A stretch of 49,365 nucleotides of DNA. Origin: a virus. Positions within the stretch are counted from its first letter, which is position 1. The number at the start of each line of letters is the position of its first letter. The notes under the pieces are model-generated. The model ran no database searches, was not told where the DNA came from, and saw nothing but the letters and a program-made list of their open reading frames with translations. Both the position numbers and the translations under genes were made by a program. Shown piece by piece: positions 1 through 49,365 of this stretch. The DNA lies in the IMG/VR virus record IMGVR_UViG_3300017605_000885, positions 1 through 49,365 of that record. One strand, 5' to 3'.

Positions 1-141
1 ATCGAGCGGATTGCGACCAGCGCCAGACAGGATGCCCGCTACCCTGTCGAGACGAGGGCCAGCGGTATCCGCAACGCGACTAACCAGACCTTCTCCTTTG
101 GTTCCGAGAAAGTGACGGTTCTTGAGGTCTAGCCAACCAGC
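1..141. repeat. 141-bp terminal direct repeat, left copy (circularity overlap)
   Basis: These bases are identical to the last 141 bases of the window (49225-49365). The repeat lies inside a protein-coding frame that continues correctly across the joint, so the repeat is the overlap of a circular assembly and not a biological terminal repeat. A length of 141 equals a common maximum k-mer size in metagenome assemblers, which fits a de Bruijn circle; that origin is inference. Confidence 0.95.
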
Positions 142-3100
142 GGCAGCAGCGGCTTTCCAGAGCTCGTCTTCGGCTCCAATGCGCTTCGCTTCTGCTAGCA
201 GAGCATCATCGTAGATCTTATCGTCACCACGGTTGAATCCAATGATTCGATCTCGAATCGTCTTGTCACCGGTAGCGCCAACTCGTTGCTTCGCGGTCTC
301 GATGCCGCCTTGAGCCAGATGTTGTTGCCTGCGGAGAGCGCTGAAGCCCTTGACCTTCCTTCCGTCATCCAAGACGGCTTCTGGCTCGCGCGGGTATGTC
401 AGCTTGGGAGCTTCTTCAACTGAAGCCTTCTTGCCGCGGAACATCCGACCCATGCCGAACATCATTGCGGCCGAGCCAGGGCCGGCGTCGTCGTCATCGG
501 TCGCGGCTACTGCTAGACCGCCACCCAGGAGACCAGCGTCAACCAGGTCCTGGACCGTTACAGTCCTTCCAAGCTTCTTGGAAAGGATGCTGGCAATCAT
601 ACCCTGCTTCTCGTTATCGGGGATGGGTCCAAGGCGCTTATCCATGTTGTCAACGAAGGCCTTTACCTCCTCGACGCCTTCTGGACTCACGTCGTTGGCA
701 AGCGCAATGCCTTTCTCTTCAGAGGCTTGCTTCTCAGAGAGCTCACCCATCTTCTTGTCTTCTGCCGAGCGGGCCTCTTGAGATTGGGAGACATTGTCCG
801 AGTAAGCCTTCTGGTTGGCGGCCACCTGCTCACGATCGGCAGTCTGTAGAGCTCCAATCTCGTCGATCTCGGCCTGGTTAGCCTTTGGCGCATTCTCCAG
901 CTGGGCGTCCAGCATCATCTCCAGGCCGCCGCGCTTGTCAGTAGGCCCACTGGAGCTACTTGGCGCGACATCATTCATCGCCAACTTATTGCCAGCAAGC
1001 AGCGACATGCCTTCATCGCCTAGTGCTGGCGATCTATACGGGTTACGCCCGCTGGGAGGCAATGGCACCTCAGGATCTGGCTGACCTCGTTTGGCAAAGC
1101 CGTACGGGTTTCTGTTGGTAGCCGGGGCCGCTTCTGTCTCGATATTGGGAGGCCTATTGTAGCTGCCTTGCACCTGCTGCGTAGCTTGCGGCTCCACAGA
1201 TGGGCCAAGCATGTCCCCTGGGTCGCGCATCTGGCCAATGCCAGGCCTATCTGGCTGAGACACCATCTGTGGCTCTGCGTACTCGCCTCCGGCAATCGGC
1301 ACCGTCTCCAGGCCGCGCATAGGAATGCGCTCGGTGCGTTGTCTTAGATTGAACGGGTCCAGCACGTCTGGGACGCCAGGTCCAGCTCCAGGAGTCGCCT
1401 CATACATCATGCTCGGACGGTCGACGACATCCATGGGACGAGGCAGCATGCTCGCCTTTTCTCCGCCTTGCTGAGCAGCACGGAGATCGAAAGGACCGAA
1501 CATACGCGGCCGACCAGGGCCAACACCGGGTCGAGATTCCGGAGCAACGCTTGCCTCTCCAACCTCCCTTGGCCTAGGGAGAACGGATACGGAGCCCTCT
1601 GGACTTGGTTCCGGCGGCAAGTCCTCCGATGGATTGTACGGCTGTGAACTGCGTGTCTCTGGTGGTGGCGGAACGAGGTTGCCTGCCTCGTCTTCGAAGC
1701 GAGGGAACTTGTCACGCATGTCCTTTGCAGCAGAGTTCAGCGTCGTGTAAACGGTGTCGCTGTTGCCCTCGGCTCGCTTGGCGTAGGCAAGCCTGTCATC
1801 AATCCAGTCTTCGAGGCTAGTCAGCGTGCGGGCATCCATCGGATCCACGACAACAATGGGAACCTGCCCCGCTGGCACCTTCTTGTCGAAGAGCTCTAGC
1901 GCCAAGTCGTTGTCGATCACGGTTCCGTCGTTGGCGTGAGCGAACTCGGGAGCCTTGGCTGCCGGCACCATCTGTACCTGGGCCCAGTTGGAGCCGAACT
2001 CGTTCTTGATCTTGCGGATGTTCTCTCGATTGAAAGCAACGCGCTGCCCGGTAAGTGGTGCTGTTGTTCTCCCGCCCGTAGCAAGCCCAATCATGGCATC
2101 GACGAGAGGTCGAGCACTGGTCTTCATCTTCCCGTAGACGGGGTGACCGTAGTACTCCTCCATCTGCTTGCCGATTCTCGTCTTCTCTGCTGCTTGTTGA
2201 GCTTCTAGCGAGCTTTGAATCTTGGGCGCCAACTTATCAGCAGCAATCGCACCAGGAGAACCAACAGCCCGGAACTTGGAAGCCTCGTCGAGGAAGCCTT
2301 GCACTTCGGGCGGCGCCTTGACTCCAGTCTTGAAGCTCGTGTCTCCACCGGCGTTGAACAGCATGCGCAGCTCTGGCTTTGCTTCTCGGTAGGCATTGCG
2401 CCCAATACGAGCAGCTTGAGCGCCCGCATCACCGGCAGCACCAAACCCAAAGCCCATAGCCGAGTCCAGGGCCAGATCTTTTACATCTGGAATGGCTTCG
2501 ATGGGCCCTTCGCCTCGTTGAAGGGCTTCAGAGTACCTGCCAAGACCGCTCTCCAACACGTTCGCAGCGGAGCCGCTCAATCCAGAGATGGCAGCCTTGC
2601 CGAGCCAGTCGGCGGCGTCGTAACCCATATTCTCGGCTAGAGTGGACTGGATGAGATTGGACGGATTGCCGGCAAGCGCATAGGCTGCAATGCCGCCCGC
2701 CATCGCAGACAACGGAGAGCGCATGACGATGTCTTGGCTACTTGCTGGCAAGTTGCGTGAGTCGTAGGTCTCAGGCTGGGTTTCGTTGGTGCCCATCGGC
2801 ATACCAGTCATCGGATCCGTTACTACCTGGTGCTCCTCCGGAATCTGGCGACTACGGCTCTGGTTGTAGTCGTACATCTCGCGACCGGCATCATAGAGCG
2901 GACCAGCCTGACCCAAGGAAGCGGCATTGGCGGCCCCAACGGCAGCCGGCGCAGCTCGGCGCGTGGCAATGTACTCGGCACCACCCTTTACGTAGTCTCC
3001 TAACTCGCCCTTCCTTGCCTTGACGTCCTTGTATCGTTTGACGTGTTCTCCGCGCGCTTGTGCGTCGGCAAGCCTGTCCGCCCAGAGCTTCTCTGCCAGA

Positions 3101-3573
3101 GCCGTGTACGGTTCCTGGTCTTCTGAGAAGGTCTCCAAGAACGACTGTTGAGCACGTGGCTGCGGAATGCCGCCATATCCAGAAGCATCGGGTGACTGCA
3201 GAGTCATCGCGGGTACAGATACACCTGTGCCCCACTTCTCGCTCAGTTTGAGCTTCCTGAGCAAGCCAGGATCCTTGCGGTACATCTCCCTGGCTTCCGC
3301 CAGGCTTGGCTCGAAGTAGAAGCTCGCTTCTTTCTGCTTGGAGCCCGGCGTCGAGGAAGACGGCTGGCGAGTTTGACCCGGCTCTTCAGTGAGCTGGCCG
3401 CCGTCGTCCGTTTTGCGAAAGCTTTGGTAATGGCGGTCGAGAAGCGAGCCAACTTTCGAGAGCCGAGAGGACATGGCGTCGTATTCGTCACCATCTACGG
3501 CACCACCAATCCTGTCGACCAGATCGGCCTCTTCATCCTCCAGTGTAGACAGCTGTTTAGCGGTTAGCGGCAT
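1..3573 (-). CDS. Giant putative DNA-ejection/internal virion protein (N-terminal 1,191 codons; continues across the circular joint)
   Basis: The ATG is at 3573, 17 bases inside the end of the upstream gene (stop at 3557). The frame is open to base 1 and continues in phase from 49224 to a TGA at 49048, giving 1,249 residues in the circular genome. The product has a charged N-terminus, an Ala/Gly-rich hydrophobic stretch near residues 300-420, a long Pro-rich low-complexity middle (about 680-900) and a charged helical C-terminal third. I recognise no enzymatic motif. It is the third of three consecutive large proteins after the tail genes, the place where P22-type phages encode ejection proteins (gp7/gp20/gp16), so an ejected internal virion protein is the best inference. 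A tail-tube or fibre-adaptor role is not excluded. Confidence 0.75.
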   Translation of the reverse strand, partial: MPLTAKQLSTLEDEEADLVDRIGGAVDGDEYDAMSSRLSKVGSLLDRHYQSFRKTDDGGQLTEEPGQTRQPSSSTPGSKQKEASFYFEPSLAEAREMYRKDPGLLRKLKLSEKWGTGVSVPAMTLQSPDASGYGGIPQPRAQQSFLETFSEDQEPYTALAEKLWADRLADAQARGEHVKRYKDVKARKGELGDYVKGGAEYIATRRAAPAAVGAANAASLGQAGPLYDAGREMYDYNQSRSRQIPEEHQVVTDPMTGMPMGTNETQPETYDSRNLPASSQDIVMRSPLSAMAGGIAAYALAGNPSNLIQSTLAENMGYDAADWLGKAAISGLSGSAANVLESGLGRYSEALQRGEGPIEAIPDVKDLALDSAMGFGFGAAGDAGAQAARIGRNAYREAKPELRMLFNAGGDTSFKTGVKAPPEVQGFLDEASKFRAVGSPGAIAADKLAPKIQSSLEAQQAAEKTRIGKQMEEYYGHPVYGKMKTSARPLVDAMIGLATGGRTTAPLTGQRVAFNRENIRKIKNEFGSNWAQVQMVPAAKAPEFAHANDGTVIDNDLALELFDKKVPAGQVPIVVVDPMDARTLTSLEDWIDDRLAYAKRAEGNSDTVYTTLNSAAKDMRDKFPRFEDEAGNLVPPPPETRSSQPYNPSEDLPPEPSPEGSVSVLPRPREVGEASVAPESRPGVGPGRPRMFGPFDLRAAQQGGEKASMLPRPMDVVDRPSMMYEATPGAGPGVPDVLDPFNLRQRTERIPMRGLETVPIAGGEYAEPQMVSQPDRPGIGQMRDPGDMLGPSVEPQATQQVQGSYNRPPNIETEAAPATNRNPYGFAKRGQPDPEVPLPPSGRNPYRSPALGDEGMSLLAGNKLAMNDVAPSSSSGPTDKRGGLEMMLDAQLENAPKANQAEIDEIGALQTADREQVAANQKAYSDNVSQSQEARSAEDKKMGELSEKQASEEKGIALANDVSPEGVEEVKAFVDNMDKRLGPIPDNEKQGMIASILSKKLGRTVTVQDLVDAGLLGGGLAVAATDDDDAGPGSAAMMFGMGRMFRGKKASVEEAPKLTYPREPEAVLDDGRKVKGFSALRRQQHLAQGGIETAKQRVGATGDKTIRDRIIGFNRGDDKIYDDALLAEAKRIGAEDELWKAAAAAGWLDLKNRHFLGTKGEGLVSRVADTAGPRLDRVAGILSGAGRNPLD

Positions 3574-5428
3574 CGTCTCTATCCAGTTGTTCCTCAGCTT
3601 CCTTCATGATCGCGTCAACCTCTTCTTTGGTTCGTTTGCGACCACGCGGAGGCTTTGGTGGAATCTTCGGGTTTCTGGCTTGAGGACCAGCAAAGGAACG
3701 CCTGCCATCGATGGTAGACGGAATTGGCCTGGTCCCAAGACTTCGCTCGGGAGGCATGTCGAGTTGTGGCGGGCCACTGGTAGGGTCGTAGCTCGTATCA
3801 GGAGTTCCGCCTTCTTCACCCTCAACTGTTACACCGGGATTCTGACTCCTGAACTCGGCCTCGGAGGGGACACGTGAGGCTGCTGCTCCTTCACCGAATT
3901 CCTCTGGCCAGTACTCTGGGCCAAAGAACGTCTTGATGGCGCGCTTCCAACCCATGCGCTGCCCGTCAGTGGTAGACTCCTTGTATCCAGCGTAAAGCCT
4001 ATCTCGCGCTTCCATCATGGTGTCGCGAAGGTCCTGAGTGCCGACATCCAGCAGCTCCTTGATCTCAGCAATCTGGGTTGGATTGAGGCCGCCGCGGCCA
4101 CTGAAGAACTTGTTCAGTGTGTTGTCTTTGACCATGCCCCAAAGACTTCTGAGACCACCCTGTGCGTACTCGAAGTCCTTGTCTGTCATCACGCCCGTAT
4201 CGCGCATGCGATAGAGCAACTTAATGAGGTCACGCGCAGACTGAGGGTTGTTGTGAGCTGTGTCTAAAAGCGCATAAGCGGCCTTCGAAGAATAGAGACG
4301 CTTCTTGGTAGCCTTGAGGTCTTCGTTGTTAACGATGTCCTTCGATTCTTGCCAAGCGCGGTCTTCTCGCCGCTGGTCCAACGAGTTGTCGGCTCTGCCA
4401 GCCTGGGCTCTCGCCATAATATCGGCACGGTTGCCGGCAAAGAGCTCGTTGGTCATAGGCTGGGTTAGCTTGATAGCTTCTGATGGATCTAGTCCTAGGT
4501 CACCAATGTTCTGGGTATACGAACCAAGACGTTCTCTCAGACCACTAGGAGCAGCGGCTATGACCCCTTCCAGATACGGATCGAGCCGCATCCTGCTCCT
4601 TGCCATCACGTCTGCGGCTGAGATACGGTACGGAGAGAATGCGGGGGTCTCTAACGGGTTTGGGCCAATGAACTGCTCAGAATCTGGCTGCGCAGCCTGC
4701 TGCGGTGCCGTAGGTGGAACGACCACGCCCTCTGGTGGAACCATGCCTTCGCGACCGGGGTACCCTTCGGTGGCCTTTCCGGGGGGCGGCCCTGCAGCAT
4801 CAGGGGGAGGCGCAGCGAGCGCGTTCCCAGGGGGAGGAGGCGTCGATCCGTGGGCCCCGGTCTGCACCGGTGGGGGCAGCATGGCGGCACTGGCGCCGGG
4901 CAGCGCATGCGGGTCCATGGGGTTTCTCTGGCCATTCGGCCCGAAGCCCGGAACCTGAAACGGCGTAGAGGCGCTGGGACCCGATGGACCATAGACGTCG
5001 CGGCGAGCTCCGTAGAAGTCGAGCGCTGGCCGAGTTGGGGCCGCGCCTTCCTTGAAGTCCCAGATCGGATAGCCGTTGGCGTCCTCTCCCCTGGTAGCAG
5101 TCCCGCCGAACTCCTGAATGCTCGGGGCTAGAGCATCAGCCTCTCCCCAGTGCCCCGCTTGAGCTGCGGCACGAGCATCAGCGATTAGCTTTTGCTGTGT
5201 CTGAAAACGCTGAAGGTCCTTCGTGTACTGGTCGTCAGAACGCTGCTTGGCAAAGTTGGCAGAGAACTGGGACTGGTCATCTGAGCGTGTGCGGGCGTAC
5301 TGGCTCTCTTGCTGAGCCTGACGAGCTCTCTCGCGCTTACCCTCGATAATCGTGTCTAGGCCGTCGGCAATCCCACCGTAGTTGAGCGCAGGAGGGCGGA
5401 AGACGTAGTTGCTAAAGTTGAGTGGCAT
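3557..5428 (-). CDS. Putative internal virion/ejection protein, 623 aa
   Basis: This 623-residue protein starts MPLNFSNYVFRPP, followed by a Gln/Arg-rich helical segment (about 30-100), a Pro/Gly/Ala-rich low-complexity stretch (about 130-250) and an extended helical region (about 260-500) with many charged residues. The C-terminus is basic (repeated KPPRGRKR-type residues). There is no catalytic motif I can name. It sits directly after the 447-residue gene, 5 bases from its stop, and overlaps the start of the giant downstream gene by 17 bases, so the three are almost certainly cotranslated. Position after the tail accessory genes and the composition (Ala/Gln-rich helices, no signal peptide) fit a P22-type ejection protein. 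This role is inference from synteny. Confidence 0.8.
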   Translation of the reverse strand: MPLNFSNYVFRPPALNYGGIADGLDTIIEGKRERARQAQQESQYARTRSDDQSQFSANFAKQRSDDQYTKDLQRFQTQQKLIADARAAAQAGHWGEADALAPSIQEFGGTATRGEDANGYPIWDFKEGAAPTRPALDFYGARRDVYGPSGPSASTPFQVPGFGPNGQRNPMDPHALPGASAAMLPPPVQTGAHGSTPPPPGNALAAPPPDAAGPPPGKATEGYPGREGMVPPEGVVVPPTAPQQAAQPDSEQFIGPNPLETPAFSPYRISAADVMARSRMRLDPYLEGVIAAAPSGLRERLGSYTQNIGDLGLDPSEAIKLTQPMTNELFAGNRADIMARAQAGRADNSLDQRREDRAWQESKDIVNNEDLKATKKRLYSSKAAYALLDTAHNNPQSARDLIKLLYRMRDTGVMTDKDFEYAQGGLRSLWGMVKDNTLNKFFSGRGGLNPTQIAEIKELLDVGTQDLRDTMMEARDRLYAGYKESTTDGQRMGWKRAIKTFFGPEYWPEEFGEGAAASRVPSEAEFRSQNPGVTVEGEEGGTPDTSYDPTSGPPQLDMPPERSLGTRPIPSTIDGRRSFAGPQARNPKIPPKPPRGRKRTKEEVDAIMKEAEEQLDRDDAANR

Positions 5429-5433
5429 AGCAC

Positions 5434-6777
5434 TTACCCAAACAATCCGGCTTCTTTGCCCTTGGACGCAGCCTCGATACCGTCCTTGATGTCTCGACGA
5501 ATGCGCTCGGTCTCGTACTGGCTCCAGCCACGCTCATCGGCAGCCTTGGCGAGCTGGGCCTCAATCTCGGCTTCCACCGCCTCACGGTCGCCATTGATGA
5601 TTCGATCCGTGTTAGCCGTGATGAAGTCTTTGACGTCGTTACTGAAGTCCTCGACGCGACCGTACAAGGAGTTAGTGCGGTTTTCGAAGGCGTCTTGAGC
5701 AACCTTTCCAGCACCGAAGTACGCATCGAGCCTCTTGGCGTAGCTGTCGTCCAAGTTGGTGGCAGACTCGATGCCAGATTCGAGACGACTCCTCTTGTGG
5801 TCGTCGATGTCGAAGGCCATACGGCCCTTCTCTTTGTTCTTCTCGAACTCCTCATCTTCAGCCCTGAAGGCCAGGTCACCAAGTGTCTTGGTCTTATCCA
5901 GGCCGTAGCGTGCTGCCGCTTCATTAGCACCGAAGATGTCGATTCCGGACAGATCGGCATTGCGCCCCTGTGTGCCGAGCGAGTCGAGCCAGGCTCGCTG
6001 GTTCTCGCTATCCTTGAACATGAAGTCGGTTGCGGCCTTGGCTCGCTGAGCCTCGATGTCTAGCCCGGCGCCAATGCTGTTGTTGAGGGCAGCGTTGCTC
6101 CCGTAGGAGCCGCGAGCAGCCGACTGGCTGTTGACGTCGGACATGACCTTGTCCTTCATCCGGTCGTAGTAGGCATCAAACTGCGGCTGGAACGAGTTCG
6201 GTATCCGACTGCCGGTCATGTTGAAGGCAATCTGGGCGTTGTTGGGGCCCTGGTACCCAGCAGCAAGAGAATTCTCGGCAGCGGTGTTGGCCTTGCCCTT
6301 GATTCCGTTCCAGTACTGCTGCCCGGCTCCAGGATTCGCGATCGTGCCCAACAAGTCCTGGTTAGTCTGCTCTCCAGTCCACGGGTCTTGGAACTGCGGA
6401 AGGAGACTATCGGCCCAGTCCAGCTGAGGGGTATCGAGCCAGCGGTTCTGGTTGTTGTTCCAGAGCTGCTCGTAGGTTCCCGGCGTAGCGAGATCGAAGC
6501 CAAAGGGAGCGGTAGTCGGATTGAACGAGCCACCGTTGAATGAGACAGGCTGTACGAAGGACGAGTCCGGGAAGACGGGTCCGTTCTGAGCTGGCGGCAG
6601 AACCGGGCCGCCGCTTTGAGCCGTAGTTGGAGGCAGAGTCGGAGGAGGCGGGCCCTGGTACTGAGGAACCGCGGGGGTATTACCCGGCAGCTTGGAGCTC
6701 GGAGCCGCAACGGCGGGCTGCGGCGTCTGCTGGTTTGGCAGCTTCTTACTAGGCTGCGGTTGAGGGTAGGTCGCCAT
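5434..6777 (-). CDS. Putative internal virion/ejection protein, 447 aa
   Basis: Residues 1-75 are Pro/Gln-rich and probably disordered. Residues from about 85 onward are rich in Asn, Gln, Trp and Ala, and the last 200 residues form a highly charged helical region likely to be coiled coil. The ATG at 6777 shares its first base with the end of the upstream gene's stop codon (stop at 6777-6779), indicating coupled translation. It is the first of three consecutive large genes (447, 623 and 1,249 residues) in the slot used for DNA-ejection proteins in short-tailed phages. No enzymatic domain is recognisable, and assignment to a specific homologue is not possible from sequence reading alone. Confidence 0.8.
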   Translation of the reverse strand: MATYPQPQPSKKLPNQQTPQPAVAAPSSKLPGNTPAVPQYQGPPPPTLPPTTAQSGGPVLPPAQNGPVFPDSSFVQPVSFNGGSFNPTTAPFGFDLATPGTYEQLWNNNQNRWLDTPQLDWADSLLPQFQDPWTGEQTNQDLLGTIANPGAGQQYWNGIKGKANTAAENSLAAGYQGPNNAQIAFNMTGSRIPNSFQPQFDAYYDRMKDKVMSDVNSQSAARGSYGSNAALNNSIGAGLDIEAQRAKAATDFMFKDSENQRAWLDSLGTQGRNADLSGIDIFGANEAAARYGLDKTKTLGDLAFRAEDEEFEKNKEKGRMAFDIDDHKRSRLESGIESATNLDDSYAKRLDAYFGAGKVAQDAFENRTNSLYGRVEDFSNDVKDFITANTDRIINGDREAVEAEIEAQLAKAADERGWSQYETERIRRDIKDGIEAASKGKEAGLFG

Positions 6778-7217
6778 CAGTATCTCCCGTAGGGATCCTT
6801 TGGAGGTGTTCGACCAGTAAACGAGCTATAGCTACCCGCCGGGCCTCCTCCGTAGCCAGGTGGAGCGTTAGACGGTGGTGCGCTACCAAACGCCTGTTGG
6901 CGAATGTCCTGCTGCATGGATTGCGGCATCGGGTTCTGTAGCATGGGGGTGAGGTCCATTGCCTGCGGGTTGGGCCCATGTTGCCCCATCATCTGACCCA
7001 GCATCGCGTTGCGTGGACCAAAGGCGAGAGCAGCCTGGTTCATCGCGTTCATGCGAGCGTCCATCAATCCTGAGCGCTGCGCAGCCATCTGCTTCTGAGC
7101 CTCAGCAAAGCTCTTCTGAACGCCCTCCTGCGCCGGGTCACCCCAGAGACTGGCAGTAATGCCGCCAACGCCGGGCAGGCTGTTGATGAAGCTGCGTCCA
7201 AAGTCCAAAAAACCCAC
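6777..7217 (-). CDS. Small Met/Gln/Pro-rich virion-associated protein, 146 aa
   Basis: The start is GTG at 7217, preceded by an AAAGG Shine-Dalgarno about eight bases upstream. The product opens with MGFLDFGRSFINSLPGVGG, then a helical region rich in Met, Gln and Ala (about 30-110) and a Gly/Pro/Ser-rich tail. It lies between the gp10-like protein and the ejection-protein genes. I do not recognise the family. The sequence resembles the short Gln/Met-rich internal head proteins of podoviruses, so a minor virion role is likely but not shown. Confidence 0.75.
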   Translation of the reverse strand: MGFLDFGRSFINSLPGVGGITASLWGDPAQEGVQKSFAEAQKQMAAQRSGLMDARMNAMNQAALAFGPRNAMLGQMMGQHGPNPQAMDLTPMLQNPMPQSMQQDIRQQAFGSAPPSNAPPGYGGGPAGSYSSFTGRTPPKDPYGRY

Positions 7218-7234
7218 GGGTTAAACCTTTCGTG

Positions 7235-8734
7235 CTAAGTGCCGAGGACCGAGAAGGACTCGGTCACTTTGAGCAAGGACAGGTTGACAGAGTCAGAGAA
7301 GGTCCATCGCCACTGGCGACGACGGTAGTTACCGAGAGACCGAATCTCGCGAACGCAGTGATTATCGCCAGTCGCTCCAGTATCGATGTAGATGGGACCG
7401 TTCCAGGGACCAGTGTCATCCCGCCATTCGACGCGACCGAGTGAAGCAGCTGAGTTAGAGCCTCTACGGATAGCGAACTTGACCCCATGGCACTTCTTCA
7501 AGTAGTCGGTTTCCCGGTTGACGAAGCCGCTCTCGACATACGCGACGACTCGTTCGCTGGCAAAGCCCGAGGTCTCGCCTTCCACGACGAAGTCTCCGAT
7601 GTCGTACGGGCTCTGAAGGCTCAGCTTTCCGACGACTCCGTACGTAGTACCAACGACGTTGAGACCACCGTCGCGCCTGAGATGATGCGCATTGACGATG
7701 AACCGCTTGAAGTTAGCCTGAGAGTCATCCCATCCGAACCATTCGCTCCAGCCTCCACCAACTTGATAGGCAAAGGTTCGACCGTCGGTTGGAAAGGTCC
7801 AGACGAGGCAATCGATGTGGCCAGCGAAGACTCGATAGCCAAAGCAATCCTCCGGTGTCGTCAGAGCATCGAGCTGAGCCTTGATCGGCCCTTCGAGGTT
7901 CTGGAATGAGCGCCCATCACTGTACACGATCCGCCTGTGCTGATCGAGCCAGAAGAAGTCTTGGCCCATCTTGATGATGGAGTAAGGGGCAAGCGTTCCA
8001 GCTTCTCGTGTGATGGTTGGGGCGAAGACGCTGGTGGCATCTGGGGCGAAGATCTGGACGTTGTCCACACCCCAGACGAAGATCTCGTTCGTGTTCTCGT
8101 GGACGGCCTGAACGGGATCGGGCCTGGCTTCAGCTGTGAAGAAGCCGCCATGGTCCGTCAAGCCATCGTTGTCCCAGTTCTCCATCAGGGAGATGTCAAC
8201 AGTTCCCTGGAAGACGCCGCTGAAGCGAACCTTGGTCTTATCGACGATGATGTCGTTGGCAGCTAACCTCGAAGAGTTCGCCACGACGTGTGACGCAATT
8301 GGCGGGTTGCCGCCTAGCTGCTCGCTCACGTGCGTTTGGAGATTGACCTTCTGGATGTTACTTCCGCCAGCGAGGATCAAGAAGACTTCGGTCTCTGCGA
8401 AGGTGGGTCGGAGACGTCCACGCAAGGTAGAGTTAGGAGCCAGAGACAGATCGGCAGCTGCGCCGTTGGCAAGCTTGTAGATGTGACGGGCATCGGGGGT
8501 GCCTCCGACGGCAAAGAGTTGTCCGGTATTGTCTGAGTACAGGCCCGCAATGCCGTTAGAATCAACAACACCAGAAGGAGCAACATCGTAAGCAGCGATG
8601 CCAGGTCGCTTACTAACGACTCCTTTCGGATCGATGACAACGTTGATTGCACGCGGCGACGATCCTCCGAGCTCTTCATAAGAGCCTTCCTGAAAAGGTC
8701 CGAAGACGATGTCTGCTTGCTGTACGTCAGGCAT
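7235..8734 (-). CDS. P22 gp10-like packaged-DNA stabilisation / tail hub protein, 499 aa
   Basis: I place the start at the ATG at 8734, which overlaps the upstream stop by one base (TAATG), rather than at a start 78 bases further up; the extra N-terminus would be antisense-like and lacks a ribosome site. The 499 residues are beta-rich, with a KRPGI motif near residue 40 followed by regular short strands (a propeller-like pattern), e.g. WSEWFGWDD in the second half. Length and pattern match the P22 gp10 family (about 470 residues), which closes the portal channel after gp4 and carries the needle. It lies downstream of the gp4-like and tailspike-like genes. The family call is moderately supported, the virion role strongly. 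Confidence 0.7.
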   Translation of the reverse strand: MPDVQQADIVFGPFQEGSYEELGGSSPRAINVVIDPKGVVSKRPGIAAYDVAPSGVVDSNGIAGLYSDNTGQLFAVGGTPDARHIYKLANGAAADLSLAPNSTLRGRLRPTFAETEVFLILAGGSNIQKVNLQTHVSEQLGGNPPIASHVVANSSRLAANDIIVDKTKVRFSGVFQGTVDISLMENWDNDGLTDHGGFFTAEARPDPVQAVHENTNEIFVWGVDNVQIFAPDATSVFAPTITREAGTLAPYSIIKMGQDFFWLDQHRRIVYSDGRSFQNLEGPIKAQLDALTTPEDCFGYRVFAGHIDCLVWTFPTDGRTFAYQVGGGWSEWFGWDDSQANFKRFIVNAHHLRRDGGLNVVGTTYGVVGKLSLQSPYDIGDFVVEGETSGFASERVVAYVESGFVNRETDYLKKCHGVKFAIRRGSNSAASLGRVEWRDDTGPWNGPIYIDTGATGDNHCVREIRSLGNYRRRQWRWTFSDSVNLSLLKVTESFSVLGT

Positions 8735-10434
8735 TAGGACTGGTGCTGGACTTCGTAGGTAATCAGCGAGCGATAAGTTCCATCGGCTCGCGACACACAG
8801 ACATAGCCACAAGAAGCAACTTCGTTACTGGTTATCGTGGGCGTTTCTGGAGACCCGGCCCCAGCGTCACTCAGGTTCAAGAAAGCGCCGTGCACTGCGC
8901 TGTCACTGAAGTTGACGGTATGATCGCCGAGACCGTTGCCCTTGAACACCACCACTCGACCGGCAATGCCCGGAAGAAGCGCAGGTATAGAGAGCTGTAG
9001 CAGGGCAGTAAGCGTCTGCTCTACAACCACTGTTTCAGCCTCCAGGCACGCCGACACAGTGAAGGCGGCAGCAGCAGTGACATAGACAAGTCGGCCCTTG
9101 CGGGATCCAAGATGAATGTCACCGGGAACACCAGACTCGGCATCAGTGATCTCGTACGTCTGACCCTTGTCGCCGCTAGCGGAAGGAGCAATGAAGCCGG
9201 TAAAGATGTTGCTGTCTTCCGAGAAGTCGCAGTCAGCAGAGATGCTGGTCAACTCGAAGACGAAGCCACCAGAGCCTCCATCGATGAACTTGTTGCCGGT
9301 GAAGGTTCCGACGTACTTCCCTGTGACCTGTCCATCCTCTGAATCAATCATTCGGTAGGTGCCGCTCGTGACTTCACTGGCGTCGAAGCGGCAGCCGGTG
9401 ACCGTAAAGTCTGCCCCCTGAATCAAGCGACCTGTGAAGCCGCTAGGAATCTTGAAGCTCGTTCCCTTTACCGAGATGCTTCTTTCGCCGGTCTCTGCCT
9501 GGTTGCGAAGGCCGCGGGCAGTAGACGCGCCAACTGTCACATCGCAGTCGGAGATGATGATCTTGGAAAGCCCCTCATCATCGTCCGTCAGAATAGCCTC
9601 TGCCGCACACTGAGAAGCATCGAACGAACAGCGATGGAAACTAACATTCTGATCGTTGGTGAGACTGAACAGGCGGGTATAGCTGCCAGAGCTCGTGAAC
9701 GAGAGACCCGAGAAGTTCTTCCATCCGGTGTTGGTGCTGTCGGTCAGGGCGATGAGATTGGTCGATGTGCTGCCAGAGATGATTGAGGCGCCTTCGCCGG
9801 CCCCAACCCAATTGATGTTGACCCCGGACAGAGACAGGGTTGTGATCTTGTAGGTGCCAGGCGGGAAGTAAACAGGGGCACCAGCGGCTGCCGTGGTGGC
9901 TGCAAGGATAGCCGTGGTGTCGTCGGTGACACCGTCTCCGACTGCTCCGTATGTCGGGTCCTTGACGTTGAAGATGAGACCAGAGATACCGGCAAAGCCA
10001 GTTTGAATGTTCGTGGAGACGCCACCGATGAGCACCTTCCAGTCATTCGCGCCAGCAGAGTCGTTCCACTTATCGAGAACCGCCTTCAGCGTTATGGGCT
10101 GGCCAGCGGTGTTTGCTGGGTTGCCATCGTAGTCGGTACCGGTGAACGAGTCGCTGCGGACTTCTACTACTGGCGCCGAATGTCCAACGGTAACCGTCCG
10201 AAGAGTCGTACCGGCGCTGTTCTTAATCTCCACATCGACGTAGGCGTCGCAGTAGATCTCTGCAGCACCGTTCGAGTCGAGCGTGATGATGTTGGTGCCA
10301 GGCTGAGCAACTTCCTCGAAGTCGTTATAGAGGACGGAAGCAGCACTAGAGGCCGTGCCACGAAGAACGAAGGTAGCGGTGCCGCTCTGGGCTCCGTTAA
10401 CACCAGCTGCTAGGAATTGAACGAGGGTGGCCAT
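8734..10434 (-). CDS. Tailspike-like beta-helix protein with pectate-lyase-type fold, 566 aa
   Basis: The start is taken as the ATG at 10434, three bases after the upstream stop. Residues 1-100 are beta-rich and probably form the particle-attachment domain. Around residues 165-200 there is the signature of Pectate_lyase_3/tailspike repeats: DPTYGAVGDGVTDDT followed by PVYFPPGTYKI. Residues 200-420 continue as short strands with repeated Ser/Thr/Gly turns typical of a right-handed parallel beta-helix, and the C-terminal 130 residues form a separate beta domain. Such proteins bind and often depolymerise host surface polysaccharide. Whether it hydrolyses, lyses or only binds is not visible. It sits between the gp4-like and gp10-like genes. 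Confidence 0.75.
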   Translation of the reverse strand: MATLVQFLAAGVNGAQSGTATFVLRGTASSAASVLYNDFEEVAQPGTNIITLDSNGAAEIYCDAYVDVEIKNSAGTTLRTVTVGHSAPVVEVRSDSFTGTDYDGNPANTAGQPITLKAVLDKWNDSAGANDWKVLIGGVSTNIQTGFAGISGLIFNVKDPTYGAVGDGVTDDTTAILAATTAAAGAPVYFPPGTYKITTLSLSGVNINWVGAGEGASIISGSTSTNLIALTDSTNTGWKNFSGLSFTSSGSYTRLFSLTNDQNVSFHRCSFDASQCAAEAILTDDDEGLSKIIISDCDVTVGASTARGLRNQAETGERSISVKGTSFKIPSGFTGRLIQGADFTVTGCRFDASEVTSGTYRMIDSEDGQVTGKYVGTFTGNKFIDGGSGGFVFELTSISADCDFSEDSNIFTGFIAPSASGDKGQTYEITDAESGVPGDIHLGSRKGRLVYVTAAAAFTVSACLEAETVVVEQTLTALLQLSIPALLPGIAGRVVVFKGNGLGDHTVNFSDSAVHGAFLNLSDAGAGSPETPTITSNEVASCGYVCVSRADGTYRSLITYEVQHQS

Positions 10435-10436
10435 AG

Positions 10437-11189
10437 TCAGCAGCACCTATTGGACCACGGGGATCCATGCATGAAGACGATATCCGGTGGCGTGTTGTTG
10501 GTGTCGTAGGCCTTGAGCAATTCGAATGCCTCGTCTCTGTCTCGCTTCATTCGGTCACAGGCATCGAGCGGCATGGAGCTGTCGACCATCAGCTCGTAGG
10601 CTAGGGCGTAAACGGCCCAGAGCTCCCAGTGCCGCTTGAAGTCTGGGTTATCGGACCCGGTAGATGAGCTGCCTGGTATGCGGTGCGTTCTGAAGCGAAT
10701 CTTTCCCGCTTCAGAGGGGATAGGCCAAACTCGAAGCTGAAGCTGTCCGCTCGCATTCTGATTGTTGCGTTCAAGGAAGTAGTGCATCGGAATCCCGCTG
10801 CTGTTCTTCCCGGAGAGCTGGTTCCATCGGAAGCCGGACATGGGCTTGACGGGGGTTTCACCGGTGGTCTGCTCTTCCTCTGGATCGTTGTCAGCTGGGA
10901 TGTAGGAGCCATCGTCGATGATATTCAGGATGTCAGCGTCCAGCGTGTAGCTGTGCGTCCCGATGACGAGGTCCAGCACATCCAAGTTGACGAAGTACTC
11001 GAAGTAGCGATGGGTCGAATGAGCAGCCAGGAGCCGGTTCAGGGCACGGCGACCGTGCGCTGCCTTGCTGGTCCATTGCACGTCGGAGCCGATGCCGAAC
11101 TCGATAGGCAAGAGGCCAGCCTTCTTGAAGGCATCGAGCACCACCTCATCAATGGTGGGAACGGTTGCTGGGTTGGCGTTGATGGCCAT
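10437..11189 (-). CDS. P22 gp4-like tail accessory factor / portal adaptor, 250 aa
   Basis: I choose the ATG at 11189 (MAINANPATVPTIDEV), with a G-rich ribosome site upstream, over a TTG nine bases earlier that overlaps the preceding stop. The N-terminal 60 residues are helical and contain a hallmark of the gp4 family: a ten-residue helix ending in a basic ARRALN-like stretch (here AHGRRALNRLLAA). The middle is beta-rich, and the C-terminus returns to helix with WAVYALAYELM, also typical. The gp4 ring binds under the portal and extends the DNA channel. Position between the zinc-ribbon gene and tailspike fits head completion. It is longer than P22 gp4 (166 aa), so the homology is inferred. Confidence 0.6.
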   Translation of the reverse strand: MAINANPATVPTIDEVVLDAFKKAGLLPIEFGIGSDVQWTSKAAHGRRALNRLLAAHSTHRYFEYFVNLDVLDLVIGTHSYTLDADILNIIDDGSYIPADNDPEEEQTTGETPVKPMSGFRWNQLSGKNSSGIPMHYFLERNNQNASGQLQLRVWPIPSEAGKIRFRTHRIPGSSSTGSDNPDFKRHWELWAVYALAYELMVDSSMPLDACDRMKRDRDEAFELLKAYDTNNTPPDIVFMHGSPWSNRCC

Positions 11190-11194
11190 CAGGT

Positions 11195-11512
11195 TCAACC
11201 CCCGACGTCATCGTCGGTGTAACGAGTAATGTCTGCCGCGGTCGTCCGATGGATCACGGGCAGCGTGCGCGAGTCATCTCGGCCGCCGTCGAAGCGATTC
11301 GGGTACTTGAAGACCTGGGCCGCGTGCTCGGCGTTCAGCCGCGAGAGCTGGACTTCATCTCGTCCCTTAGCGTCCACAGAGCACGCCAGTAGCCCATTCT
11401 CTTTCCGGACGAGCTGGTGGCGCATGAACGGTGCTCCGCAGTAGTCGCAACATGCCCGATAGGTGCCACGGGGCCAGTTCTTGCGGATGTGGTCGGGGAT
11501 GGTTTTCGGCAT
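11195..11512 (-). CDS. Small zinc-ribbon-like virion-operon protein, 105 aa
   Basis: The sequence begins MPKTIPDHIRKNWPRGTYR followed by ACCDYCGAPF, a Cys-rich knuckle (C-C-x-x-C), and a further Cys near residue 44 (LLACSVD). This could bind one zinc ion. The rest is charged and shows no enzyme motif. It lies just downstream of the terminator at 11524-11563 and just upstream of the gp4-like gene, so it is the first gene of the tail segment. Similar short Cys-containing proteins occur beside podovirus tail genes. I cannot name the function. Confidence 0.75.
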   Translation of the reverse strand: MPKTIPDHIRKNWPRGTYRACCDYCGAPFMRHQLVRKENGLLACSVDAKGRDEVQLSRLNAEHAAQVFKYPNRFDGGRDDSRTLPVIHRTTAADITRYTDDDVGG

Positions 11513-11523
11513 AGGCGGCGCAT

Positions 11524-11563
11524 AAAAAAACCCGAGCAGCGAAGGAGTCCACGCCGCCCGGGT
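11524..11563 (-). terminator. Rho-independent terminator after the capsid genes
   Basis: On the minus strand the stem ACCCGGGC pairs with GCTCGGGT (eight pairs with one G-T wobble; plus-strand 11556-11563 and 11530-11537) and is followed by seven T residues. It separates capsid-type genes from tail genes and would reduce downstream transcription, which suits a highly expressed capsid gene ahead of low-copy tail genes. Confidence 0.85.
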
Positions 11564-11595
11564 CTTAGGTTTGCGGCTAGACCGCGAGATGTGGG

Positions 11596-12540
11596 TTACT
11601 CGATCGTGGCAGTGCCGATGGTCGAGGAGATGGCAGTACCAGCGTTCTCGTCATGGCCCAGGTTGTCGAAGGCCCTCACCGCGTGGTTCGATGAACCAGC
11701 GGCACTTAGCGCAGCCGAGGCAACCGTGACATCCGCGAGGAAAGCCAGGTTGTTCTCACTGATGATGCCGGCAAGACCCGCCGTGTCCGTCCAACGAATG
11801 GCCACTGCTGCAGCAGCGCGACGGTTGACGATGTTGTTCTTGCTGATGCGGAACTGAGTCGCAGCAGCCGAGAACTCGATGACACCGTTCGTTGCGCCAG
11901 CGGCCTGGATGTCGAAGTCGTTGTTGTTGATGACAAGGCCATCTACAGCGCCAGTCACGCTGATGGCGTTGGTGTTGACCGCTGTGCTCGTCCCAGCGAC
12001 ACGGTTGCGCTCGAAGCGGAAGTCGTTGCCGCCAGCTGCGACGATGATGGGGGTTGTAACATCCAGGGCCGAGCTGGTGCCCGTCTGGATGTAGCAATCT
12101 TCCATCGCGCAGCCTTGGGCGCTGACCGTCACGTAGTTCGCCACGGCGTCGATGCCGCACGTGAACTTGATGCCCTTGATGAGCACGTCGTTAACGTCGA
12201 GCAGGAACGTGGACGTGGTCGCCGTGAAGTTGAGCGTCGGCATGACACTCGACATGTACGGGCCCAGGCCAACGATCTGGGTACCGGCGACCAGAGAGGT
12301 GGCGTAGTCCGCAGCGCTGACAGACTCGGAGTAGCCCGGCAAGACGAATACGATGTCTCCCTTCCCAGACCGGCAACGAGCCAAGGCTGCGTTGAGCGTC
12401 GTGACTCGGTTGTTCTCCAGGAAGGAGCTGTCGAATTGCCCAGCGGGACCGAGGAACGTCACCTGAGCACCCGGCATAATCCAGGTGCCAAACAAGCTCC
12501 GGATACCGAAGGTCTTCTGTCCAATGAGAGGAAGAGACAT
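11596..12540 (-). CDS. Right-handed beta-helix virion protein (probable capsid decoration), 314 aa
   Basis: This 314-residue protein starts MSLPLIGQKTFGIRSLFGTW and carries a series of short strands with Asn/Gly turns across residues 60-260 (for example DGLVINNNDFDI and RFERNRVAGTS), the pattern of a right-handed parallel beta-helix. It begins 10 bases after the major capsid stop and ends just before the terminator at 11524-11563, so it is expressed with the capsid protein and probably in high amount. That context argues for a capsid-surface or decoration protein rather than a low-copy tailspike; the separate tailspike-like gene lies further downstream. The function is inference. Confidence 0.75.
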   Translation of the reverse strand: MSLPLIGQKTFGIRSLFGTWIMPGAQVTFLGPAGQFDSSFLENNRVTTLNAALARCRSGKGDIVFVLPGYSESVSAADYATSLVAGTQIVGLGPYMSSVMPTLNFTATTSTFLLDVNDVLIKGIKFTCGIDAVANYVTVSAQGCAMEDCYIQTGTSSALDVTTPIIVAAGGNDFRFERNRVAGTSTAVNTNAISVTGAVDGLVINNNDFDIQAAGATNGVIEFSAAATQFRISKNNIVNRRAAAAVAIRWTDTAGLAGIISENNLAFLADVTVASAALSAAGSSNHAVRAFDNLGHDENAGTAISSTIGTATIE

Positions 12541-12549
12541 CGGTCCTCC

Positions 12550-13467
12550 TTAGGCGTTGACGAACATGATGCAGCGAGGTTCGCTGGTGCCGTTGTCCCA
12601 GCGCCCACTGAGCGAGTAGTTCATCAGCTCGGCGTTGTGGTCGATCCAGGTGTTGCTCTTGAACTTCTTCTTCCAGCGCATCTGGAAGCCGTTCTCGGCG
12701 TCGGTCTGGAGCGCCCAGTTGGTCGTGGTGTTGGTCCAGTACTTGAGCTGGACCCGCTTGATGTTGTTGTCGTACTCCTTGATGACGTTGATGGCCGTGA
12801 AGTTGCCAGCTTCCGGGTCCATCTTCGAGCCAAGGAGAACGGTCCAGATGGAGCGCTGCTGAACCGGGTGGAGAACCGCCCGCGCCTTGTAGCCCTGGAT
12901 GAGGCCGTCATGGTCAACGAGCTGGTCCAGCTGGGCGATGAGAGCGCCCCAGGAGGCAGTGGAGGGAGCCATCGGGGTGGCTGCCATGTTGGAGAAAGAC
13001 CCGCCAGCAGCGAGCGGGTGAGAAGTGGAGGCGAGAGCAACACCATCGGGGCCTGGGAAGCTGGCGTTCGTCGCGCGAACCAGGAGGTTCGTGCAATCGA
13101 TATCAGCCGTCTTGAAGCCCGCTCGCTTCAGGCGTTTGACTGCCTGAATGACCTTCGGGTACTTCGAGTCGTCCATCGCCTCTTCCGTGACGATGTACTT
13201 GGCCGCGAACTTCCGAGCCTGATACCGCTTGGTGTAACCTTCCGTGATTGTCAGAGGAGCAATCTCGGTGCCTTCCGGCGTCTCTGCGAGGAGACCGCCG
13301 CCCGAGTATTCCTGGTCGTCCTCATAGTTGTCGTTCATCGGACGGTTCATCATCCACTGCGGATAATCCAAGTCCGATTCGACTCCATCGAGCTGATCTG
13401 TGATGATCTCCTCAAGGGTTTCCTTGAGGTTCATCGCAATCGAGCCGGTAAAGACCTCGCCTGCCAT
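12550..13467 (-). CDS. Major capsid protein, HK97-fold type, 305 aa
   Basis: The 305-residue product has an N-terminal helical arm (MAGEVFTGSIAMNLKETLEE), followed by an extended E-loop-like segment with a GTEIAPL motif. The middle contains the signature STSHPLAAGGSFSN, common in HK97-fold capsid proteins of the Mu-gpT-like and related groups, then a helical P-domain stretch ending in KARAVLHPVQQRSIWTVL. The C-terminal part is beta-rich and ends CIMFVNA. It lies downstream of the scaffold and upstream of a beta-helix protein and terminator. The mRNA leader before it (13499-13570) forms a strong hairpin pair, suggesting translational or stability control. Confidence 0.85.
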   Translation of the reverse strand: MAGEVFTGSIAMNLKETLEEIITDQLDGVESDLDYPQWMMNRPMNDNYEDDQEYSGGGLLAETPEGTEIAPLTITEGYTKRYQARKFAAKYIVTEEAMDDSKYPKVIQAVKRLKRAGFKTADIDCTNLLVRATNASFPGPDGVALASTSHPLAAGGSFSNMAATPMAPSTASWGALIAQLDQLVDHDGLIQGYKARAVLHPVQQRSIWTVLLGSKMDPEAGNFTAINVIKEYDNNIKRVQLKYWTNTTTNWALQTDAENGFQMRWKKKFKSNTWIDHNAELMNYSLSGRWDNGTSEPRCIMFVNA

Positions 13468-13498
13468 GTTGTTCTATCCTGTCGTCAGGGTTAGTTGG

Positions 13499-13570
13499 GG
13501 CTTGTCAGCTGTGTCTGTCTCATGTCCTCGGACAACGCCGAGGCCTATCGACTCCTGCTACTGACAAGCC
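13499..13570 (-). promoter_or_regulatory. Structured leader upstream of the major capsid gene
   Basis: The gap between the 220-residue head gene and the capsid gene contains an outer inverted repeat GGCTTGTCAG / CTGACAAGCC (13499-13508 and 13561-13570, ten perfect pairs) that encloses an inner hairpin CCTCGG / CCGAGG (13526-13531 and 13538-13543). No T-run follows, so a terminator is unlikely. In the transcript this would be a two-tier stem about 30 bases before the capsid start, suitable for an RNase processing or mRNA-stabilising element. The structure is seen directly; its function is inferred. Confidence 0.6.
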
Positions 13571-13577
13571 TCAGTCG

Positions 13578-14240
13578 TTACACGCCAGCCATGCCGGTCG
13601 CGCCGTTCAGCACCGGATCGAGGCCTTGGTTCAGCTGAACGAGAAGCTTCACGTTGAGACCAGAGAAGTCGAAGTTCTCACGAGTCTTGCTGACACCAAC
13701 GATCCTGAAGTTCAGGGCAGCCGTTGTGGCGTGAGTCGAGATGTCGAGCAACGGATTCGCCCGAGGACGGTCCGAGTTAGTCGTGTCTGGCGAGTAGACG
13801 AAGTCGACGTTCTCGCCAACGAAGGCTCGATAGGCAGCCAGCGTGGTCGCGGTGACCGCGTCATCGCAGTCCATCTGCCAGTAGTGGCTGGAGAACGGCG
13901 CGACGATGAGCTTGCTCGTTGTCTCCTCTAGCGTGTACGACGTGGCGCCGGGCAAGTAGCTTGCGGGTCGTGCCTTGTTGTTGGCGTCCACCTTGGCGTT
14001 GGCAATGCTCATCACGACGCCAAACATGGTGTCCCGAGCTGCCGTGTCGTTGCTCAGCTCCATGAATCCAGTGGAAAGAAGGTCCACGGGGTCACCGATG
14101 GAGATACCGACGTTGGTGTTGCCGCCGCCAACGTTGCCCTGATATGCCGAAGCGACGAGGCCTTCCACGCAAGCAGGTCGCCCGCTACCACTCTGGGTAG
14201 AGAAGAACTTGATTCCGTAGACGTGTCGGTTGTCTGCCAT
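13578..14240 (-). CDS. Head decoration/capsid-associated protein, 220 aa
   Basis: A 220-residue, Gly/Ala/Asn-rich, beta-strand-rich protein beginning MADNRHVYGIKFFSTQSGSG, with no charged helices, signal peptide or enzyme motif. It is encoded between the scaffold region and the major capsid gene. The Gly-rich segment around residues 35-50 (GNVGGGNTNVGISIGDP) and the overall strand pattern resemble phage head-stabilising or decoration proteins. It is preceded by a good ribosome site (AAGAAGG) before the ATG at 14240. The exact family is not recognised. Confidence 0.7.
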   Translation of the reverse strand: MADNRHVYGIKFFSTQSGSGRPACVEGLVASAYQGNVGGGNTNVGISIGDPVDLLSTGFMELSNDTAARDTMFGVVMSIANAKVDANNKARPASYLPGATSYTLEETTSKLIVAPFSSHYWQMDCDDAVTATTLAAYRAFVGENVDFVYSPDTTNSDRPRANPLLDISTHATTAALNFRIVGVSKTRENFDFSGLNVKLLVQLNQGLDPVLNGATGMAGV

Positions 14241-14276
14241 GATTGACCTTCTTTCCCCAACCGGGATTATGAGCTG

Positions 14277-14774
14277 CTATTCGCGAAAGACTGCTTCGCT
14301 GGGATCTGGGTTCTGAACCAGGTCGCTGACCTCATGGTTCATCTGAAGACCAGCAACGCTCACGGGAGCTTCGAGATTGACTCGCTTGATCCTGTGCATG
14401 AGCTTGTCCTGGTACTGCTGCCCCGTCATGCCGTTGGGGCCACTGAGGAAGATCTCGTCCGAGCGTTCCTTGGAGCAACTCAGTAGGAAGTTGCCCTTCC
14501 AGCCGAGCGGGCTTCCTACGACAACCGGTTCACCGAGGTTGATGCGCACGCCGTCCGGCGTCGCTTCTTCGAGTCGGTAGCCATGAGAGAGGTAGAGCTC
14601 AAACGACATAGGATGCTGTGTATCCTTTGGCGCGAGCACGTACTTGCGGCCTGGGTCTGCTCCGATGAGCTGGCCATCATGACCAGCCTCGTGGGTGGGT
14701 CGCGTCCTGGGCGTGACCTTCGTCTGATTGAGATCCGGGCTCTGCCGATGCCGGATGGCTCGTGTGCGCTGCAT
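14277..14774 (-). CDS. Unrecognised head-region protein, 165 aa
   Basis: I place the start at the ATG at 14774 (MQRTRAIRHRQSP) because AAGGAGG lies five bases before it; the ATG at 14789 would put that ribosome site inside the gene and has a poor site of its own. The product has a basic N-terminus, then a mixed fold with several Gly and Pro turns, e.g. PVVVGSPLGWKGNF. I recognise no domain. Its place between the scaffold and the head protein suggests a virion or assembly factor. Confidence 0.75.
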   Translation of the reverse strand: MQRTRAIRHRQSPDLNQTKVTPRTRPTHEAGHDGQLIGADPGRKYVLAPKDTQHPMSFELYLSHGYRLEEATPDGVRINLGEPVVVGSPLGWKGNFLLSCSKERSDEIFLSGPNGMTGQQYQDKLMHRIKRVNLEAPVSVAGLQMNHEVSDLVQNPDPSEAVFRE

Positions 14775-14853
14775 GAGCGCCTCCTTCATTCTGAATGGGT
14801 TCCCCCTCTCCTAACAACCGAACTAATGGCCTAGATAGATAAGCCGAGAACGC

Positions 14854-15729
14854 TTAGCGATTAGCTTGCCTGGCCTTCTGAGCCGCCTTCTGAGCGCGGA
14901 TGCCGGGACCTTTAGCCCATTGGGCATAGACCTTCTTCTCGTCACCATTGAAGGCCTGGCCGTACATGGCCATCGCCATGATCTTCTCGCTCTTCCCCAT
15001 CTTCACGACGTTGCTCTTTGGTTCCACGTTGGTCCTTCGGGTGTTGGAGTAGCCGGACAGCTGATCTCGGTCGCGTTCGGTAGGAGCCGAGCGGCGCCCG
15101 CCGAGACCAAAAGCCTGACGAGCCGAGTTCATCGCCAGGTCAACGGTCGCTGGAGAGTCAGGGTGGCCCTGAGCTCGCAACATGTCGTACTGGCCACGGG
15201 CGTACATGTTCGCCTGCGGGTGGTTCTGGACATCACCGTACTGCGCTCGGTAGTGCTGGGCCTGAGCAGCGGCAACGAAGGTCGGCATCGTTGTCTGGAT
15301 TGCCCGCTGTGTGGACAGGTCAATCCGGCGCTGCTGCAGAGCACGGGCCTTGTTGTCGTACTCGGTGAGCAAGCTCGGGTTACTGCGGAAGGTGCCAGCT
15401 TGCTTGTGGGCCTCCCACTGGATGCCTAGAGCACGCTCTTCGGCGGTGATGGCATCTTCCTGAGACTTCCACGGATCGGGGCCGGAGCTGGGCCCTGACG
15501 GCGCCGCACCAGGGTTGCCAGTAAGACGCGCCCGAATGGCGTCAAGGTCCGACGCAAGACGCTGCTGGTTGGCTTCGGCTTGTCGCCAGCGGTCGTCATC
15601 CCCGGCTGCTCCGCCATCTTCCTTCTCCTTGCCCACCGTGACGATGGTCTCGTTGCCATCTTCAACGAACGAGACTGGGGTCTCGTCCTTCTTCTCTGGT
15701 TCTGTATTAACCTCAATCTCGTCGGCCAT
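14854..15729 (-). CDS. Scaffolding protein, 291 aa
   Basis: A 291-residue, highly charged, helix-rich protein. The N-terminal 60 residues are acidic (EVNTEPEKKDE, then GDDDRW), and the middle has long amphipathic helices with Gln/Ala/Arg. The C-terminus ends in a basic helix (AQKAAQKARQANR), as in phage scaffolds that bind the coat protein electrostatically. It lies two genes upstream of the head protein and major capsid, the standard scaffold slot. There is no protease motif. The identification rests on composition and synteny. Confidence 0.75.
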   Translation of the reverse strand: MADEIEVNTEPEKKDETPVSFVEDGNETIVTVGKEKEDGGAAGDDDRWRQAEANQQRLASDLDAIRARLTGNPGAAPSGPSSGPDPWKSQEDAITAEERALGIQWEAHKQAGTFRSNPSLLTEYDNKARALQQRRIDLSTQRAIQTTMPTFVAAAQAQHYRAQYGDVQNHPQANMYARGQYDMLRAQGHPDSPATVDLAMNSARQAFGLGGRRSAPTERDRDQLSGYSNTRRTNVEPKSNVVKMGKSEKIMAMAMYGQAFNGDEKKVYAQWAKGPGIRAQKAAQKARQANR

Positions 15730-15737
15730 TCGGGCTC

Positions 15738-15968
15738 CTATTCACCAAAGAGCAAAGTCTTCGGGCTGATGTCGAGAACCTCTGCAAACAAGAACACCGC
15801 TACGAGCGATGGACAGCAGAGGCCTCGTTCCATGTTGCTAATCGTCTGCGGGTGATAACCCGTCTTCGCGGCAAACTGGTCCTGGCTGTAGTTCTTGCTC
15901 ACTCGGCAAGCTGCCAGTCGTCTGCCAAAAGCCCCCTGGAACTCGTTCTTGTCAAACCGAGGGGTCAT
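15738..15968 (-). CDS. Cro/CI-type helix-turn-helix protein inside the head operon, 76 aa
   Basis: The start is the ATG at 15968, 17 bases inside the end of the upstream gene, giving MTPRFDKNEFQGAFGRRL. A longer open frame exists upstream but is antisense-like in composition. Residues 12-70 form an HTH_3 domain: RRLAACRVSKNYSQDQFAAK (helices 1-2), TGYHPQTISNMERG (recognition helix and the conserved N-x-E-R-G), then PSLVAVFLFAEVLDISPKTL. Such proteins bind operator DNA as dimers. Its position between a structural gene and the scaffold is unusual. It may autoregulate late genes or take part in immunity; neither is visible in the sequence. Confidence 0.8.
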   Translation of the reverse strand: MTPRFDKNEFQGAFGRRLAACRVSKNYSQDQFAAKTGYHPQTISNMERGLCCPSLVAVFLFAEVLDISPKTLLFGE

Positions 15969-16599
15969 AGTACGCGGCGACCTTGAGCCCCGTCGTGACA
16001 GTGGACCCGTCTTCGAGCGTACGTTCGAAGCGATGGTCATAGCCGCCTTTCTCTGTAGCGACGTTGACGACGCGAACAACGCCAGAGTGAATCTCCCGCG
16101 CCAAGTCTTCAGAAGACACCATGTCACCATCACGGAGGGTAAACACCGTGAGCGGATGGCCATCGATCTCCTGAACCTCCTGTACGAATGGGGCGTACTT
16201 CTTGAACCTGACGATGTGACCGAGGTCACAGCCGCTAGAACGGAGCGCATCGAGAGCCGCTAGTCCAGCGGAACAGATGATGCCGCGGGCAGCCGTCGCT
16301 CGGTCGTGAGCAATGCGGGCCTCGGGCTTGATAATCTTCCCACCTTCGGCGTAGGTATCCCGCTCGGTCATGTTGAGCTGCCAGAGGTAGACCTTGTCGA
16401 AGAGCGGATAGTGCTCGAAGCAGCCGTTGGGGATCCCGTACTCGAAGCGTCGTTCGTCGAGCAGCTTCGGGATACGATAGGTGCCTCGTGGAGCGAGGCT
16501 CTGCTCCAACTTGTCGGCAATCTGACGAGCGATGAGCTGCCGCTTGACTAAGTGACTCTCCTGGTCGTTGTGCTCACGTAGAGCCTTCGCTAGGTCCAT
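15952..16599 (-). CDS. Unrecognised head-operon protein, 215 aa
   Basis: A 215-residue protein. The N-terminal 40 residues are a charged helix (MDLAKALREHNDQESHLVKR). The middle contains IPNGCFEHYPLFDKVYL, and the C-terminal half has strand-turn patterns around IVRFKKYAPFV and FTLRDGDMVSSEDL that loosely recall a GroES-like barrel, which is a weak impression only. The gene overlaps the upstream small gene by 26 bases and the downstream HTH gene by 17. It lies between portal and scaffold. Function unknown. Confidence 0.75.
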   Translation of the reverse strand: MDLAKALREHNDQESHLVKRQLIARQIADKLEQSLAPRGTYRIPKLLDERRFEYGIPNGCFEHYPLFDKVYLWQLNMTERDTYAEGGKIIKPEARIAHDRATAARGIICSAGLAALDALRSSGCDLGHIVRFKKYAPFVQEVQEIDGHPLTVFTLRDGDMVSSEDLAREIHSGVVRVVNVATEKGGYDHRFERTLEDGSTVTTGLKVAAYYDPSV

Positions 16600-16846
16600 C
16601 TGACTCCTCTTCTTCCTCAGGAGCTTGCCCGAGGTACGTAACCATGAACTTGTTCAAGTCTCCCTTGTACAAGTCGGTGAAAGCTTCGAGCACATGCTGA
16701 ACGGCTTCGACGGCGCCACCCTTCACCCGAATGGCGCCTTCCGGAAGCTTGCAGTTGACACTCATCTGAGCGAGCTCATTGATGAGGTCAAGCTTTCGGC
16801 GAGTTAACCAACTGCCGAAAGCCATCATCTTATCGGTGTCGCTCAT
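16574..16846 (-). CDS. Small acidic protein after portal, 90 aa
   Basis: The ATG at 16846 overlaps the portal stop in an ATGA junction, so translation is coupled. The 90 residues are mostly helical (MSDTDKMMAFGSWLTRRKLD) and end in a strongly acidic tail with a run of Glu near residue 78. No family is recognised. Position next to portal suggests a portal- or scaffold-associated assembly factor. Confidence 0.75.
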   Translation of the reverse strand: MSDTDKMMAFGSWLTRRKLDLINELAQMSVNCKLPEGAIRVKGGAVEAVQHVLEAFTDLYKGDLNKFMVTYLGQAPEEEEESDGPSEGST

Positions 16847-19140
16847 GCCGCCTTAGCTTGTGGTGGGCCCTTCTTCTGCTGGCCCTGCTGTTGCTGCTGG
16901 CCCTGCTGCTGAGTCTGCTGCTCCATGGCCATCTGTTGCTGGACCTGAGCCTGAGCCATGCGTGGGTCCATGCCCTGCTGGACCAGCTGCTGGACGCGCT
17001 GCTGCATCAGCTGCTCGGGGCCGATTGCAGTGCCAGGCGTGCCGGGAGGCAGACCGAAGGTGTTCTGTGGAGGAGGAGGTGGCGGCCCGAGCAACGTGCG
17101 GGCCATCTTGCGGAGCCCACGGGCATTGAGCACCCGCCGGAACGCCTCGTACTTGAAGGCGTAGTTGTAGGCCATCTCCGGCATCGCATTGGGAAGCTGA
17201 ACAATCTCGTCAGCCTCTTGGACCTTCTGGGCACGGGTGCGGAACTGCATGTCAGAAACCAGCTCGATATCGAACTCGTTGTCGTACATCTCGCGGGCAA
17301 CCCGGATGAGTTCTGCTCCCTGCATCTGCAGGTCTTCGTTGTAGCGATTGACGTAGAAGAGCTCGTACTCCTGGCAGAAGACCGCATTGAGCTTGCAGTT
17401 GTTCCGCATGATCTGAATGGCGAAGTCAGCGAAGGACTCCGTTGGCACCTTGATCATGGCGTTGGCCTGCTCGGCTCGACCTTGGAAGCCGCGGGCAGTC
17501 TCGCCACTCTTGCCTGGCTCCCCGGAAAGAATGTCGCTCGTCCCGAGCGCCTGTTCTCCGAATGCCATGAAGCGGTCGGCAGCCTCAATCAGCTGTGGGT
17601 TGGCTGCTCCGAAGTCGAGGGGCATGATGCCGTTTGCGAGGTCGCTCGGCATGATGTTCTTGGCCTTGTTGATCTGACCTGGGCCAATCTTGAATGGAGA
17701 AGCGAAGTCGACGTTGCTAGCAGTGATGAACGTCTTGCCGTTGCCAAGAGCACTCGCGTCCAGAAACATGGACCAGACAGTGTTGGTCGCAATGTTGAGC
17801 TGGCCGTCAATTCGACCCAATCCCACGCCGAGGTTGCCAAGAATAGGCTCCAGGCAGACGCCGTGCGAGAACATGAGGATAGGGTCTTTACGAGCGGGCT
17901 CAGGCTCCATCTGGCCATCAGCCATCCAAGACGGCGGAGGCGGCGGAGGTGGAAGCTGCTGTGCGTTGATCTGCCGTGCTTGCTGGACAATGCCGCCAAC
18001 CTCCGAGCTGTCTTGTGGGAGTGACTGCGCCTGCTGGATGAGGCCGTCGACCTGCTGCTGCTTCTGCTGCTCCATCATCTGGAGCTGCATGGTCTGCTGC
18101 TGATACTGCTGAGCCTCCTGCTGCTGCATCTGGAAGCGAGCCTTCTCCTCGAAGGACTCCTTCATATGCACGGTGAGCTTGAGCGGCACCTTCGAGCACA
18201 GGTCGAAGATGAGCTGGCAATAGAGCTCCTCCTCGATACCGGGTAGCTCCATCCAGCCTTCGTACTGGATAATCTCGTACTCGCCCTTCTTCTGACCAAA
18301 CGGGTCTTCACCCATGAACTCGGCGACGGTATCTCGAAGGGTGGTTTCCGCCTGACCGTTGGTGTACTCGGGCGCGTCGTAGGAAGTCACCTTATCGACG
18401 TTGGCCCAGCCGGCGCGCTTGCCCATCTGCTTCAGGCGGGTCTTGTAGTAGGGGAAGCGGCGGGCAATCCAAGGGATGTCTGAGAAGTCCGGCTCGACGG
18501 AGACGTGAGCATAGGGCGTCACGTAGTCATCGCAGGTCAGCACGTCGTGCACGTTCTTGCGGGTGACTGGATCGTAGTAGCTGTGGCAAGCCACATCGCC
18601 AGAGACAGCGAAGATGAGGATTGCCCGCTTCATCTGCCGCTTGAAGCCCCTCATCTTGGCTCGAATCTGCCAGTTGGAGTGCTGGCTGACGATGGGCGCA
18701 ACAACCTCCGCCTGCGGGTGAGTCGGGAGGAAGTTGAATGGCTCTGCCCAGTCACCGAAGACCTCGGTGGTCATCTTGTTGGTAAGACGAATGACGTTCT
18801 GGAGAGCGAGAGGAATGGCGGCGTTGGCGCAGTTCTCGAAGGGCTTCATCTTCGGCGGGAGGTCGCAGAAGAGCACGCGCCACTGCTCGGCTACCTTCTC
18901 GCGGTAAGCCGAGTTCTTGTCCCAAGCTGTCATGAACTCGTCGTGAATCTCCTGGACGAGCTTCTTGAGGAACTTGGTCCCTTCGTCAGAAGCTTGCAGG
19001 TCGATAACGAGGTTCTTGGAGTTCGGGTCGACAACGAGAGGAGCCTCATCGGCGGCAGTGGGAGGCTGCTCTTTCTCGGTGTCGATGTATCCCGGGTCTT
19101 CCTCGGGATCTTGGAGAACTTCGATGTTGAGTGAGTCCAT
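16843..19140 (-). CDS. Portal protein, 765 aa
   Basis: A 765-residue protein starting at 19140, whose ATG shares a base with the terminase stop (TAATG). The N-terminus is acidic; residues 60-300 contain the portal-type core with many Trp/Tyr/Phe and charged loops (DDYVTPYAHVSVEPDFSDIP). There are Gln-rich helices at about 330-400, a Pro-rich break (PPPPPPSWMADGQ), then the helical wing and barrel region, and a very Gln-rich C-terminal tail, as in P22-type portals where the C-terminus forms the long barrel. P22 portal is 725 residues, so the length fits. Twelve copies form the DNA channel and bind terminase. Confidence 0.85.
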   Translation of the reverse strand: MDSLNIEVLQDPEEDPGYIDTEKEQPPTAADEAPLVVDPNSKNLVIDLQASDEGTKFLKKLVQEIHDEFMTAWDKNSAYREKVAEQWRVLFCDLPPKMKPFENCANAAIPLALQNVIRLTNKMTTEVFGDWAEPFNFLPTHPQAEVVAPIVSQHSNWQIRAKMRGFKRQMKRAILIFAVSGDVACHSYYDPVTRKNVHDVLTCDDYVTPYAHVSVEPDFSDIPWIARRFPYYKTRLKQMGKRAGWANVDKVTSYDAPEYTNGQAETTLRDTVAEFMGEDPFGQKKGEYEIIQYEGWMELPGIEEELYCQLIFDLCSKVPLKLTVHMKESFEEKARFQMQQQEAQQYQQQTMQLQMMEQQKQQQVDGLIQQAQSLPQDSSEVGGIVQQARQINAQQLPPPPPPPSWMADGQMEPEPARKDPILMFSHGVCLEPILGNLGVGLGRIDGQLNIATNTVWSMFLDASALGNGKTFITASNVDFASPFKIGPGQINKAKNIMPSDLANGIMPLDFGAANPQLIEAADRFMAFGEQALGTSDILSGEPGKSGETARGFQGRAEQANAMIKVPTESFADFAIQIMRNNCKLNAVFCQEYELFYVNRYNEDLQMQGAELIRVAREMYDNEFDIELVSDMQFRTRAQKVQEADEIVQLPNAMPEMAYNYAFKYEAFRRVLNARGLRKMARTLLGPPPPPPQNTFGLPPGTPGTAIGPEQLMQQRVQQLVQQGMDPRMAQAQVQQQMAMEQQTQQQGQQQQQGQQKKGPPQAKAA

Positions 19141-21602
19141 TAGCCTTGCCAGTAACCGAATGAACCACGTGATGCGTCTTGTGGCTCATCGTCGTCTCGC
19201 TCGACGACTCGGCCCTTGTAATTGGGTGGATCGATGACGCGACCTTGGATGTACGCGACGGCATAAGACGTCTCATCGTACGGATGATCGAAGCCACCCT
19301 TGAGAGGCTCGGTTGGCTTGTTCGGGTCCGTCTGCATCCCAGAGAGCACCTGATAGGAGCTCTTGCAGTTCTCGAAGAAGATCAGCTTGGGCGGCCTACT
19401 GAAGTTCTCGTGGGCGGTGAGTCGCTCATGCACTCTCTGCGCGTTGTCTTCGCGCGAGCGCTTGTCGGCGTAGCACCAGTCAACCCCATTCTGAACGAAC
19501 TCTTGATATTTTGAAAGGGCGGACTCACCTCTTTCTTCCCAGATCTGGGTGTCAGCGGGCCCGTACACCATGGACCCGGCAAAGGGACTCCACAGCTTGT
19601 TGGCTTGCTCAAACGGCTTAACAACGCTCGTTACGAGCTGTTCGACCTTCTTCCGTTTGAAGACGCACTCCCAAAACTTGAAGAGGATGTCTTGGTTGGG
19701 GTCCAAGGCGTAATACCCCAAACAACCCTCACTGACATAGCCCCAGTCAATGGAGCGGAAGATGGGCCAACTCTGAGGTATCTTGAAGGGACGACAGCGA
19801 TGGATGTCGGGGTTGTACGAATGCTCAAAGAACGAACCGACAACCGAGTCCCAGCGTCCATGGAGGTATGCGTCCTGGATGTGTTTAGGACGACTTCGCA
19901 GCTCAATCTCGTACGAGCGAACGAACTCCTTATCCGGGTTATCGTAGAGCGTAGCCGGGAGAAACAGCTTGCGGACGTACTCGACAGAGCCATCTCTCAG
20001 CACCACCTTCTTGCGGATGATCTTGTTGCCTTCGGGGGCTGGGTCGACGAAGTAGCGTCTCACCCAGAGAGGGTCGTCCACTTCAACGCTCTCGCCTTTG
20101 GCATCCGAGAGCTTCGGGTTGCTCATAGAACGAATCTTCATCATCTTGCGCAGCACAGCGTCGCCAGACCGCTTGCGTGCGCAGATGGCGTGATACTGGC
20201 GCTCCAGGAACTCGATCAGTTCATCGAAGCCAATCCAGCTGTACTGCTGCCCCAGGTAGTTGGTGTGGTCGTTCCTGTCCTTGCAGTGGCCGAACTGATA
20301 CTTGAAGCCACTGGAGAACGTGAACATGCTCTTCTTCTCGTTCCAGTCGACGTCAGGGTCGATGAGCGGGAACATGCGATGAGCGCGTTCGATGGTCTCA
20401 CCCAGGCGAGTGAGCGTTCTCCTGAGGTGAAGAGCCCAGCCTTCGGAGTAGCCCCAACGGAGCGGGTTATTGACGATGGCTTGTTTGATGTCGTCGGGAA
20501 GGCCCGCTGGAATCAGCTTCTCGTTCTGCAGACAGCGCAGGTGCTCGACCCAGACCTGCTCCAGAGGGTCGGCGAGCAGCACCATCGAGTTGTGCGTCGG
20601 TATATAGGCTGGCGTGATGCAATAGGTGCCGCCTTCAACCTGGATGCACTTGACCGGCGCCGATGGGCACCGGCGGATGCGCTTTACCTCGTACCTGATC
20701 CTCTCGTACCGTTCGTGCGGCTTGCCGTGGACCCGCCGTGAGCAGGCATATTGTCGGCTCTGGATGTGGACGTAATATCCGAGTCCATGTCCGTTGCGAT
20801 AGCCTTTGCGAAGCTGAGGACCAAGACCGACTGAAGCGCAAAGAGCAAGAAAGTCAGCAAGGAAAGGTAGGTCAGCTTCTGTGACAGTTGGCCCTGTGCC
20901 GCCAGCTCCGTCCATGATGCCTTCAACGAGAGCCATTCGTTGATTAAAAGACCCAGACATGTACTCCCAAGGAATGCGACGGCCACATTCTGGGATAAGG
21001 CGGTTAATGTCGTCTCGGCGCTCTCGAATCTGGGAAACCCGAAACGAGTGCTCATCGAGTGTGTAACCGACTCGTTGGAGGATGGAGTAGAGTTCGAGGT
21101 CCCAGCCGGTAAACTTGCTCCTGTTCTTGGGCTGACCTTTGATGAGGCAGACTCCGAACACGTAAGGGTCGACGATGAGCGGTTTGGGCTCCCCAAAGTC
21201 CGCAACACCAGCCGCTGGGATGGAGATCTCGAAGACCGAATCCGCAATCTCTTTGGTGGTCTTCTTGGCGAATCGGAAGTCACCAGTAGTCACCCATTCA
21301 TGTTCGGCGTCAGCGACTATCGTTTGGTTGTAGATGTGGAGCTCGTAGCAGGGTCGGTCGAGCTGGATAGGCGTCTCCGCCACCACTCGGACTCGGTCCC
21401 CACGTATTCCAAAGACCAGATCCCCTGCTCGTATCTCTCCAAGTGTCCGGAGGCCCAGAGGCGTTGGTACGATGGTATCGAGAGCAAGTGCCTTCCCGGG
21501 CCCAGCAGCTCCAGCTCCAAAGACTTCCTCTTCTCGTCTTGCATGGTACTTGGCACCCCAAACTGAGGGTGTGTAACAGGCGCTTCTAGGGATGGCTGTC
21601 AT
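19140..21602 (-). CDS. terL: Terminase large subunit precursor with in-frame intein (820 aa; 519 aa after splicing)
   Basis: The extein is a terminase ATPase-nuclease. The P-loop GAAGPGK-S is split by the intein between Lys37 and Ser339. Walker B is FDEL at 459-462. The RNase H-like nuclease has Asp residues in SIDWGY (Asp619), GPADTQIWEERG (Asp684) and DHPYDET (Asp776). Without the 301-residue intein the protein is 519 residues, normal for the family. It cuts concatemers and pumps DNA into the head through the portal encoded next (TAATG junction). The start at 21602 overlaps the upstream gene in ATGA. Because the intein interrupts the ATP-binding loop, the unspliced protein should be inactive as a motor. 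Confidence 0.95.
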   Translation of the reverse strand: MTAIPRSACYTPSVWGAKYHARREEEVFGAGAAGPGKALALDTIVPTPLGLRTLGEIRAGDLVFGIRGDRVRVVAETPIQLDRPCYELHIYNQTIVADAEHEWVTTGDFRFAKKTTKEIADSVFEISIPAAGVADFGEPKPLIVDPYVFGVCLIKGQPKNRSKFTGWDLELYSILQRVGYTLDEHSFRVSQIRERRDDINRLIPECGRRIPWEYMSGSFNQRMALVEGIMDGAGGTGPTVTEADLPFLADFLALCASVGLGPQLRKGYRNGHGLGYYVHIQSRQYACSRRVHGKPHERYERIRYEVKRIRRCPSAPVKCIQVEGGTYCITPAYIPTHNSMVLLADPLEQVWVEHLRCLQNEKLIPAGLPDDIKQAIVNNPLRWGYSEGWALHLRRTLTRLGETIERAHRMFPLIDPDVDWNEKKSMFTFSSGFKYQFGHCKDRNDHTNYLGQQYSWIGFDELIEFLERQYHAICARKRSGDAVLRKMMKIRSMSNPKLSDAKGESVEVDDPLWVRRYFVDPAPEGNKIIRKKVVLRDGSVEYVRKLFLPATLYDNPDKEFVRSYEIELRSRPKHIQDAYLHGRWDSVVGSFFEHSYNPDIHRCRPFKIPQSWPIFRSIDWGYVSEGCLGYYALDPNQDILFKFWECVFKRKKVEQLVTSVVKPFEQANKLWSPFAGSMVYGPADTQIWEERGESALSKYQEFVQNGVDWCYADKRSREDNAQRVHERLTAHENFSRPPKLIFFENCKSSYQVLSGMQTDPNKPTEPLKGGFDHPYDETSYAVAYIQGRVIDPPNYKGRVVERDDDEPQDASRGSFGYWQG
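20589..21491 (-). other. Class 3 intein with degenerate LAGLIDADG domain, inserted in the terminase P-loop (301 aa)
   Basis: The first residue is Ala (block A: ALALDTIVPTPLGLRTLGEI) instead of Cys or Ser. Block B reads DAEHEW, with His64 and Trp66 at the B:12 position. Block F has VKCIQVEG with Cys282 at F:4. Block G ends YIPTHN with Thr299 at G:5 and the terminal Asn301, followed by Ser of the extein. Trp/Cys/Thr is the defining triad of class 3 inteins, which splice through the internal Cys. Between them lies a two-motif LAGLIDADG endonuclease: the first motif reads VFGVCLIKG (Lys118 replaces Asp) and the second VEGIMDGAG (Ala196 replaces Asp). Splicing residues look intact; homing cleavage should be lost. 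Confidence 0.92.
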
Positions 21603-21967
21603 GCGGCAGTCGGTGGAGGCTCATCATCGGGCGGCTTCTTGGACTTGTTGGCAAGCTGACTAATCTGGGTGGCGTCCATGACCTGCGTAGAGCGACCGGA
21701 GTCATCCCAGCCGACATCCTTCCCGAGCTCCCGGATGTCCTGCTTGATCTTGATGAGATGTTTGCGGTGAGCATCGAGGCGAGCGTCTTTTGCGTAGTCG
21801 TTCACTTCGAGCTTGCTAATGCGGTCATGGTGCTTGCGAATCGAGCGAAACATCCGAGTCATGTCTTCCCACATGACCCAGCAGAGCAGCATGAACGCAC
21901 CCAGGCAAAGCGCGACAACGCCGAAGAAGATCATACATAGATGAACGACATCGAAAAACGCCGGCAC
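21599..21967 (-). CDS. Membrane-anchored coiled-coil protein before terminase, 122 aa
   Basis: Residues 7-32 form one strong hydrophobic segment (VVHLCMIFFGVVALCLGAFM), followed by Trp and a charged helix (about 33-95) rich in Arg, Lys, Asp and His, likely coiled coil, and a Pro-rich acidic end. The gene overlaps the terminase start in ATGA and the upstream gene by 37 bases. An N-terminal membrane anchor plus helical domain is also the shape of inner-membrane spanins, but the location is far from the lysis genes. Function unknown. Confidence 0.75.
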   Translation of the reverse strand: MPAFFDVVHLCMIFFGVVALCLGAFMLLCWVMWEDMTRMFRSIRKHHDRISKLEVNDYAKDARLDAHRKHLIKIKQDIRELGKDVGWDDSGRSTQVMDATQISQLANKSKKPPDDEPPPTAA

Positions 21968-22500
21968 ACCGGAATGGCGCCCAGGTCGAGTCCCTTACCT
22001 TGGATGATGTACCGATGTTCCTTCGGCGCAACACTATTCGGAGCATCACCAAAAGGCAGAGTTCGCGAGATCAACTCGGGCTCTGTGGAAGACGAGTTGA
22101 TGTGACTGTTCGCCACGACCGCTCCGTCGTCGCGGACTAGGCGAAAGAGCACATCACCCTCACCTTTGACGTAGACGAGTGCGGTGAGCTGAACCTTCAG
22201 CAGCTTCTGACGTAGGAGCTCCTTCGGAATCGACTGGTAAGTAGAGCCGTCGAAGACGACATGCTTGGGCGACTCGTCGAGGCGTTTATCCAGAGGAGCA
22301 AAGGCGCCAACAGTGGGGTTGCTCGGAACCATGTCGGCTCCCCACTCTTCGGCTGACGTAGAGCCGGGCGCCGTAAGCTCGTTGGTGATGCGATGGATCT
22401 CGGCAACAACCGGAGCCAGATGCTTCTCGATGTACTCCTTGGGAGAGGCATACTGGTTAGGGTTGGCAAGCTCTACCCTGACACCACTGGCCATAGACAA
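21931..22500 (-). CDS. Unrecognised packaging-region protein, 189 aa
   Basis: A 189-residue protein with an N-terminal helical region (PKEYIEKHLAPVVAEIHRI) and a C-terminal beta-rich half (LLKVQLTALVYVKGEGDVLF and following) that could form a beta sandwich. It contains no catalytic motif I can name. It overlaps the upstream gene by 28 bases and the downstream membrane protein by 37, consistent with a tightly packed operon. A virion attachment or decoration role is possible but not supported beyond location. Confidence 0.75.
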   Translation of the reverse strand: MSMASGVRVELANPNQYASPKEYIEKHLAPVVAEIHRITNELTAPGSTSAEEWGADMVPSNPTVGAFAPLDKRLDESPKHVVFDGSTYQSIPKELLRQKLLKVQLTALVYVKGEGDVLFRLVRDDGAVVANSHINSSSTEPELISRTLPFGDAPNSVAPKEHRYIIQGKGLDLGAIPVCRRFSMSFIYV

Positions 22501-22700
22501 TCACCGCAGCTGAGGGTCGTCTCAACGTAGGAAGAAGCCGAATGCATGCGATCGTAAGTCCTGACGACATTGCAGCAGAACTTGTGCGCAAGCCACTTGT
22601 TGCCGACCTTTATAATCACGCCGAGGAAGCGACCCTTGTACGAAAAGAACTTCCAATCTTTCCCGTCTGGGCTGACCGGCACCCACTCGGGATGTCTCAT
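22473..22700 (-). CDS. Small Trp/Cys-rich protein, 75 aa
   Basis: A 75-residue protein (MRHPEWVPVSPDGKDWKFFS) with four Trp and three Cys residues (FCCNVV and SCGDC), which may bind a metal or form a small beta fold. The ATG at 22700 overlaps the upstream stop in ATGA. No family recognised. Confidence 0.65.
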   Translation of the reverse strand: MRHPEWVPVSPDGKDWKFFSYKGRFLGVIIKVGNKWLAHKFCCNVVRTYDRMHSASSYVETTLSCGDCLWPVVSG

Positions 22701-23080
22701 GTCTTGCTATCCAAGAAGTCGATGATGAGGTTGGTGAGCTCCAGCTGGAGCACGTTATCGAACTTGAAGCGGCGCTCGATCCAAGAGGCCTTCACATTGG
22801 GGTGAAGGCTGTTCCACTCGGGCTGGCGCTTGAACTCTGGATGGATCTCACAGAGCGCTCGGTAAGCGTCGTAGGCAACGCGAGCGTAGCTACCTGGAGG
22901 CAGCTTGGTGGGGTGGTCTTCTACCTTGAACTCGTGGTGACGGGAGATGGGGTAGAAGACGGGAGAGCCCGGGAGGTCGGGCTTGATGGCCATCTTGCCC
23001 TCATGCAGCACAACCTTTGCGAGGTCGCCGGTCTGGGCGTGACGAAGAACAGTTCCGAGCCTGGGTGGTGGGTTGCTCAT
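22697..23080 (-). CDS. Unrecognised protein, 127 aa
   Basis: A 127-residue protein beginning MSNPPPRLGTVLRHAQTGDL, with a beta-type N-terminal half and a helical C-terminal half (EWNSLHPNVKASWIERRFK). Both ends overlap neighbours by four bases (ATGA), so it is part of a coupled run from the 157-residue gene to terminase. No domain recognised. Confidence 0.7.
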   Translation of the reverse strand: MSNPPPRLGTVLRHAQTGDLAKVVLHEGKMAIKPDLPGSPVFYPISRHHEFKVEDHPTKLPPGSYARVAYDAYRALCEIHPEFKRQPEWNSLHPNVKASWIERRFKFDNVLQLELTNLIIDFLDSKT

Positions 23081-23292
23081 TCGCTGACCAGGTGCCTTAT
23101 CCGCTCCTGAAGGGCGTTTCTTTGACGACGCATCTCCAGATGAAGCTTCTTCGCGTCCTCTACGCTGACAGCATACCCTGCAAGCACGGTGTACTGCCCA
23201 CCGTCGCGGTGGATGACGGCCAGCAGCTCATCGAGCATGGCCTTGTAGTCCTCACTCGACGTCGATGACTTCGAAGTCGGCATCAATCGCAT
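23077..23292 (-). CDS. Small helical protein, 71 aa
   Basis: The open frame from 23292 gives 71 residues; an ATG at 23283 (MPTSKSSTSSEDYKAM) is an equally good start. After a Ser-rich N-terminus the sequence is helical, with AKKLHLEMRRQRNALQERIR at the C-terminus, likely a coiled coil. It overlaps the preceding gene by about 40 bases. Function unknown. Confidence 0.6.
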   Translation of the reverse strand: MRLMPTSKSSTSSEDYKAMLDELLAVIHRDGGQYTVLAGYAVSVEDAKKLHLEMRRQRNALQERIRHLVSE

Positions 23293-23725
23293 CCGGTTGT
23301 TGTTCGAGAGGAGCCGGCATAGGGAAGGTCGAGATCTCCAGGTTCAGAATGCGAGTTCCGCCCTTCTCCTGGGCTCTCGACTTGATGATTCCGACCGCTG
23401 CGGCATGGGCCATCTTGGCTCCGTGCGGGATATCGGCTGTATTCATCATGCCGAAGCGAGCCAGGCGGACTCGCCGCTTGCGTTCGGCCTCTGAGAGCTC
23501 CAGCCACTCAAAGGGAAGCTGGTTTTCGTCGACCTGGCCCTTCTCATCGAAGCCAAGTTCGGCAAAACCGATGACTCCTTCGAGTACATCGAGCGATTGC
23601 TTGAGAACTCGGTCTTCGGCAGCCCGTAAGAGGTCCCGCGGAAGCTCATCGGTGAGCTTGGCGAGCTCCGTTACCTGCTGTTTTACCAGCTTCTCCTGGT
23701 TTTTCTGTGTGTTGCTCTTTCCCAT
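23252..23725 (-). CDS. Charged helical protein, candidate small terminase subunit, 157 aa
   Basis: Residues 1-45 are a Lys/Gln/Glu-rich helix (KNQEKLVKQQVTELAKL). The centre has an Asp/Glu-rich loop and a basic helix (LSEAERKRRVRLARFGMM). The C-terminus is a hydrophobic strand (RILNLEISTFPMP) followed by an acidic tail ending FEVIDVE. A helical DNA-binding-type body with an acidic tail upstream of terL is the usual pattern of a small terminase subunit, but no motif proves it and five genes lie between it and terL. It overlaps the DUF3310 gene by 80 bases, which is unusually long. Confidence 0.65.
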   Translation of the reverse strand: MGKSNTQKNQEKLVKQQVTELAKLTDELPRDLLRAAEDRVLKQSLDVLEGVIGFAELGFDEKGQVDENQLPFEWLELSEAERKRRVRLARFGMMNTADIPHGAKMAHAAAVGIIKSRAQEKGGTRILNLEISTFPMPAPLEQQPDAIDADFEVIDVE

Positions 23726-23957
23726 GGAGCTTCTCCAGCCGCTGAATCTCGCGATTGACGTACCAGGCAGCCTTTTTGAGGTCCTTGATAGCGTCCGGCG
23801 TCTTCAGGCCTGCTCGCCACGTGTACTTGATGGCGTTCCCGAGGTTGAAACTCATGTGCTCGGCTATCTCGATGCACTCAACCCCGCTCGGATGGGTCGT
23901 GTAGTGGCTCGGATGGTCGACTTCTTCAGACGGTTGCAAGGAAGTGAGCATCCTCAT
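23646..23957 (-). CDS. DUF3310-family protein, 103 aa
   Basis: The signature of the phage DUF3310 family is clear: DHPSHYTTHPSGVECIEIAE (about residues 14-33), then FNLGNAIKYTWRAGLK and a helix with DLKKAAWYVNREI. The biochemical role of the family is not established, although it is frequent next to phage nucleotide and recombination genes. The C-terminal 25 residues are basic and Gln-rich and overlap the next gene in a different frame. The gene also overlaps the resolvase end by 32 bases. Confidence 0.88.
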   Translation of the reverse strand: MRMLTSLQPSEEVDHPSHYTTHPSGVECIEIAEHMSFNLGNAIKYTWRAGLKTPDAIKDLKKAAWYVNREIQRLEKLHGKEQHTEKPGEAGKTAGNGARQAHR

Positions 23958-24642
23958 ACTCGGATTCGAGCTGTTCCTCGGTCAGCTTGACGTCGGACAT
24001 GATGACGTAGATTCCGGGGCGATGTTTCCTGCGATGGACCCAGTGAACACGTATCCCCAAGACGTTGTCCCATCCATCGTTTGGCATCACACCGGCTTCG
24101 ACGATACCATCTTCTATGAACTTGATTGCTGAAGCGCAGATGTTGGAAGGGTCACGCCTCATCTCGTTCTCTATGACGAGGTATCCGAAGTAGGCTTTCT
24201 TCACCCGGACGAAAGGAGCGCCTATGGCGCCGATCGTTCTTACCTTCCAGTCCTGTTTGATCTCGTTGTAGGCGTCGAAACGGACGCTGGGAGCTTTGCC
24301 TTTTTTCGGCAGATGCTTCATGATGATTGAAGCGACGCGCGGTGCGCTGCGACCGCGGGCATCGAGCAGCTCGTTGAGGCTCGGCACCTTGCCAGGGACG
24401 AAGAAGGCGTTGTGAATCACAGGACGTCGAGGCCTGTCGGCATCTACCCAGCGCACCTCGCTAGGTTTCTCGGCACCACGACGCGCAAGGTGGAAGAAGT
24501 CTGCCGTGAGCTGTGCATCGAGCGATGGAGCCTGGGCAGCCTGGGTCGAGAAGGGGAGAGTGTCCCGTTTAGCGTTGAGCAAGCGGGGCGAATCATTGGC
24601 GTAATCCGCGCTAGGCAAGGGCTGCGTTTTCTTCGTCAGCAC
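23926..24642 (-). CDS. rusA: RusA-family Holliday junction resolvase, 238 aa as annotated from GTG
   Basis: The C-terminal 165 residues match RusA: FFVPGKVPSLNELLDARG at the N-edge, a Lys-rich patch, then RRDPSNICASAIKFIEDG and VMPNDGWDNVLG, which carry the conserved acidic residues of the metal site. RusA enzymes cut Holliday junctions or branched replication intermediates, here likely before packaging. The open frame begins with GTG at 24642, but no ribosome site is visible and the first 70 residues are not RusA-like, so the true start may be internal. It is the first gene of the leftward block. Confidence 0.82.
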   Translation of the reverse strand: MLTKKTQPLPSADYANDSPRLLNAKRDTLPFSTQAAQAPSLDAQLTADFFHLARRGAEKPSEVRWVDADRPRRPVIHNAFFVPGKVPSLNELLDARGRSAPRVASIIMKHLPKKGKAPSVRFDAYNEIKQDWKVRTIGAIGAPFVRVKKAYFGYLVIENEMRRDPSNICASAIKFIEDGIVEAGVMPNDGWDNVLGIRVHWVHRRKHRPGIYVIMSDVKLTEEQLESEYEDAHFLATV

Positions 24643-24661
24643 CGTTTACGCCAGCTATAAT
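24633..24661 (+). promoter_or_regulatory. Rightward sigma70-type promoter for the early block
   Basis: A perfect -10 box TATAAT lies at 24656-24661, and TCGTCA (four of six consensus bases) is 17 bases upstream at 24633-24638. The predicted start point is near 24,668, about 30 bases before the first rightward gene. On the opposite strand a weaker pair (TTGCGG, 17 bases, CATTAT) points leftward toward rusA, making this the divergence point of the two blocks. Confidence 0.65.
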
Positions 24662-24696
24662 GCCATGGATAATGGCTATCCGCAAGGACAACGGTG

Positions 24697-24960
24697 ATGA
24701 ACGATCAGTTCAGCGAGTGGGACAAGTTCTATGCCGCGTACGAGAAGAGCCTCACCCCGGAGAGAGCCTTCCAGAAGTACCGACGCGGGCGGAAGAGGCG
24801 CGGCAAGTTACCGAAGAAGTCATTGACTCCACAGCAGAGGATGCAGATGGAATACGAGATGCGCGTAGAGAAGAGGCGAGTGGAAGCCCTGGAGCTCAAG
24901 GCCAGCGCGCTGGTCGCAGAAAGCTCAATAAGAGCCTCAAAGACCACCACCAAAGGCTAG
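24697..24960 (+). CDS. Basic helical protein, first early gene, 87 aa
   Basis: The start is the ATG at 24697 with AAGGA about nine bases upstream. The product is Lys/Arg-rich (YRRGRKRRGKLPKK, then MEYEMRVEKRRVEALELKAS), suitable for binding nucleic acid, with no recognised domain. Just downstream, in the -1 frame, the sequence continues as a protein-like frame with an HTH-like end (to 25196). The two may be one protein made by frameshifting, or two overlapping genes. Confidence 0.65.
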   Translation: MNDQFSEWDKFYAAYEKSLTPERAFQKYRRGRKRRGKLPKKSLTPQQRMQMEYEMRVEKRRVEALELKASALVAESSIRASKTTTKG

Positions 24961-25037
24961 CTATCTCTGGGTACGTCCCGCCGCCACCGAAGGAGTACCC
25001 AGCAAAGTACGTCGGGAGAAAGCCAATCAGACGTAGG

Positions 25038-25196
25038 ATGAGCGACGTAGACGTTATCGAGGCCCGGAAGCTAGCCCCAACAGTTAGCTGCACAGACTTG
25101 GCGAAGAAGTACGGCGTTGGATACGGCGCAATGTATTGGGCAATCAAAGGGTGGTCTTTCCGCCACCTAAACTTGGATTACCCTCCGCAATTCTAA
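25038..25196 (+). CDS. Helix-turn-helix-like small protein (52 aa from ATG; frame open further upstream)
   Basis: From the ATG at 25038 the frame reads MSDVDVIEARKLAP, then CTDLAKKYGVGYGAMYWAIK, which is the pattern of a phage HNH-adjacent or sigma-like HTH (helix, GVG turn, recognition helix). The same frame is open and protein-like back through 24930 (YVPPPPKEYPAKYVGRKPIR), where no ATG, GTG or TTG occurs. The true protein is therefore probably longer and may be reached by a -1 frameshift from the 87-residue gene that ends at 24960. A sequence-specific DNA-binding role is inferred. Confidence 0.5.
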   Translation: MSDVDVIEARKLAPTVSCTDLAKKYGVGYGAMYWAIKGWSFRHLNLDYPPQF

Positions 25197-25224
25197 GATC
25201 CGTGAACCCGTGCAGCAGGGAAGT

Positions 25225-25230
25225 TATACT
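25225..25230 (+). promoter_or_regulatory. Possible -10 element upstream of the structured non-coding region
   Basis: TATACT (five of six consensus bases) lies at 25225-25230. The hexamer 17 bases upstream (GTGAAC) matches consensus at only three positions, so the promoter is weakly supported. It would drive transcription through the structured region that follows. Confidence 0.3.
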
Positions 25231-25403
25231 CGCTGACCGACGTCTTTTTTTCGTGCAGTTTTTGCTAGTTTTCTGGTACGCGCATAGACGGCCCCCCTGA
25301 AACCCCCGAGGCCCGCCGGCAGCCACCAGAAAACACCCCCGAGGGGGTAAGCCGGCTCGCCTCCGGGAGATTAACCACTTCCAGCGGGCAAAGCCAGATG
25401 GAT

Positions 25404-26051
25404 GCGGCTAATCGCCGCTTTTATATCGGACCGTCCACGGAGGGCACCTGATGAGGGGATGCTCCTTTCGTCCACCAGCGTGCTTCCTGTCTGCTACTAG
25501 GGCCCTCCAGCAGCTCCCTCTGGCTTCACCCCAGGAGAGGAAGGAAGCTTCAGGCAGCTGCTAACGGCTTGATATATCACGAGATTGGGAAGAAGGTTCC
25601 CAAGCTCGGGATAGCCGATATCCATGACTCTAACCGGATGCTTATGTAATTCGCTCTGGGGTGATCCCAGGGACTTGCGTACCCCCAATCCCTCCTGTAC
25701 CCTAGGCACCGGCTTCGGGAAACGCCAGCCCGCAACCTGCTATCCGTAGCGTCTGGATAACGGCTCTGCTCCAGACCGAGCCGAAACCGCCTCGCATCGG
25801 AGCAGAAGTCTCCCGTTACGAGACGCTATCCGTAGCGCTATCCGCCCGCCCCCTGGGTTTGCGGCTAGCAGGCCAGTAACACGGCTCCTACGGTTAGCGG
25901 CTGGGATAAGGGATATAGCTGGCACAGTCATTGGTCATGCCACCGGCGATATCCGGAGCGTACCTAATTGACTACGGAAAGCGCTATCGGTGAGCTCGAT
26001 CGTCCCACATCGGGAATTGCGCTGAGCTAGGCTGTACTTGCCAGCGGGCAA
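25404..26051 (+). ncRNA. Candidate large structured phage RNA in the biggest non-coding gap
   Basis: The stretch 25197-26085 has no credible gene: its short open frames lack ribosome sites and normal composition. It holds an ordered series of helices: GCGGC/GCCGC (25404-25418); GGAGGGC/GCCCTCC (25439-25445 with 25502-25508) enclosing a hairpin at 25450-25472; AGCAGCT/AGCTGCT (25509-25515 with 25556-25562); CGGCT/AGCCG (25565-25569 with 25613-25617) enclosing an 11-pair hairpin at 25580-25608; CTCTGGG/CCCAGGG (25654-25672); a 21-pair nested stem at 25747-25828; TGGCA/TGCCA (25920-25942); and TTGCC/GGCAA (26038-26051). Giant phage RNAs such as GOLLD and ROOL have this size and density of structure, but I cannot match the sequence to either. 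Strand and ends are inferred. An origin of replication is the main alternative. Confidence 0.45.
25747..25828 (+). other. Nested 21-pair stem-loop within the candidate RNA
   Basis: Three coaxial helices nest: TAGCGTCT with AGACGCTA (25747-25754, 25821-25828), TAACGG with CCGTTA (25758-25763, 25813-25818) and CTGCTCC with GGAGCAG (25766-25772, 25799-25805). A competing pairing GGCTC with GAGCC (25762-25766, 25778-25782) would make a pseudoknot with the third helix. The flanks carry two copies of GCTATCCGTAGCG (25739-25751 and 25826-25838 region), each able to form a small TCCG-loop hairpin. Confidence 0.7.
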
Positions 26052-26085
26052 TTGAGCTCGCTGCGTTGCCCCCGGAGCCAGCCAC

Positions 26086-26391
26086 ATGTTTACCGCCGCC
26101 ACAACCGCCACTCCAGAGCTCTGGTCCGCTGCTCACTCTGCGCTCATGCAAGGCCGTTGGTCTGTTGCCCGTCGCCTCTGTGAAGAGCTCTCGCGCCGCT
26201 CGGACTATGTCGACCACCTGTCGTCTGTCGCCGGCTACGTTGCAGCTCAGCGCCGCACCGATTGTGAGCGCGCTCTAGACGCTGGCTTCTCGCAGCTGTT
26301 GCAGGACCGCATCGAGGGCGTCAACAGCCGCGCAGACCGCAACCGAGATCTGCTGTTCGCTGGCGCCCAACGGGTCGTTTCGGACTTCTGA
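26086..26391 (+). CDS. Unrecognised small early protein, 101 aa
   Basis: The ATG at 26086 has GGAG eight bases upstream. The 101 residues are largely helical and Ala/Arg-rich (ARRLCEELSRRSDYVDHLSS), with no domain I recognise. It is the first gene after the structured gap and begins the run of small early genes. The hairpin at 26038-26051 lies just before its ribosome site and may influence translation. Confidence 0.7.
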   Translation: MFTAATTATPELWSAAHSALMQGRWSVARRLCEELSRRSDYVDHLSSVAGYVAAQRRTDCERALDAGFSQLLQDRIEGVNSRADRNRDLLFAGAQRVVSDF

Positions 26392-26424
26392 GCTTCCGTA
26401 GCGCGCCGTCAGCTGGCGTGGTCT

Positions 26425-26442
26425 CGCACCGTCCTAGGTGCG
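26425..26442 (+). repeat. Intergenic hairpin (CGCACC/GGTGCG)
   Basis: CGCACC (26425-26430) pairs with GGTGCG (26437-26442), and an outer CGTGG/CCACG (26417-26421 with 26447-26451) extends it to 11 pairs with a small internal loop. It lies between two small early genes and has no T-run. Confidence 0.6.
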
Positions 26443-26506
26443 ATCGCCACGGCGACTTGCGGCTCGCTGCGGGCGCTACAGCCCGGTCCATCCCATAGGA
26501 GTCATC

Positions 26507-26653
26507 ATGTCAGCCGTCGTTCTACGTTCTAAGGCCGTCTGGTTCTCTCGCCTCGCAAACGCCACCAGCTGTCCCGCCGAGCGAGCCCTCATCGAGGCTC
26601 GCATGACCCTCGCCATACGGTACGCCGTTCGCGCCGCTCGTCCCGCCGTCTAA
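26507..26653 (+). CDS. Very small basic protein, 48 aa
   Basis: I start at the ATG at 26507 because ATAGGAGTCATC lies directly upstream and matches the start-associated motif of this region. The product MSAVVLRSKAVWFSRLANAT is basic and Ala/Arg-rich with one Cys. Function unknown. Confidence 0.6.
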   Translation: MSAVVLRSKAVWFSRLANATSCPAERALIEARMTLAIRYAVRAARPAV

Positions 26654-26699
26654 GCACAGCTGCGCCCACCGTCATTACCCAGAGTCATAGGAGTCACCC

Positions 26700-26918
26700 A
26701 TGTTCGCACGCATCATCATCTCACTCGCCCTCGTCTCGTCTGCCGCGTCCGCCGAGACGCTGCACCACGGCAAGGTCTACAAGACCACGGCCGATCGCAT
26801 CGTGGCCGAACGTCAGCTCGTCTGCACCTATGCCAAGGGCTCGACTCGTGTCGAGACCGATTCCAAGGGGCGCACCGTGGTGATCATGGGCAAGGTTTGC
26901 ACGGAGGTCAGCCGCTAA
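26700..26918 (+). CDS. Small exported protein with signal peptide, 72 aa
   Basis: Residues 1-18 form a clean Sec signal peptide: MFARIIISLALVSSAASA, with an A-x-A cleavage site before ETLHHGK. The mature 54 residues contain two Cys (QLVCTYAKG and GKVCTEV) that may form a disulphide in the periplasm or outside the cell, and many beta-prone residues. The start follows ATAGGAGTCACCC. An exported small early protein suggests superinfection exclusion or surface modification, but this is only inference from location and export. Confidence 0.75.
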   Translation: MFARIIISLALVSSAASAETLHHGKVYKTTADRIVAERQLVCTYAKGSTRVETDSKGRTVVIMGKVCTEVSR

Positions 26919-26929
26919 CGAGCGTCGCA

Positions 26930-26952
26930 GCTGGCCTGCCTAGCGGGCCAGC
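26930..26952 (+). repeat. Intergenic hairpin (GCTGGCC/GGCCAGC)
   Basis: Seven perfect pairs, GCTGGCC (26930-26936) with GGCCAGC (26946-26952) and a nine-base loop, 12 bases after the preceding stop codon. No T-run follows. Confidence 0.7.
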
Positions 26953-26989
26953 AACGATTCCCGTCAACGTCTCACCCGGAGTTACCCCA

Positions 26990-27640
26990 ATGACCATCGA
27001 TCGCCACATTGTTCAGGACGCTTGCCATTATGCCTTGCTCGCTGCTGGCGGGTCTATCAACGGTTTTGAAGCTTGCGTTAGCGGCGTCAGCCGTAGCGTC
27101 GCAATGCGCCGTGCACTCAGCATGGCTCGCAAAGCGTTCGGCACCAGCGAGCTTTCCAGTATCAGCAATCTGATCGCGGACGCTGGCAAGCTTTGGGCCC
27201 GTATCTGCGAGCTTGCTCGGCGCAACGATATCGATGCCTACACTGGGCAAGCGTTGCAGGGCTACGATAGCCCAACGGACGACGCGATCGCCTCCTATGC
27301 TCGCGAGTATCACGAGCATGGCTCGCCCTCTATGGCACACACCAGCATGAGCTTTGCCGTCATGCCTACCAGGGAAGACTTCGATCGGGCGTTCGACGCC
27401 GTCTGCGCCGATACCGGCAAGTTTGAATTCGGTAACGATCCGTTCGTTGGATTCGACGCGCTGAACGCCAGCGAGCTTTGGCGTCAGCTGGAAACGCAGC
27501 TGGCCACGTGGAATGAGGGCGAGCATGCAAGCGATTGCCCCGGGGCTGGTGATTGCGACGGCTCGGACGATTGCCCATCGGAGCAGGCTGGCCGCTGGTG
27601 CTCGGATGTGCTCGGAGTGCTAGGTTTCGAATGGATCTGA
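26990..27640 (+). CDS. Unrecognised early protein, 216 aa
   Basis: The start is the ATG at 26990, preceded by CCGGAGTTACCCCA (the region's start motif); an in-frame upstream extension would begin inside the previous gene. The product is helical in the first 110 residues (SMARKAFGTSELSSISNLIA), with a Cys/Asp/Gly-rich segment near residues 180-200 (DCPGAGDCDGSDDC) that could bind metal. No known domain is recognised. It is one of several medium-size early genes with the same upstream motif and downstream hairpin. Confidence 0.7.
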   Translation: MTIDRHIVQDACHYALLAAGGSINGFEACVSGVSRSVAMRRALSMARKAFGTSELSSISNLIADAGKLWARICELARRNDIDAYTGQALQGYDSPTDDAIASYAREYHEHGSPSMAHTSMSFAVMPTREDFDRAFDAVCADTGKFEFGNDPFVGFDALNASELWRQLETQLATWNEGEHASDCPGAGDCDGSDDCPSEQAGRWCSDVLGVLGFEWI

Positions 27641-27659
27641 GCCGCTAGCGTCCGGGCCA

Positions 27660-27686
27660 GCTAGCGCCGTAGTGTACGGCGCTAGC
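27660..27686 (+). repeat. Perfect 12-bp intergenic hairpin
   Basis: GCTAGCGCCGTA (27660-27671) and TACGGCGCTAGC (27675-27686) are perfect complements separated by GTG. The element starts 19 bases after the preceding stop and ends 31 bases before the next start. No T-run follows, so it is more likely an mRNA-end, processing or protein-binding element than a simple terminator. Confidence 0.85.
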
Positions 27687-27717
27687 GAGCCTGAACACCA
27701 GCAACCAGAGGTTACCC

Positions 27718-28260
27718 ATGGATCAGAACGACATTGCAAACCACGCCCGTGCACAAGCCAATGCCCGTCGAAAGGACTACGGTCCGTTGGGCAAGGCCTG
27801 GATCGATATCGGCTCGGACGTTGATTGGCAAGGCCACGGCGGACGCTGGGCACGCCACATCGAGGGAACGCGCTACCACGTCATCCGCTTCGAGAATTGC
27901 GAGGATTGGGGCGACGGCGCAACCGGCTATCATTGCGATCTTCAGGAGGTGACGATCGATAACCCACAACTAGAGCAAGCTATGCGGTCCACGTGCGGCA
28001 ATGAGCTTCTGTCCGAGACGCCGCCGGAAGCTCACAACTGGGTTAAGGTCGAGGCGCTTTCCAGCTACGGTGCTTATGCGCCGCTATGGCAAGAGGCGAG
28101 CGGCAACAGTTGGGCGCTCCTACGCGCCGCTAAACGGGAGTCGAGGTTACTCGCCACCGATAGCGCCGAGTATGAAGACCGGATGGATCGTCCCGTCAAT
28201 GCGATCGGCACGTCCGCCCGGAACTACGGGTTAGGTCGCATCCTGTCTAGCGATAGCTAA
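27718..28260 (+). CDS. Unrecognised early protein, 180 aa
   Basis: ATG at 27718, preceded by ACCAGAGGTTACCC. The protein begins MDQNDIANHARAQANARRKD and has a Trp- and Gly-rich beta region around residues 25-85 (HVIRFENCEDWGDGATGYH). The C-terminal third is helical and charged. It contains no motif that I can assign. The shared translational signal suggests regulation together with the other small early genes. Confidence 0.7.
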   Translation: MDQNDIANHARAQANARRKDYGPLGKAWIDIGSDVDWQGHGGRWARHIEGTRYHVIRFENCEDWGDGATGYHCDLQEVTIDNPQLEQAMRSTCGNELLSETPPEAHNWVKVEALSSYGAYAPLWQEASGNSWALLRAAKRESRLLATDSAEYEDRMDRPVNAIGTSARNYGLGRILSSDS

Positions 28261-28271
28261 CGACCGTTGCT

Positions 28272-28295
28272 CGGAGCGCTCGCAAGAGCGCTCCG
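28272..28295 (+). repeat. Perfect 10-bp intergenic hairpin with GCAA tetraloop
   Basis: CGGAGCGCTC (28272-28281) and GAGCGCTCCG (28286-28295) pair perfectly around GCAA, a GNRA tetraloop that makes RNA hairpins especially stable. It lies 12 bases after the preceding stop. Confidence 0.85.
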
Positions 28296-28337
28296 CACAT
28301 TGCTCGCTAGCTGTTACCCATCAACCAGAGGTTACCC

Positions 28338-28898
28338 ATGTCCTTTGAACTGTCGTTCTCGCCCGAATTCTACTTTGCCGAAGGTGAGCCGTACGATCGC
28401 CGCGACCTTGCACTGAACGCCGATGGTCAACCCTACAGCGTCTACAGCGCTATCTGTCTCATGGCAGAGAAAGACAAGCGAGCTTGGCGCCACTTGGCTA
28501 AGGAAGTGTTCGGCTGCAAGCCTGAACATCTAACGGCGGAAACTGTCCTAGACAAGATCCAGGAGACGAACACATGCGGGACGCTGTCCGTGCCGGTCGA
28601 CGTCTGGATCGATCCCGAGGGATACCACACAGTCGAGGTGCACGAAGCTTCGCACTACGTTTGGGGATCGGGCATGTCCGGTTGCCTGTATGATAACCAG
28701 GGAACGGCTGCAACGCAGGCCGATGCAATCGAGTGTGTGTTGTTCGTGTTCTCGAACCAGCTTTCCAAGCGCGAGCTTGCCAAAGCCAAGGCCGCGCTCA
28801 AGGCCGATGGTATCTACTACTTTCGCAAGCCAGCCGAGATGGGAGCGCAGTACTGCGAGATCTCCGTCGAGCGGGGCGAGTGTCCGGAGGCCGAGTGA
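28338..28898 (+). CDS. Unrecognised early protein, 186 aa
   Basis: ATG at 28338, preceded by ACCAGAGGTTACCC, identical to the motif before 27718. The 186 residues are acidic overall with five Cys. An N-terminal beta region (MSFELSFSPEFYFAEGEPYD) is followed by a helical centre and a region with VEVHEASHYVWGSG; the His-x-x-x-His there is not a clear enzyme motif. It ends in ATGA-like overlap with the next gene (TGATG). Function unknown. Confidence 0.7.
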   Translation: MSFELSFSPEFYFAEGEPYDRRDLALNADGQPYSVYSAICLMAEKDKRAWRHLAKEVFGCKPEHLTAETVLDKIQETNTCGTLSVPVDVWIDPEGYHTVEVHEASHYVWGSGMSGCLYDNQGTAATQADAIECVLFVFSNQLSKRELAKAKAALKADGIYYFRKPAEMGAQYCEISVERGECPEAE

Positions 28899-29101
28899 TG
28901 ATTGAACTGGCCGCAATGCTGATCGTGGCGGTCGTCGGTACGCCGATCGCCTTGCTCCTACTCTGGGCCGCTGCGATGGTAGTGTATGGGGCGCTCTATT
29001 GCGTCGTCTGCATCATCGCTGCGCCTATCCTCCTGTTAGAGCGAATCGAGAAAGCGATTGTCGCTCGCTTTGGAAAGAATGCCCGCCATGCCCGAAAGTA
29101 A
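28898..29101 (+). CDS. Small two-segment membrane protein, 67 aa
   Basis: The ATG at 28898 overlaps the preceding stop by one base. Residues 2-30 and 31-50 are strongly hydrophobic (LIVAVVGTPIALLLLWAAAM, then YGALYCVVCIIAAPILLL), predicting two transmembrane helices, followed by a basic tail (RIEKAIVARFGKNARHARK). It is placed among early genes rather than with lysis genes, so a role at the host membrane early in infection is more likely than a holin. That role is not proven. Confidence 0.75.
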   Translation: MIELAAMLIVAVVGTPIALLLLWAAAMVVYGALYCVVCIIAAPILLLERIEKAIVARFGKNARHARK

Positions 29102-29657
29102 GTCTCTCACGGCCGCCCTGCTGGTTGACCACATAACGGAGCGCAAGCGCCACTGGAAGCAACGCGGCGCCAGCGAGGAACGGCTGAACCGCTATCTCGG
29201 CCGGTGTGAGGTCATACTCTGTCGCATCGCAGCGCGCCGTGGCGAGCCGTTGCCAACGCTGTATGTGAGCAAGCTCGCTGACGGCCTGTGGCTCACCAGC
29301 TGGCCCGGAACGAAGGTTGCCAAGCTCGAAGTAAGGGGCAAGGCTCGGGCGTTTCGAACAGAGCTCACCTGCTACCGGTGCACAATCGAAGGTCGGGTGT
29401 ATATCGGCCGTGGCCTGGGAGAAGGCATGTATATCAACATGCGTCCCTCGTCTCGCGGCGACGGCCCGTCGCTACCACGGCCGGGGCGAGCCGTCACACC
29501 GCGCGACTTACACAGGCTGAAAGCTACCCAGGAGACGCACACGATCTATTGCCCGAAGTGTCACGGCGAGTATAGCGCCCACCATAGGGATTACTTCGGG
29601 CACGACGACGACCCGTTCAAGTGTTGCAGGGTCAATAGCTGGCTCATTGCCCGTTGA
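29088..29657 (+). CDS. Basic protein with C-terminal zinc-binding-like cysteines, 189 aa
   Basis: I favour the ATG at 29088 (MPESKSLTAALLVDHITERK), overlapping the membrane gene by 14 bases; an ATG at 29079 and a TTG at 29058 are also in frame. The protein is Arg/Lys-rich. Cys pairs occur at LTCYRCTIEG and IYCPKCHGEY, with FKCCRVN near the end, suggesting one or two zinc ribbons. No homologous family is recognised. A DNA- or RNA-binding role is inferred. Confidence 0.65.
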   Translation: MPESKSLTAALLVDHITERKRHWKQRGASEERLNRYLGRCEVILCRIAARRGEPLPTLYVSKLADGLWLTSWPGTKVAKLEVRGKARAFRTELTCYRCTIEGRVYIGRGLGEGMYINMRPSSRGDGPSLPRPGRAVTPRDLHRLKATQETHTIYCPKCHGEYSAHHRDYFGHDDDPFKCCRVNSWLIAR

Positions 29658-29665
29658 CCATCACT

Positions 29666-29692
29666 CGGCACGCCACTAGTGGTAGCGTGCCG
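29666..29692 (+). repeat. Intergenic hairpin (CGGCACGC/GCGTGCCG) with palindromic loop
   Basis: Eight perfect pairs, 29666-29673 with 29685-29692. The loop contains CACTAGTG, itself a palindrome. It begins nine bases after the preceding stop codon and no T-run follows. Confidence 0.75.
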
Positions 29693-29722
29693 TGCTGGTT
29701 GCCAACGATAGGAGATTACCCA

Positions 29723-30121
29723 ATGAACGCAGCAGAGTTTGACCGCATGTGCGCCGAGTATCTGACATTCGATCTGTCGTCGCTCGGAATGAAGCGCGAC
29801 GATACGGGCTGGGAACACTACGCTTATGAGGTTACCCTCATGCGTGGTGACCAGATCCACAAGGCGACCTATCGACAGGGAACGGGTATTGACGGCCTGC
29901 CCACTGTTGGCCGGGTCGTTGCCTGCCTGCTTTCCGATGCCCGCGCGGGATTCGAACACAACGACTTCGAGTCGTTCGCGTCCGAGTTTGGGTATGACGC
30001 CGATTCGCGGAAAGCGGAGCGCATCTATATCGCGTGTCGGGAGACGTCCAGCGCTATGCGGGCGTTGCTGGGCGAGCAATACGACCGATTCGAGCTTGCC
30101 GCCATCGAGTCTGACCAGTGA
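29723..30121 (+). CDS. Unrecognised early protein, 132 aa
   Basis: The ATG at 29723 follows ATAGGAGATTACCCA. The 132 residues start MNAAEFDRMCAEYLTFDLSS, with alternating beta and helical segments and an acidic middle. No motif is recognised. It overlaps the next gene by four bases (GTGA). Confidence 0.65.
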   Translation: MNAAEFDRMCAEYLTFDLSSLGMKRDDTGWEHYAYEVTLMRGDQIHKATYRQGTGIDGLPTVGRVVACLLSDARAGFEHNDFESFASEFGYDADSRKAERIYIACRETSSAMRALLGEQYDRFELAAIESDQ

Positions 30122-30306
30122 TCAAGCCTACCGCTCAATGCCAGCCCGATTGCCCCGGTTGGAGGGTAGCCAGGGTTGGCGGATGTCCGGTCATCGGGGT
30201 ATGCCTCAGATGCTGGGCAACCGAGTCTGTCCGTCCAACGATCGCCTACTACATGCACCAGCCTGAAGTCAGGGCGGCGCTAGACCAGAGAAAGGGTCCA
30301 CAATGA
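30118..30306 (+). CDS. Small Cys-rich protein, 62 aa
   Basis: Starts with GTG at 30118 in a GTGA overlap. Four Cys residues (AQCQPDC, GGCPVIGVCLRC) are spaced like a small zinc-binding knuckle. The rest is unremarkable. It overlaps the next gene by four bases. Confidence 0.6.
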   Translation: MIKPTAQCQPDCPGWRVARVGGCPVIGVCLRCWATESVRPTIAYYMHQPEVRAALDQRKGPQ

Positions 30307-30554
30307 CTCATATAAACCATCCGAGCTACAACACCGACATCGGCCCCGGTGCAGAAGAGACTATCGCCCAAGCGATCCGAACCAGTGTGCGCGAGAACCG
30401 CACGGTATCGCTGGACTACAGCGAAGCACTGGAGGAGATCCTGGTGCGCGACTGTGATGGCACGTCCAACACCGAGCACACGTATTGGGGCACCGAAGAC
30501 GACGGCAGCGAGTGGCAGATCACGCTTACTGGTAGCGGGTCAAGCTCGGACTGA
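30303..30554 (+). CDS. Small acidic protein, 83 aa
   Basis: ATG at 30303 in an ATGA overlap with the previous gene. It is acidic overall (TEDDGSEWQITLTG near the end), with an alpha-beta pattern (AEETIAQAIRTSVRENRTVS). No family recognised. Confidence 0.6.
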   Translation: MTHINHPSYNTDIGPGAEETIAQAIRTSVRENRTVSLDYSEALEEILVRDCDGTSNTEHTYWGTEDDGSEWQITLTGSGSSSD

Positions 30555-30571
30555 CCGGTGATCCATCACCC

Positions 30572-30601
30572 CAGGGGTGCTACCTACAGGTTGCGCCCCT
30601 G
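30572..30601 (+). repeat. Intergenic hairpin (CAGGGGTGC/GCGCCCCTG)
   Basis: Nine pairs with one G-T wobble, 30572-30580 with 30593-30601, beginning 18 bases after the preceding stop. The following TGTCGTTTC is only weakly T-rich, so termination is possible but not certain. Confidence 0.7.
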
Positions 30602-30691
30602 TGTCGTTTCAGTATTGCAGTCGCGTTTCGCGTCTGACATGTTGCCACACCCGTAGCGTTTGGGTGACGCTCGGGGGATGGGTGGTGGTGG

Positions 30692-30862
30692 GTGCTGGCT
30701 CGATTCGACTTCGATCAGTATCGGCGGCGGGTGGACGGCTTCGAGTACCGAGCCAGGCGGCGAGACGTGCCACGAGATGTCGCGTTGTTGCTGGAGCTAG
30801 CGCGAGACATCGAGCTAGAGGAACGCATTATCCTTGACCTCACGGATAACGTCATGTATTAG
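30692..30862 (+). CDS. Very small charged protein, 56 aa
   Basis: A GTG at 30692 opens a 56-residue frame: an N-terminus rich in Phe, Asp, Tyr and Arg (ARFDFDQYRRRVDG), an Arg-rich stretch, then an acidic helix (LLLELARDIELEERIILDL). The amino acid composition is protein-like and the frame ends in TAG at 30862. A G-rich stretch serves as ribosome site. Its end overlaps the end of the leftward gene 30852-31073 by 11 bases. Confidence 0.5.
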   Translation: MLARFDFDQYRRRVDGFEYRARRRDVPRDVALLLELARDIELEERIILDLTDNVMY

Positions 30863-31073
30863 TGCATTCCGTAATGGAATCCCTGATCTCGATGCCTTCG
30901 GGCGTGAGCCGGTAGTGTCCGTCCAAGTCGAGCTTGGCGTAGCCGAACCTCACGAGCACTTCGAGCGCTTGCCTGAATGCTGCGCCCAAACGCATCGGCG
31001 GCCGCTTGCCAGCGATCGCGAGCAACACCTCTAGCTCGTAGTCGACGAGATGGTGGTCCCTCATGTGCGACAC
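30852..31073 (-). CDS. Winged-helix-like small protein on the opposite strand, 73 aa
   Basis: This is the only convincing leftward gene within the early block. From GTG at 31073 (or an ATG at 31064) it reads a helix (LVDYELEVLLAIAGKRPP), a second helix (LGAAFRQALEVLVRFGYA) and a beta wing (DGHYRLTPEGIEI), the pattern of small MarR/PadR-like winged-helix domains. No ribosome site is visible. A reversed regulator inside the early operon is where a lysogeny repressor often lies, but the immunity role is a guess. Confidence 0.55.
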   Translation of the reverse strand: MSHMRDHHLVDYELEVLLAIAGKRPPMRLGAAFRQALEVLVRFGYAKLDLDGHYRLTPEGIEIRDSITECTNT

Positions 31074-31191
31074 GGTGGCATGAAACGTATCAAAGAGGAA
31101 TAGGGAATCTTGCGTGGCAATGTGGTCGGATGGTAAGCCTCGCTGCTAGGGGCGTGAACACAGGTCGCCCCTGGGAAGGTTACCTTGATGC

Positions 31192-31668
31192 ATGTCACGT
31201 CCACTCACCCACAGACCATTCGCAGGCCTGGAGCCCCCGAAACCAGAGGTGATGGTAGTCAAGCGGCGGACGACCGATCCGGAGACTGGGCTCAGCCTCG
31301 TGAGGCAGATAAGGAGCGTCCCGCTGCCCACGGATCCGCCACCCACCGCACGTCTGACTCCGGACCCGTCGGAGCCAGCTGAAACGATGGCGCCCAAGAA
31401 GAAGAGCAAAGGGAATAAGCCCCCTTGGACACCGGAGAGAAGAGCCAAGTTCATGGCGACGATCGCCAAACAGGGGAAGCAGATACGCAGCAAGAAGAAG
31501 AAGCGCAAAAAAGCGCGGTCCATCGAGGCAAGCGCCACGAGAACACCGATCGCGCAACGAAAGAACACGCCGCGAAACTACGGGGTGAAGTCTATCGGCA
31601 GCCTGCTCGATGAGGTTGTGGGCTGCCTGGAGGAGATAAGGCGGCGCCTTGCGGCGCTGTCTCTTTGA
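31192..31668 (+). CDS. Lys/Arg/Pro-rich protein, 158 aa
   Basis: From the ATG at 31192 the product is Pro-rich and basic (PPKPEVMVVKRRTTDPETG), with a very basic middle (about 100-118, many Lys and Arg), then a helical end (LLDEVVGCLEEIRRRLAALS). This suits nucleic-acid binding. An internal ATG (at MVVKRR) preceded by AGAGGTG is an alternative start, because the motif GGTTACC sits before a different-frame ATG at 31188. No domain recognised. Confidence 0.55.
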   Translation: MSRPLTHRPFAGLEPPKPEVMVVKRRTTDPETGLSLVRQIRSVPLPTDPPPTARLTPDPSEPAETMAPKKKSKGNKPPWTPERRAKFMATIAKQGKQIRSKKKKRKKARSIEASATRTPIAQRKNTPRNYGVKSIGSLLDEVVGCLEEIRRRLAALSL

Positions 31669-31683
31669 GTCGGTAAACAACCA

Positions 31684-31707
31684 GGGGCCCGTAGGGTAGC
31701 GGGCTCC
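31684..31707 (+). repeat. Intergenic hairpin (GGGGCCCG/CGGGCTCC)
   Basis: Eight pairs with one wobble, 31684-31691 with 31700-31707, starting 15 bases after the preceding stop. Same architecture as the other intergenic hairpins of the early block. Confidence 0.65.
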
Positions 31708-31735
31708 AGTTAACCAAGCGACGAGAGGGTAAGGG

Positions 31736-32050
31736 ATGAGCTATTACTATGGCTCTTATGGGGTGATCCGCGGCTACGGTCCATTGTGCCGAACGCTGCG
31801 TGAGGCAGACGACACGGTGTTTGCCGATGGCAGGCGCCAGAGGCTGAAGGGCGGCTCCACCGATCGCAACGCGGTTGTGGTGACCCCAGAGGATGGCCTC
31901 TGTTGGTGGGCGGATGATGGGGATGAGTCGACCGCCGATATGGCGCCTGTGAGAACACCTAGCGGGGCACAAGCGAAGTATGCCCAGGAGGTGATCCGTG
32001 CCAGTGAGGAGCTCTGGAACGGCCCAAAAGAACTGGCGGGGTTTAGGTAG
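31736..32050 (+). CDS. Unrecognised early protein, 104 aa
   Basis: ATG at 31736 after GAGAGGGTAAGGG. The protein starts MSYYYGSYGVIRGYGPLCRT, contains a Trp-Trp pair in the centre (DGLCWWADDGDE) and ends in a helix. No family recognised. Confidence 0.6.
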   Translation: MSYYYGSYGVIRGYGPLCRTLREADDTVFADGRRQRLKGGSTDRNAVVVTPEDGLCWWADDGDESTADMAPVRTPSGAQAKYAQEVIRASEELWNGPKELAGFR

Positions 32051-32163
32051 CGTACCAAGGTGTAACAACTAGGCGAATCTTGTCGACCGTTGTTGCGCGC
32101 CAACTGGTTGTGGATAAACTATATCCTTGGCTGGAGCTAAGACAGCCGCTAAGGAGTTACCCC

Positions 32164-32568
32164 ATGGCCAGCAACAAGAAGACCACCACTGCTCGATACG
32201 AACCTGTTGGAGCCGGCGTTGCGCGACGCAAGCCCATCACTGAGCGAAACCTGGTCTCACCTGTCAGGTTGCCCGATGACGACGCCGATACCTTCGGCAC
32301 GACCACCAGCAACGTCCCAGGCGAATCGGCGATCGTGGTGCCCAGGAGGGACCGGACGCCGAAGGGAGTCAACGATGGAAGAGGTAAAAGGAGCGTGAAG
32401 GAGATGTTGGATTCGGCTCCGAGCGATGCTCACCGAGCTACCTACGCCATGGAGCGCATTGCGGCGCTGGAAGACCAGATCGTCAGGGTGCTGGACCTGT
32501 GCACCAAGGGAGCCAGGGAGATTATCTTCACCCAGCGCAAGTCGCTGCGACACTACTACGAGAAGTAA
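32164..32568 (+). CDS. Basic early protein, 134 aa
   Basis: I start at the ATG at 32164, since AAGGAGTTACCCC is directly upstream; the frame is open further back but lacks a signal. The product has a basic, disordered first half (MASNKKTTTARYEPVGAGVA) and a helical second half (KEMLDSAPSDAHRATYAMER and further). A preceding possible promoter (TTGCGC, 16 bases, TAAACT at 32,094-32,121) is weak. No domain recognised. Confidence 0.65.
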   Translation: MASNKKTTTARYEPVGAGVARRKPITERNLVSPVRLPDDDADTFGTTTSNVPGESAIVVPRRDRTPKGVNDGRGKRSVKEMLDSAPSDAHRATYAMERIAALEDQIVRVLDLCTKGAREIIFTQRKSLRHYYEK

Positions 32569-32581
32569 CTAGGAGGGATCA

Positions 32582-33001
32582 GTGCCAGAACCAGAAAGCG
32601 ATCGAGGGTGGAACGAGCAATCCGAGGCCGTATGCATGGCCATTGAGTCGCAGCTAGGCGACCTGCCAGACTACGGCCACCGGATGAACGTCATCGTCAA
32701 CGTGATCCGATCCGTGATGGCGAATGAAGTTGTTGAGCAGGTTATGGAGGTGACCGGCTTGCCGTTCACCGAGCTGAATCATCTCGTCATCGGGCTTGAG
32801 CTGTTGGTGAAGGACTTCGTGGGCATCATCGAGGGCATGCCGAAGAACGTCAAGGACACAATCCACTCGAAGATGGGCTGCGGGCACTGCTCGGCCTGCA
32901 GGGCGGCGAAGCGCGCCACTGGCACCCCACAGAAAGAGGAGACAAGGCTGGCGGTCGAGAGGCTCATCGCAACCATGACGGGCGGCAAGCGACCCAACTG
33001 A
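32582..33001 (+). CDS. Unrecognised early protein with C-terminal Cys cluster, 139 aa
   Basis: GTG start at 32582 with AGGAGG five bases before it. Mostly helical (YGHRMNVIVNVIRSVMANEV). A cluster of Cys at about residue 100 (MGCGHCSACRAAKRA) looks like a zinc-binding site. It is 13 bases after the previous gene and 14 before the next, in one operon. Confidence 0.65.
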   Translation: MPEPESDRGWNEQSEAVCMAIESQLGDLPDYGHRMNVIVNVIRSVMANEVVEQVMEVTGLPFTELNHLVIGLELLVKDFVGIIEGMPKNVKDTIHSKMGCGHCSACRAAKRATGTPQKEETRLAVERLIATMTGGKRPN

Positions 33002-33015
33002 GGAGGACCGGACGC

Positions 33016-33492
33016 ATGTTTTTCGGGAACAAGAAGATGGACGCGGAAGGTTTCGACATGTCGACGAAAGAGGGGCGAGAGAAGGCCAAGGCCAGGCTCA
33101 TGGAGGTACTGAGCACGGGATCCGAGCGCGAGAAGCGCTCGGCAAAGATTCTGAACAAGCTGTTCGACGTGATGGACGACGTCCCGGAGCCGTTCGCGGT
33201 AGTCCACGAGACGATCGGCGAGATCAACAAGATGGTAGAGGTGATTGAACGTCGACAAGCCCAGCTGATTGACGTTGCGCGCAACCTGGACGATCCCGGC
33301 CTGCCCGTTCATCGCTTTGGGGCGGTCGAGGGGTACCTGACGGTCGCTGCAGGCGCGCTCAGTGCCGCTTCTATGATTCTCGGCAGGCTGGAGTCATACG
33401 TCGCCAAGCAGTCAGAGCGGGCCCAGGATGACGGTCCATTGCCGACCGAGCCGCCACCAGCTCCGGCGCCCACCGACGACATGCCGTTCTGA
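33016..33492 (+). CDS. Helical, probably coiled-coil protein, 158 aa
   Basis: ATG at 33016 after GAGGAGG. The protein is helical throughout residues 10-130, with heptad-like stretches (TIGEINKMVEVIERRQAQLI), and ends in a Pro-rich acidic tail (TEPPPAPAPTDDMPF) that resembles the flexible, acidic end of single-stranded DNA-binding proteins, though no OB-fold is visible. Function unknown. Confidence 0.65.
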   Translation: MFFGNKKMDAEGFDMSTKEGREKAKARLMEVLSTGSEREKRSAKILNKLFDVMDDVPEPFAVVHETIGEINKMVEVIERRQAQLIDVARNLDDPGLPVHRFGAVEGYLTVAAGALSAASMILGRLESYVAKQSERAQDDGPLPTEPPPAPAPTDDMPF

Positions 33493-33507
33493 ACATAGAG
33501 GTGGAGT

Positions 33508-34194
33508 GTGGAGCCAGCCGATCAAAAGCCAGCGTGCGCGGCCTGCGGGGCAACCGAGGGGATTCACGCGAGCCACCACGCCGGCTGGCTCTGTGATGAC
33601 GTGATTGCCTGCTTTGACCGTGCGGGGGCTCGCCAACTGACCGTGTTCGACGAAACCGCCCAGACGCGAGCGAAGCTCGGGTCGGCTGCGGCGGAAGACA
33701 TCCCGGAGAAGAATAAGGTGTTCTTCGTCACGCCGTACCATCGGGAGGAGATCACCGATCCGGAGACGCTGGCCGCTTTTGAGCGGCTGAAGGCCGGTAG
33801 CCGTCCAGCTACCTTCGAGGACCTCGACGGCATCCACGGCACCGGGCGATGCACGTGCGGCGGTGAGGGGCGCTGCGCCTGGTGCCAGGAGATCTGCGAA
33901 CGGTGCTTTGGGGATGGCACCGTGGCTCTCGACGGGGCGCCCTGCGAGGCCTGCAACGGCACCGGCTACGCCGATGGGCTGGAGCTCACCATGGAGGAGC
34001 GGGCCGCCAAGATAGAGGCCATTCGAGCCGATGAGGCCGACTATGCAGCGCTGGGCTACCCGGAGACCGAGATCACCGAGTCCCTAACCGGCTACTTCGA
34101 TGATGCCGTGCTGACCGTGGATGTTGCCATTGGCACTCTGTTCGGCGACGTGTCCGAGCGGCTCGACCGCTTCCGCCACAAGTACCACGGATAA
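33508..34194 (+). CDS. Protein with DnaJ-type zinc finger repeats, 228 aa
   Basis: GTG start at 33508 after AGAGGTGGA. Residues 8-30 carry one Cys pair (CAACGATEGIHASHH). Residues 115-155 contain four CxxC(G) elements: CTCGGEGRC, CAWCQEIC, CERCFGDG and CEACNGTGYADG, matching the CxxCxGxG repeats of the DnaJ central zinc domain. No J-domain is present. The C-terminal part is acidic and helical. It may act as a chaperone-like or protein-binding factor; this is inferred from the motif. It ends at the operator-like palindrome at 34197. Confidence 0.75.
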   Translation: MEPADQKPACAACGATEGIHASHHAGWLCDDVIACFDRAGARQLTVFDETAQTRAKLGSAAAEDIPEKNKVFFVTPYHREEITDPETLAAFERLKAGSRPATFEDLDGIHGTGRCTCGGEGRCAWCQEICERCFGDGTVALDGAPCEACNGTGYADGLELTMEERAAKIEAIRADEADYAALGYPETEITESLTGYFDDAVLTVDVAIGTLFGDVSERLDRFRHKYHG

Positions 34195-34196
34195 AA

Positions 34197-34219
34197 GATA
34201 TCCGTGAGCTACGGATATC
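34197..34219. promoter_or_regulatory. Operator-like palindrome
   Basis: GATATCCGT (34197-34205) and ACGGATATC (34211-34219) are perfect nine-base arms with a five-base spacer, directly upstream of the promoter at 34222. Dyads of this size beside a -35 box are typical binding sites for a dimeric regulator. Related single half-sites (GATATCC) occur in the 25.6-25.95 kb non-coding region. Confidence 0.55.
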
Positions 34220-34221
34220 GG

Positions 34222-34250
34222 TTGACGACAGAGCTCCGGATAGCTACAAG
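34222..34250 (+). promoter_or_regulatory. Sigma70-type promoter for the mid-early genes
   Basis: TTGACG at 34222-34227, 17-base spacer, TACAAG at 34245-34250. It lies about 60 bases before the gene at 34310, next to a palindromic operator. It is probably a regulated internal promoter. Confidence 0.65.
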
Positions 34251-34309
34251 TAGAGCATCAGACGGCGCCGGAACACGGAGCCGCGAAAAGGTTCCAAGGA
34301 GATACGACA

Positions 34310-34576
34310 ATGAGTGGTGACGAATCCGGTTTCGGTGAGGCAGTGGGCGAAGGTGACACCGGTGCGCCAAGGGCGACCTTCGATCGAAGCCCCATGAAGG
34401 TGCTCGCCGCCCTGGCAGACAAGCCGTTCAAGCAGGCGGCAAAGGCGATCGAGTACATCGACACCAACCGTGAGCGTCAGCGGAAGTTCCTGCGGGTGTG
34501 CTCGCCGAAGGCTCTGGCCCTGATCGCCGAGAACGGCCCGGAGTACATCGAAGCGGTCCAGGCGGCGGCCGAGTAA
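34310..34576 (+). CDS. Unrecognised small protein, 88 aa
   Basis: ATG at 34310 with AAGGAGA upstream. Residues 1-25 are acidic and Gly-rich; the rest is helical (MKVLAALADKPFKQAAKAIE, then a Lys/Arg-rich helix). It is the only gene between the internal promoter and the gap that follows, so it may be expressed separately. No domain recognised. Confidence 0.65.
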   Translation: MSGDESGFGEAVGEGDTGAPRATFDRSPMKVLAALADKPFKQAAKAIEYIDTNRERQRKFLRVCSPKALALIAENGPEYIEAVQAAAE

Positions 34577-34946
34577 TTCACGGGTCGACCCTCTGTAGAA
34601 GGACGAATGTAAGTCGTCGAAAAGGCAACCCGTCACACGCTCCCCTCGTGGAACCTCGTGTCGGCAAGCTGGCAGTAGGCGCGAAGTGGCCAGAGGCTAA
34701 GACCCACCAACTACCCAAACTTGGGGCCCCTGTCGATGGCGTCCCCCCCCTCCGTCCGATGGGGGCCCCTCCTAACCTAGCACTCTTCAACTTCTCGACG
34801 GGTAACCGGGAATCTCTGGTGAGTGTGCGGCAACAGTGAGTCTCCGCTGTGAGTGAGACCTGTCTGGGAACCGTACAGTAGAACGGACCAGCTATAACGC
34901 GGGCGCCAAGGTACCGGCTATATGCCGCCTAGCCCGCTGATTGACC
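34577..34946. other. Non-coding gap with repeats, no credible gene
   Basis: I see no gene here. The stretch contains an inverted GGGGCCCC pair (34721-34728 and 34763-34770 region), a run of eight C residues near 34,742, three GTGAGT repeats near 34,820-34,855, and TATAAC near 34,892 that could be a -10 box without a clear -35. Confidence 0.5.
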
Positions 34947-34988
34947 AAGGCCCCCGGCTTGTTGACGCCAGTCGGGGGCCTTCCTTTA
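34947..34988 (+). terminator. Strong Rho-independent terminator
   Basis: AAGGCCCCCG (34947-34956) pairs perfectly with CGGGGGCCTT (34973-34982), with an inner GGC/GCC, and is followed by CCTTT. Ends the transcript upstream of the gene at 35014. Confidence 0.8.
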
Positions 34989-35013
34989 CCAGCACACATT
35001 ACGGAGAGTCATC

Positions 35014-35337
35014 ATGAGGGTGGTATCGATCAATTCGAAGGACGCAATAGAAGCAGCAATGGGCTTAGCCACGGAGCGGCTGGTCCGTATGAATAGCTCC
35101 CCGCTCATCATGGGAGGCTCGATTGGGCTCTTGTGCTTTATTGACGGCGAGTCGCCCGGCTTCAACTTCGTCTCAGACTGGCAGTACAGCCCAGACTTCG
35201 ACCAGACGGGGCTCGACCGAGACGTGATGGTAGCTCTCGCCGACTACCTGGAGAACGTGGCTGCCATGATTCGCAGGCGCGAAGTCGATGGCTTGATGCA
35301 GCCGAGAGAGCAACCTGATGTTGACGGGACTGCGTGA
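35014..35337 (+). CDS. Unrecognised early protein, 107 aa
   Basis: ATG at 35014 after GGAGAGTCATC. The product reads MRVVSINSKDAIEAAMGLAT and has an alpha/beta pattern, with a possible strand-rich core (IGLLCFIDGESPGFNF). No family recognised. It overlaps the next gene by one base. Confidence 0.65.
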   Translation: MRVVSINSKDAIEAAMGLATERLVRMNSSPLIMGGSIGLLCFIDGESPGFNFVSDWQYSPDFDQTGLDRDVMVALADYLENVAAMIRRREVDGLMQPREQPDVDGTA

Positions 35338-35522
35338 TGGCTGAGGTGTGGGAGTGCACGTGCAACATCGCGCGGAAGACGTTGCTCCTGACGCCCGATG
35401 GTAAGAAGCCTTGGACGGAGAACTGCCCCGACTGCAAGCGCAAGTTCAGGAAGGCGGGCACCACACCGAGGCAGGTACCTACTGATACGATTCTACCGGT
35501 TGCGATGGTTCAGGTGAGGTGA
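35337..35522 (+). CDS. Small zinc-ribbon-like protein, 61 aa
   Basis: The ATG at 35337 overlaps the previous stop (TGATG). Cys pairs WECTCN and ENCPDCKRKF form a potential zinc-binding ribbon; the rest is basic. Next gene starts at its stop (TGATG). Confidence 0.65.
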   Translation: MAEVWECTCNIARKTLLLTPDGKKPWTENCPDCKRKFRKAGTTPRQVPTDTILPVAMVQVR

Positions 35523-35977
35523 TGGCAAAGCTCGACAAGGTGATTGTGACGGGCTCGCGCATCTGGCCCAGCCAGTCGATGATCGCCCACGTGCTCTTCC
35601 AGCACGACCCGGAGCTCGTGATTCACGGCAACGCGCGGGGAGCTGACCAGTACGCCCAGCAGTGGGCTCTAGCTAACGAGCGTCAGTTCCACGGCTTCCC
35701 GGCGAAGTGGAAGACTGGTGGCAAGCCGGAGGCTCGCGCTTTTCGTGGCTACGACCCGATGGTTGGGCACGAACGCAATGGGCAGATGCTAGCAGCTTAC
35801 CCTGGCACTCTCGTACTGGCCTTCCCGTATGGGATCGCAAAGGGAACGAGAGATTGCATCAGGCAGGCTATGGACCGTGGTCACGAGGTCAAGGTGTATG
35901 ACCTGAAGGGGCAGTTGGTGGAGCACCATGAGGCTGGAGACCACTCCAGCAGTAACCCATCAGAAGAAGAGCCGTGA
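35522..35977 (+). CDS. SLOG-family (DUF2493/YspA-like) nucleotide-binding protein, 151 aa
   Basis: The Rossmann-like SLOG pattern is clear: KVIVTGSRIWPSQSMI (first strand and Gly-Ser-Arg loop), then VIHGNARGADQYAQQWA (GxARGAD phosphate-binding loop), and YGIAKGTRDCIRQA (KGT and following helix). Proteins of this kind are thought to bind nucleotides or nucleotide-derived ligands. Phage copies are common and their role is not established. The start at 35522 overlaps the previous stop by one base. Confidence 0.85.
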   Translation: MAKLDKVIVTGSRIWPSQSMIAHVLFQHDPELVIHGNARGADQYAQQWALANERQFHGFPAKWKTGGKPEARAFRGYDPMVGHERNGQMLAAYPGTLVLAFPYGIAKGTRDCIRQAMDRGHEVKVYDLKGQLVEHHEAGDHSSSNPSEEEP

Positions 35978-36019
35978 TGAGCACGGCGGCCTGGGGCCAC
36001 GTCAAGCCTTCCCACCAGT

Positions 36020-36205
36020 TCATCGGCTCTCACTCCAGGCCTTCGCGGCTGCTGCGGCAACGGCTTGAACAATGAGGGCGGCCGCTCGGGTTGAGCGAAC
36101 TCGCAGCTCACCCATTGTAGTCAACTGGAGCTCCAGCTTGGTGGCAAGGGCCTGAAGCTCCTCGAAGGATGCCTTCTCTATCTCCGGTCGATCGCTAGTA
36201 GTCAT
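36020..36205 (-). CDS. Possible small helical protein on the opposite strand, 61 aa
   Basis: A 61-residue leftward frame with a plausible amphipathic helix (FEELQALATKLELQLTTMGE) and an Ala-rich end. No ribosome site is visible and a competing 32-residue rightward frame (35977-36075) overlaps it. Kept only as a possibility. Confidence 0.3.
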   Translation of the reverse strand: MTTSDRPEIEKASFEELQALATKLELQLTTMGELRVRSTRAAALIVQAVAAAAAKAWSESR

Positions 36206-36472
36206 GCCACACAGGTGGAAGGAGAGAGGCAGGGAGATACGGGGTGAAGGTATCCCTTGATCCTGCCCCCCTCCGTTCCGGGGGTAAGGACGAGATGAGC
36301 GCCGAAGGCACCTAAAAGAATCGCGTTACCATCAGATGCCCCATTGACCCACCTCAGCCTCTGGATCGGAAGCCGTGAGACCCGACCAACCGAAGGTTGG
36401 GAGGCGGACGCGGTTCCCTTGGAAGCCGTTCGGACAGAACGAGCCCCCTCACCAGGTGCAAAACAGAACATA
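36206..36472. other. Non-coding stretch between SLOG and methylase segments
   Basis: No convincing gene. It contains a C-rich/G-rich potential hairpin near 36,267-36,283 (CCCCCTCCGTTCCGGGGG), which may be a terminator, and otherwise nothing that I can assign. Confidence 0.4.
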
Positions 36473-36781
36473 ATGCAGCTCGGCGACACCGTCAATCTGG
36501 TTCGGAAGTACACGGGGCACATCCTCGATTGCGAATTGATTGAGGTTCTCCGCCACGGCAGCAAGCCCATGGTGGTCGTCTGCTGGCGCAACAAGAGAGC
36601 CAGCACCTACAAGCTGGACCTTGACAAGAATCAGGTACTGGCCATCGACGCTACCCAGCGTCATCGCCAAGACATGCTGGCCTGGTGGGAGATATCCGAA
36701 GCCCACCGAAAAGAGCTAACCGAACTGTTTTGGGATGTGAAAAAGAAAGGGACGCACTATGCCGGAAAAACTAGAGCTTGA
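36473..36781 (+). CDS. Unrecognised protein, 102 aa
   Basis: I take the ATG at 36473 (MQLGDTVNLVRKYTGHILDC); the frame is open further upstream but that part lacks a ribosome site and protein-like composition. The N-terminal half is beta-rich (KPMVVVCWRNKRASTYKLDL), resembling small barrel domains, and the C-terminal half is a charged helix. It overlaps the next gene by 23 bases. Function unknown. Confidence 0.6.
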   Translation: MQLGDTVNLVRKYTGHILDCELIEVLRHGSKPMVVVCWRNKRASTYKLDLDKNQVLAIDATQRHRQDMLAWWEISEAHRKELTELFWDVKKKGTHYAGKTRA

Positions 36782-36962
36782 GGGGCTGAAGTGCGAGATG
36801 GAGAAGTTGGCCGACCATCTCGCGGCGTTGGAGGGAGACGAGTTCATGGACCCGGATGCAGTCGGCGAGATGTTGCGCTGTCTGCTCAACGGCGAGATGG
36901 CTTCGAGCATCATCGAAGACTTCGGACTCGTCTCTGACTCGGAAGAAGAGCCAGGCGCTTAA
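36759..36962 (+). CDS. Small acidic helical protein, 67 aa
   Basis: ATG at 36759 inside the end of the previous gene. Acidic and helical throughout (MPEKLELEGLKCEMEKLADH), with an acidic tail. Function unknown; it directly precedes the methylase. Confidence 0.6.
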   Translation: MPEKLELEGLKCEMEKLADHLAALEGDEFMDPDAVGEMLRCLLNGEMASSIIEDFGLVSDSEEEPGA

Positions 36963-36966
36963 ACGA

Positions 36967-37797
36967 ATGGACCCGTTTCTACCCTGGCCCGGTTCGAAGG
37001 CGAAGTGCGCGTCTCAGATCATCGAGACGTTCCCACAGTCGTTCAACACCTACTACGAGCCTTTCCTCGGGTCAGGGGCAATCTTCTTCCGGATGCACTG
37101 GGCCCCCAACAACCCAGAGCGAAGGCGCTTCCAGAAGGCCCGATTGAGCGACACCAACGCCAAGCTCATCAACTGCTTTCGAGCCGTTAAGGAGCGTCCA
37201 GAACACGTCAAGGCGATGTTGGGCCACTGCCTGGATCGGAACAGCGAGGAGTTCTATCTCGCAATGAGACAGCAGATGGATAACCCCTCGGTGTTCCTCT
37301 ACGTGATGCGTGCTGCATTCAGTTCCATGTACCGAGAGAACCTGAAGGGCGAGTTCAACGTTCCCTGGAGGAAACAAGACTTCGAGAAGAACGGCAGACG
37401 CATCTCGTACGACGTCGAGCAGCTCGATGCATGTTCGCGTTACATGGTGGAACACGACGTCGACTTATCGGTTGCGCCATGGATAGACGCGATCCATGAT
37501 GCAAAGGCTGGTGACCTCGTCTACTTCGACCCGCCTTACCTGCCCTACACTGAAACGGGCTTCGTCAACTACGTCGCTGGCGGGTTCGGTGAGGGAGAGC
37601 ACGTCTTCCTGAGGACACAAGCACGGATATTGGCATCGAAAGGCGTATTCGTTGCCCTATCCAATTCGGACGTTCCGGCGTCGAGACGCATCTACGGAGC
37701 GCCGACCAGAGTTATCAGCGTGGCCAACAACGTAAAGGCCAACGCTACAGACAAGGGTACGCGAGTAGAAGGATTGTGGCTGTATGGATCAGATTGA
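36967..37797 (+). CDS. dam: DNA adenine methyltransferase (Dam-like), 276 aa
   Basis: The start is the ATG at 36967 (MDPFLPWPGSKAKCASQI), since the family begins with this FxxWPGxK motif; the frame is open upstream but overlaps another gene. EPFLGSGAIFF is the SAM-binding motif, and DPPYLPY is the catalytic DPPY motif of N6-adenine methylases. The order SAM motif, target region, DPPY is the alpha class of Dam-like enzymes. Such phage enzymes protect DNA from host nucleases or alter regulation. It overlaps the ERF gene by 14 bases. Confidence 0.9.
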   Translation: MDPFLPWPGSKAKCASQIIETFPQSFNTYYEPFLGSGAIFFRMHWAPNNPERRRFQKARLSDTNAKLINCFRAVKERPEHVKAMLGHCLDRNSEEFYLAMRQQMDNPSVFLYVMRAAFSSMYRENLKGEFNVPWRKQDFEKNGRRISYDVEQLDACSRYMVEHDVDLSVAPWIDAIHDAKAGDLVYFDPPYLPYTETGFVNYVAGGFGEGEHVFLRTQARILASKGVFVALSNSDVPASRRIYGAPTRVISVANNVKANATDKGTRVEGLWLYGSD

Positions 37798-38629
37798 GAT
37801 TGGTGTGAGTACGTTGAGGATCGAAGGCAACCCGGCGAAGCTGTATGAGGAGCTCGCGGCTGCCGCACTGGAGTTCGTGCCGATTCCGAAGATGGCCAAG
37901 GGCCAGAGCGGCAACCGGCACTTCGACTACGCGAACTATGCGACCATCATGCGCTGCGTTCGTCCGGCGCTCTCGAAGCACGGCATCGTCATCATGCAGC
38001 CGCTCCACTCGGCCGATGACGCCGTGACCACCACCATCCTGGCTGGGCACGGTGCTGCCGTCATCTCCTCATTCTCCTTTCCTTCTCACAAGGACCCGCA
38101 GGAGTTCGGCAAGCACCACACCTACTACCGGCGCTACCAGCTCCAATCGATGCTCGGGCTCGAAGGCGACAAGGATGCCGATGACTTGCCGGACGTGAAC
38201 GAGCAAGGCTTCACGGAGCAGGCGGCGAGCTCCCCAAAAGACCAGGACCGGCGCCCGGAATACAAGGCGTCTGCGGACAGGAAGCCTGCTCCTGCGAAAG
38301 AGCAGAAGACCAACGACTCTGCGCAACCCTCCGTGTCTTCGACATCCTCCGCAAGCACTGAAGCCAAGCCGGAGCCGAAGCAGGAGAAGACTGTCATCAA
38401 CCCGAGCAAGGCCATCGACGGCATCGAGGACGCGAAGCTCAATACGGTGCTGAGCGCCATCATGAAGCAGATGAACCCGCCCTGGAAGCTGATGGACGTG
38501 CGGTCCTTCTACGCCGAGCACTTCGACGCCAAGCCAGAGGACATGCCTCACCCGGACCAGATGAAGGCGCCGCTAAAGCGGCAGATCTTGTCCAAGCTGA
38601 TCGAGGTCAAGGGCGTCGCCCCCTTCTGA
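37784..38629 (+). CDS. erf: ERF-family single-strand DNA annealing protein, 281 aa
   Basis: The first 145 residues match the ERF superfamily: PAKLYEELAAAALEFVPIPK, then FDYANYATIMRCVRPALSKH, and KHHTYYRRYQLQSMLGLEGD with the typical Tyr/Arg cluster. A Pro/Lys/Ser-rich linker follows (about 150-210), then a C-terminal helical domain. ERF proteins pair complementary single strands and help circularise or recombine phage DNA. It acts with the PD-(D/E)XK nuclease two genes downstream. No ATPase motif, as expected. Confidence 0.88.
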   Translation: MDQIEIGVSTLRIEGNPAKLYEELAAAALEFVPIPKMAKGQSGNRHFDYANYATIMRCVRPALSKHGIVIMQPLHSADDAVTTTILAGHGAAVISSFSFPSHKDPQEFGKHHTYYRRYQLQSMLGLEGDKDADDLPDVNEQGFTEQAASSPKDQDRRPEYKASADRKPAPAKEQKTNDSAQPSVSSTSSASTEAKPEPKQEKTVINPSKAIDGIEDAKLNTVLSAIMKQMNPPWKLMDVRSFYAEHFDAKPEDMPHPDQMKAPLKRQILSKLIEVKGVAPF

Positions 38630-38630
38630 G

Positions 38631-38930
38631 ATGCCGACGGATAGACGTGGCCCGAACCTGCTCCCGCAGGAGAGCAGTCAGCGGGCCGCCGCTATCGCGG
38701 TGGACATGTGTGTCATGAACGTCCAGTACATGAACACGCTGAGCATGTTCCTGTCCGATGGCGAGCTGTTCCACTGCCAGATGCACCTCCTGTATGGCCT
38801 GATTGACGTCATGGCTGCCGCATCGAACGTGGACCCTGAGACTGTGCTGGACTTCGCGAGGAACTACTTCGTCAAGCTGAGAGAAGAGAGAAGAGAGTAT
38901 GCGACGAATCAGCAGCCTACCGACCGCTGA
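38631..38930 (+). CDS. Unrecognised helical protein, 99 aa
   Basis: ATG at 38631, one base after the ERF stop. Helical, with Met- and Leu-rich segments (MNVQYMNTLSMFLSDGELFH). It overlaps the nuclease gene by 32 bases, so it may be an accessory recombination factor. No motif recognised. Confidence 0.65.
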   Translation: MPTDRRGPNLLPQESSQRAAAIAVDMCVMNVQYMNTLSMFLSDGELFHCQMHLLYGLIDVMAAASNVDPETVLDFARNYFVKLREERREYATNQQPTDR

Positions 38931-39918
38931 ATACTGCCCGAAGGTCGATAAGATCGGCCTCGATGTGGAGAGCACTCAGTCGGCGCGCTCCACCGTCTTC
39001 CATGCCTACTGCGACAGCGGCGTGTGGCCTGCTGAACTGGCAAACCTTCCCGAGGCAGACCGGGAGGAGATCCAGAAGTGGAAGGTGCCGATGCCGTTCC
39101 GCTACCAGCATGGCGATGTCACCCACATGCTGCAGTACAAGAACGCCTACCGTGAGTGGCGCGTTGCCGTGGATAGCGACTTCAACAAGGTTGAGGTTCC
39201 AATCGACGTGCCCCAGGGCGACATCGAGCGGCTCTACCCGCAGGTGATGATCTGTGGTCATCTGGACATGGCCTGGCTGCTGCCAGAGTACGACCTCATC
39301 ATCGTCTGCGACATCAAGTCGAGCATCCATGCGGTGAAGGAGAGGCAAAGGTCGCTGCAGCTACAGGGCTACGGCCTGGCAGCGTGCGCGGCTACCGGCA
39401 TCAGTCGGTATCTGACCTCCATCTGGGACGCTTCCGAGGGGCAGTACCACGTTGCGAAGGACGCCATCGAGGCTGACGGTTTCGAGGCTGCCGACATCAG
39501 AGCTCGAATCCGGGTGGCTGCCGCTGACCGTGACGGGGCCTTCAGGACGGGCACACACTGTTCAGGTTGCTGGAAGCGGTCGCAGTGCCCAGCTCACCTG
39601 GTCAACGTGCCAGAGGGCGAGTTCAAGGCAATCCTTTCCGGGCAAGCCACTGAGAAAGATGTGCGTGAGGCGCTGACAGCCTTGAAGCAGATCGAAGACC
39701 TGGGCAAAGCCGTTCGGAAGTCCTGTCACAGCTGGGTCCAGCAACACGGGTACGTGCGCAGTGAAGACGGCACCCAGCGCTATGGGTGCGCAATGCGGCA
39801 AGGCAACATGAGGCTCGACGAGAAGAAGGTTGCCAACGCTCTAGGTGTCGAGGACCTGGAGAAGTTCAAGGTTCGTGGTAGCGACTACGAGTTCCACTCT
39901 TGGAGAAACAATGAGTGA
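38899..39918 (+). CDS. PD-(D/E)XK nuclease with Cas4/RecB-type metal-cluster cysteines, 339 aa
   Basis: The nuclease core is visible: GHLDMAWLL (motif with Asp), IIVCDIKSS (D-x-K catalytic pair) and the following SLQLQGYGLA (Q-x-x-x-Y helix). Cys residues occur at AEYCPK near the N-terminus and HCSGCWKRSQC after the core, as in the iron-sulphur clusters of Cas4 and AddB nucleases. It would resect DNA ends to make the single strands that the ERF protein anneals. ATG at 38899 has a strong purine-rich ribosome site. Confidence 0.85.
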   Translation: MRRISSLPTAEYCPKVDKIGLDVESTQSARSTVFHAYCDSGVWPAELANLPEADREEIQKWKVPMPFRYQHGDVTHMLQYKNAYREWRVAVDSDFNKVEVPIDVPQGDIERLYPQVMICGHLDMAWLLPEYDLIIVCDIKSSIHAVKERQRSLQLQGYGLAACAATGISRYLTSIWDASEGQYHVAKDAIEADGFEAADIRARIRVAAADRDGAFRTGTHCSGCWKRSQCPAHLVNVPEGEFKAILSGQATEKDVREALTALKQIEDLGKAVRKSCHSWVQQHGYVRSEDGTQRYGCAMRQGNMRLDEKKVANALGVEDLEKFKVRGSDYEFHSWRNNE

Positions 39919-40081
39919 TGAGCTCAAGTGGGGTCTGCTGCTGACCACTGGATTCGTGGCTCTCGTCGGCATCCTCTGTTACTCGTGGGCTTACAATAGG
40001 GAGCTCGACGCAAGGGCCCCTATCATCGAGACGTGTGTCAAACACCCGGCAACGGTAGCGCCGTTCAGTGGTAGTTACTGA
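39911..40081 (+). CDS. Small single-span membrane protein, 56 aa
   Basis: The ATG at 39911 overlaps the nuclease end by eight bases. Residues 7-27 are a transmembrane helix (WGLLLTTGFVALVGILCYSW), followed by a short polar domain. Too small to assign. It may be a membrane-associated early protein. Confidence 0.65.
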   Translation: MSDELKWGLLLTTGFVALVGILCYSWAYNRELDARAPIIETCVKHPATVAPFSGSY

Positions 40082-40095
40082 AGGAAGGTTGAGAG

Positions 40096-40350
40096 ATGGC
40101 GGATAAACCAAAGTTGAAGATTGCATACCACATCAAGCATGAGGAAGGCCGGGAGAAGCCGTTCTTCAATCGCATCGGGCGAGCGTTCGTCAACAGGAAC
40201 GGGAGCATCAACCTGTTCTTGGAGTACCTCCCGCTACCTACCGTCAAGAAGGACAAGGACTCGTCCACGGGTGAGGTCTACGAGATGGTGATCAACATCC
40301 AGGACTACGTGCCCAAAGAGAAGGCGGACGGAGACAGCTTCTCCGAGTGA
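40096..40350 (+). CDS. Unrecognised small protein, 84 aa
   Basis: ATG at 40096, after GGAAGGTTGAGAG. Beta-rich and basic, with a RINRNGSINLFLEYLP-like strand pattern (exactly FVNRNGSINLFLEYLP). It resembles small single-strand-binding or regulatory proteins only in size. No motif recognised. Confidence 0.65.
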   Translation: MADKPKLKIAYHIKHEEGREKPFFNRIGRAFVNRNGSINLFLEYLPLPTVKKDKDSSTGEVYEMVINIQDYVPKEKADGDSFSE

Positions 40351-40356
40351 ATCTCA

Positions 40357-40423
40357 GCGCTAGACACGCCATGGCAGCTACGGACCCAATCCGTGACCCC
40401 AGGTTCGAATCCTGGCTAGCGCG
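40357..40423 (+). tRNA. tRNA-like element, apparent anticodon CCA (Trp), unusually short
   Basis: A perfect seven-pair acceptor stem (GCGCTAG/CTAGCGC), an anticodon stem TACGG/CCGTG with seven-base loop ACCCAAT, and a canonical T-arm (CCAGG, TTCGAAT, CCTGG) are visible. The D-arm is reduced to at most two pairs and the base before the anticodon is C rather than U. It is 67 bases long against a usual minimum near 73. It may be a degenerate tRNA, a tRNA mimic, or a real but atypical phage tRNA. It lies between two genes, outside the attP. Confidence 0.5.
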
Positions 40424-40448
40424 CAACTAGAGACATCGCGTTACCCCC

Positions 40449-42095
40449 ATGTTCCAATCTGACCTCAGCTTCTACTTCGATGGAATGGACGACGATTGCC
40501 CTCGTCTGCCTCTGCGGCCTGTATCCGCTGCTCATGTTGCGGCGAGTGCTCCGGAGAAGAAGAAGGTTGTGCTCCGTGACTACCAGCAGGCAGCCACGGA
40601 TGCCTGTCTCCAAGACCTGAAGAGGTACCGTTCATCGCTCATCGTTCTCGCCACTGGGCTCGGCAAGACGATTCTGTTCTGCAAGCTGGCTGAGCATTGG
40701 GAGGGACGCATTCTCGTCCTGGCTCACCTCGAAGAGCTGCTTCAGAACGCCCGCGATGACCTCCGCTCCATCACTGGTGAGCCGATCGGCACCGAGCGCG
40801 GCCGTGAGCACCATGAGGGCGAGCGCATCGTAGTTGGCCTCATCCAGTCCGTCAGGACTCGGCTCAAGCACTTCAAGCCAAACCACTTCTCACTCATCAT
40901 CATTGACGAGGCGCACCATGCATCAGGCGAAGATTACCGTCGAGTTATCGATCACTTCCCCGGAGCAAAAGTCGTCGGACTTACTGCTACAGATGGCCGA
41001 GCAGATGGAAAAACACTTCCCTTTGAGACTTGCTCGTATCGCATGGATATCCGCGAAGGGATTGAGCAAGGTTACCTGGTACCTATCCGAGGACGGCGGG
41101 TCGTACTCGAATCACTCAACCTCAGCCGCGTAAAGCGTAAGGACGGAGGCGAAGGAGACTTCGACGAGAAGCACCTAGACGATGAGATGGTGCGCAACAC
41201 GGCGGCAATCGCCGATACGCTGGTGAAAGACTACCAGGGCGAGAAGGGGATCCTGTTCTTCCCGGGTTGCCAGAGCGCTCAGCTCACCGCCGAGATGCTC
41301 AATGAGCGGGAGCCGGGCTCGGCCATCTACATCGATGGGGAGATCGTGGGGGCTCAGCGCCGGGAGCTGGTGGACAAGCTGCGGAACGGAGAAGCGCGAT
41401 GGCTGTGCAACGTGGGGATAGCGACGGAGGGATTCAACTGGCCCGAGGCTTCAATCGTGGGGATGTGCTGCCCTACGCGAAGCAGGCCAGCGTATGCTCA
41501 ACGAGCGGGCCGTGGCACCAGGCCATTGGCAGGCTTGCTCAATGGGTTGTTGACGAGTGGCTTGCGAAAGGCCGCGATAGCTGGATCGAGCAAGCCCTCA
41601 ATGCTGATCCTGGACTTCGTGGGCGTCTCTGCGAACCTGGACCTGATATCCGCTGACTCCTTCCTGGAGCCGGCAAACGACGTCACCAGCGATGACGAGA
41701 TGGAAACCTTCGGCACGGTGGAGCCGAGCGAAGGAGAAGAGCCGGAGGAGTTCGCGGTAGAGCTGATGAACCTGAACCTTCAGGTCATCGCCAAGAGTAT
41801 CCGGAGCGAGACGCGGGTCATCTACGACGACTTCGACCCATTCGAGGCGACTGGGATCGAGGCAGCCGTAATCGACCTGAAGCACACCGGAGTGGGCGAC
41901 GATCCGCCGGTCAGCTACAAGCAGCTGCAGCAGCTCAGGAAGCACGGCGTTGCTGATGAGTCGTTGACGAGGGTGGAGGCTCAGAAGCTGATTGGCTTCA
42001 TTGCGAGCAAGGGTTGGCGGCTCGGACCGGTCGAGCGCAACGTGCTGAAGAAGCTGTACCGAGAGATTCTGGACGAGAGGACGTGGTTTGGATGA
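40449..42095 (+). CDS. SF2 DEAD/DEAH-type helicase, 548 aa
   Basis: The start is the ATG at 40449, after the motif GTTACCCCC. Helicase motifs in order: the Q-like region LRDYQQAATDAC, motif I ATGLGKT (68-74), motif II DEAH (153-156), motif III LTAT (178-181), and the C-terminal QRAGRGTR (motif VI). This is the UvrB/RecG-like DEAH arrangement used by phage helicases for replication or recombination. The last 150 residues are phage-specific. It ends in ATGA overlap with the excisionase-like gene. Confidence 0.9.
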   Translation: MFQSDLSFYFDGMDDDCPRLPLRPVSAAHVAASAPEKKKVVLRDYQQAATDACLQDLKRYRSSLIVLATGLGKTILFCKLAEHWEGRILVLAHLEELLQNARDDLRSITGEPIGTERGREHHEGERIVVGLIQSVRTRLKHFKPNHFSLIIIDEAHHASGEDYRRVIDHFPGAKVVGLTATDGRADGKTLPFETCSYRMDIREGIEQGYLVPIRGRRVVLESLNLSRVKRKDGGEGDFDEKHLDDEMVRNTAAIADTLVKDYQGEKGILFFPGCQSAQLTAEMLNEREPGSAIYIDGEIVGAQRRELVDKLRNGEARWLCNVGIATEGFNWPEASIVGMCCPTRSRPAYAQRAGRGTRPLAGLLNGLLTSGLRKAAIAGSSKPSMLILDFVGVSANLDLISADSFLEPANDVTSDDEMETFGTVEPSEGEEPEEFAVELMNLNLQVIAKSIRSETRVIYDDFDPFEATGIEAAVIDLKHTGVGDDPPVSYKQLQQLRKHGVADESLTRVEAQKLIGFIASKGWRLGPVERNVLKKLYREILDERTWFG

Positions 42096-42394
42096 GCCTG
42101 CTCAACAAGAAAGAGGCAGCTGCTTACCTCGGGTGTTGCATCCGTACCTTCGATGCTAGAGTGAAGCCACACGTTCCGGCGTATAAAGTCGGCGGCACGT
42201 ATCGGTTCAAGCAAGAGGAGTTGGACGAGTGGCTAGAAACGCGGAAGGTTGGAAGCTCAAAGAGAAGCGCGGCATCTTTCACGTACGCTTCACCTACAAT
42301 GGCCGGAAAGAGATCTCCACGCGAAGCCGAGATAGTACAGAGGCTACGGCGATCGCGGAGCGCATCTACGCAGACTTCATCAGCGGGCAAGTAA
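42092..42394 (+). CDS. Excisionase-like MerR/HTH_17 protein, 100 aa
   Basis: The ATG at 42092 overlaps the helicase stop (ATGA). Residues 1-55 match HTH_17 excisionase-type domains: LLNKKEAAAYLGCCIRTFDA, then VPAYKVGGTYRFKQEELDEW. Residues 56-100 are a Ser/Arg-rich tail that overlaps the integrase start in another frame by 166 bases, so the tail may be only a by-product of the overlap. It would direct excision with the integrase, or repress it. Confidence in the domain is high, in the tail low. Confidence 0.8.
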   Translation: MSLLNKKEAAAYLGCCIRTFDARVKPHVPAYKVGGTYRFKQEELDEWLETRKVGSSKRSAASFTYASPTMAGKRSPREAEIVQRLRRSRSASTQTSSAGK

Positions 42395-43278
42395 GGAAGT
42401 CTTCCACTGGGCAGCTTGCTCACCCGAAGATGGACATCGATGAGCTGGTGGCAAAGTGGATTGCCAACATCGAGGTTGAGCTCCATGGGGATACGGACTC
42501 GACGTACGAGACGTACGGGCGCCATTGGAAGCGACACTTCGACACCCTCGGTGGTATCACCTCGTCCAGCATCGGCGACTATCAGCGAGAGCGCTTGGCT
42601 GTCGTTCAGAAGACGACGGTGGTGAAGGAGCGAAGCGCGCTGCTTCGGTTCCTGACCTGGCTCGACGAGAAGGGTTACATCGCCAGCGTGCCGCTCTTCC
42701 CCAAGATCGGAAAGCAGGTACGCGGGACGAAGTACAAGGCTGCCAAGCGCCGGCACGTGCCGACTTCCGCGCTCAACCGAGAGCACGTCGAGATGTTCCT
42801 CGAAGCAATGGACGAGCGGAGCAAGAAGCACGGCTTCATCGTCCGCTGGCGCTTCCTTTTCTCGTTTGCAACGGCTCTGCGCCCCGGGCTCATCGACAAC
42901 CTGACCTGGGATGACGTGTTGCCGAATGGCAAGCTTCGTATCCGGGGAGAGTTCGACAAGATGGGTAAGCAGCGGGAGGTACCCCTGTCGCCGCTCGCCA
43001 AGAAGGCGCTGGCGCACTCCGGTCCCGCCGTCAAGGGACAGCTCATCTTCGGGAGCCACGACTACCGCGAGCACGTAGCCAGGGCGAAGGCGAAGCTTCC
43101 TGACTACCTGGCCAAAGAGTTCACCCCCTATGGGCTCAAGCACGCCCGGGTGACGGAGTGGTTCCGCCAGGGCAAGGACCGGACGGGAATCGAGTTCCTG
43201 ACCGGCACCAAGTACGCGCTCGATCGCTACGTCATCGCCTCCCAAGAGGCGGCTGAGACGGTGGTCTCTGAGGACTGA
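42229..43278 (+). CDS. int: Tyrosine recombinase integrase, divergent active site, 349 aa
   Basis: GTG start at 42229 with AGAGGAG eight bases upstream. Arm-binding N-terminus, then a SAM-like core-binding domain (about 70-180), then the catalytic domain. Arg218 lies in TALRPGLIDNLTWDDV, the beta-hairpin Lys in EFDKMGKQREVPLS, and the nucleophile Tyr334 in YALDRYVIAS. Box II reads YGLKH where HxLRH is usual (His to Tyr, Arg to Lys304), and box III lacks its usual His (Gly326-Thr327). It recombines at attP just downstream. The substitutions are seen; their effect is unknown. Confidence 0.9.
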   Translation: MARNAEGWKLKEKRGIFHVRFTYNGRKEISTRSRDSTEATAIAERIYADFISGQVRKSSTGQLAHPKMDIDELVAKWIANIEVELHGDTDSTYETYGRHWKRHFDTLGGITSSSIGDYQRERLAVVQKTTVVKERSALLRFLTWLDEKGYIASVPLFPKIGKQVRGTKYKAAKRRHVPTSALNREHVEMFLEAMDERSKKHGFIVRWRFLFSFATALRPGLIDNLTWDDVLPNGKLRIRGEFDKMGKQREVPLSPLAKKALAHSGPAVKGQLIFGSHDYREHVARAKAKLPDYLAKEFTPYGLKHARVTEWFRQGKDRTGIEFLTGTKYALDRYVIASQEAAETVVSED

Positions 43279-43299
43279 TTCTGGGGCCATTCTGGGGCC
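43278..43299 (+). repeat. Tandem arm-type sites (ATTCTGGGGCC, two copies)
   Basis: Two adjoining copies of ATTCTGGGGCC (43278-43288 and 43289-43299), followed by a partial inverted copy (GCCCCAGA near 43302-43309). A third direct copy lies on the other side of the core (43449-43459), with a diverged copy (ATTGGGGCC) at 43470-43478. Flanking repeats of this kind are typical integrase arm-binding sites. Confidence 0.7.
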
Positions 43300-43316
43300 G
43301 CGCCCCAGAGGAATCG

Positions 43317-43370
43317 TGCGAGGGGCGGGATTCGAACCCGCACATCATTGCTGATGCTAGCACCTCAAGC
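43317..43370 (-). other. attP: attP core: 3' half of a tRNA-Leu(GAG) gene
   Basis: Read on the minus strand this is tRNA-Leu from its anticodon loop to its 3' end: anticodon loop TTGAGGT (GAG), stem half GCTAG, long variable arm (ATCA/TGAT), T-arm GCGGG-TTCGAAT-CCCGC, acceptor strand CCCTCGC and discriminator A. The 5' part of the gene is absent and the anticodon stem 5' strand (CTTGC) no longer pairs with the 3' strand. It lies 39 bases after the integrase stop. Integration would restore an intact host tRNA. Confidence 0.92.
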
Positions 43371-43448
43371 AAGCGGGGTTTAGAAAACACCGTGTTTTTG
43401 AGGGTAGCCTTGGCAAGGAATCGCATACTTAGGCATCGCCTAGACAGC

Positions 43449-43459
43449 ATTCTGGGGCC
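43449..43459 (+). repeat. Arm-type site ATTCTGGGGCC, distal copy
   Basis: Third copy of the 11-base repeat on the far side of the attP core, followed by an inverted partial copy (GGCCCCA). It supports a P and P' arm layout around the core. Confidence 0.65.
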
Positions 43460-43503
43460 GGGCCCCACAATTGGGGCCATCAAAAACACCGAGAAAACAG
43501 ACC

Positions 43504-43974
43504 ATGGAACTACGCATCAAGAAGCTCCAACCGGATGCCACAATCCCGCGCCGAGCCAAGCCCGGAGACAGCGGCCTAGACCTTCACGCCTACCTGCCCG
43601 ATGGACCAGTGGTCATCCGAGCTGGCGACCGGTTGAAGATCGACACAGGCATCGCCATCGAGCTCCCTCCGGCTCACTTCATGTCCGATATTCCGGGCGC
43701 ACCGGAAGTCGGATGGGAGGGCCAGGTTAGACCTCGGTCGGGACTGGGCACCAACCACGGCGTCCAGTCGGCGCTGGGCACCATCGACAGCGGCTACCGA
43801 GGACCCATCGGCGTCACGCTGTTCAATATGAGCTTCCGTGACTTCACCGTGCGGCACGGCGATCGGATCGCTCAGTTGGTGGTCTGCCCAGTTGCCTACC
43901 CGGATGTGGTCGAGGTAGAAGCGCTATCGGAGACCGAGCGGGGAGCGGATGGCTTCGGCTCGACTGGGGTATGA
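43504..43974 (+). CDS. dut: dUTPase, 156 aa
   Basis: The start is the ATG at 43504 (MELRIKKLQPDATIPRRAKP). All five trimeric-dUTPase motifs are present in order: AKPGDSGLDLHA, then VRPRSGLGTNHG, GTIDSGYRGPIGV, GDRIAQLVV, and ETERGADGFGSTG at the C-terminus. It hydrolyses dUTP to dUMP, keeping uracil out of phage DNA and feeding dTMP synthesis. It is the first of a string of small genes overlapping by four bases. Confidence 0.95.
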   Translation: MELRIKKLQPDATIPRRAKPGDSGLDLHAYLPDGPVVIRAGDRLKIDTGIAIELPPAHFMSDIPGAPEVGWEGQVRPRSGLGTNHGVQSALGTIDSGYRGPIGVTLFNMSFRDFTVRHGDRIAQLVVCPVAYPDVVEVEALSETERGADGFGSTGV

Positions 43975-44222
43975 GCGAACCAACGAGGATCTGGAAGACA
44001 GGTGAGCGGTGCCGTATCGCCTGTGCGGGCAGGACGCTTGACGGCTTCATCCTCTTGGCCTCTCCCAACGGTGTCAGCTTGGCCGTTGAGTACGAGGGGA
44101 TTCTTCACCCGGCTGGGATGATCGGCGGGTACTACTTGATGATGCCGTTGTTGTGGAACGGCAGAACGTTCCGAGACCTTGGGGATCTTGGCGACGTCGA
44201 GCTGATGGAGCCAGGTGAATGA
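43971..44222 (+). CDS. Small unrecognised protein, 83 aa
   Basis: ATG at 43971 in an ATGA overlap with dUTPase. Beta-rich, with hydrophobic strands (GFILLASPNGVSLAVEYEG) suggesting a small barrel. No motif recognised. Confidence 0.65.
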   Translation: MSEPTRIWKTGERCRIACAGRTLDGFILLASPNGVSLAVEYEGILHPAGMIGGYYLMMPLLWNGRTFRDLGDLGDVELMEPGE

Positions 44223-44476
44223 GCCACAATACATCAGTTGATTGCAGTGACCACGCCATAATGGTTCTGGCCACCCAGGCAGCGGCCGAGCTGGTCCCTC
44301 ATTGCAAGACCGCAATCGTGATCCTCACGTCCGTCTGCAAGGTGGATGGACATGGCAACCACACCACTGTGGCTGTCCTCAACAAGACTGGTCAGATCGA
44401 GCCGAGAGAGGCAGGCACCATCTGTCGCCGGCTTCGATCTCTTGCCGATGAGCTGGAGCAGAGGTTCAACGGATGA
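44219..44476 (+). CDS. Small unrecognised protein, 85 aa
   Basis: ATG at 44219 in ATGA overlap. A helical C-terminus (EAGTICRRLRSLADELEQRF) and a beta N-terminal region (TAIVILTSVCKVDGHGNHTT). Function unknown. Confidence 0.65.
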   Translation: MSHNTSVDCSDHAIMVLATQAAAELVPHCKTAIVILTSVCKVDGHGNHTTVAVLNKTGQIEPREAGTICRRLRSLADELEQRFNG

Positions 44477-44727
44477 CAGAGAAGAACGGCCGATGTGACA
44501 TCTGCTACCGCAAGCTACCGGGGATGCCGCCAGAGATGCGGGCCCTCGCTGAGCGTCAGTCAAAGGAACGTGGCGATTGGGTGGAAGACCCTGCCAAGCG
44601 AGTCACAGTTTGCGATCCGTGTTGGCAGCGAGCCATACGGCGCGGGTGGAGGCCTGGCCACTGCTTCGAGTGTAAACAGAAGCTGCCGTACCACAAGATG
44701 GACTGCAGCGAGGGAAGGCGCGGATGA
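44473..44727 (+). CDS. Small double zinc-ribbon protein, 84 aa
   Basis: ATG at 44473 in ATGA overlap. Three CxxC pairs: CDICYRKLPG, VCDPCWQRAI and HCFECKQKLP, with a further Cys near the end. A nucleic-acid-binding zinc protein is likely; no named family. Confidence 0.7.
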   Translation: MTEKNGRCDICYRKLPGMPPEMRALAERQSKERGDWVEDPAKRVTVCDPCWQRAIRRGWRPGHCFECKQKLPYHKMDCSEGRRG

Positions 44728-44987
44728 GTCCCACGGTGCACGTGCTGCTCTTCGGCAATGTTCTATGCGGCAACGTGCATGGGCTTCCGTGCAACTGGGG
44801 CCCCGGTCACCGATGGGTGTCGGTCATGGACCGCAACCTAGCGACCTGTTCGGGCTGCAAGAGTGCCGCAAACCGGGTAGTTGGTAAGCTTCTAGGGTAC
44901 GTTCCTCTGGATGTGCGGCATGTCCCAGTCGATGTTGAACAGCTCGACTCCGATCCGAGCAGCAACACCGCAGATGAAGGCGTGTAG
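44724..44987 (+). CDS. Small Cys-containing protein, 87 aa
   Basis: ATG at 44724 in ATGA overlap. Residues 1-58 look like a small metal-binding domain (PCNWGPGHRWVSVMDRNLAT, then CSGCKSAANR); the last 30 residues overlap the endolysin gene in antisense. It is the end of the rightward block. Confidence 0.6.
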   Translation: MSPTVHVLLFGNVLCGNVHGLPCNWGPGHRWVSVMDRNLATCSGCKSAANRVVGKLLGYVPLDVRHVPVDVEQLDSDPSSNTADEGV

Positions 44988-45287
44988 CACGGCCATCTTG
45001 CCGGCATAGGCCTTGTCCTTGTAGTCGACTGGGTACACCACGACATCGACCGCATCGGAGGGCATGCGGTTGTGCTTGGACTTGGGCCATTGAAGCTTGC
45101 TGGCCTTGTCCTTGAACGCCTTCTCTTGGGCAGCCTGGTCGCGGTAGCCACAGAGCACGGCGATATCGACAATGCCAGCGTACTTCAGCGCGCCGGCATC
45201 CACGTACTGGCTGACGAGCTTGATGAGTCGCTGCAGATCGGGATGAGCAGTCCCGAGCGCATCGAGCGAAGTGTTACCGAGCGGCAC
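44892..45287 (-). CDS. M15 peptidase endolysin, 131 aa
   Basis: I choose the GTG at 45287 (GAGGTG seven bases upstream); an open frame to 45410 is present but the extra part reads the membrane gene in another frame. The mature pattern is that of L-Ala-D-Glu/VanY-type M15 endolysins: ALGTAHPDLQRLIKLVSQY, then CGYRDQAAQEKAF, the zinc motif SKHNRMPSDAVD, and WDMPHIQR at the end. 131 residues match the T5 endolysin length. It cuts peptidoglycan peptides once membrane pores open. It overlaps the membrane gene 45274-45450 by 14 bases. Confidence 0.88.
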   Translation of the reverse strand: MPLGNTSLDALGTAHPDLQRLIKLVSQYVDAGALKYAGIVDIAVLCGYRDQAAQEKAFKDKASKLQWPKSKHNRMPSDAVDVVVYPVDYKDKAYAGKMAVLHAFICGVAARIGVELFNIDWDMPHIQRNVP

Positions 45288-45450
45288 CGGCGTCCACCTC
45301 GTGAACCAGCGTGCCTGGTGGCAGCACCGCTTCACAGATCGTACGAATGGTTGGCGAGATGTCTCCGTACATGACACCAGCCAGGGCAACGAGCAGCGGG
45401 ACCACAACACCCGTTGTCTTCAGGAGAAGCCTCTTAGTGGACGTGGACAT
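45274..45450 (-). CDS. Holin-like small membrane protein, 58 aa
   Basis: ATG at 45450 with GGGAG five bases upstream. The N-terminus is basic (MSTSTKRLLLKTTG), followed by a transmembrane helix VVVPLLVALAGVMYG and a soluble C-terminus. Immediately followed by the endolysin start, it is a good candidate for a holin or pinholin with one membrane span. Its size and position are typical, but no family is recognised. Confidence 0.7.
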   Translation of the reverse strand: MSTSTKRLLLKTTGVVVPLLVALAGVMYGDISPTIRTICEAVLPPGTLVHEVDAGAAR

Positions 45451-45733
45451 ACGGGCTCCCGACGAGGTTAGCCAGAAACAACGTCTTGCGGCAGACGTCG
45501 TCCACGGTCAGATGAGTAATCACGGCGTCGGGAAGGAGGCCGACGAGGGACTCTGCGGTGACTTCGTATTCTGGATTGAAAGCTTCTCGATCAACTTCTC
45601 GTTGAGTAAGGCGCCTGCAGCCGCTAGTTTCGTCAACATGGCGCCCTGCTGAGTGACCTTGCGCGCGAGCAGAGCGTTGAGTCCTATCGAGGCGGACAAC
45701 GCCGCCCCGAGTGCCGTCATCGTTATGTTGCAT
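45434..45733 (-). CDS. Lysis-region frame overlapping the 75-aa protein, 99 aa (only the C-terminal half looks real)
   Basis: The last 45 residues (EYEVTAESLVGLLPDAVITH and following) look like genuine protein, whereas the first half is Arg/Gly-rich and antisense-like. No internal start codon precedes the good part. The most economical reading is that this is the second half of the 75-residue gene, reached by a -1 shift near 45,560, or alternatively an embedded spanin-like gene. It ends 17 bases inside the holin-like gene. Confidence 0.35.
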   Translation of the reverse strand: MQHNDDGTRGGVVRLDRTQRSARAQGHSAGRHVDETSGCRRLTQREVDREAFNPEYEVTAESLVGLLPDAVITHLTVDDVCRKTLFLANLVGSPYVHVH

Positions 45734-45747
45734 GCGATATGGTCCAT
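45520..45747 (-). CDS. Membrane-anchored lysis-region protein, 75 aa
   Basis: N-terminal transmembrane helix (CNITMTALGAALSASIGLNA), then a helical domain (LTKLAAAGALLNEKLIEKLS) and a Ser/Pro tail that is a likely frameshift by-product. It may be an antiholin, an i-spanin-like or a signal-anchored lysis factor. ATG at 45747 is 10 bases after the Ala-rich gene stop. Confidence 0.6.
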   Translation of the reverse strand: MDHIACNITMTALGAALSASIGLNALLARKVTQQGAMLTKLAAAGALLNEKLIEKLSIQNTKSPQSPSSASFPTP

Positions 45748-45756
45748 GTTGGGGCC

Positions 45757-46050
45757 TCAGAGGCCGTCGTATTGCTCGGCGACTTCAGAGAGAGTCAGTA
45801 CCGCGAACGAGACCGCTTGGTTGGCGGCAGACAGGGCCGCAGCAGCAGCCGGGTACCCCACCGTGTCCGATGCTGCCGAGAACGCGGTGCTGTAGGCTTG
45901 TGTCGCCGCTTCGACGGCGGCTTGCTCATCCGGAATGAGCGCAACGGCTTCGGCAATCTTGGCATCTACGGCTGCCTGCGCAGTAACCAGCGCGGACTTG
46001 GCAACAGCGACTGCATCAGCGGCATCCTTTACGTCTTGTGACGTCGACAT
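45757..46050 (-). CDS. Ala-rich helical protein, 97 aa
   Basis: ATG at 46050 with AAGGAGC upstream. Almost entirely Ala-rich helix (KSALVTAQAAVDAKIAEAVA, QAAVEAATQAYSTAFSAASD), probably a coiled coil. Its location beside the tail fibres and lysis genes suggests a virion or lysis accessory role. Unknown. Confidence 0.65.
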   Translation of the reverse strand: MSTSQDVKDAADAVAVAKSALVTAQAAVDAKIAEAVALIPDEQAAVEAATQAYSTAFSAASDTVGYPAAAAALSAANQAVSFAVLTLSEVAEQYDGL

Positions 46051-46060
46051 CGATTGCTCC

Positions 46061-46324
46061 TTAGGTTCTAAACAGAGACTTCCTGTGCCCGAGGATGAAC
46101 TCCAGGGGCACGTTGAAGGTGATAGCCAACAGTTGGGCCTTTTTCACAGATGGACAGATGCGCCCACTCTCCCACGACGCAACGCCGGACTGGGTAACGC
46201 CACACTTCTTTCCCAGTTGTTCCTGGGTCAGGCCGCGCGCCACGCGGAGCTGCTTGATGGCGTTGCCGATGGTTCCATGGGGAGCACGGAACGTGCCGTC
46301 ATTAGTCAGAGTAATGTGCGCCAC
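46061..46324 (-). CDS. Cro/CI-type HTH protein near the lysis genes, 87 aa
   Basis: Residues 20-80 are an HTH_3 domain: GNAIKQLRVARGLTQEQLGK, then CGVTQSGVASWESGR (recognition helix and E-S-G-R), followed by PSVKKAQLLAITFNVPLEF. It starts with a GTG at 46324, with no ribosome site visible. The gene points the same way as the lysis genes, between them and the fibre genes. It could be a lysogeny regulator or an antitoxin-like switch for lysis. Confidence 0.8.
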   Translation of the reverse strand: MAHITLTNDGTFRAPHGTIGNAIKQLRVARGLTQEQLGKKCGVTQSGVASWESGRICPSVKKAQLLAITFNVPLEFILGHRKSLFRT

Positions 46325-46380
46325 TCAATGAAGGAGTATGCACATGGACCAGCGAGCGCGCTATCGAACTAATGACCTAC

Positions 46381-46752
46381 TTAGAGCTCCGTCGCCACTT
46401 CGTCGACTTCTAACCAGTAGTCGTACTTGTAGGAACCGAGGATGCTAAGAGGCATAATCTCATAGGCGAAGTAGGCACCGGCTCCTGACGAGTCCTCCGT
46501 CCAGAATGGGACCACGTTACCAATCTTTCCAAGTGAGGAGACACTGAGGCCGATGGGACTCGTGTACGTCTGAGTTATTCCGTCTGGGTCCTTGTACTTG
46601 AATGAAAAGTAGAGAACCCCCGCCGTTGCCGTGTCTTGGATTCTGACGTGATAGGTGAGCCTGCAGAGCTTCTTGTCTCCAAGTCCCGAGACCGCGCTGA
46701 GTGTTACGCCTGATGACTTGCCCTTTTCGCTATACAGATAGACCGTCGACAT
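46381..46752 (-). CDS. Tail-fibre-region protein, 123 aa
   Basis: I start at the ATG at 46752 (MSTVYLYSEKGKSSG), after GAGGCAAAAG. Beta-rich, with strands TYHVRIQDTATAGVLYFSF and a C-terminal YWLEVDEVATEL, typical of a small immunoglobulin-like or jelly-roll fold in fibre accessory proteins. It follows the collagen-like fibre gene. Function unknown. Confidence 0.65.
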   Translation of the reverse strand: MSTVYLYSEKGKSSGVTLSAVSGLGDKKLCRLTYHVRIQDTATAGVLYFSFKYKDPDGITQTYTSPIGLSVSSLGKIGNVVPFWTEDSSGAGAYFAYEIMPLSILGSYKYDYWLEVDEVATEL

Positions 46753-46769
46753 CTTTTGCCTCTTCTCTC

Positions 46770-48206
46770 TCAACCGACGTGCGCAGTGACTACGAGCGCG
46801 GAATCGGAGCCGTTGCCGCCAGAGCCGCCCGTCTTGGTTGCGTTGCCGTTCGATATTGCCGTTCCGCCAGCTCCACCGCCGCCTCCGGGGAAGCCACCGT
46901 TGCCGCCGTTACCGCCAGTTCGGTTGGTGGATACCGTGGTGCTGTTGGCGCTACCTCCAGCGCCTCCGCCCTGTCCTCCGTAGAGGCATCCGACGCCGTT
47001 GCCACCATTGCCCCCGTTGCCCCCATTGGCGTTTACCGCTCCAGCTGAGCCAACTCCACCTCCCCCTCTGGCTACCGAGTAATCGCCTCCCGCGGCGCCA
47101 CCGTCGCTTCCTTGGTGAGCGTTTGCGCCAGCTGAGCCGGCACTGTTTACATCGCCGCTTGCTCCACCTCCCCCACATCCGAAGACCGAGGTACCTCCAC
47201 CTGTTGGTGTTGTGGAGCCAGCGCCAGCCCCGCTTCCGCCTCCCCATACTGCTCTTTGGCCACTGTTTACGGGATTGCCCGTAAGACAACCGGCACCACC
47301 GAATGCAGCGTTTTCGCCAGTGCCACCACCAGGGTCTCCGCCACTTGTGGAAGACGTGGAAGCGTCACCGCCCTGTCCGGTTCCCATTATCCCGCCGCCG
47401 CCTCCGCCGGCGCGTGTTCCGTTGCCTCCTCTTCCACCAGCGCCACCACCAGCACGCCAAAGAACGCCAGCGCTCGCTGCCGATCCGCTGATTCCAAAGT
47501 TGGACCCAGTAGTTACGCCAGCTCCGGCAACGACTGTTGCGCCTCCCGCACCGCCAAGAGGAAGCGTAAACGTAATTGGAAGGGCAGCAAGTACCTGTTG
47601 GCGAGTAAGCCACACCTCCCAAGTTGCGGCACCGCCACCACCCGTAGAACCTGGCCCGCTGGTGCTCTGAATGGCTTGCCCGCTAGCCCCACCTCCGCCG
47701 GATCCGGTCCCCCAGAAGTGGAATAGCCCGCCATCGGGAACGTCTGATGCCGTGGTCCATGATGCCGGTGCGGCAGCGACGGTAACACCAGCGAACGTCG
47801 TGCCTATCTGAGCGGACGAGGCGTTGACGTAGACGACACGAGACAGGTAACCGGGAGACGTTCCTGTTGCTCCCGGGTTGGCGGCTCCGGTGGCTCCGGT
47901 AGCTCCAGTAGCTCCAGTAGCGCCCGTGGCACCGGTTGCCCCGGTTGCACCGGTTGGTCCCGTGGCGCCGGTTGGCCCTGTGGGACCAGTCGCGCCTGTC
48001 GCCCCGGTTGGTCCAGTGGGTCCTGTGGCCCCATCGCTTCCAGCGGGTCCAGTTGCTCCGGTTGGCCCTGGAGTGGCCTCGAAGTCTTCTACTGCGGTTA
48101 CGAGCTCACCGAGGAACTGAAGCAGCTCCCGGTTGATGAAGTAACCTATGTCCTCTAGCTTCTCTTTTACCGGAAGCTTTCTCAGTTTCTTGAGAATGCT
48201 AGGCAA
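46770..48206 (-). CDS. Collagen-like, Gly-rich tail fibre protein, 478 aa
   Basis: N-terminal 45 residues are helical (the likely anchor), residues 46-114 are Gly-X-Y collagen repeats (GPTGATG type), and then come a small domain and a long Gly/Ala/Ser-rich region up to the end with many GG runs. Collagen-like segments form trimeric rods in phage fibres, and the Gly-rich end may be a beta-prism or receptor-binding tip. It sits after the ejection proteins in the circular order. Confidence 0.85.
47865..48071 (-). repeat. Collagen-like Gly-X-Y coding repeat
   Basis: In-frame, imperfect nine-base units encoding Gly-Ala-Thr and Gly-Pro-Thr run across about 200 bases inside the fibre gene. Such repeats vary in copy number by slippage and recombination, and can change fibre length. 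Confidence 0.85.
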
Positions 48207-48240
48207 TGCTTAGCTCGACCTTCTGGGTAACTAAGGAGGA

Positions 48241-48654
48241 TTAGCGGTAGAGGAACTCGACCGTTCCGGTGTTCCTGACTGAGAATGCCGCTGAACCGCC
48301 GGCAACGACCAGAACGATTGTGTCTCCCCTGCTGACGGCAATCTCGGTCGTGAGGTTCTGACCTATGTTCTGCCCGGTTAGAATCGTTGCCGAAAGGGCT
48401 GAAGCCACACCATTGACACTGATTGCTGCAGTCGAGTCACCGGCAACTGCGGATGGGGCTGCCAGTGTGAGGTTCTTGATCACGCCGTTTCTGGTGACCT
48501 GGAACGTGTGCGAGGCAGTGGAAGCGCTGGATCCAGTGGCCTGAGTTGACTGCCCGCCCTGAAAGGCTTGTCCGGCAGTGGCTCCTAGACCACCAGTGGT
48601 GAAGTAGAGCAGCTGGCTATGGCCTAGGTTCTGCCAGTAAGGACTAATAGCCAT
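48241..48654 (-). CDS. Beta-rich virion protein, 137 aa
   Basis: Starts MAISPYWQNLGHSQLLYFTT. The sequence is Ser/Thr/Ala/Gly-rich with alternating strands (SHTFQVTRNGVIKNLTLAAP), typical of jelly-roll virion or fibre accessory proteins. No charged helices. It lies between the 126-residue virion protein and the fibre gene. Confidence 0.7.
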   Translation of the reverse strand: MAISPYWQNLGHSQLLYFTTGGLGATAGQAFQGGQSTQATGSSASTASHTFQVTRNGVIKNLTLAAPSAVAGDSTAAISVNGVASALSATILTGQNIGQNLTTEIAVSRGDTIVLVVAGGSAAFSVRNTGTVEFLYR

Positions 48655-48657
48655 GGC

Positions 48658-49038
48658 TCAGAAGTTCGCTCCCCGATCGACAGAATCGATTGCCAGATCG
48701 ACCGAGAACGCGGTTTGGGGAGTAGCGCCGTTCGTGTAGAGGATGCGCCAGTTCTTGTGAGGCGCGACATAGAAGGCGCCTTCGTTGGAGACGTTGGCGT
48801 TGGAGATGGTCTGAGACGCAACGGTAACCCAAGTGGTTCCATCAGCTGACTTCTGAAGCGTGCAAGTGTTGTTGGTGTTCTGGTCAGCGGAGATGCTGAA
48901 GTCGGCCCAGTAGAGCTGGTAGTGAGGAGCTGCATCTAAGCCGAATGCGGTGATCGTGTTGAACAAGGTCACCACCTCGGCGTTGCCGGGCAGTGCGGTT
49001 CCCTTGTATGGAACGTATGTCTTGCCTGAATCGGTCAT
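48658..49038 (-). CDS. Beta-rich virion protein, 126 aa
   Basis: Starts MTDSGKTYVPYKGTALPGNA. Contains a discoidin-like beta pattern (TCTLQKSADGTTWVTVASQT, then NWRILYTNGATPQ). Similar modules lie in phage fibres and baseplates and bind the host surface or other virion proteins. It starts 10 bases after the giant ejection protein ends. Confidence 0.7.
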   Translation of the reverse strand: MTDSGKTYVPYKGTALPGNAEVVTLFNTITAFGLDAAPHYQLYWADFSISADQNTNNTCTLQKSADGTTWVTVASQTISNANVSNEGAFYVAPHKNWRILYTNGATPQTAFSVDLAIDSVDRGANF

Positions 49039-49047
49039 GGAAACCTT

Positions 49048-49365
49048 TCACGGAGAGGGTTGCTCTTCCTCTTGGGATTCATCACCAAAGAGGAGATTGT
49101 AAAGGCTGACGGCATCGTTGCCGTATCTCGCGCCGACGCTTCCCCTGCTAATGTCGAAGAATCGCCGTCCTGGATCAGCCACGCCAGCGCGCCACAGATG
49201 CTCCATGATGTCCTGTGGTCCAGAATCGAGCGGATTGCGACCAGCGCCAGACAGGATGCCCGCTACCCTGTCGAGACGAGGGCCAGCGGTATCCGCAACG
49301 CGACTAACCAGACCTTCTCCTTTGGTTCCGAGAAAGTGACGGTTCTTGAGGTCTAGCCAACCAGC
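49048..49365 (-). CDS. C-terminal end of the giant ejection protein (continues from base 1; last 141 bases duplicated)
   Basis: In the circular genome this carries the last 58 codons plus a TGA at 49048-49050 of the protein that starts at 3573. Bases 49225-49365 repeat 1-141 in the same frame. The C-terminus reads an alpha-helical segment (GPQDIMEHLWRAGVADPGRR), then SVGARYGNDAVSLYNLL, and an acidic tail. Confidence 0.8.
   Translation of the reverse strand, partial: AGWLDLKNRHFLGTKGEGLVSRVADTAGPRLDRVAGILSGAGRNPLDSGPQDIMEHLWRAGVADPGRRFFDISRGSVGARYGNDAVSLYNLLFGDESQEEEQPSP
49225..49365. repeat. 141-bp terminal direct repeat, right copy (circularity overlap)
   Basis: Identical to bases 1-141. 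Removing one copy yields a 49,224-bp circle in which the giant minus-strand gene is intact. Confidence 0.95.

Follow-up and report, generated by a model that had tools for sequence, protein, structure and literature searches.

Few RNA classes as large and as highly folded as the one proposed here are known in phages or bacteria, and most of these are without a known function. HEARO/omega RNAs and group I introns are examples of large structured RNAs that occur in phages or mobile DNA. The closest comparison is with GOLLD and ROOL, for which recent work has demonstrated assembly into RNA cages (PMC12286853); the GOLLD cage is a homo-oligomer. The element analysed here resembles GOLLD in being phage-borne, about 800 nt long, densely folded, partly variable and of unknown function, and it resembles ROOL in being a large folded phage-borne RNA to which no function has been assigned (PMC12286853). 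The window, which is the whole stretch of DNA that was analysed, is the 49,365-base virus record IMGVR_UViG_3300017605_000885.

A search of the window against Rfam 15 at the gathering score returned no match. Laxer searches, with the gap that holds the element at E values up to 10 and with seven of its eight relatives at E values up to 5 (L006 was left out), gave nothing beyond chance; the matches were chance-level ones to unrelated eukaryotic, archaeal or viral families. In particular, no Rfam covariance model for GOLLD, ROOL, group I or II introns or HEARO was matched. In addition to this, the element differs from HEARO/omega RNAs and group I introns in that it does not lie inside a gene, and no HEARO/omega-type nuclease gene was recognised beside it. 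It differs from ROOL in lacking a tRNA neighbourhood, since ARAGORN found no tRNA gene in the window genome. For the same reason, the frequent proximity or linkage of GOLLD to phage tRNA genes is not matched, although this is a common feature rather than an absolute criterion. The conserved blocks of the element lie in its 5' part and middle, whereas GOLLD has a conserved 3' region. As the Rfam test was negative and tRNA genes are absent, it was concluded that the element represents an undescribed family of a known kind of large phage RNA rather than a member of GOLLD or ROOL. A preliminary description of this DNA had likened the gap to GOLLD and ROOL while finding no match to a known family. 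The latter point holds even at lax thresholds; of the comparison, the likeness in size and habit remains, but no homology was found.

The window has identical ends of 141 bases each (1-141 and 49225-49365), and therefore the genome is very probably complete, or else it was circularly assembled. The left half carries the terminase, portal, head and tail genes, which are directed leftward. The right half encodes, rightward, an Erf-like annealing protein, an exonuclease-like protein, a Dam-type methylase and a helicase. Near the boundary of the two halves, 3' of one rightward gene (24660-25196), lies an 889-base gap at 25197-26085, where the preliminary description had placed it, between the stop of the open reading frame 24660-25196 and the start of 26086-26391. 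The features of this region are as follows.

24660-25196, + strand: upstream neighbour gene with a conserved C-terminal HTH-like part; this C-terminal part is found beside the gap in all eight relatives.
25262-25290, + strand: weak site resembling a promoter (TTGCTA and TAGACG, 17 nt apart), shortly before the first stem.
25292-25950, + strand: proposed structured RNA, with blocks conserved across nine phages; its size is taken by analogy with two distant relatives, L065 and L067, in which a terminator-like hairpin follows.
25303-25347, + strand: putative stem P1, CCCCC (25303-25307) with GGGGG (25343-25347); three both-side changes, and swapped arms pair worse.
25404-25418, + strand: putative hairpin P3, GCGGC-UAAUC-GCCGC; the stem letters vary and the pairing is kept.
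25419-25430, + strand: linker UUUUAUAUCGGA, conserved in the six close relatives.
25431-25440, + strand: putative hairpin P4, CCG-UCCA-CGG; the stem is replaced and the pairing kept in relatives.
25441-25476, + strand: conserved AGGGCACC, hairpin P5 and conserved UUUCGUCCACC, within a 73-nt core.
25477-25618, + strand: variable hairpin region with most of the helices of the preliminary description; the sequence is not conserved.
25621-25704, + strand: block B, UNACC...AAUUCGCNCUG...CUGUACCC, conserved in sequence and matched by the model R2.
25739-25837, + strand: long nested stem bounded by two exact GCTATCCGTAGCG repeats, the best-folding part of the gap; its conservation as a stem was not shown.
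26086-26391, + strand: first downstream open reading frame, not conserved among relatives.

Several other observations were made on this genome. Upstream of the RNA, the overlapping frames 24694-24960 and 24660-25196 (+ strand) are both conserved, and the second has no start codon just before its conserved part, so that either a programmed frameshift or a fusion could be involved. The C-terminal part of the 24660-25196 region weakly resembles the HTH end of HNH endonucleases. The large terminase subunit (19140-21602, - strand) contains an apparent intein (GKA|LALDT.VPTP ... IPTHN|S) in all ten aligned relatives, with alanine at the position where cysteine is usual, and several low-identity terminase matches mainly cover this part. 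A 72-aa protein encoded at 26700-26918 (+ strand) is possibly exported and belongs to no known family; it has 76% identity in L002 and 40-56% in L007 and L008. A short intergenic stretch at 27640-27718 holds strong GC-rich hairpins; of all 200-base pieces tested, 27601-27800 had the lowest folding energy when compared with its shuffles.

In the annotated phage collection, the window has no close DNA relative and its portal protein has no relative, and only remote relatives of the terminase are present. Contigs reached through the terminase have the same gene order. Besides the window, eight distinct uncultivated phages reach the gap: L002, L004, L006, L007 and L008, with terminase identities to the window of 75-85%, and L062, L065 and L067, with 51-56% (L002 and L003 have the same gap and were counted once). 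In all eight, the gap is located directly downstream of the same small HTH-type gene. The sample thus comprises only nine distinct sequences, three of which are cut by contig ends.

The window and its five close relatives have in common a 73-nt core, which consists of a UAAUC-loop hairpin, the linker UUUAUAUCGGA, a small UCCA-loop hairpin, AGGGCACC and UUUCGUCCACC, in this order. A model of this core (R1, 73 nt) recovers the six phages from which it was made and no seventh. The link to the distant phages comes from block B, which surrounds AAUUCGC and is found in the window and the close relatives except L006, where the contig ends before it. R2, a sequence-only model of block B for which four close relatives were used, picks out L065 (E 0.00017), L067 (0.0028) and L062 (0.035). 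These matches are at the orthologous place, and there was no other match in 489 kb. In L067 only, block B appears to be partly duplicated at 696-790 (ATTTCGCACTGGTGGTGG and AAATTTCGCTCTGGTGGTACCC). Between the short conserved blocks lie hairpins that vary in sequence from phage to phage yet keep their pairing, and the element cannot be aligned across phages over most of its middle and 3' part. Homology of the element in the nine phages is well supported by these sequence comparisons.

Outside this group, the element was not found in sequenced bacteria using the terminase alignment and the core pattern, bar one chance match in Microbacterium, nor was it found by DNA in annotated phages. The gene between RusA and the gap gave no homologue as an IMG/VR query. 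Apart from chance matches, nothing but previously known contigs came from searches with the core pattern, the block B pattern, RusA and the 127-aa protein. Four new contigs from one of these searches were not inspected singly; none matched the other queries.

The preliminary description had proposed a search for covarying base pairs in related phages, and such pairs were obtained in both the close and the distant set. For P3 and P4 in the six close phages, 95.7% of cells pair, compared to 82.6% in shuffled controls, of which 3 in 500 reached the observed value; sliding the partner leaves no more than 54% paired. The P3 loop is UAAUC or UGAUC in the six phages, and the stem of L002 has two mismatches. 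The CCG/CGG of P4 becomes GCG/CGC in four phages, CGGCCC/GGGCCG in L065 and GCGCCC/GGGCGC in L067, and the preceding linker has the counterparts UUAUAUUCAGGA in L065 and UUUUAGUUCGGA in L067. When six helices of L065 and L067 were compared, 15 pairs had changed, of which 14 had changed on both sides and still paired, and none had changed on one side only. This count includes the terminator-like stem (four changes), and the helices were picked by inspection but placed by conserved flanks in a small sample. The computed value of 1e-5 assumes independent pairs and is only a guide. When the 5' arm of one phage was combined with the 3' arm of another, pairs were lost in every helix, and arms anchored by conserved flanks paired better within than between phages. 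That the helices have been kept by compensatory change is, by this comparison, well supported.

Not every part of the model is equally firm. P1 is long and clear in L067 (CCCAATCAT/ATGATTGGG) and in L065; in the window, a CCCCC at 25336 offers a competing local alternative. P5 (25450-25459 with 25463-25472) has 10 pairs in the window and is weaker in relatives. Beyond P3, RNAalifold paired the core in a way that does not agree with P4 as drawn. On block B it found no pairs, and block B is therefore treated as conserved in sequence and not as proven helices. A hammerhead-like reading of CUGAUGAG at 25448, made by eye, was dropped, with Rfam being empty and the surrounding words varying in relatives.

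The helices listed in the preliminary description are real base complementarities: GGAGGGC (25439-25445) is complementary to GCCCTCC (25502-25508), AGCAGCT (25509-25515) to AGCTGCT (25556-25562) and CGGCT (25565-25569) to AGCCG (25613-25617), the last enclosing a TTGGGAA/TTCCCAA hairpin; a nested stem can also form at 25747-25828. For some of them, however, conservation could not be demonstrated. The first overlaps bases of the better supported hairpin at 25431-25440, and a similar pairing was clear, by eye, only in L008 among the relatives; the nested stem has no such support either. Within the variable region, L008 has a long hairpin of 12 pairs (2 of 200 shuffles).

Compared with 20 shuffles, the gap as a whole folds better (z -4.27), and for the opposite strand z is -4.00. 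Of the 200-base pieces compared with the genome, only 25697-25896 stands out (1 of 240 other windows was lower), and the rest are moderate or ordinary. Folding energy alone is thus weak evidence for an RNA in the gap, and its use as the main proof was abandoned. Because the strands score alike and the gap is mostly ordinary by energy, the case for more than chance rests on the homologues.

That both strands fold about equally well is also what would be seen if the hairpins acted as DNA, in a replication origin or a packaging region. An origin of replication had been the main alternative in the preliminary description. The location near the junction of two oppositely transcribed arms and the direct GCTATCCGTAGCG repeats at 25739 and 25825 are in line with such a DNA element. 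However, no DnaA box is present in the gap of the window or of the relatives (a site for a phage-specific initiator is not excluded), and there is no sharp turn in GC skew. Repeat words of a similar kind turn up in other parts of the genome, and the relatives do not retain them consistently; a reading of the word TATCCGTAGCG as an iteron or operator array was rejected on the same grounds. In L065 and L067, moreover, a promoter and a terminator-like hairpin lie in one orientation. A DNA element is therefore regarded as improbable. Nor does the gap appear to be coding. Over the conserved blocks the relatives match in all six frames, as judged by inspection, with none preferred, so that a coding frame was dropped and the conserved protein-coding frame that would have refuted the RNA proposal did not appear. 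Taken together, it is very likely, on comparative evidence, that the gap contains a conserved structured RNA.

The signals for transcription are clearest in two distant members, L065 and L067, in which both ends are seen; L062 is not among these. In both, 7-8 bases separate the end of a good promoter (TTGTAC-17-TATAAT and TTGTTA-17-TATAGT) from the stretch with which P1 opens. Upstream of the next gene, with its start at a distance of 162 and 179 bases, is a 9-pair terminator-like hairpin that is similar in place and different in sequence; a promoter-like TTGC..-16-TATCAT (background 22 and 15 of 300) follows it. The background for the first promoter is 0 of 300 in L065 and 2 of 300 in L067; the values for L006 and L008 are 4 and 5 of 300, the L008 site being placed differently. 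From the positions of promoter and terminator-like hairpin, RNAs of about 780 and 850 nt would be made in L065 and L067, their transcription being inferred. The arrangement of promoter, terminator-like hairpin and next promoter-like site looks like a stand-alone transcript.

The window itself speaks less clearly for a stand-alone RNA: its promoter-like site is weak (35 of 300 random windows score as high), P1 has the competing pairing, and the scan that was applied to L065 and L067 found no terminator at the 3' end. The 5' end would be near the first stem; the 3' end is uncertain and is put, by analogy, at roughly 25950-26030. Since no terminator can be seen in the window itself, the strongest rival there is that the element serves the rightward operon as a leader acting in cis, with hairpins near the transcript start that modify or attenuate RNA polymerase. 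HK022 put RNA is a short cis element of this type, and antitermination elements are far shorter than 400 nt. The put RNA provides a precedent for a structured RNA element that heads an early phage transcript (PMC9378689). Similarly, the element heads the rightward gene block, P3 followed by UUUU resembles a terminator, and nothing in the window was found to end transcription before the next gene. On the other hand, the element is much longer than put RNA, with several separate conserved blocks that span 400 nt or more, and in L065 and L067 the terminator-like hairpin and a further promoter-like site stand between it and the next gene, which makes it an apparently distinct unit. A leader is considered unlikely but not negligible, and a stand-alone transcription unit, rather than a leader of the next gene, is reasonably likely.

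A more specific version of a stand-alone RNA is a trans-acting antisense RNA, whose C-rich loops would pair with ribosome-binding sites, as those of staphylococcal RNAIII do. C-runs outnumber G-runs and are less paired in predicted folds, CCUCC-like words number 40 against 15 GGAGG-like ones over the nine sequences, and a C-rich loop UCCUCCCCCCC is located between the P4 arms in L065 and L067. This bias is modest and lacks a background comparison, no target was sought and the host is unknown, which leaves the antisense role very doubtful.

A stand-alone large folded non-coding RNA is, as a whole, the probable explanation. The undescribed large structured RNA put forward in the preliminary description is backed by the covarying homologues, the link through R2, the promoter and terminator-like hairpin of L065 and L067 and the lack of an Rfam match. 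The gap would encode a highly folded non-coding RNA of roughly 650-850 nt, which may start at a promoter of its own where the leftward structural genes meet the rightward gene block, be transcribed rightward and end at a hairpin ahead of the next gene. The conserved single-stranded blocks UUUAUAUCGGA, AGGGCACC, AAUUUCGCNCUG and CUGUACCC could be sites of tertiary contact or partner binding, and conserved unpaired blocks between variable hairpins would fit a fixed three-dimensional core with variable outer arms. It is from the dense fold and this arrangement of blocks that an action in trans during infection, as a folded RNA or an RNA-protein scaffold, is inferred, similar roles having been suggested for further large RNAs of phages; such a scaffold role is no more than a tentative suggestion. 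Transcription, ends, timing and function are all inferred, as there are no transcript data.

It is conceivable, although this remains speculative, that, among large ornate RNAs, the element is a new class with no relation to GOLLD, ROOL or OLE, which marks a lineage of uncultivated phages and serves as a trans-acting scaffold or machine in infection. With nine sequences and named helices, its structure is directly testable. If it is an unrelated family of similar size without tRNA islands, such RNAs would seem to have arisen more than once, and the role of the RNA would be separable from that of the tRNAs that are usually adjacent.
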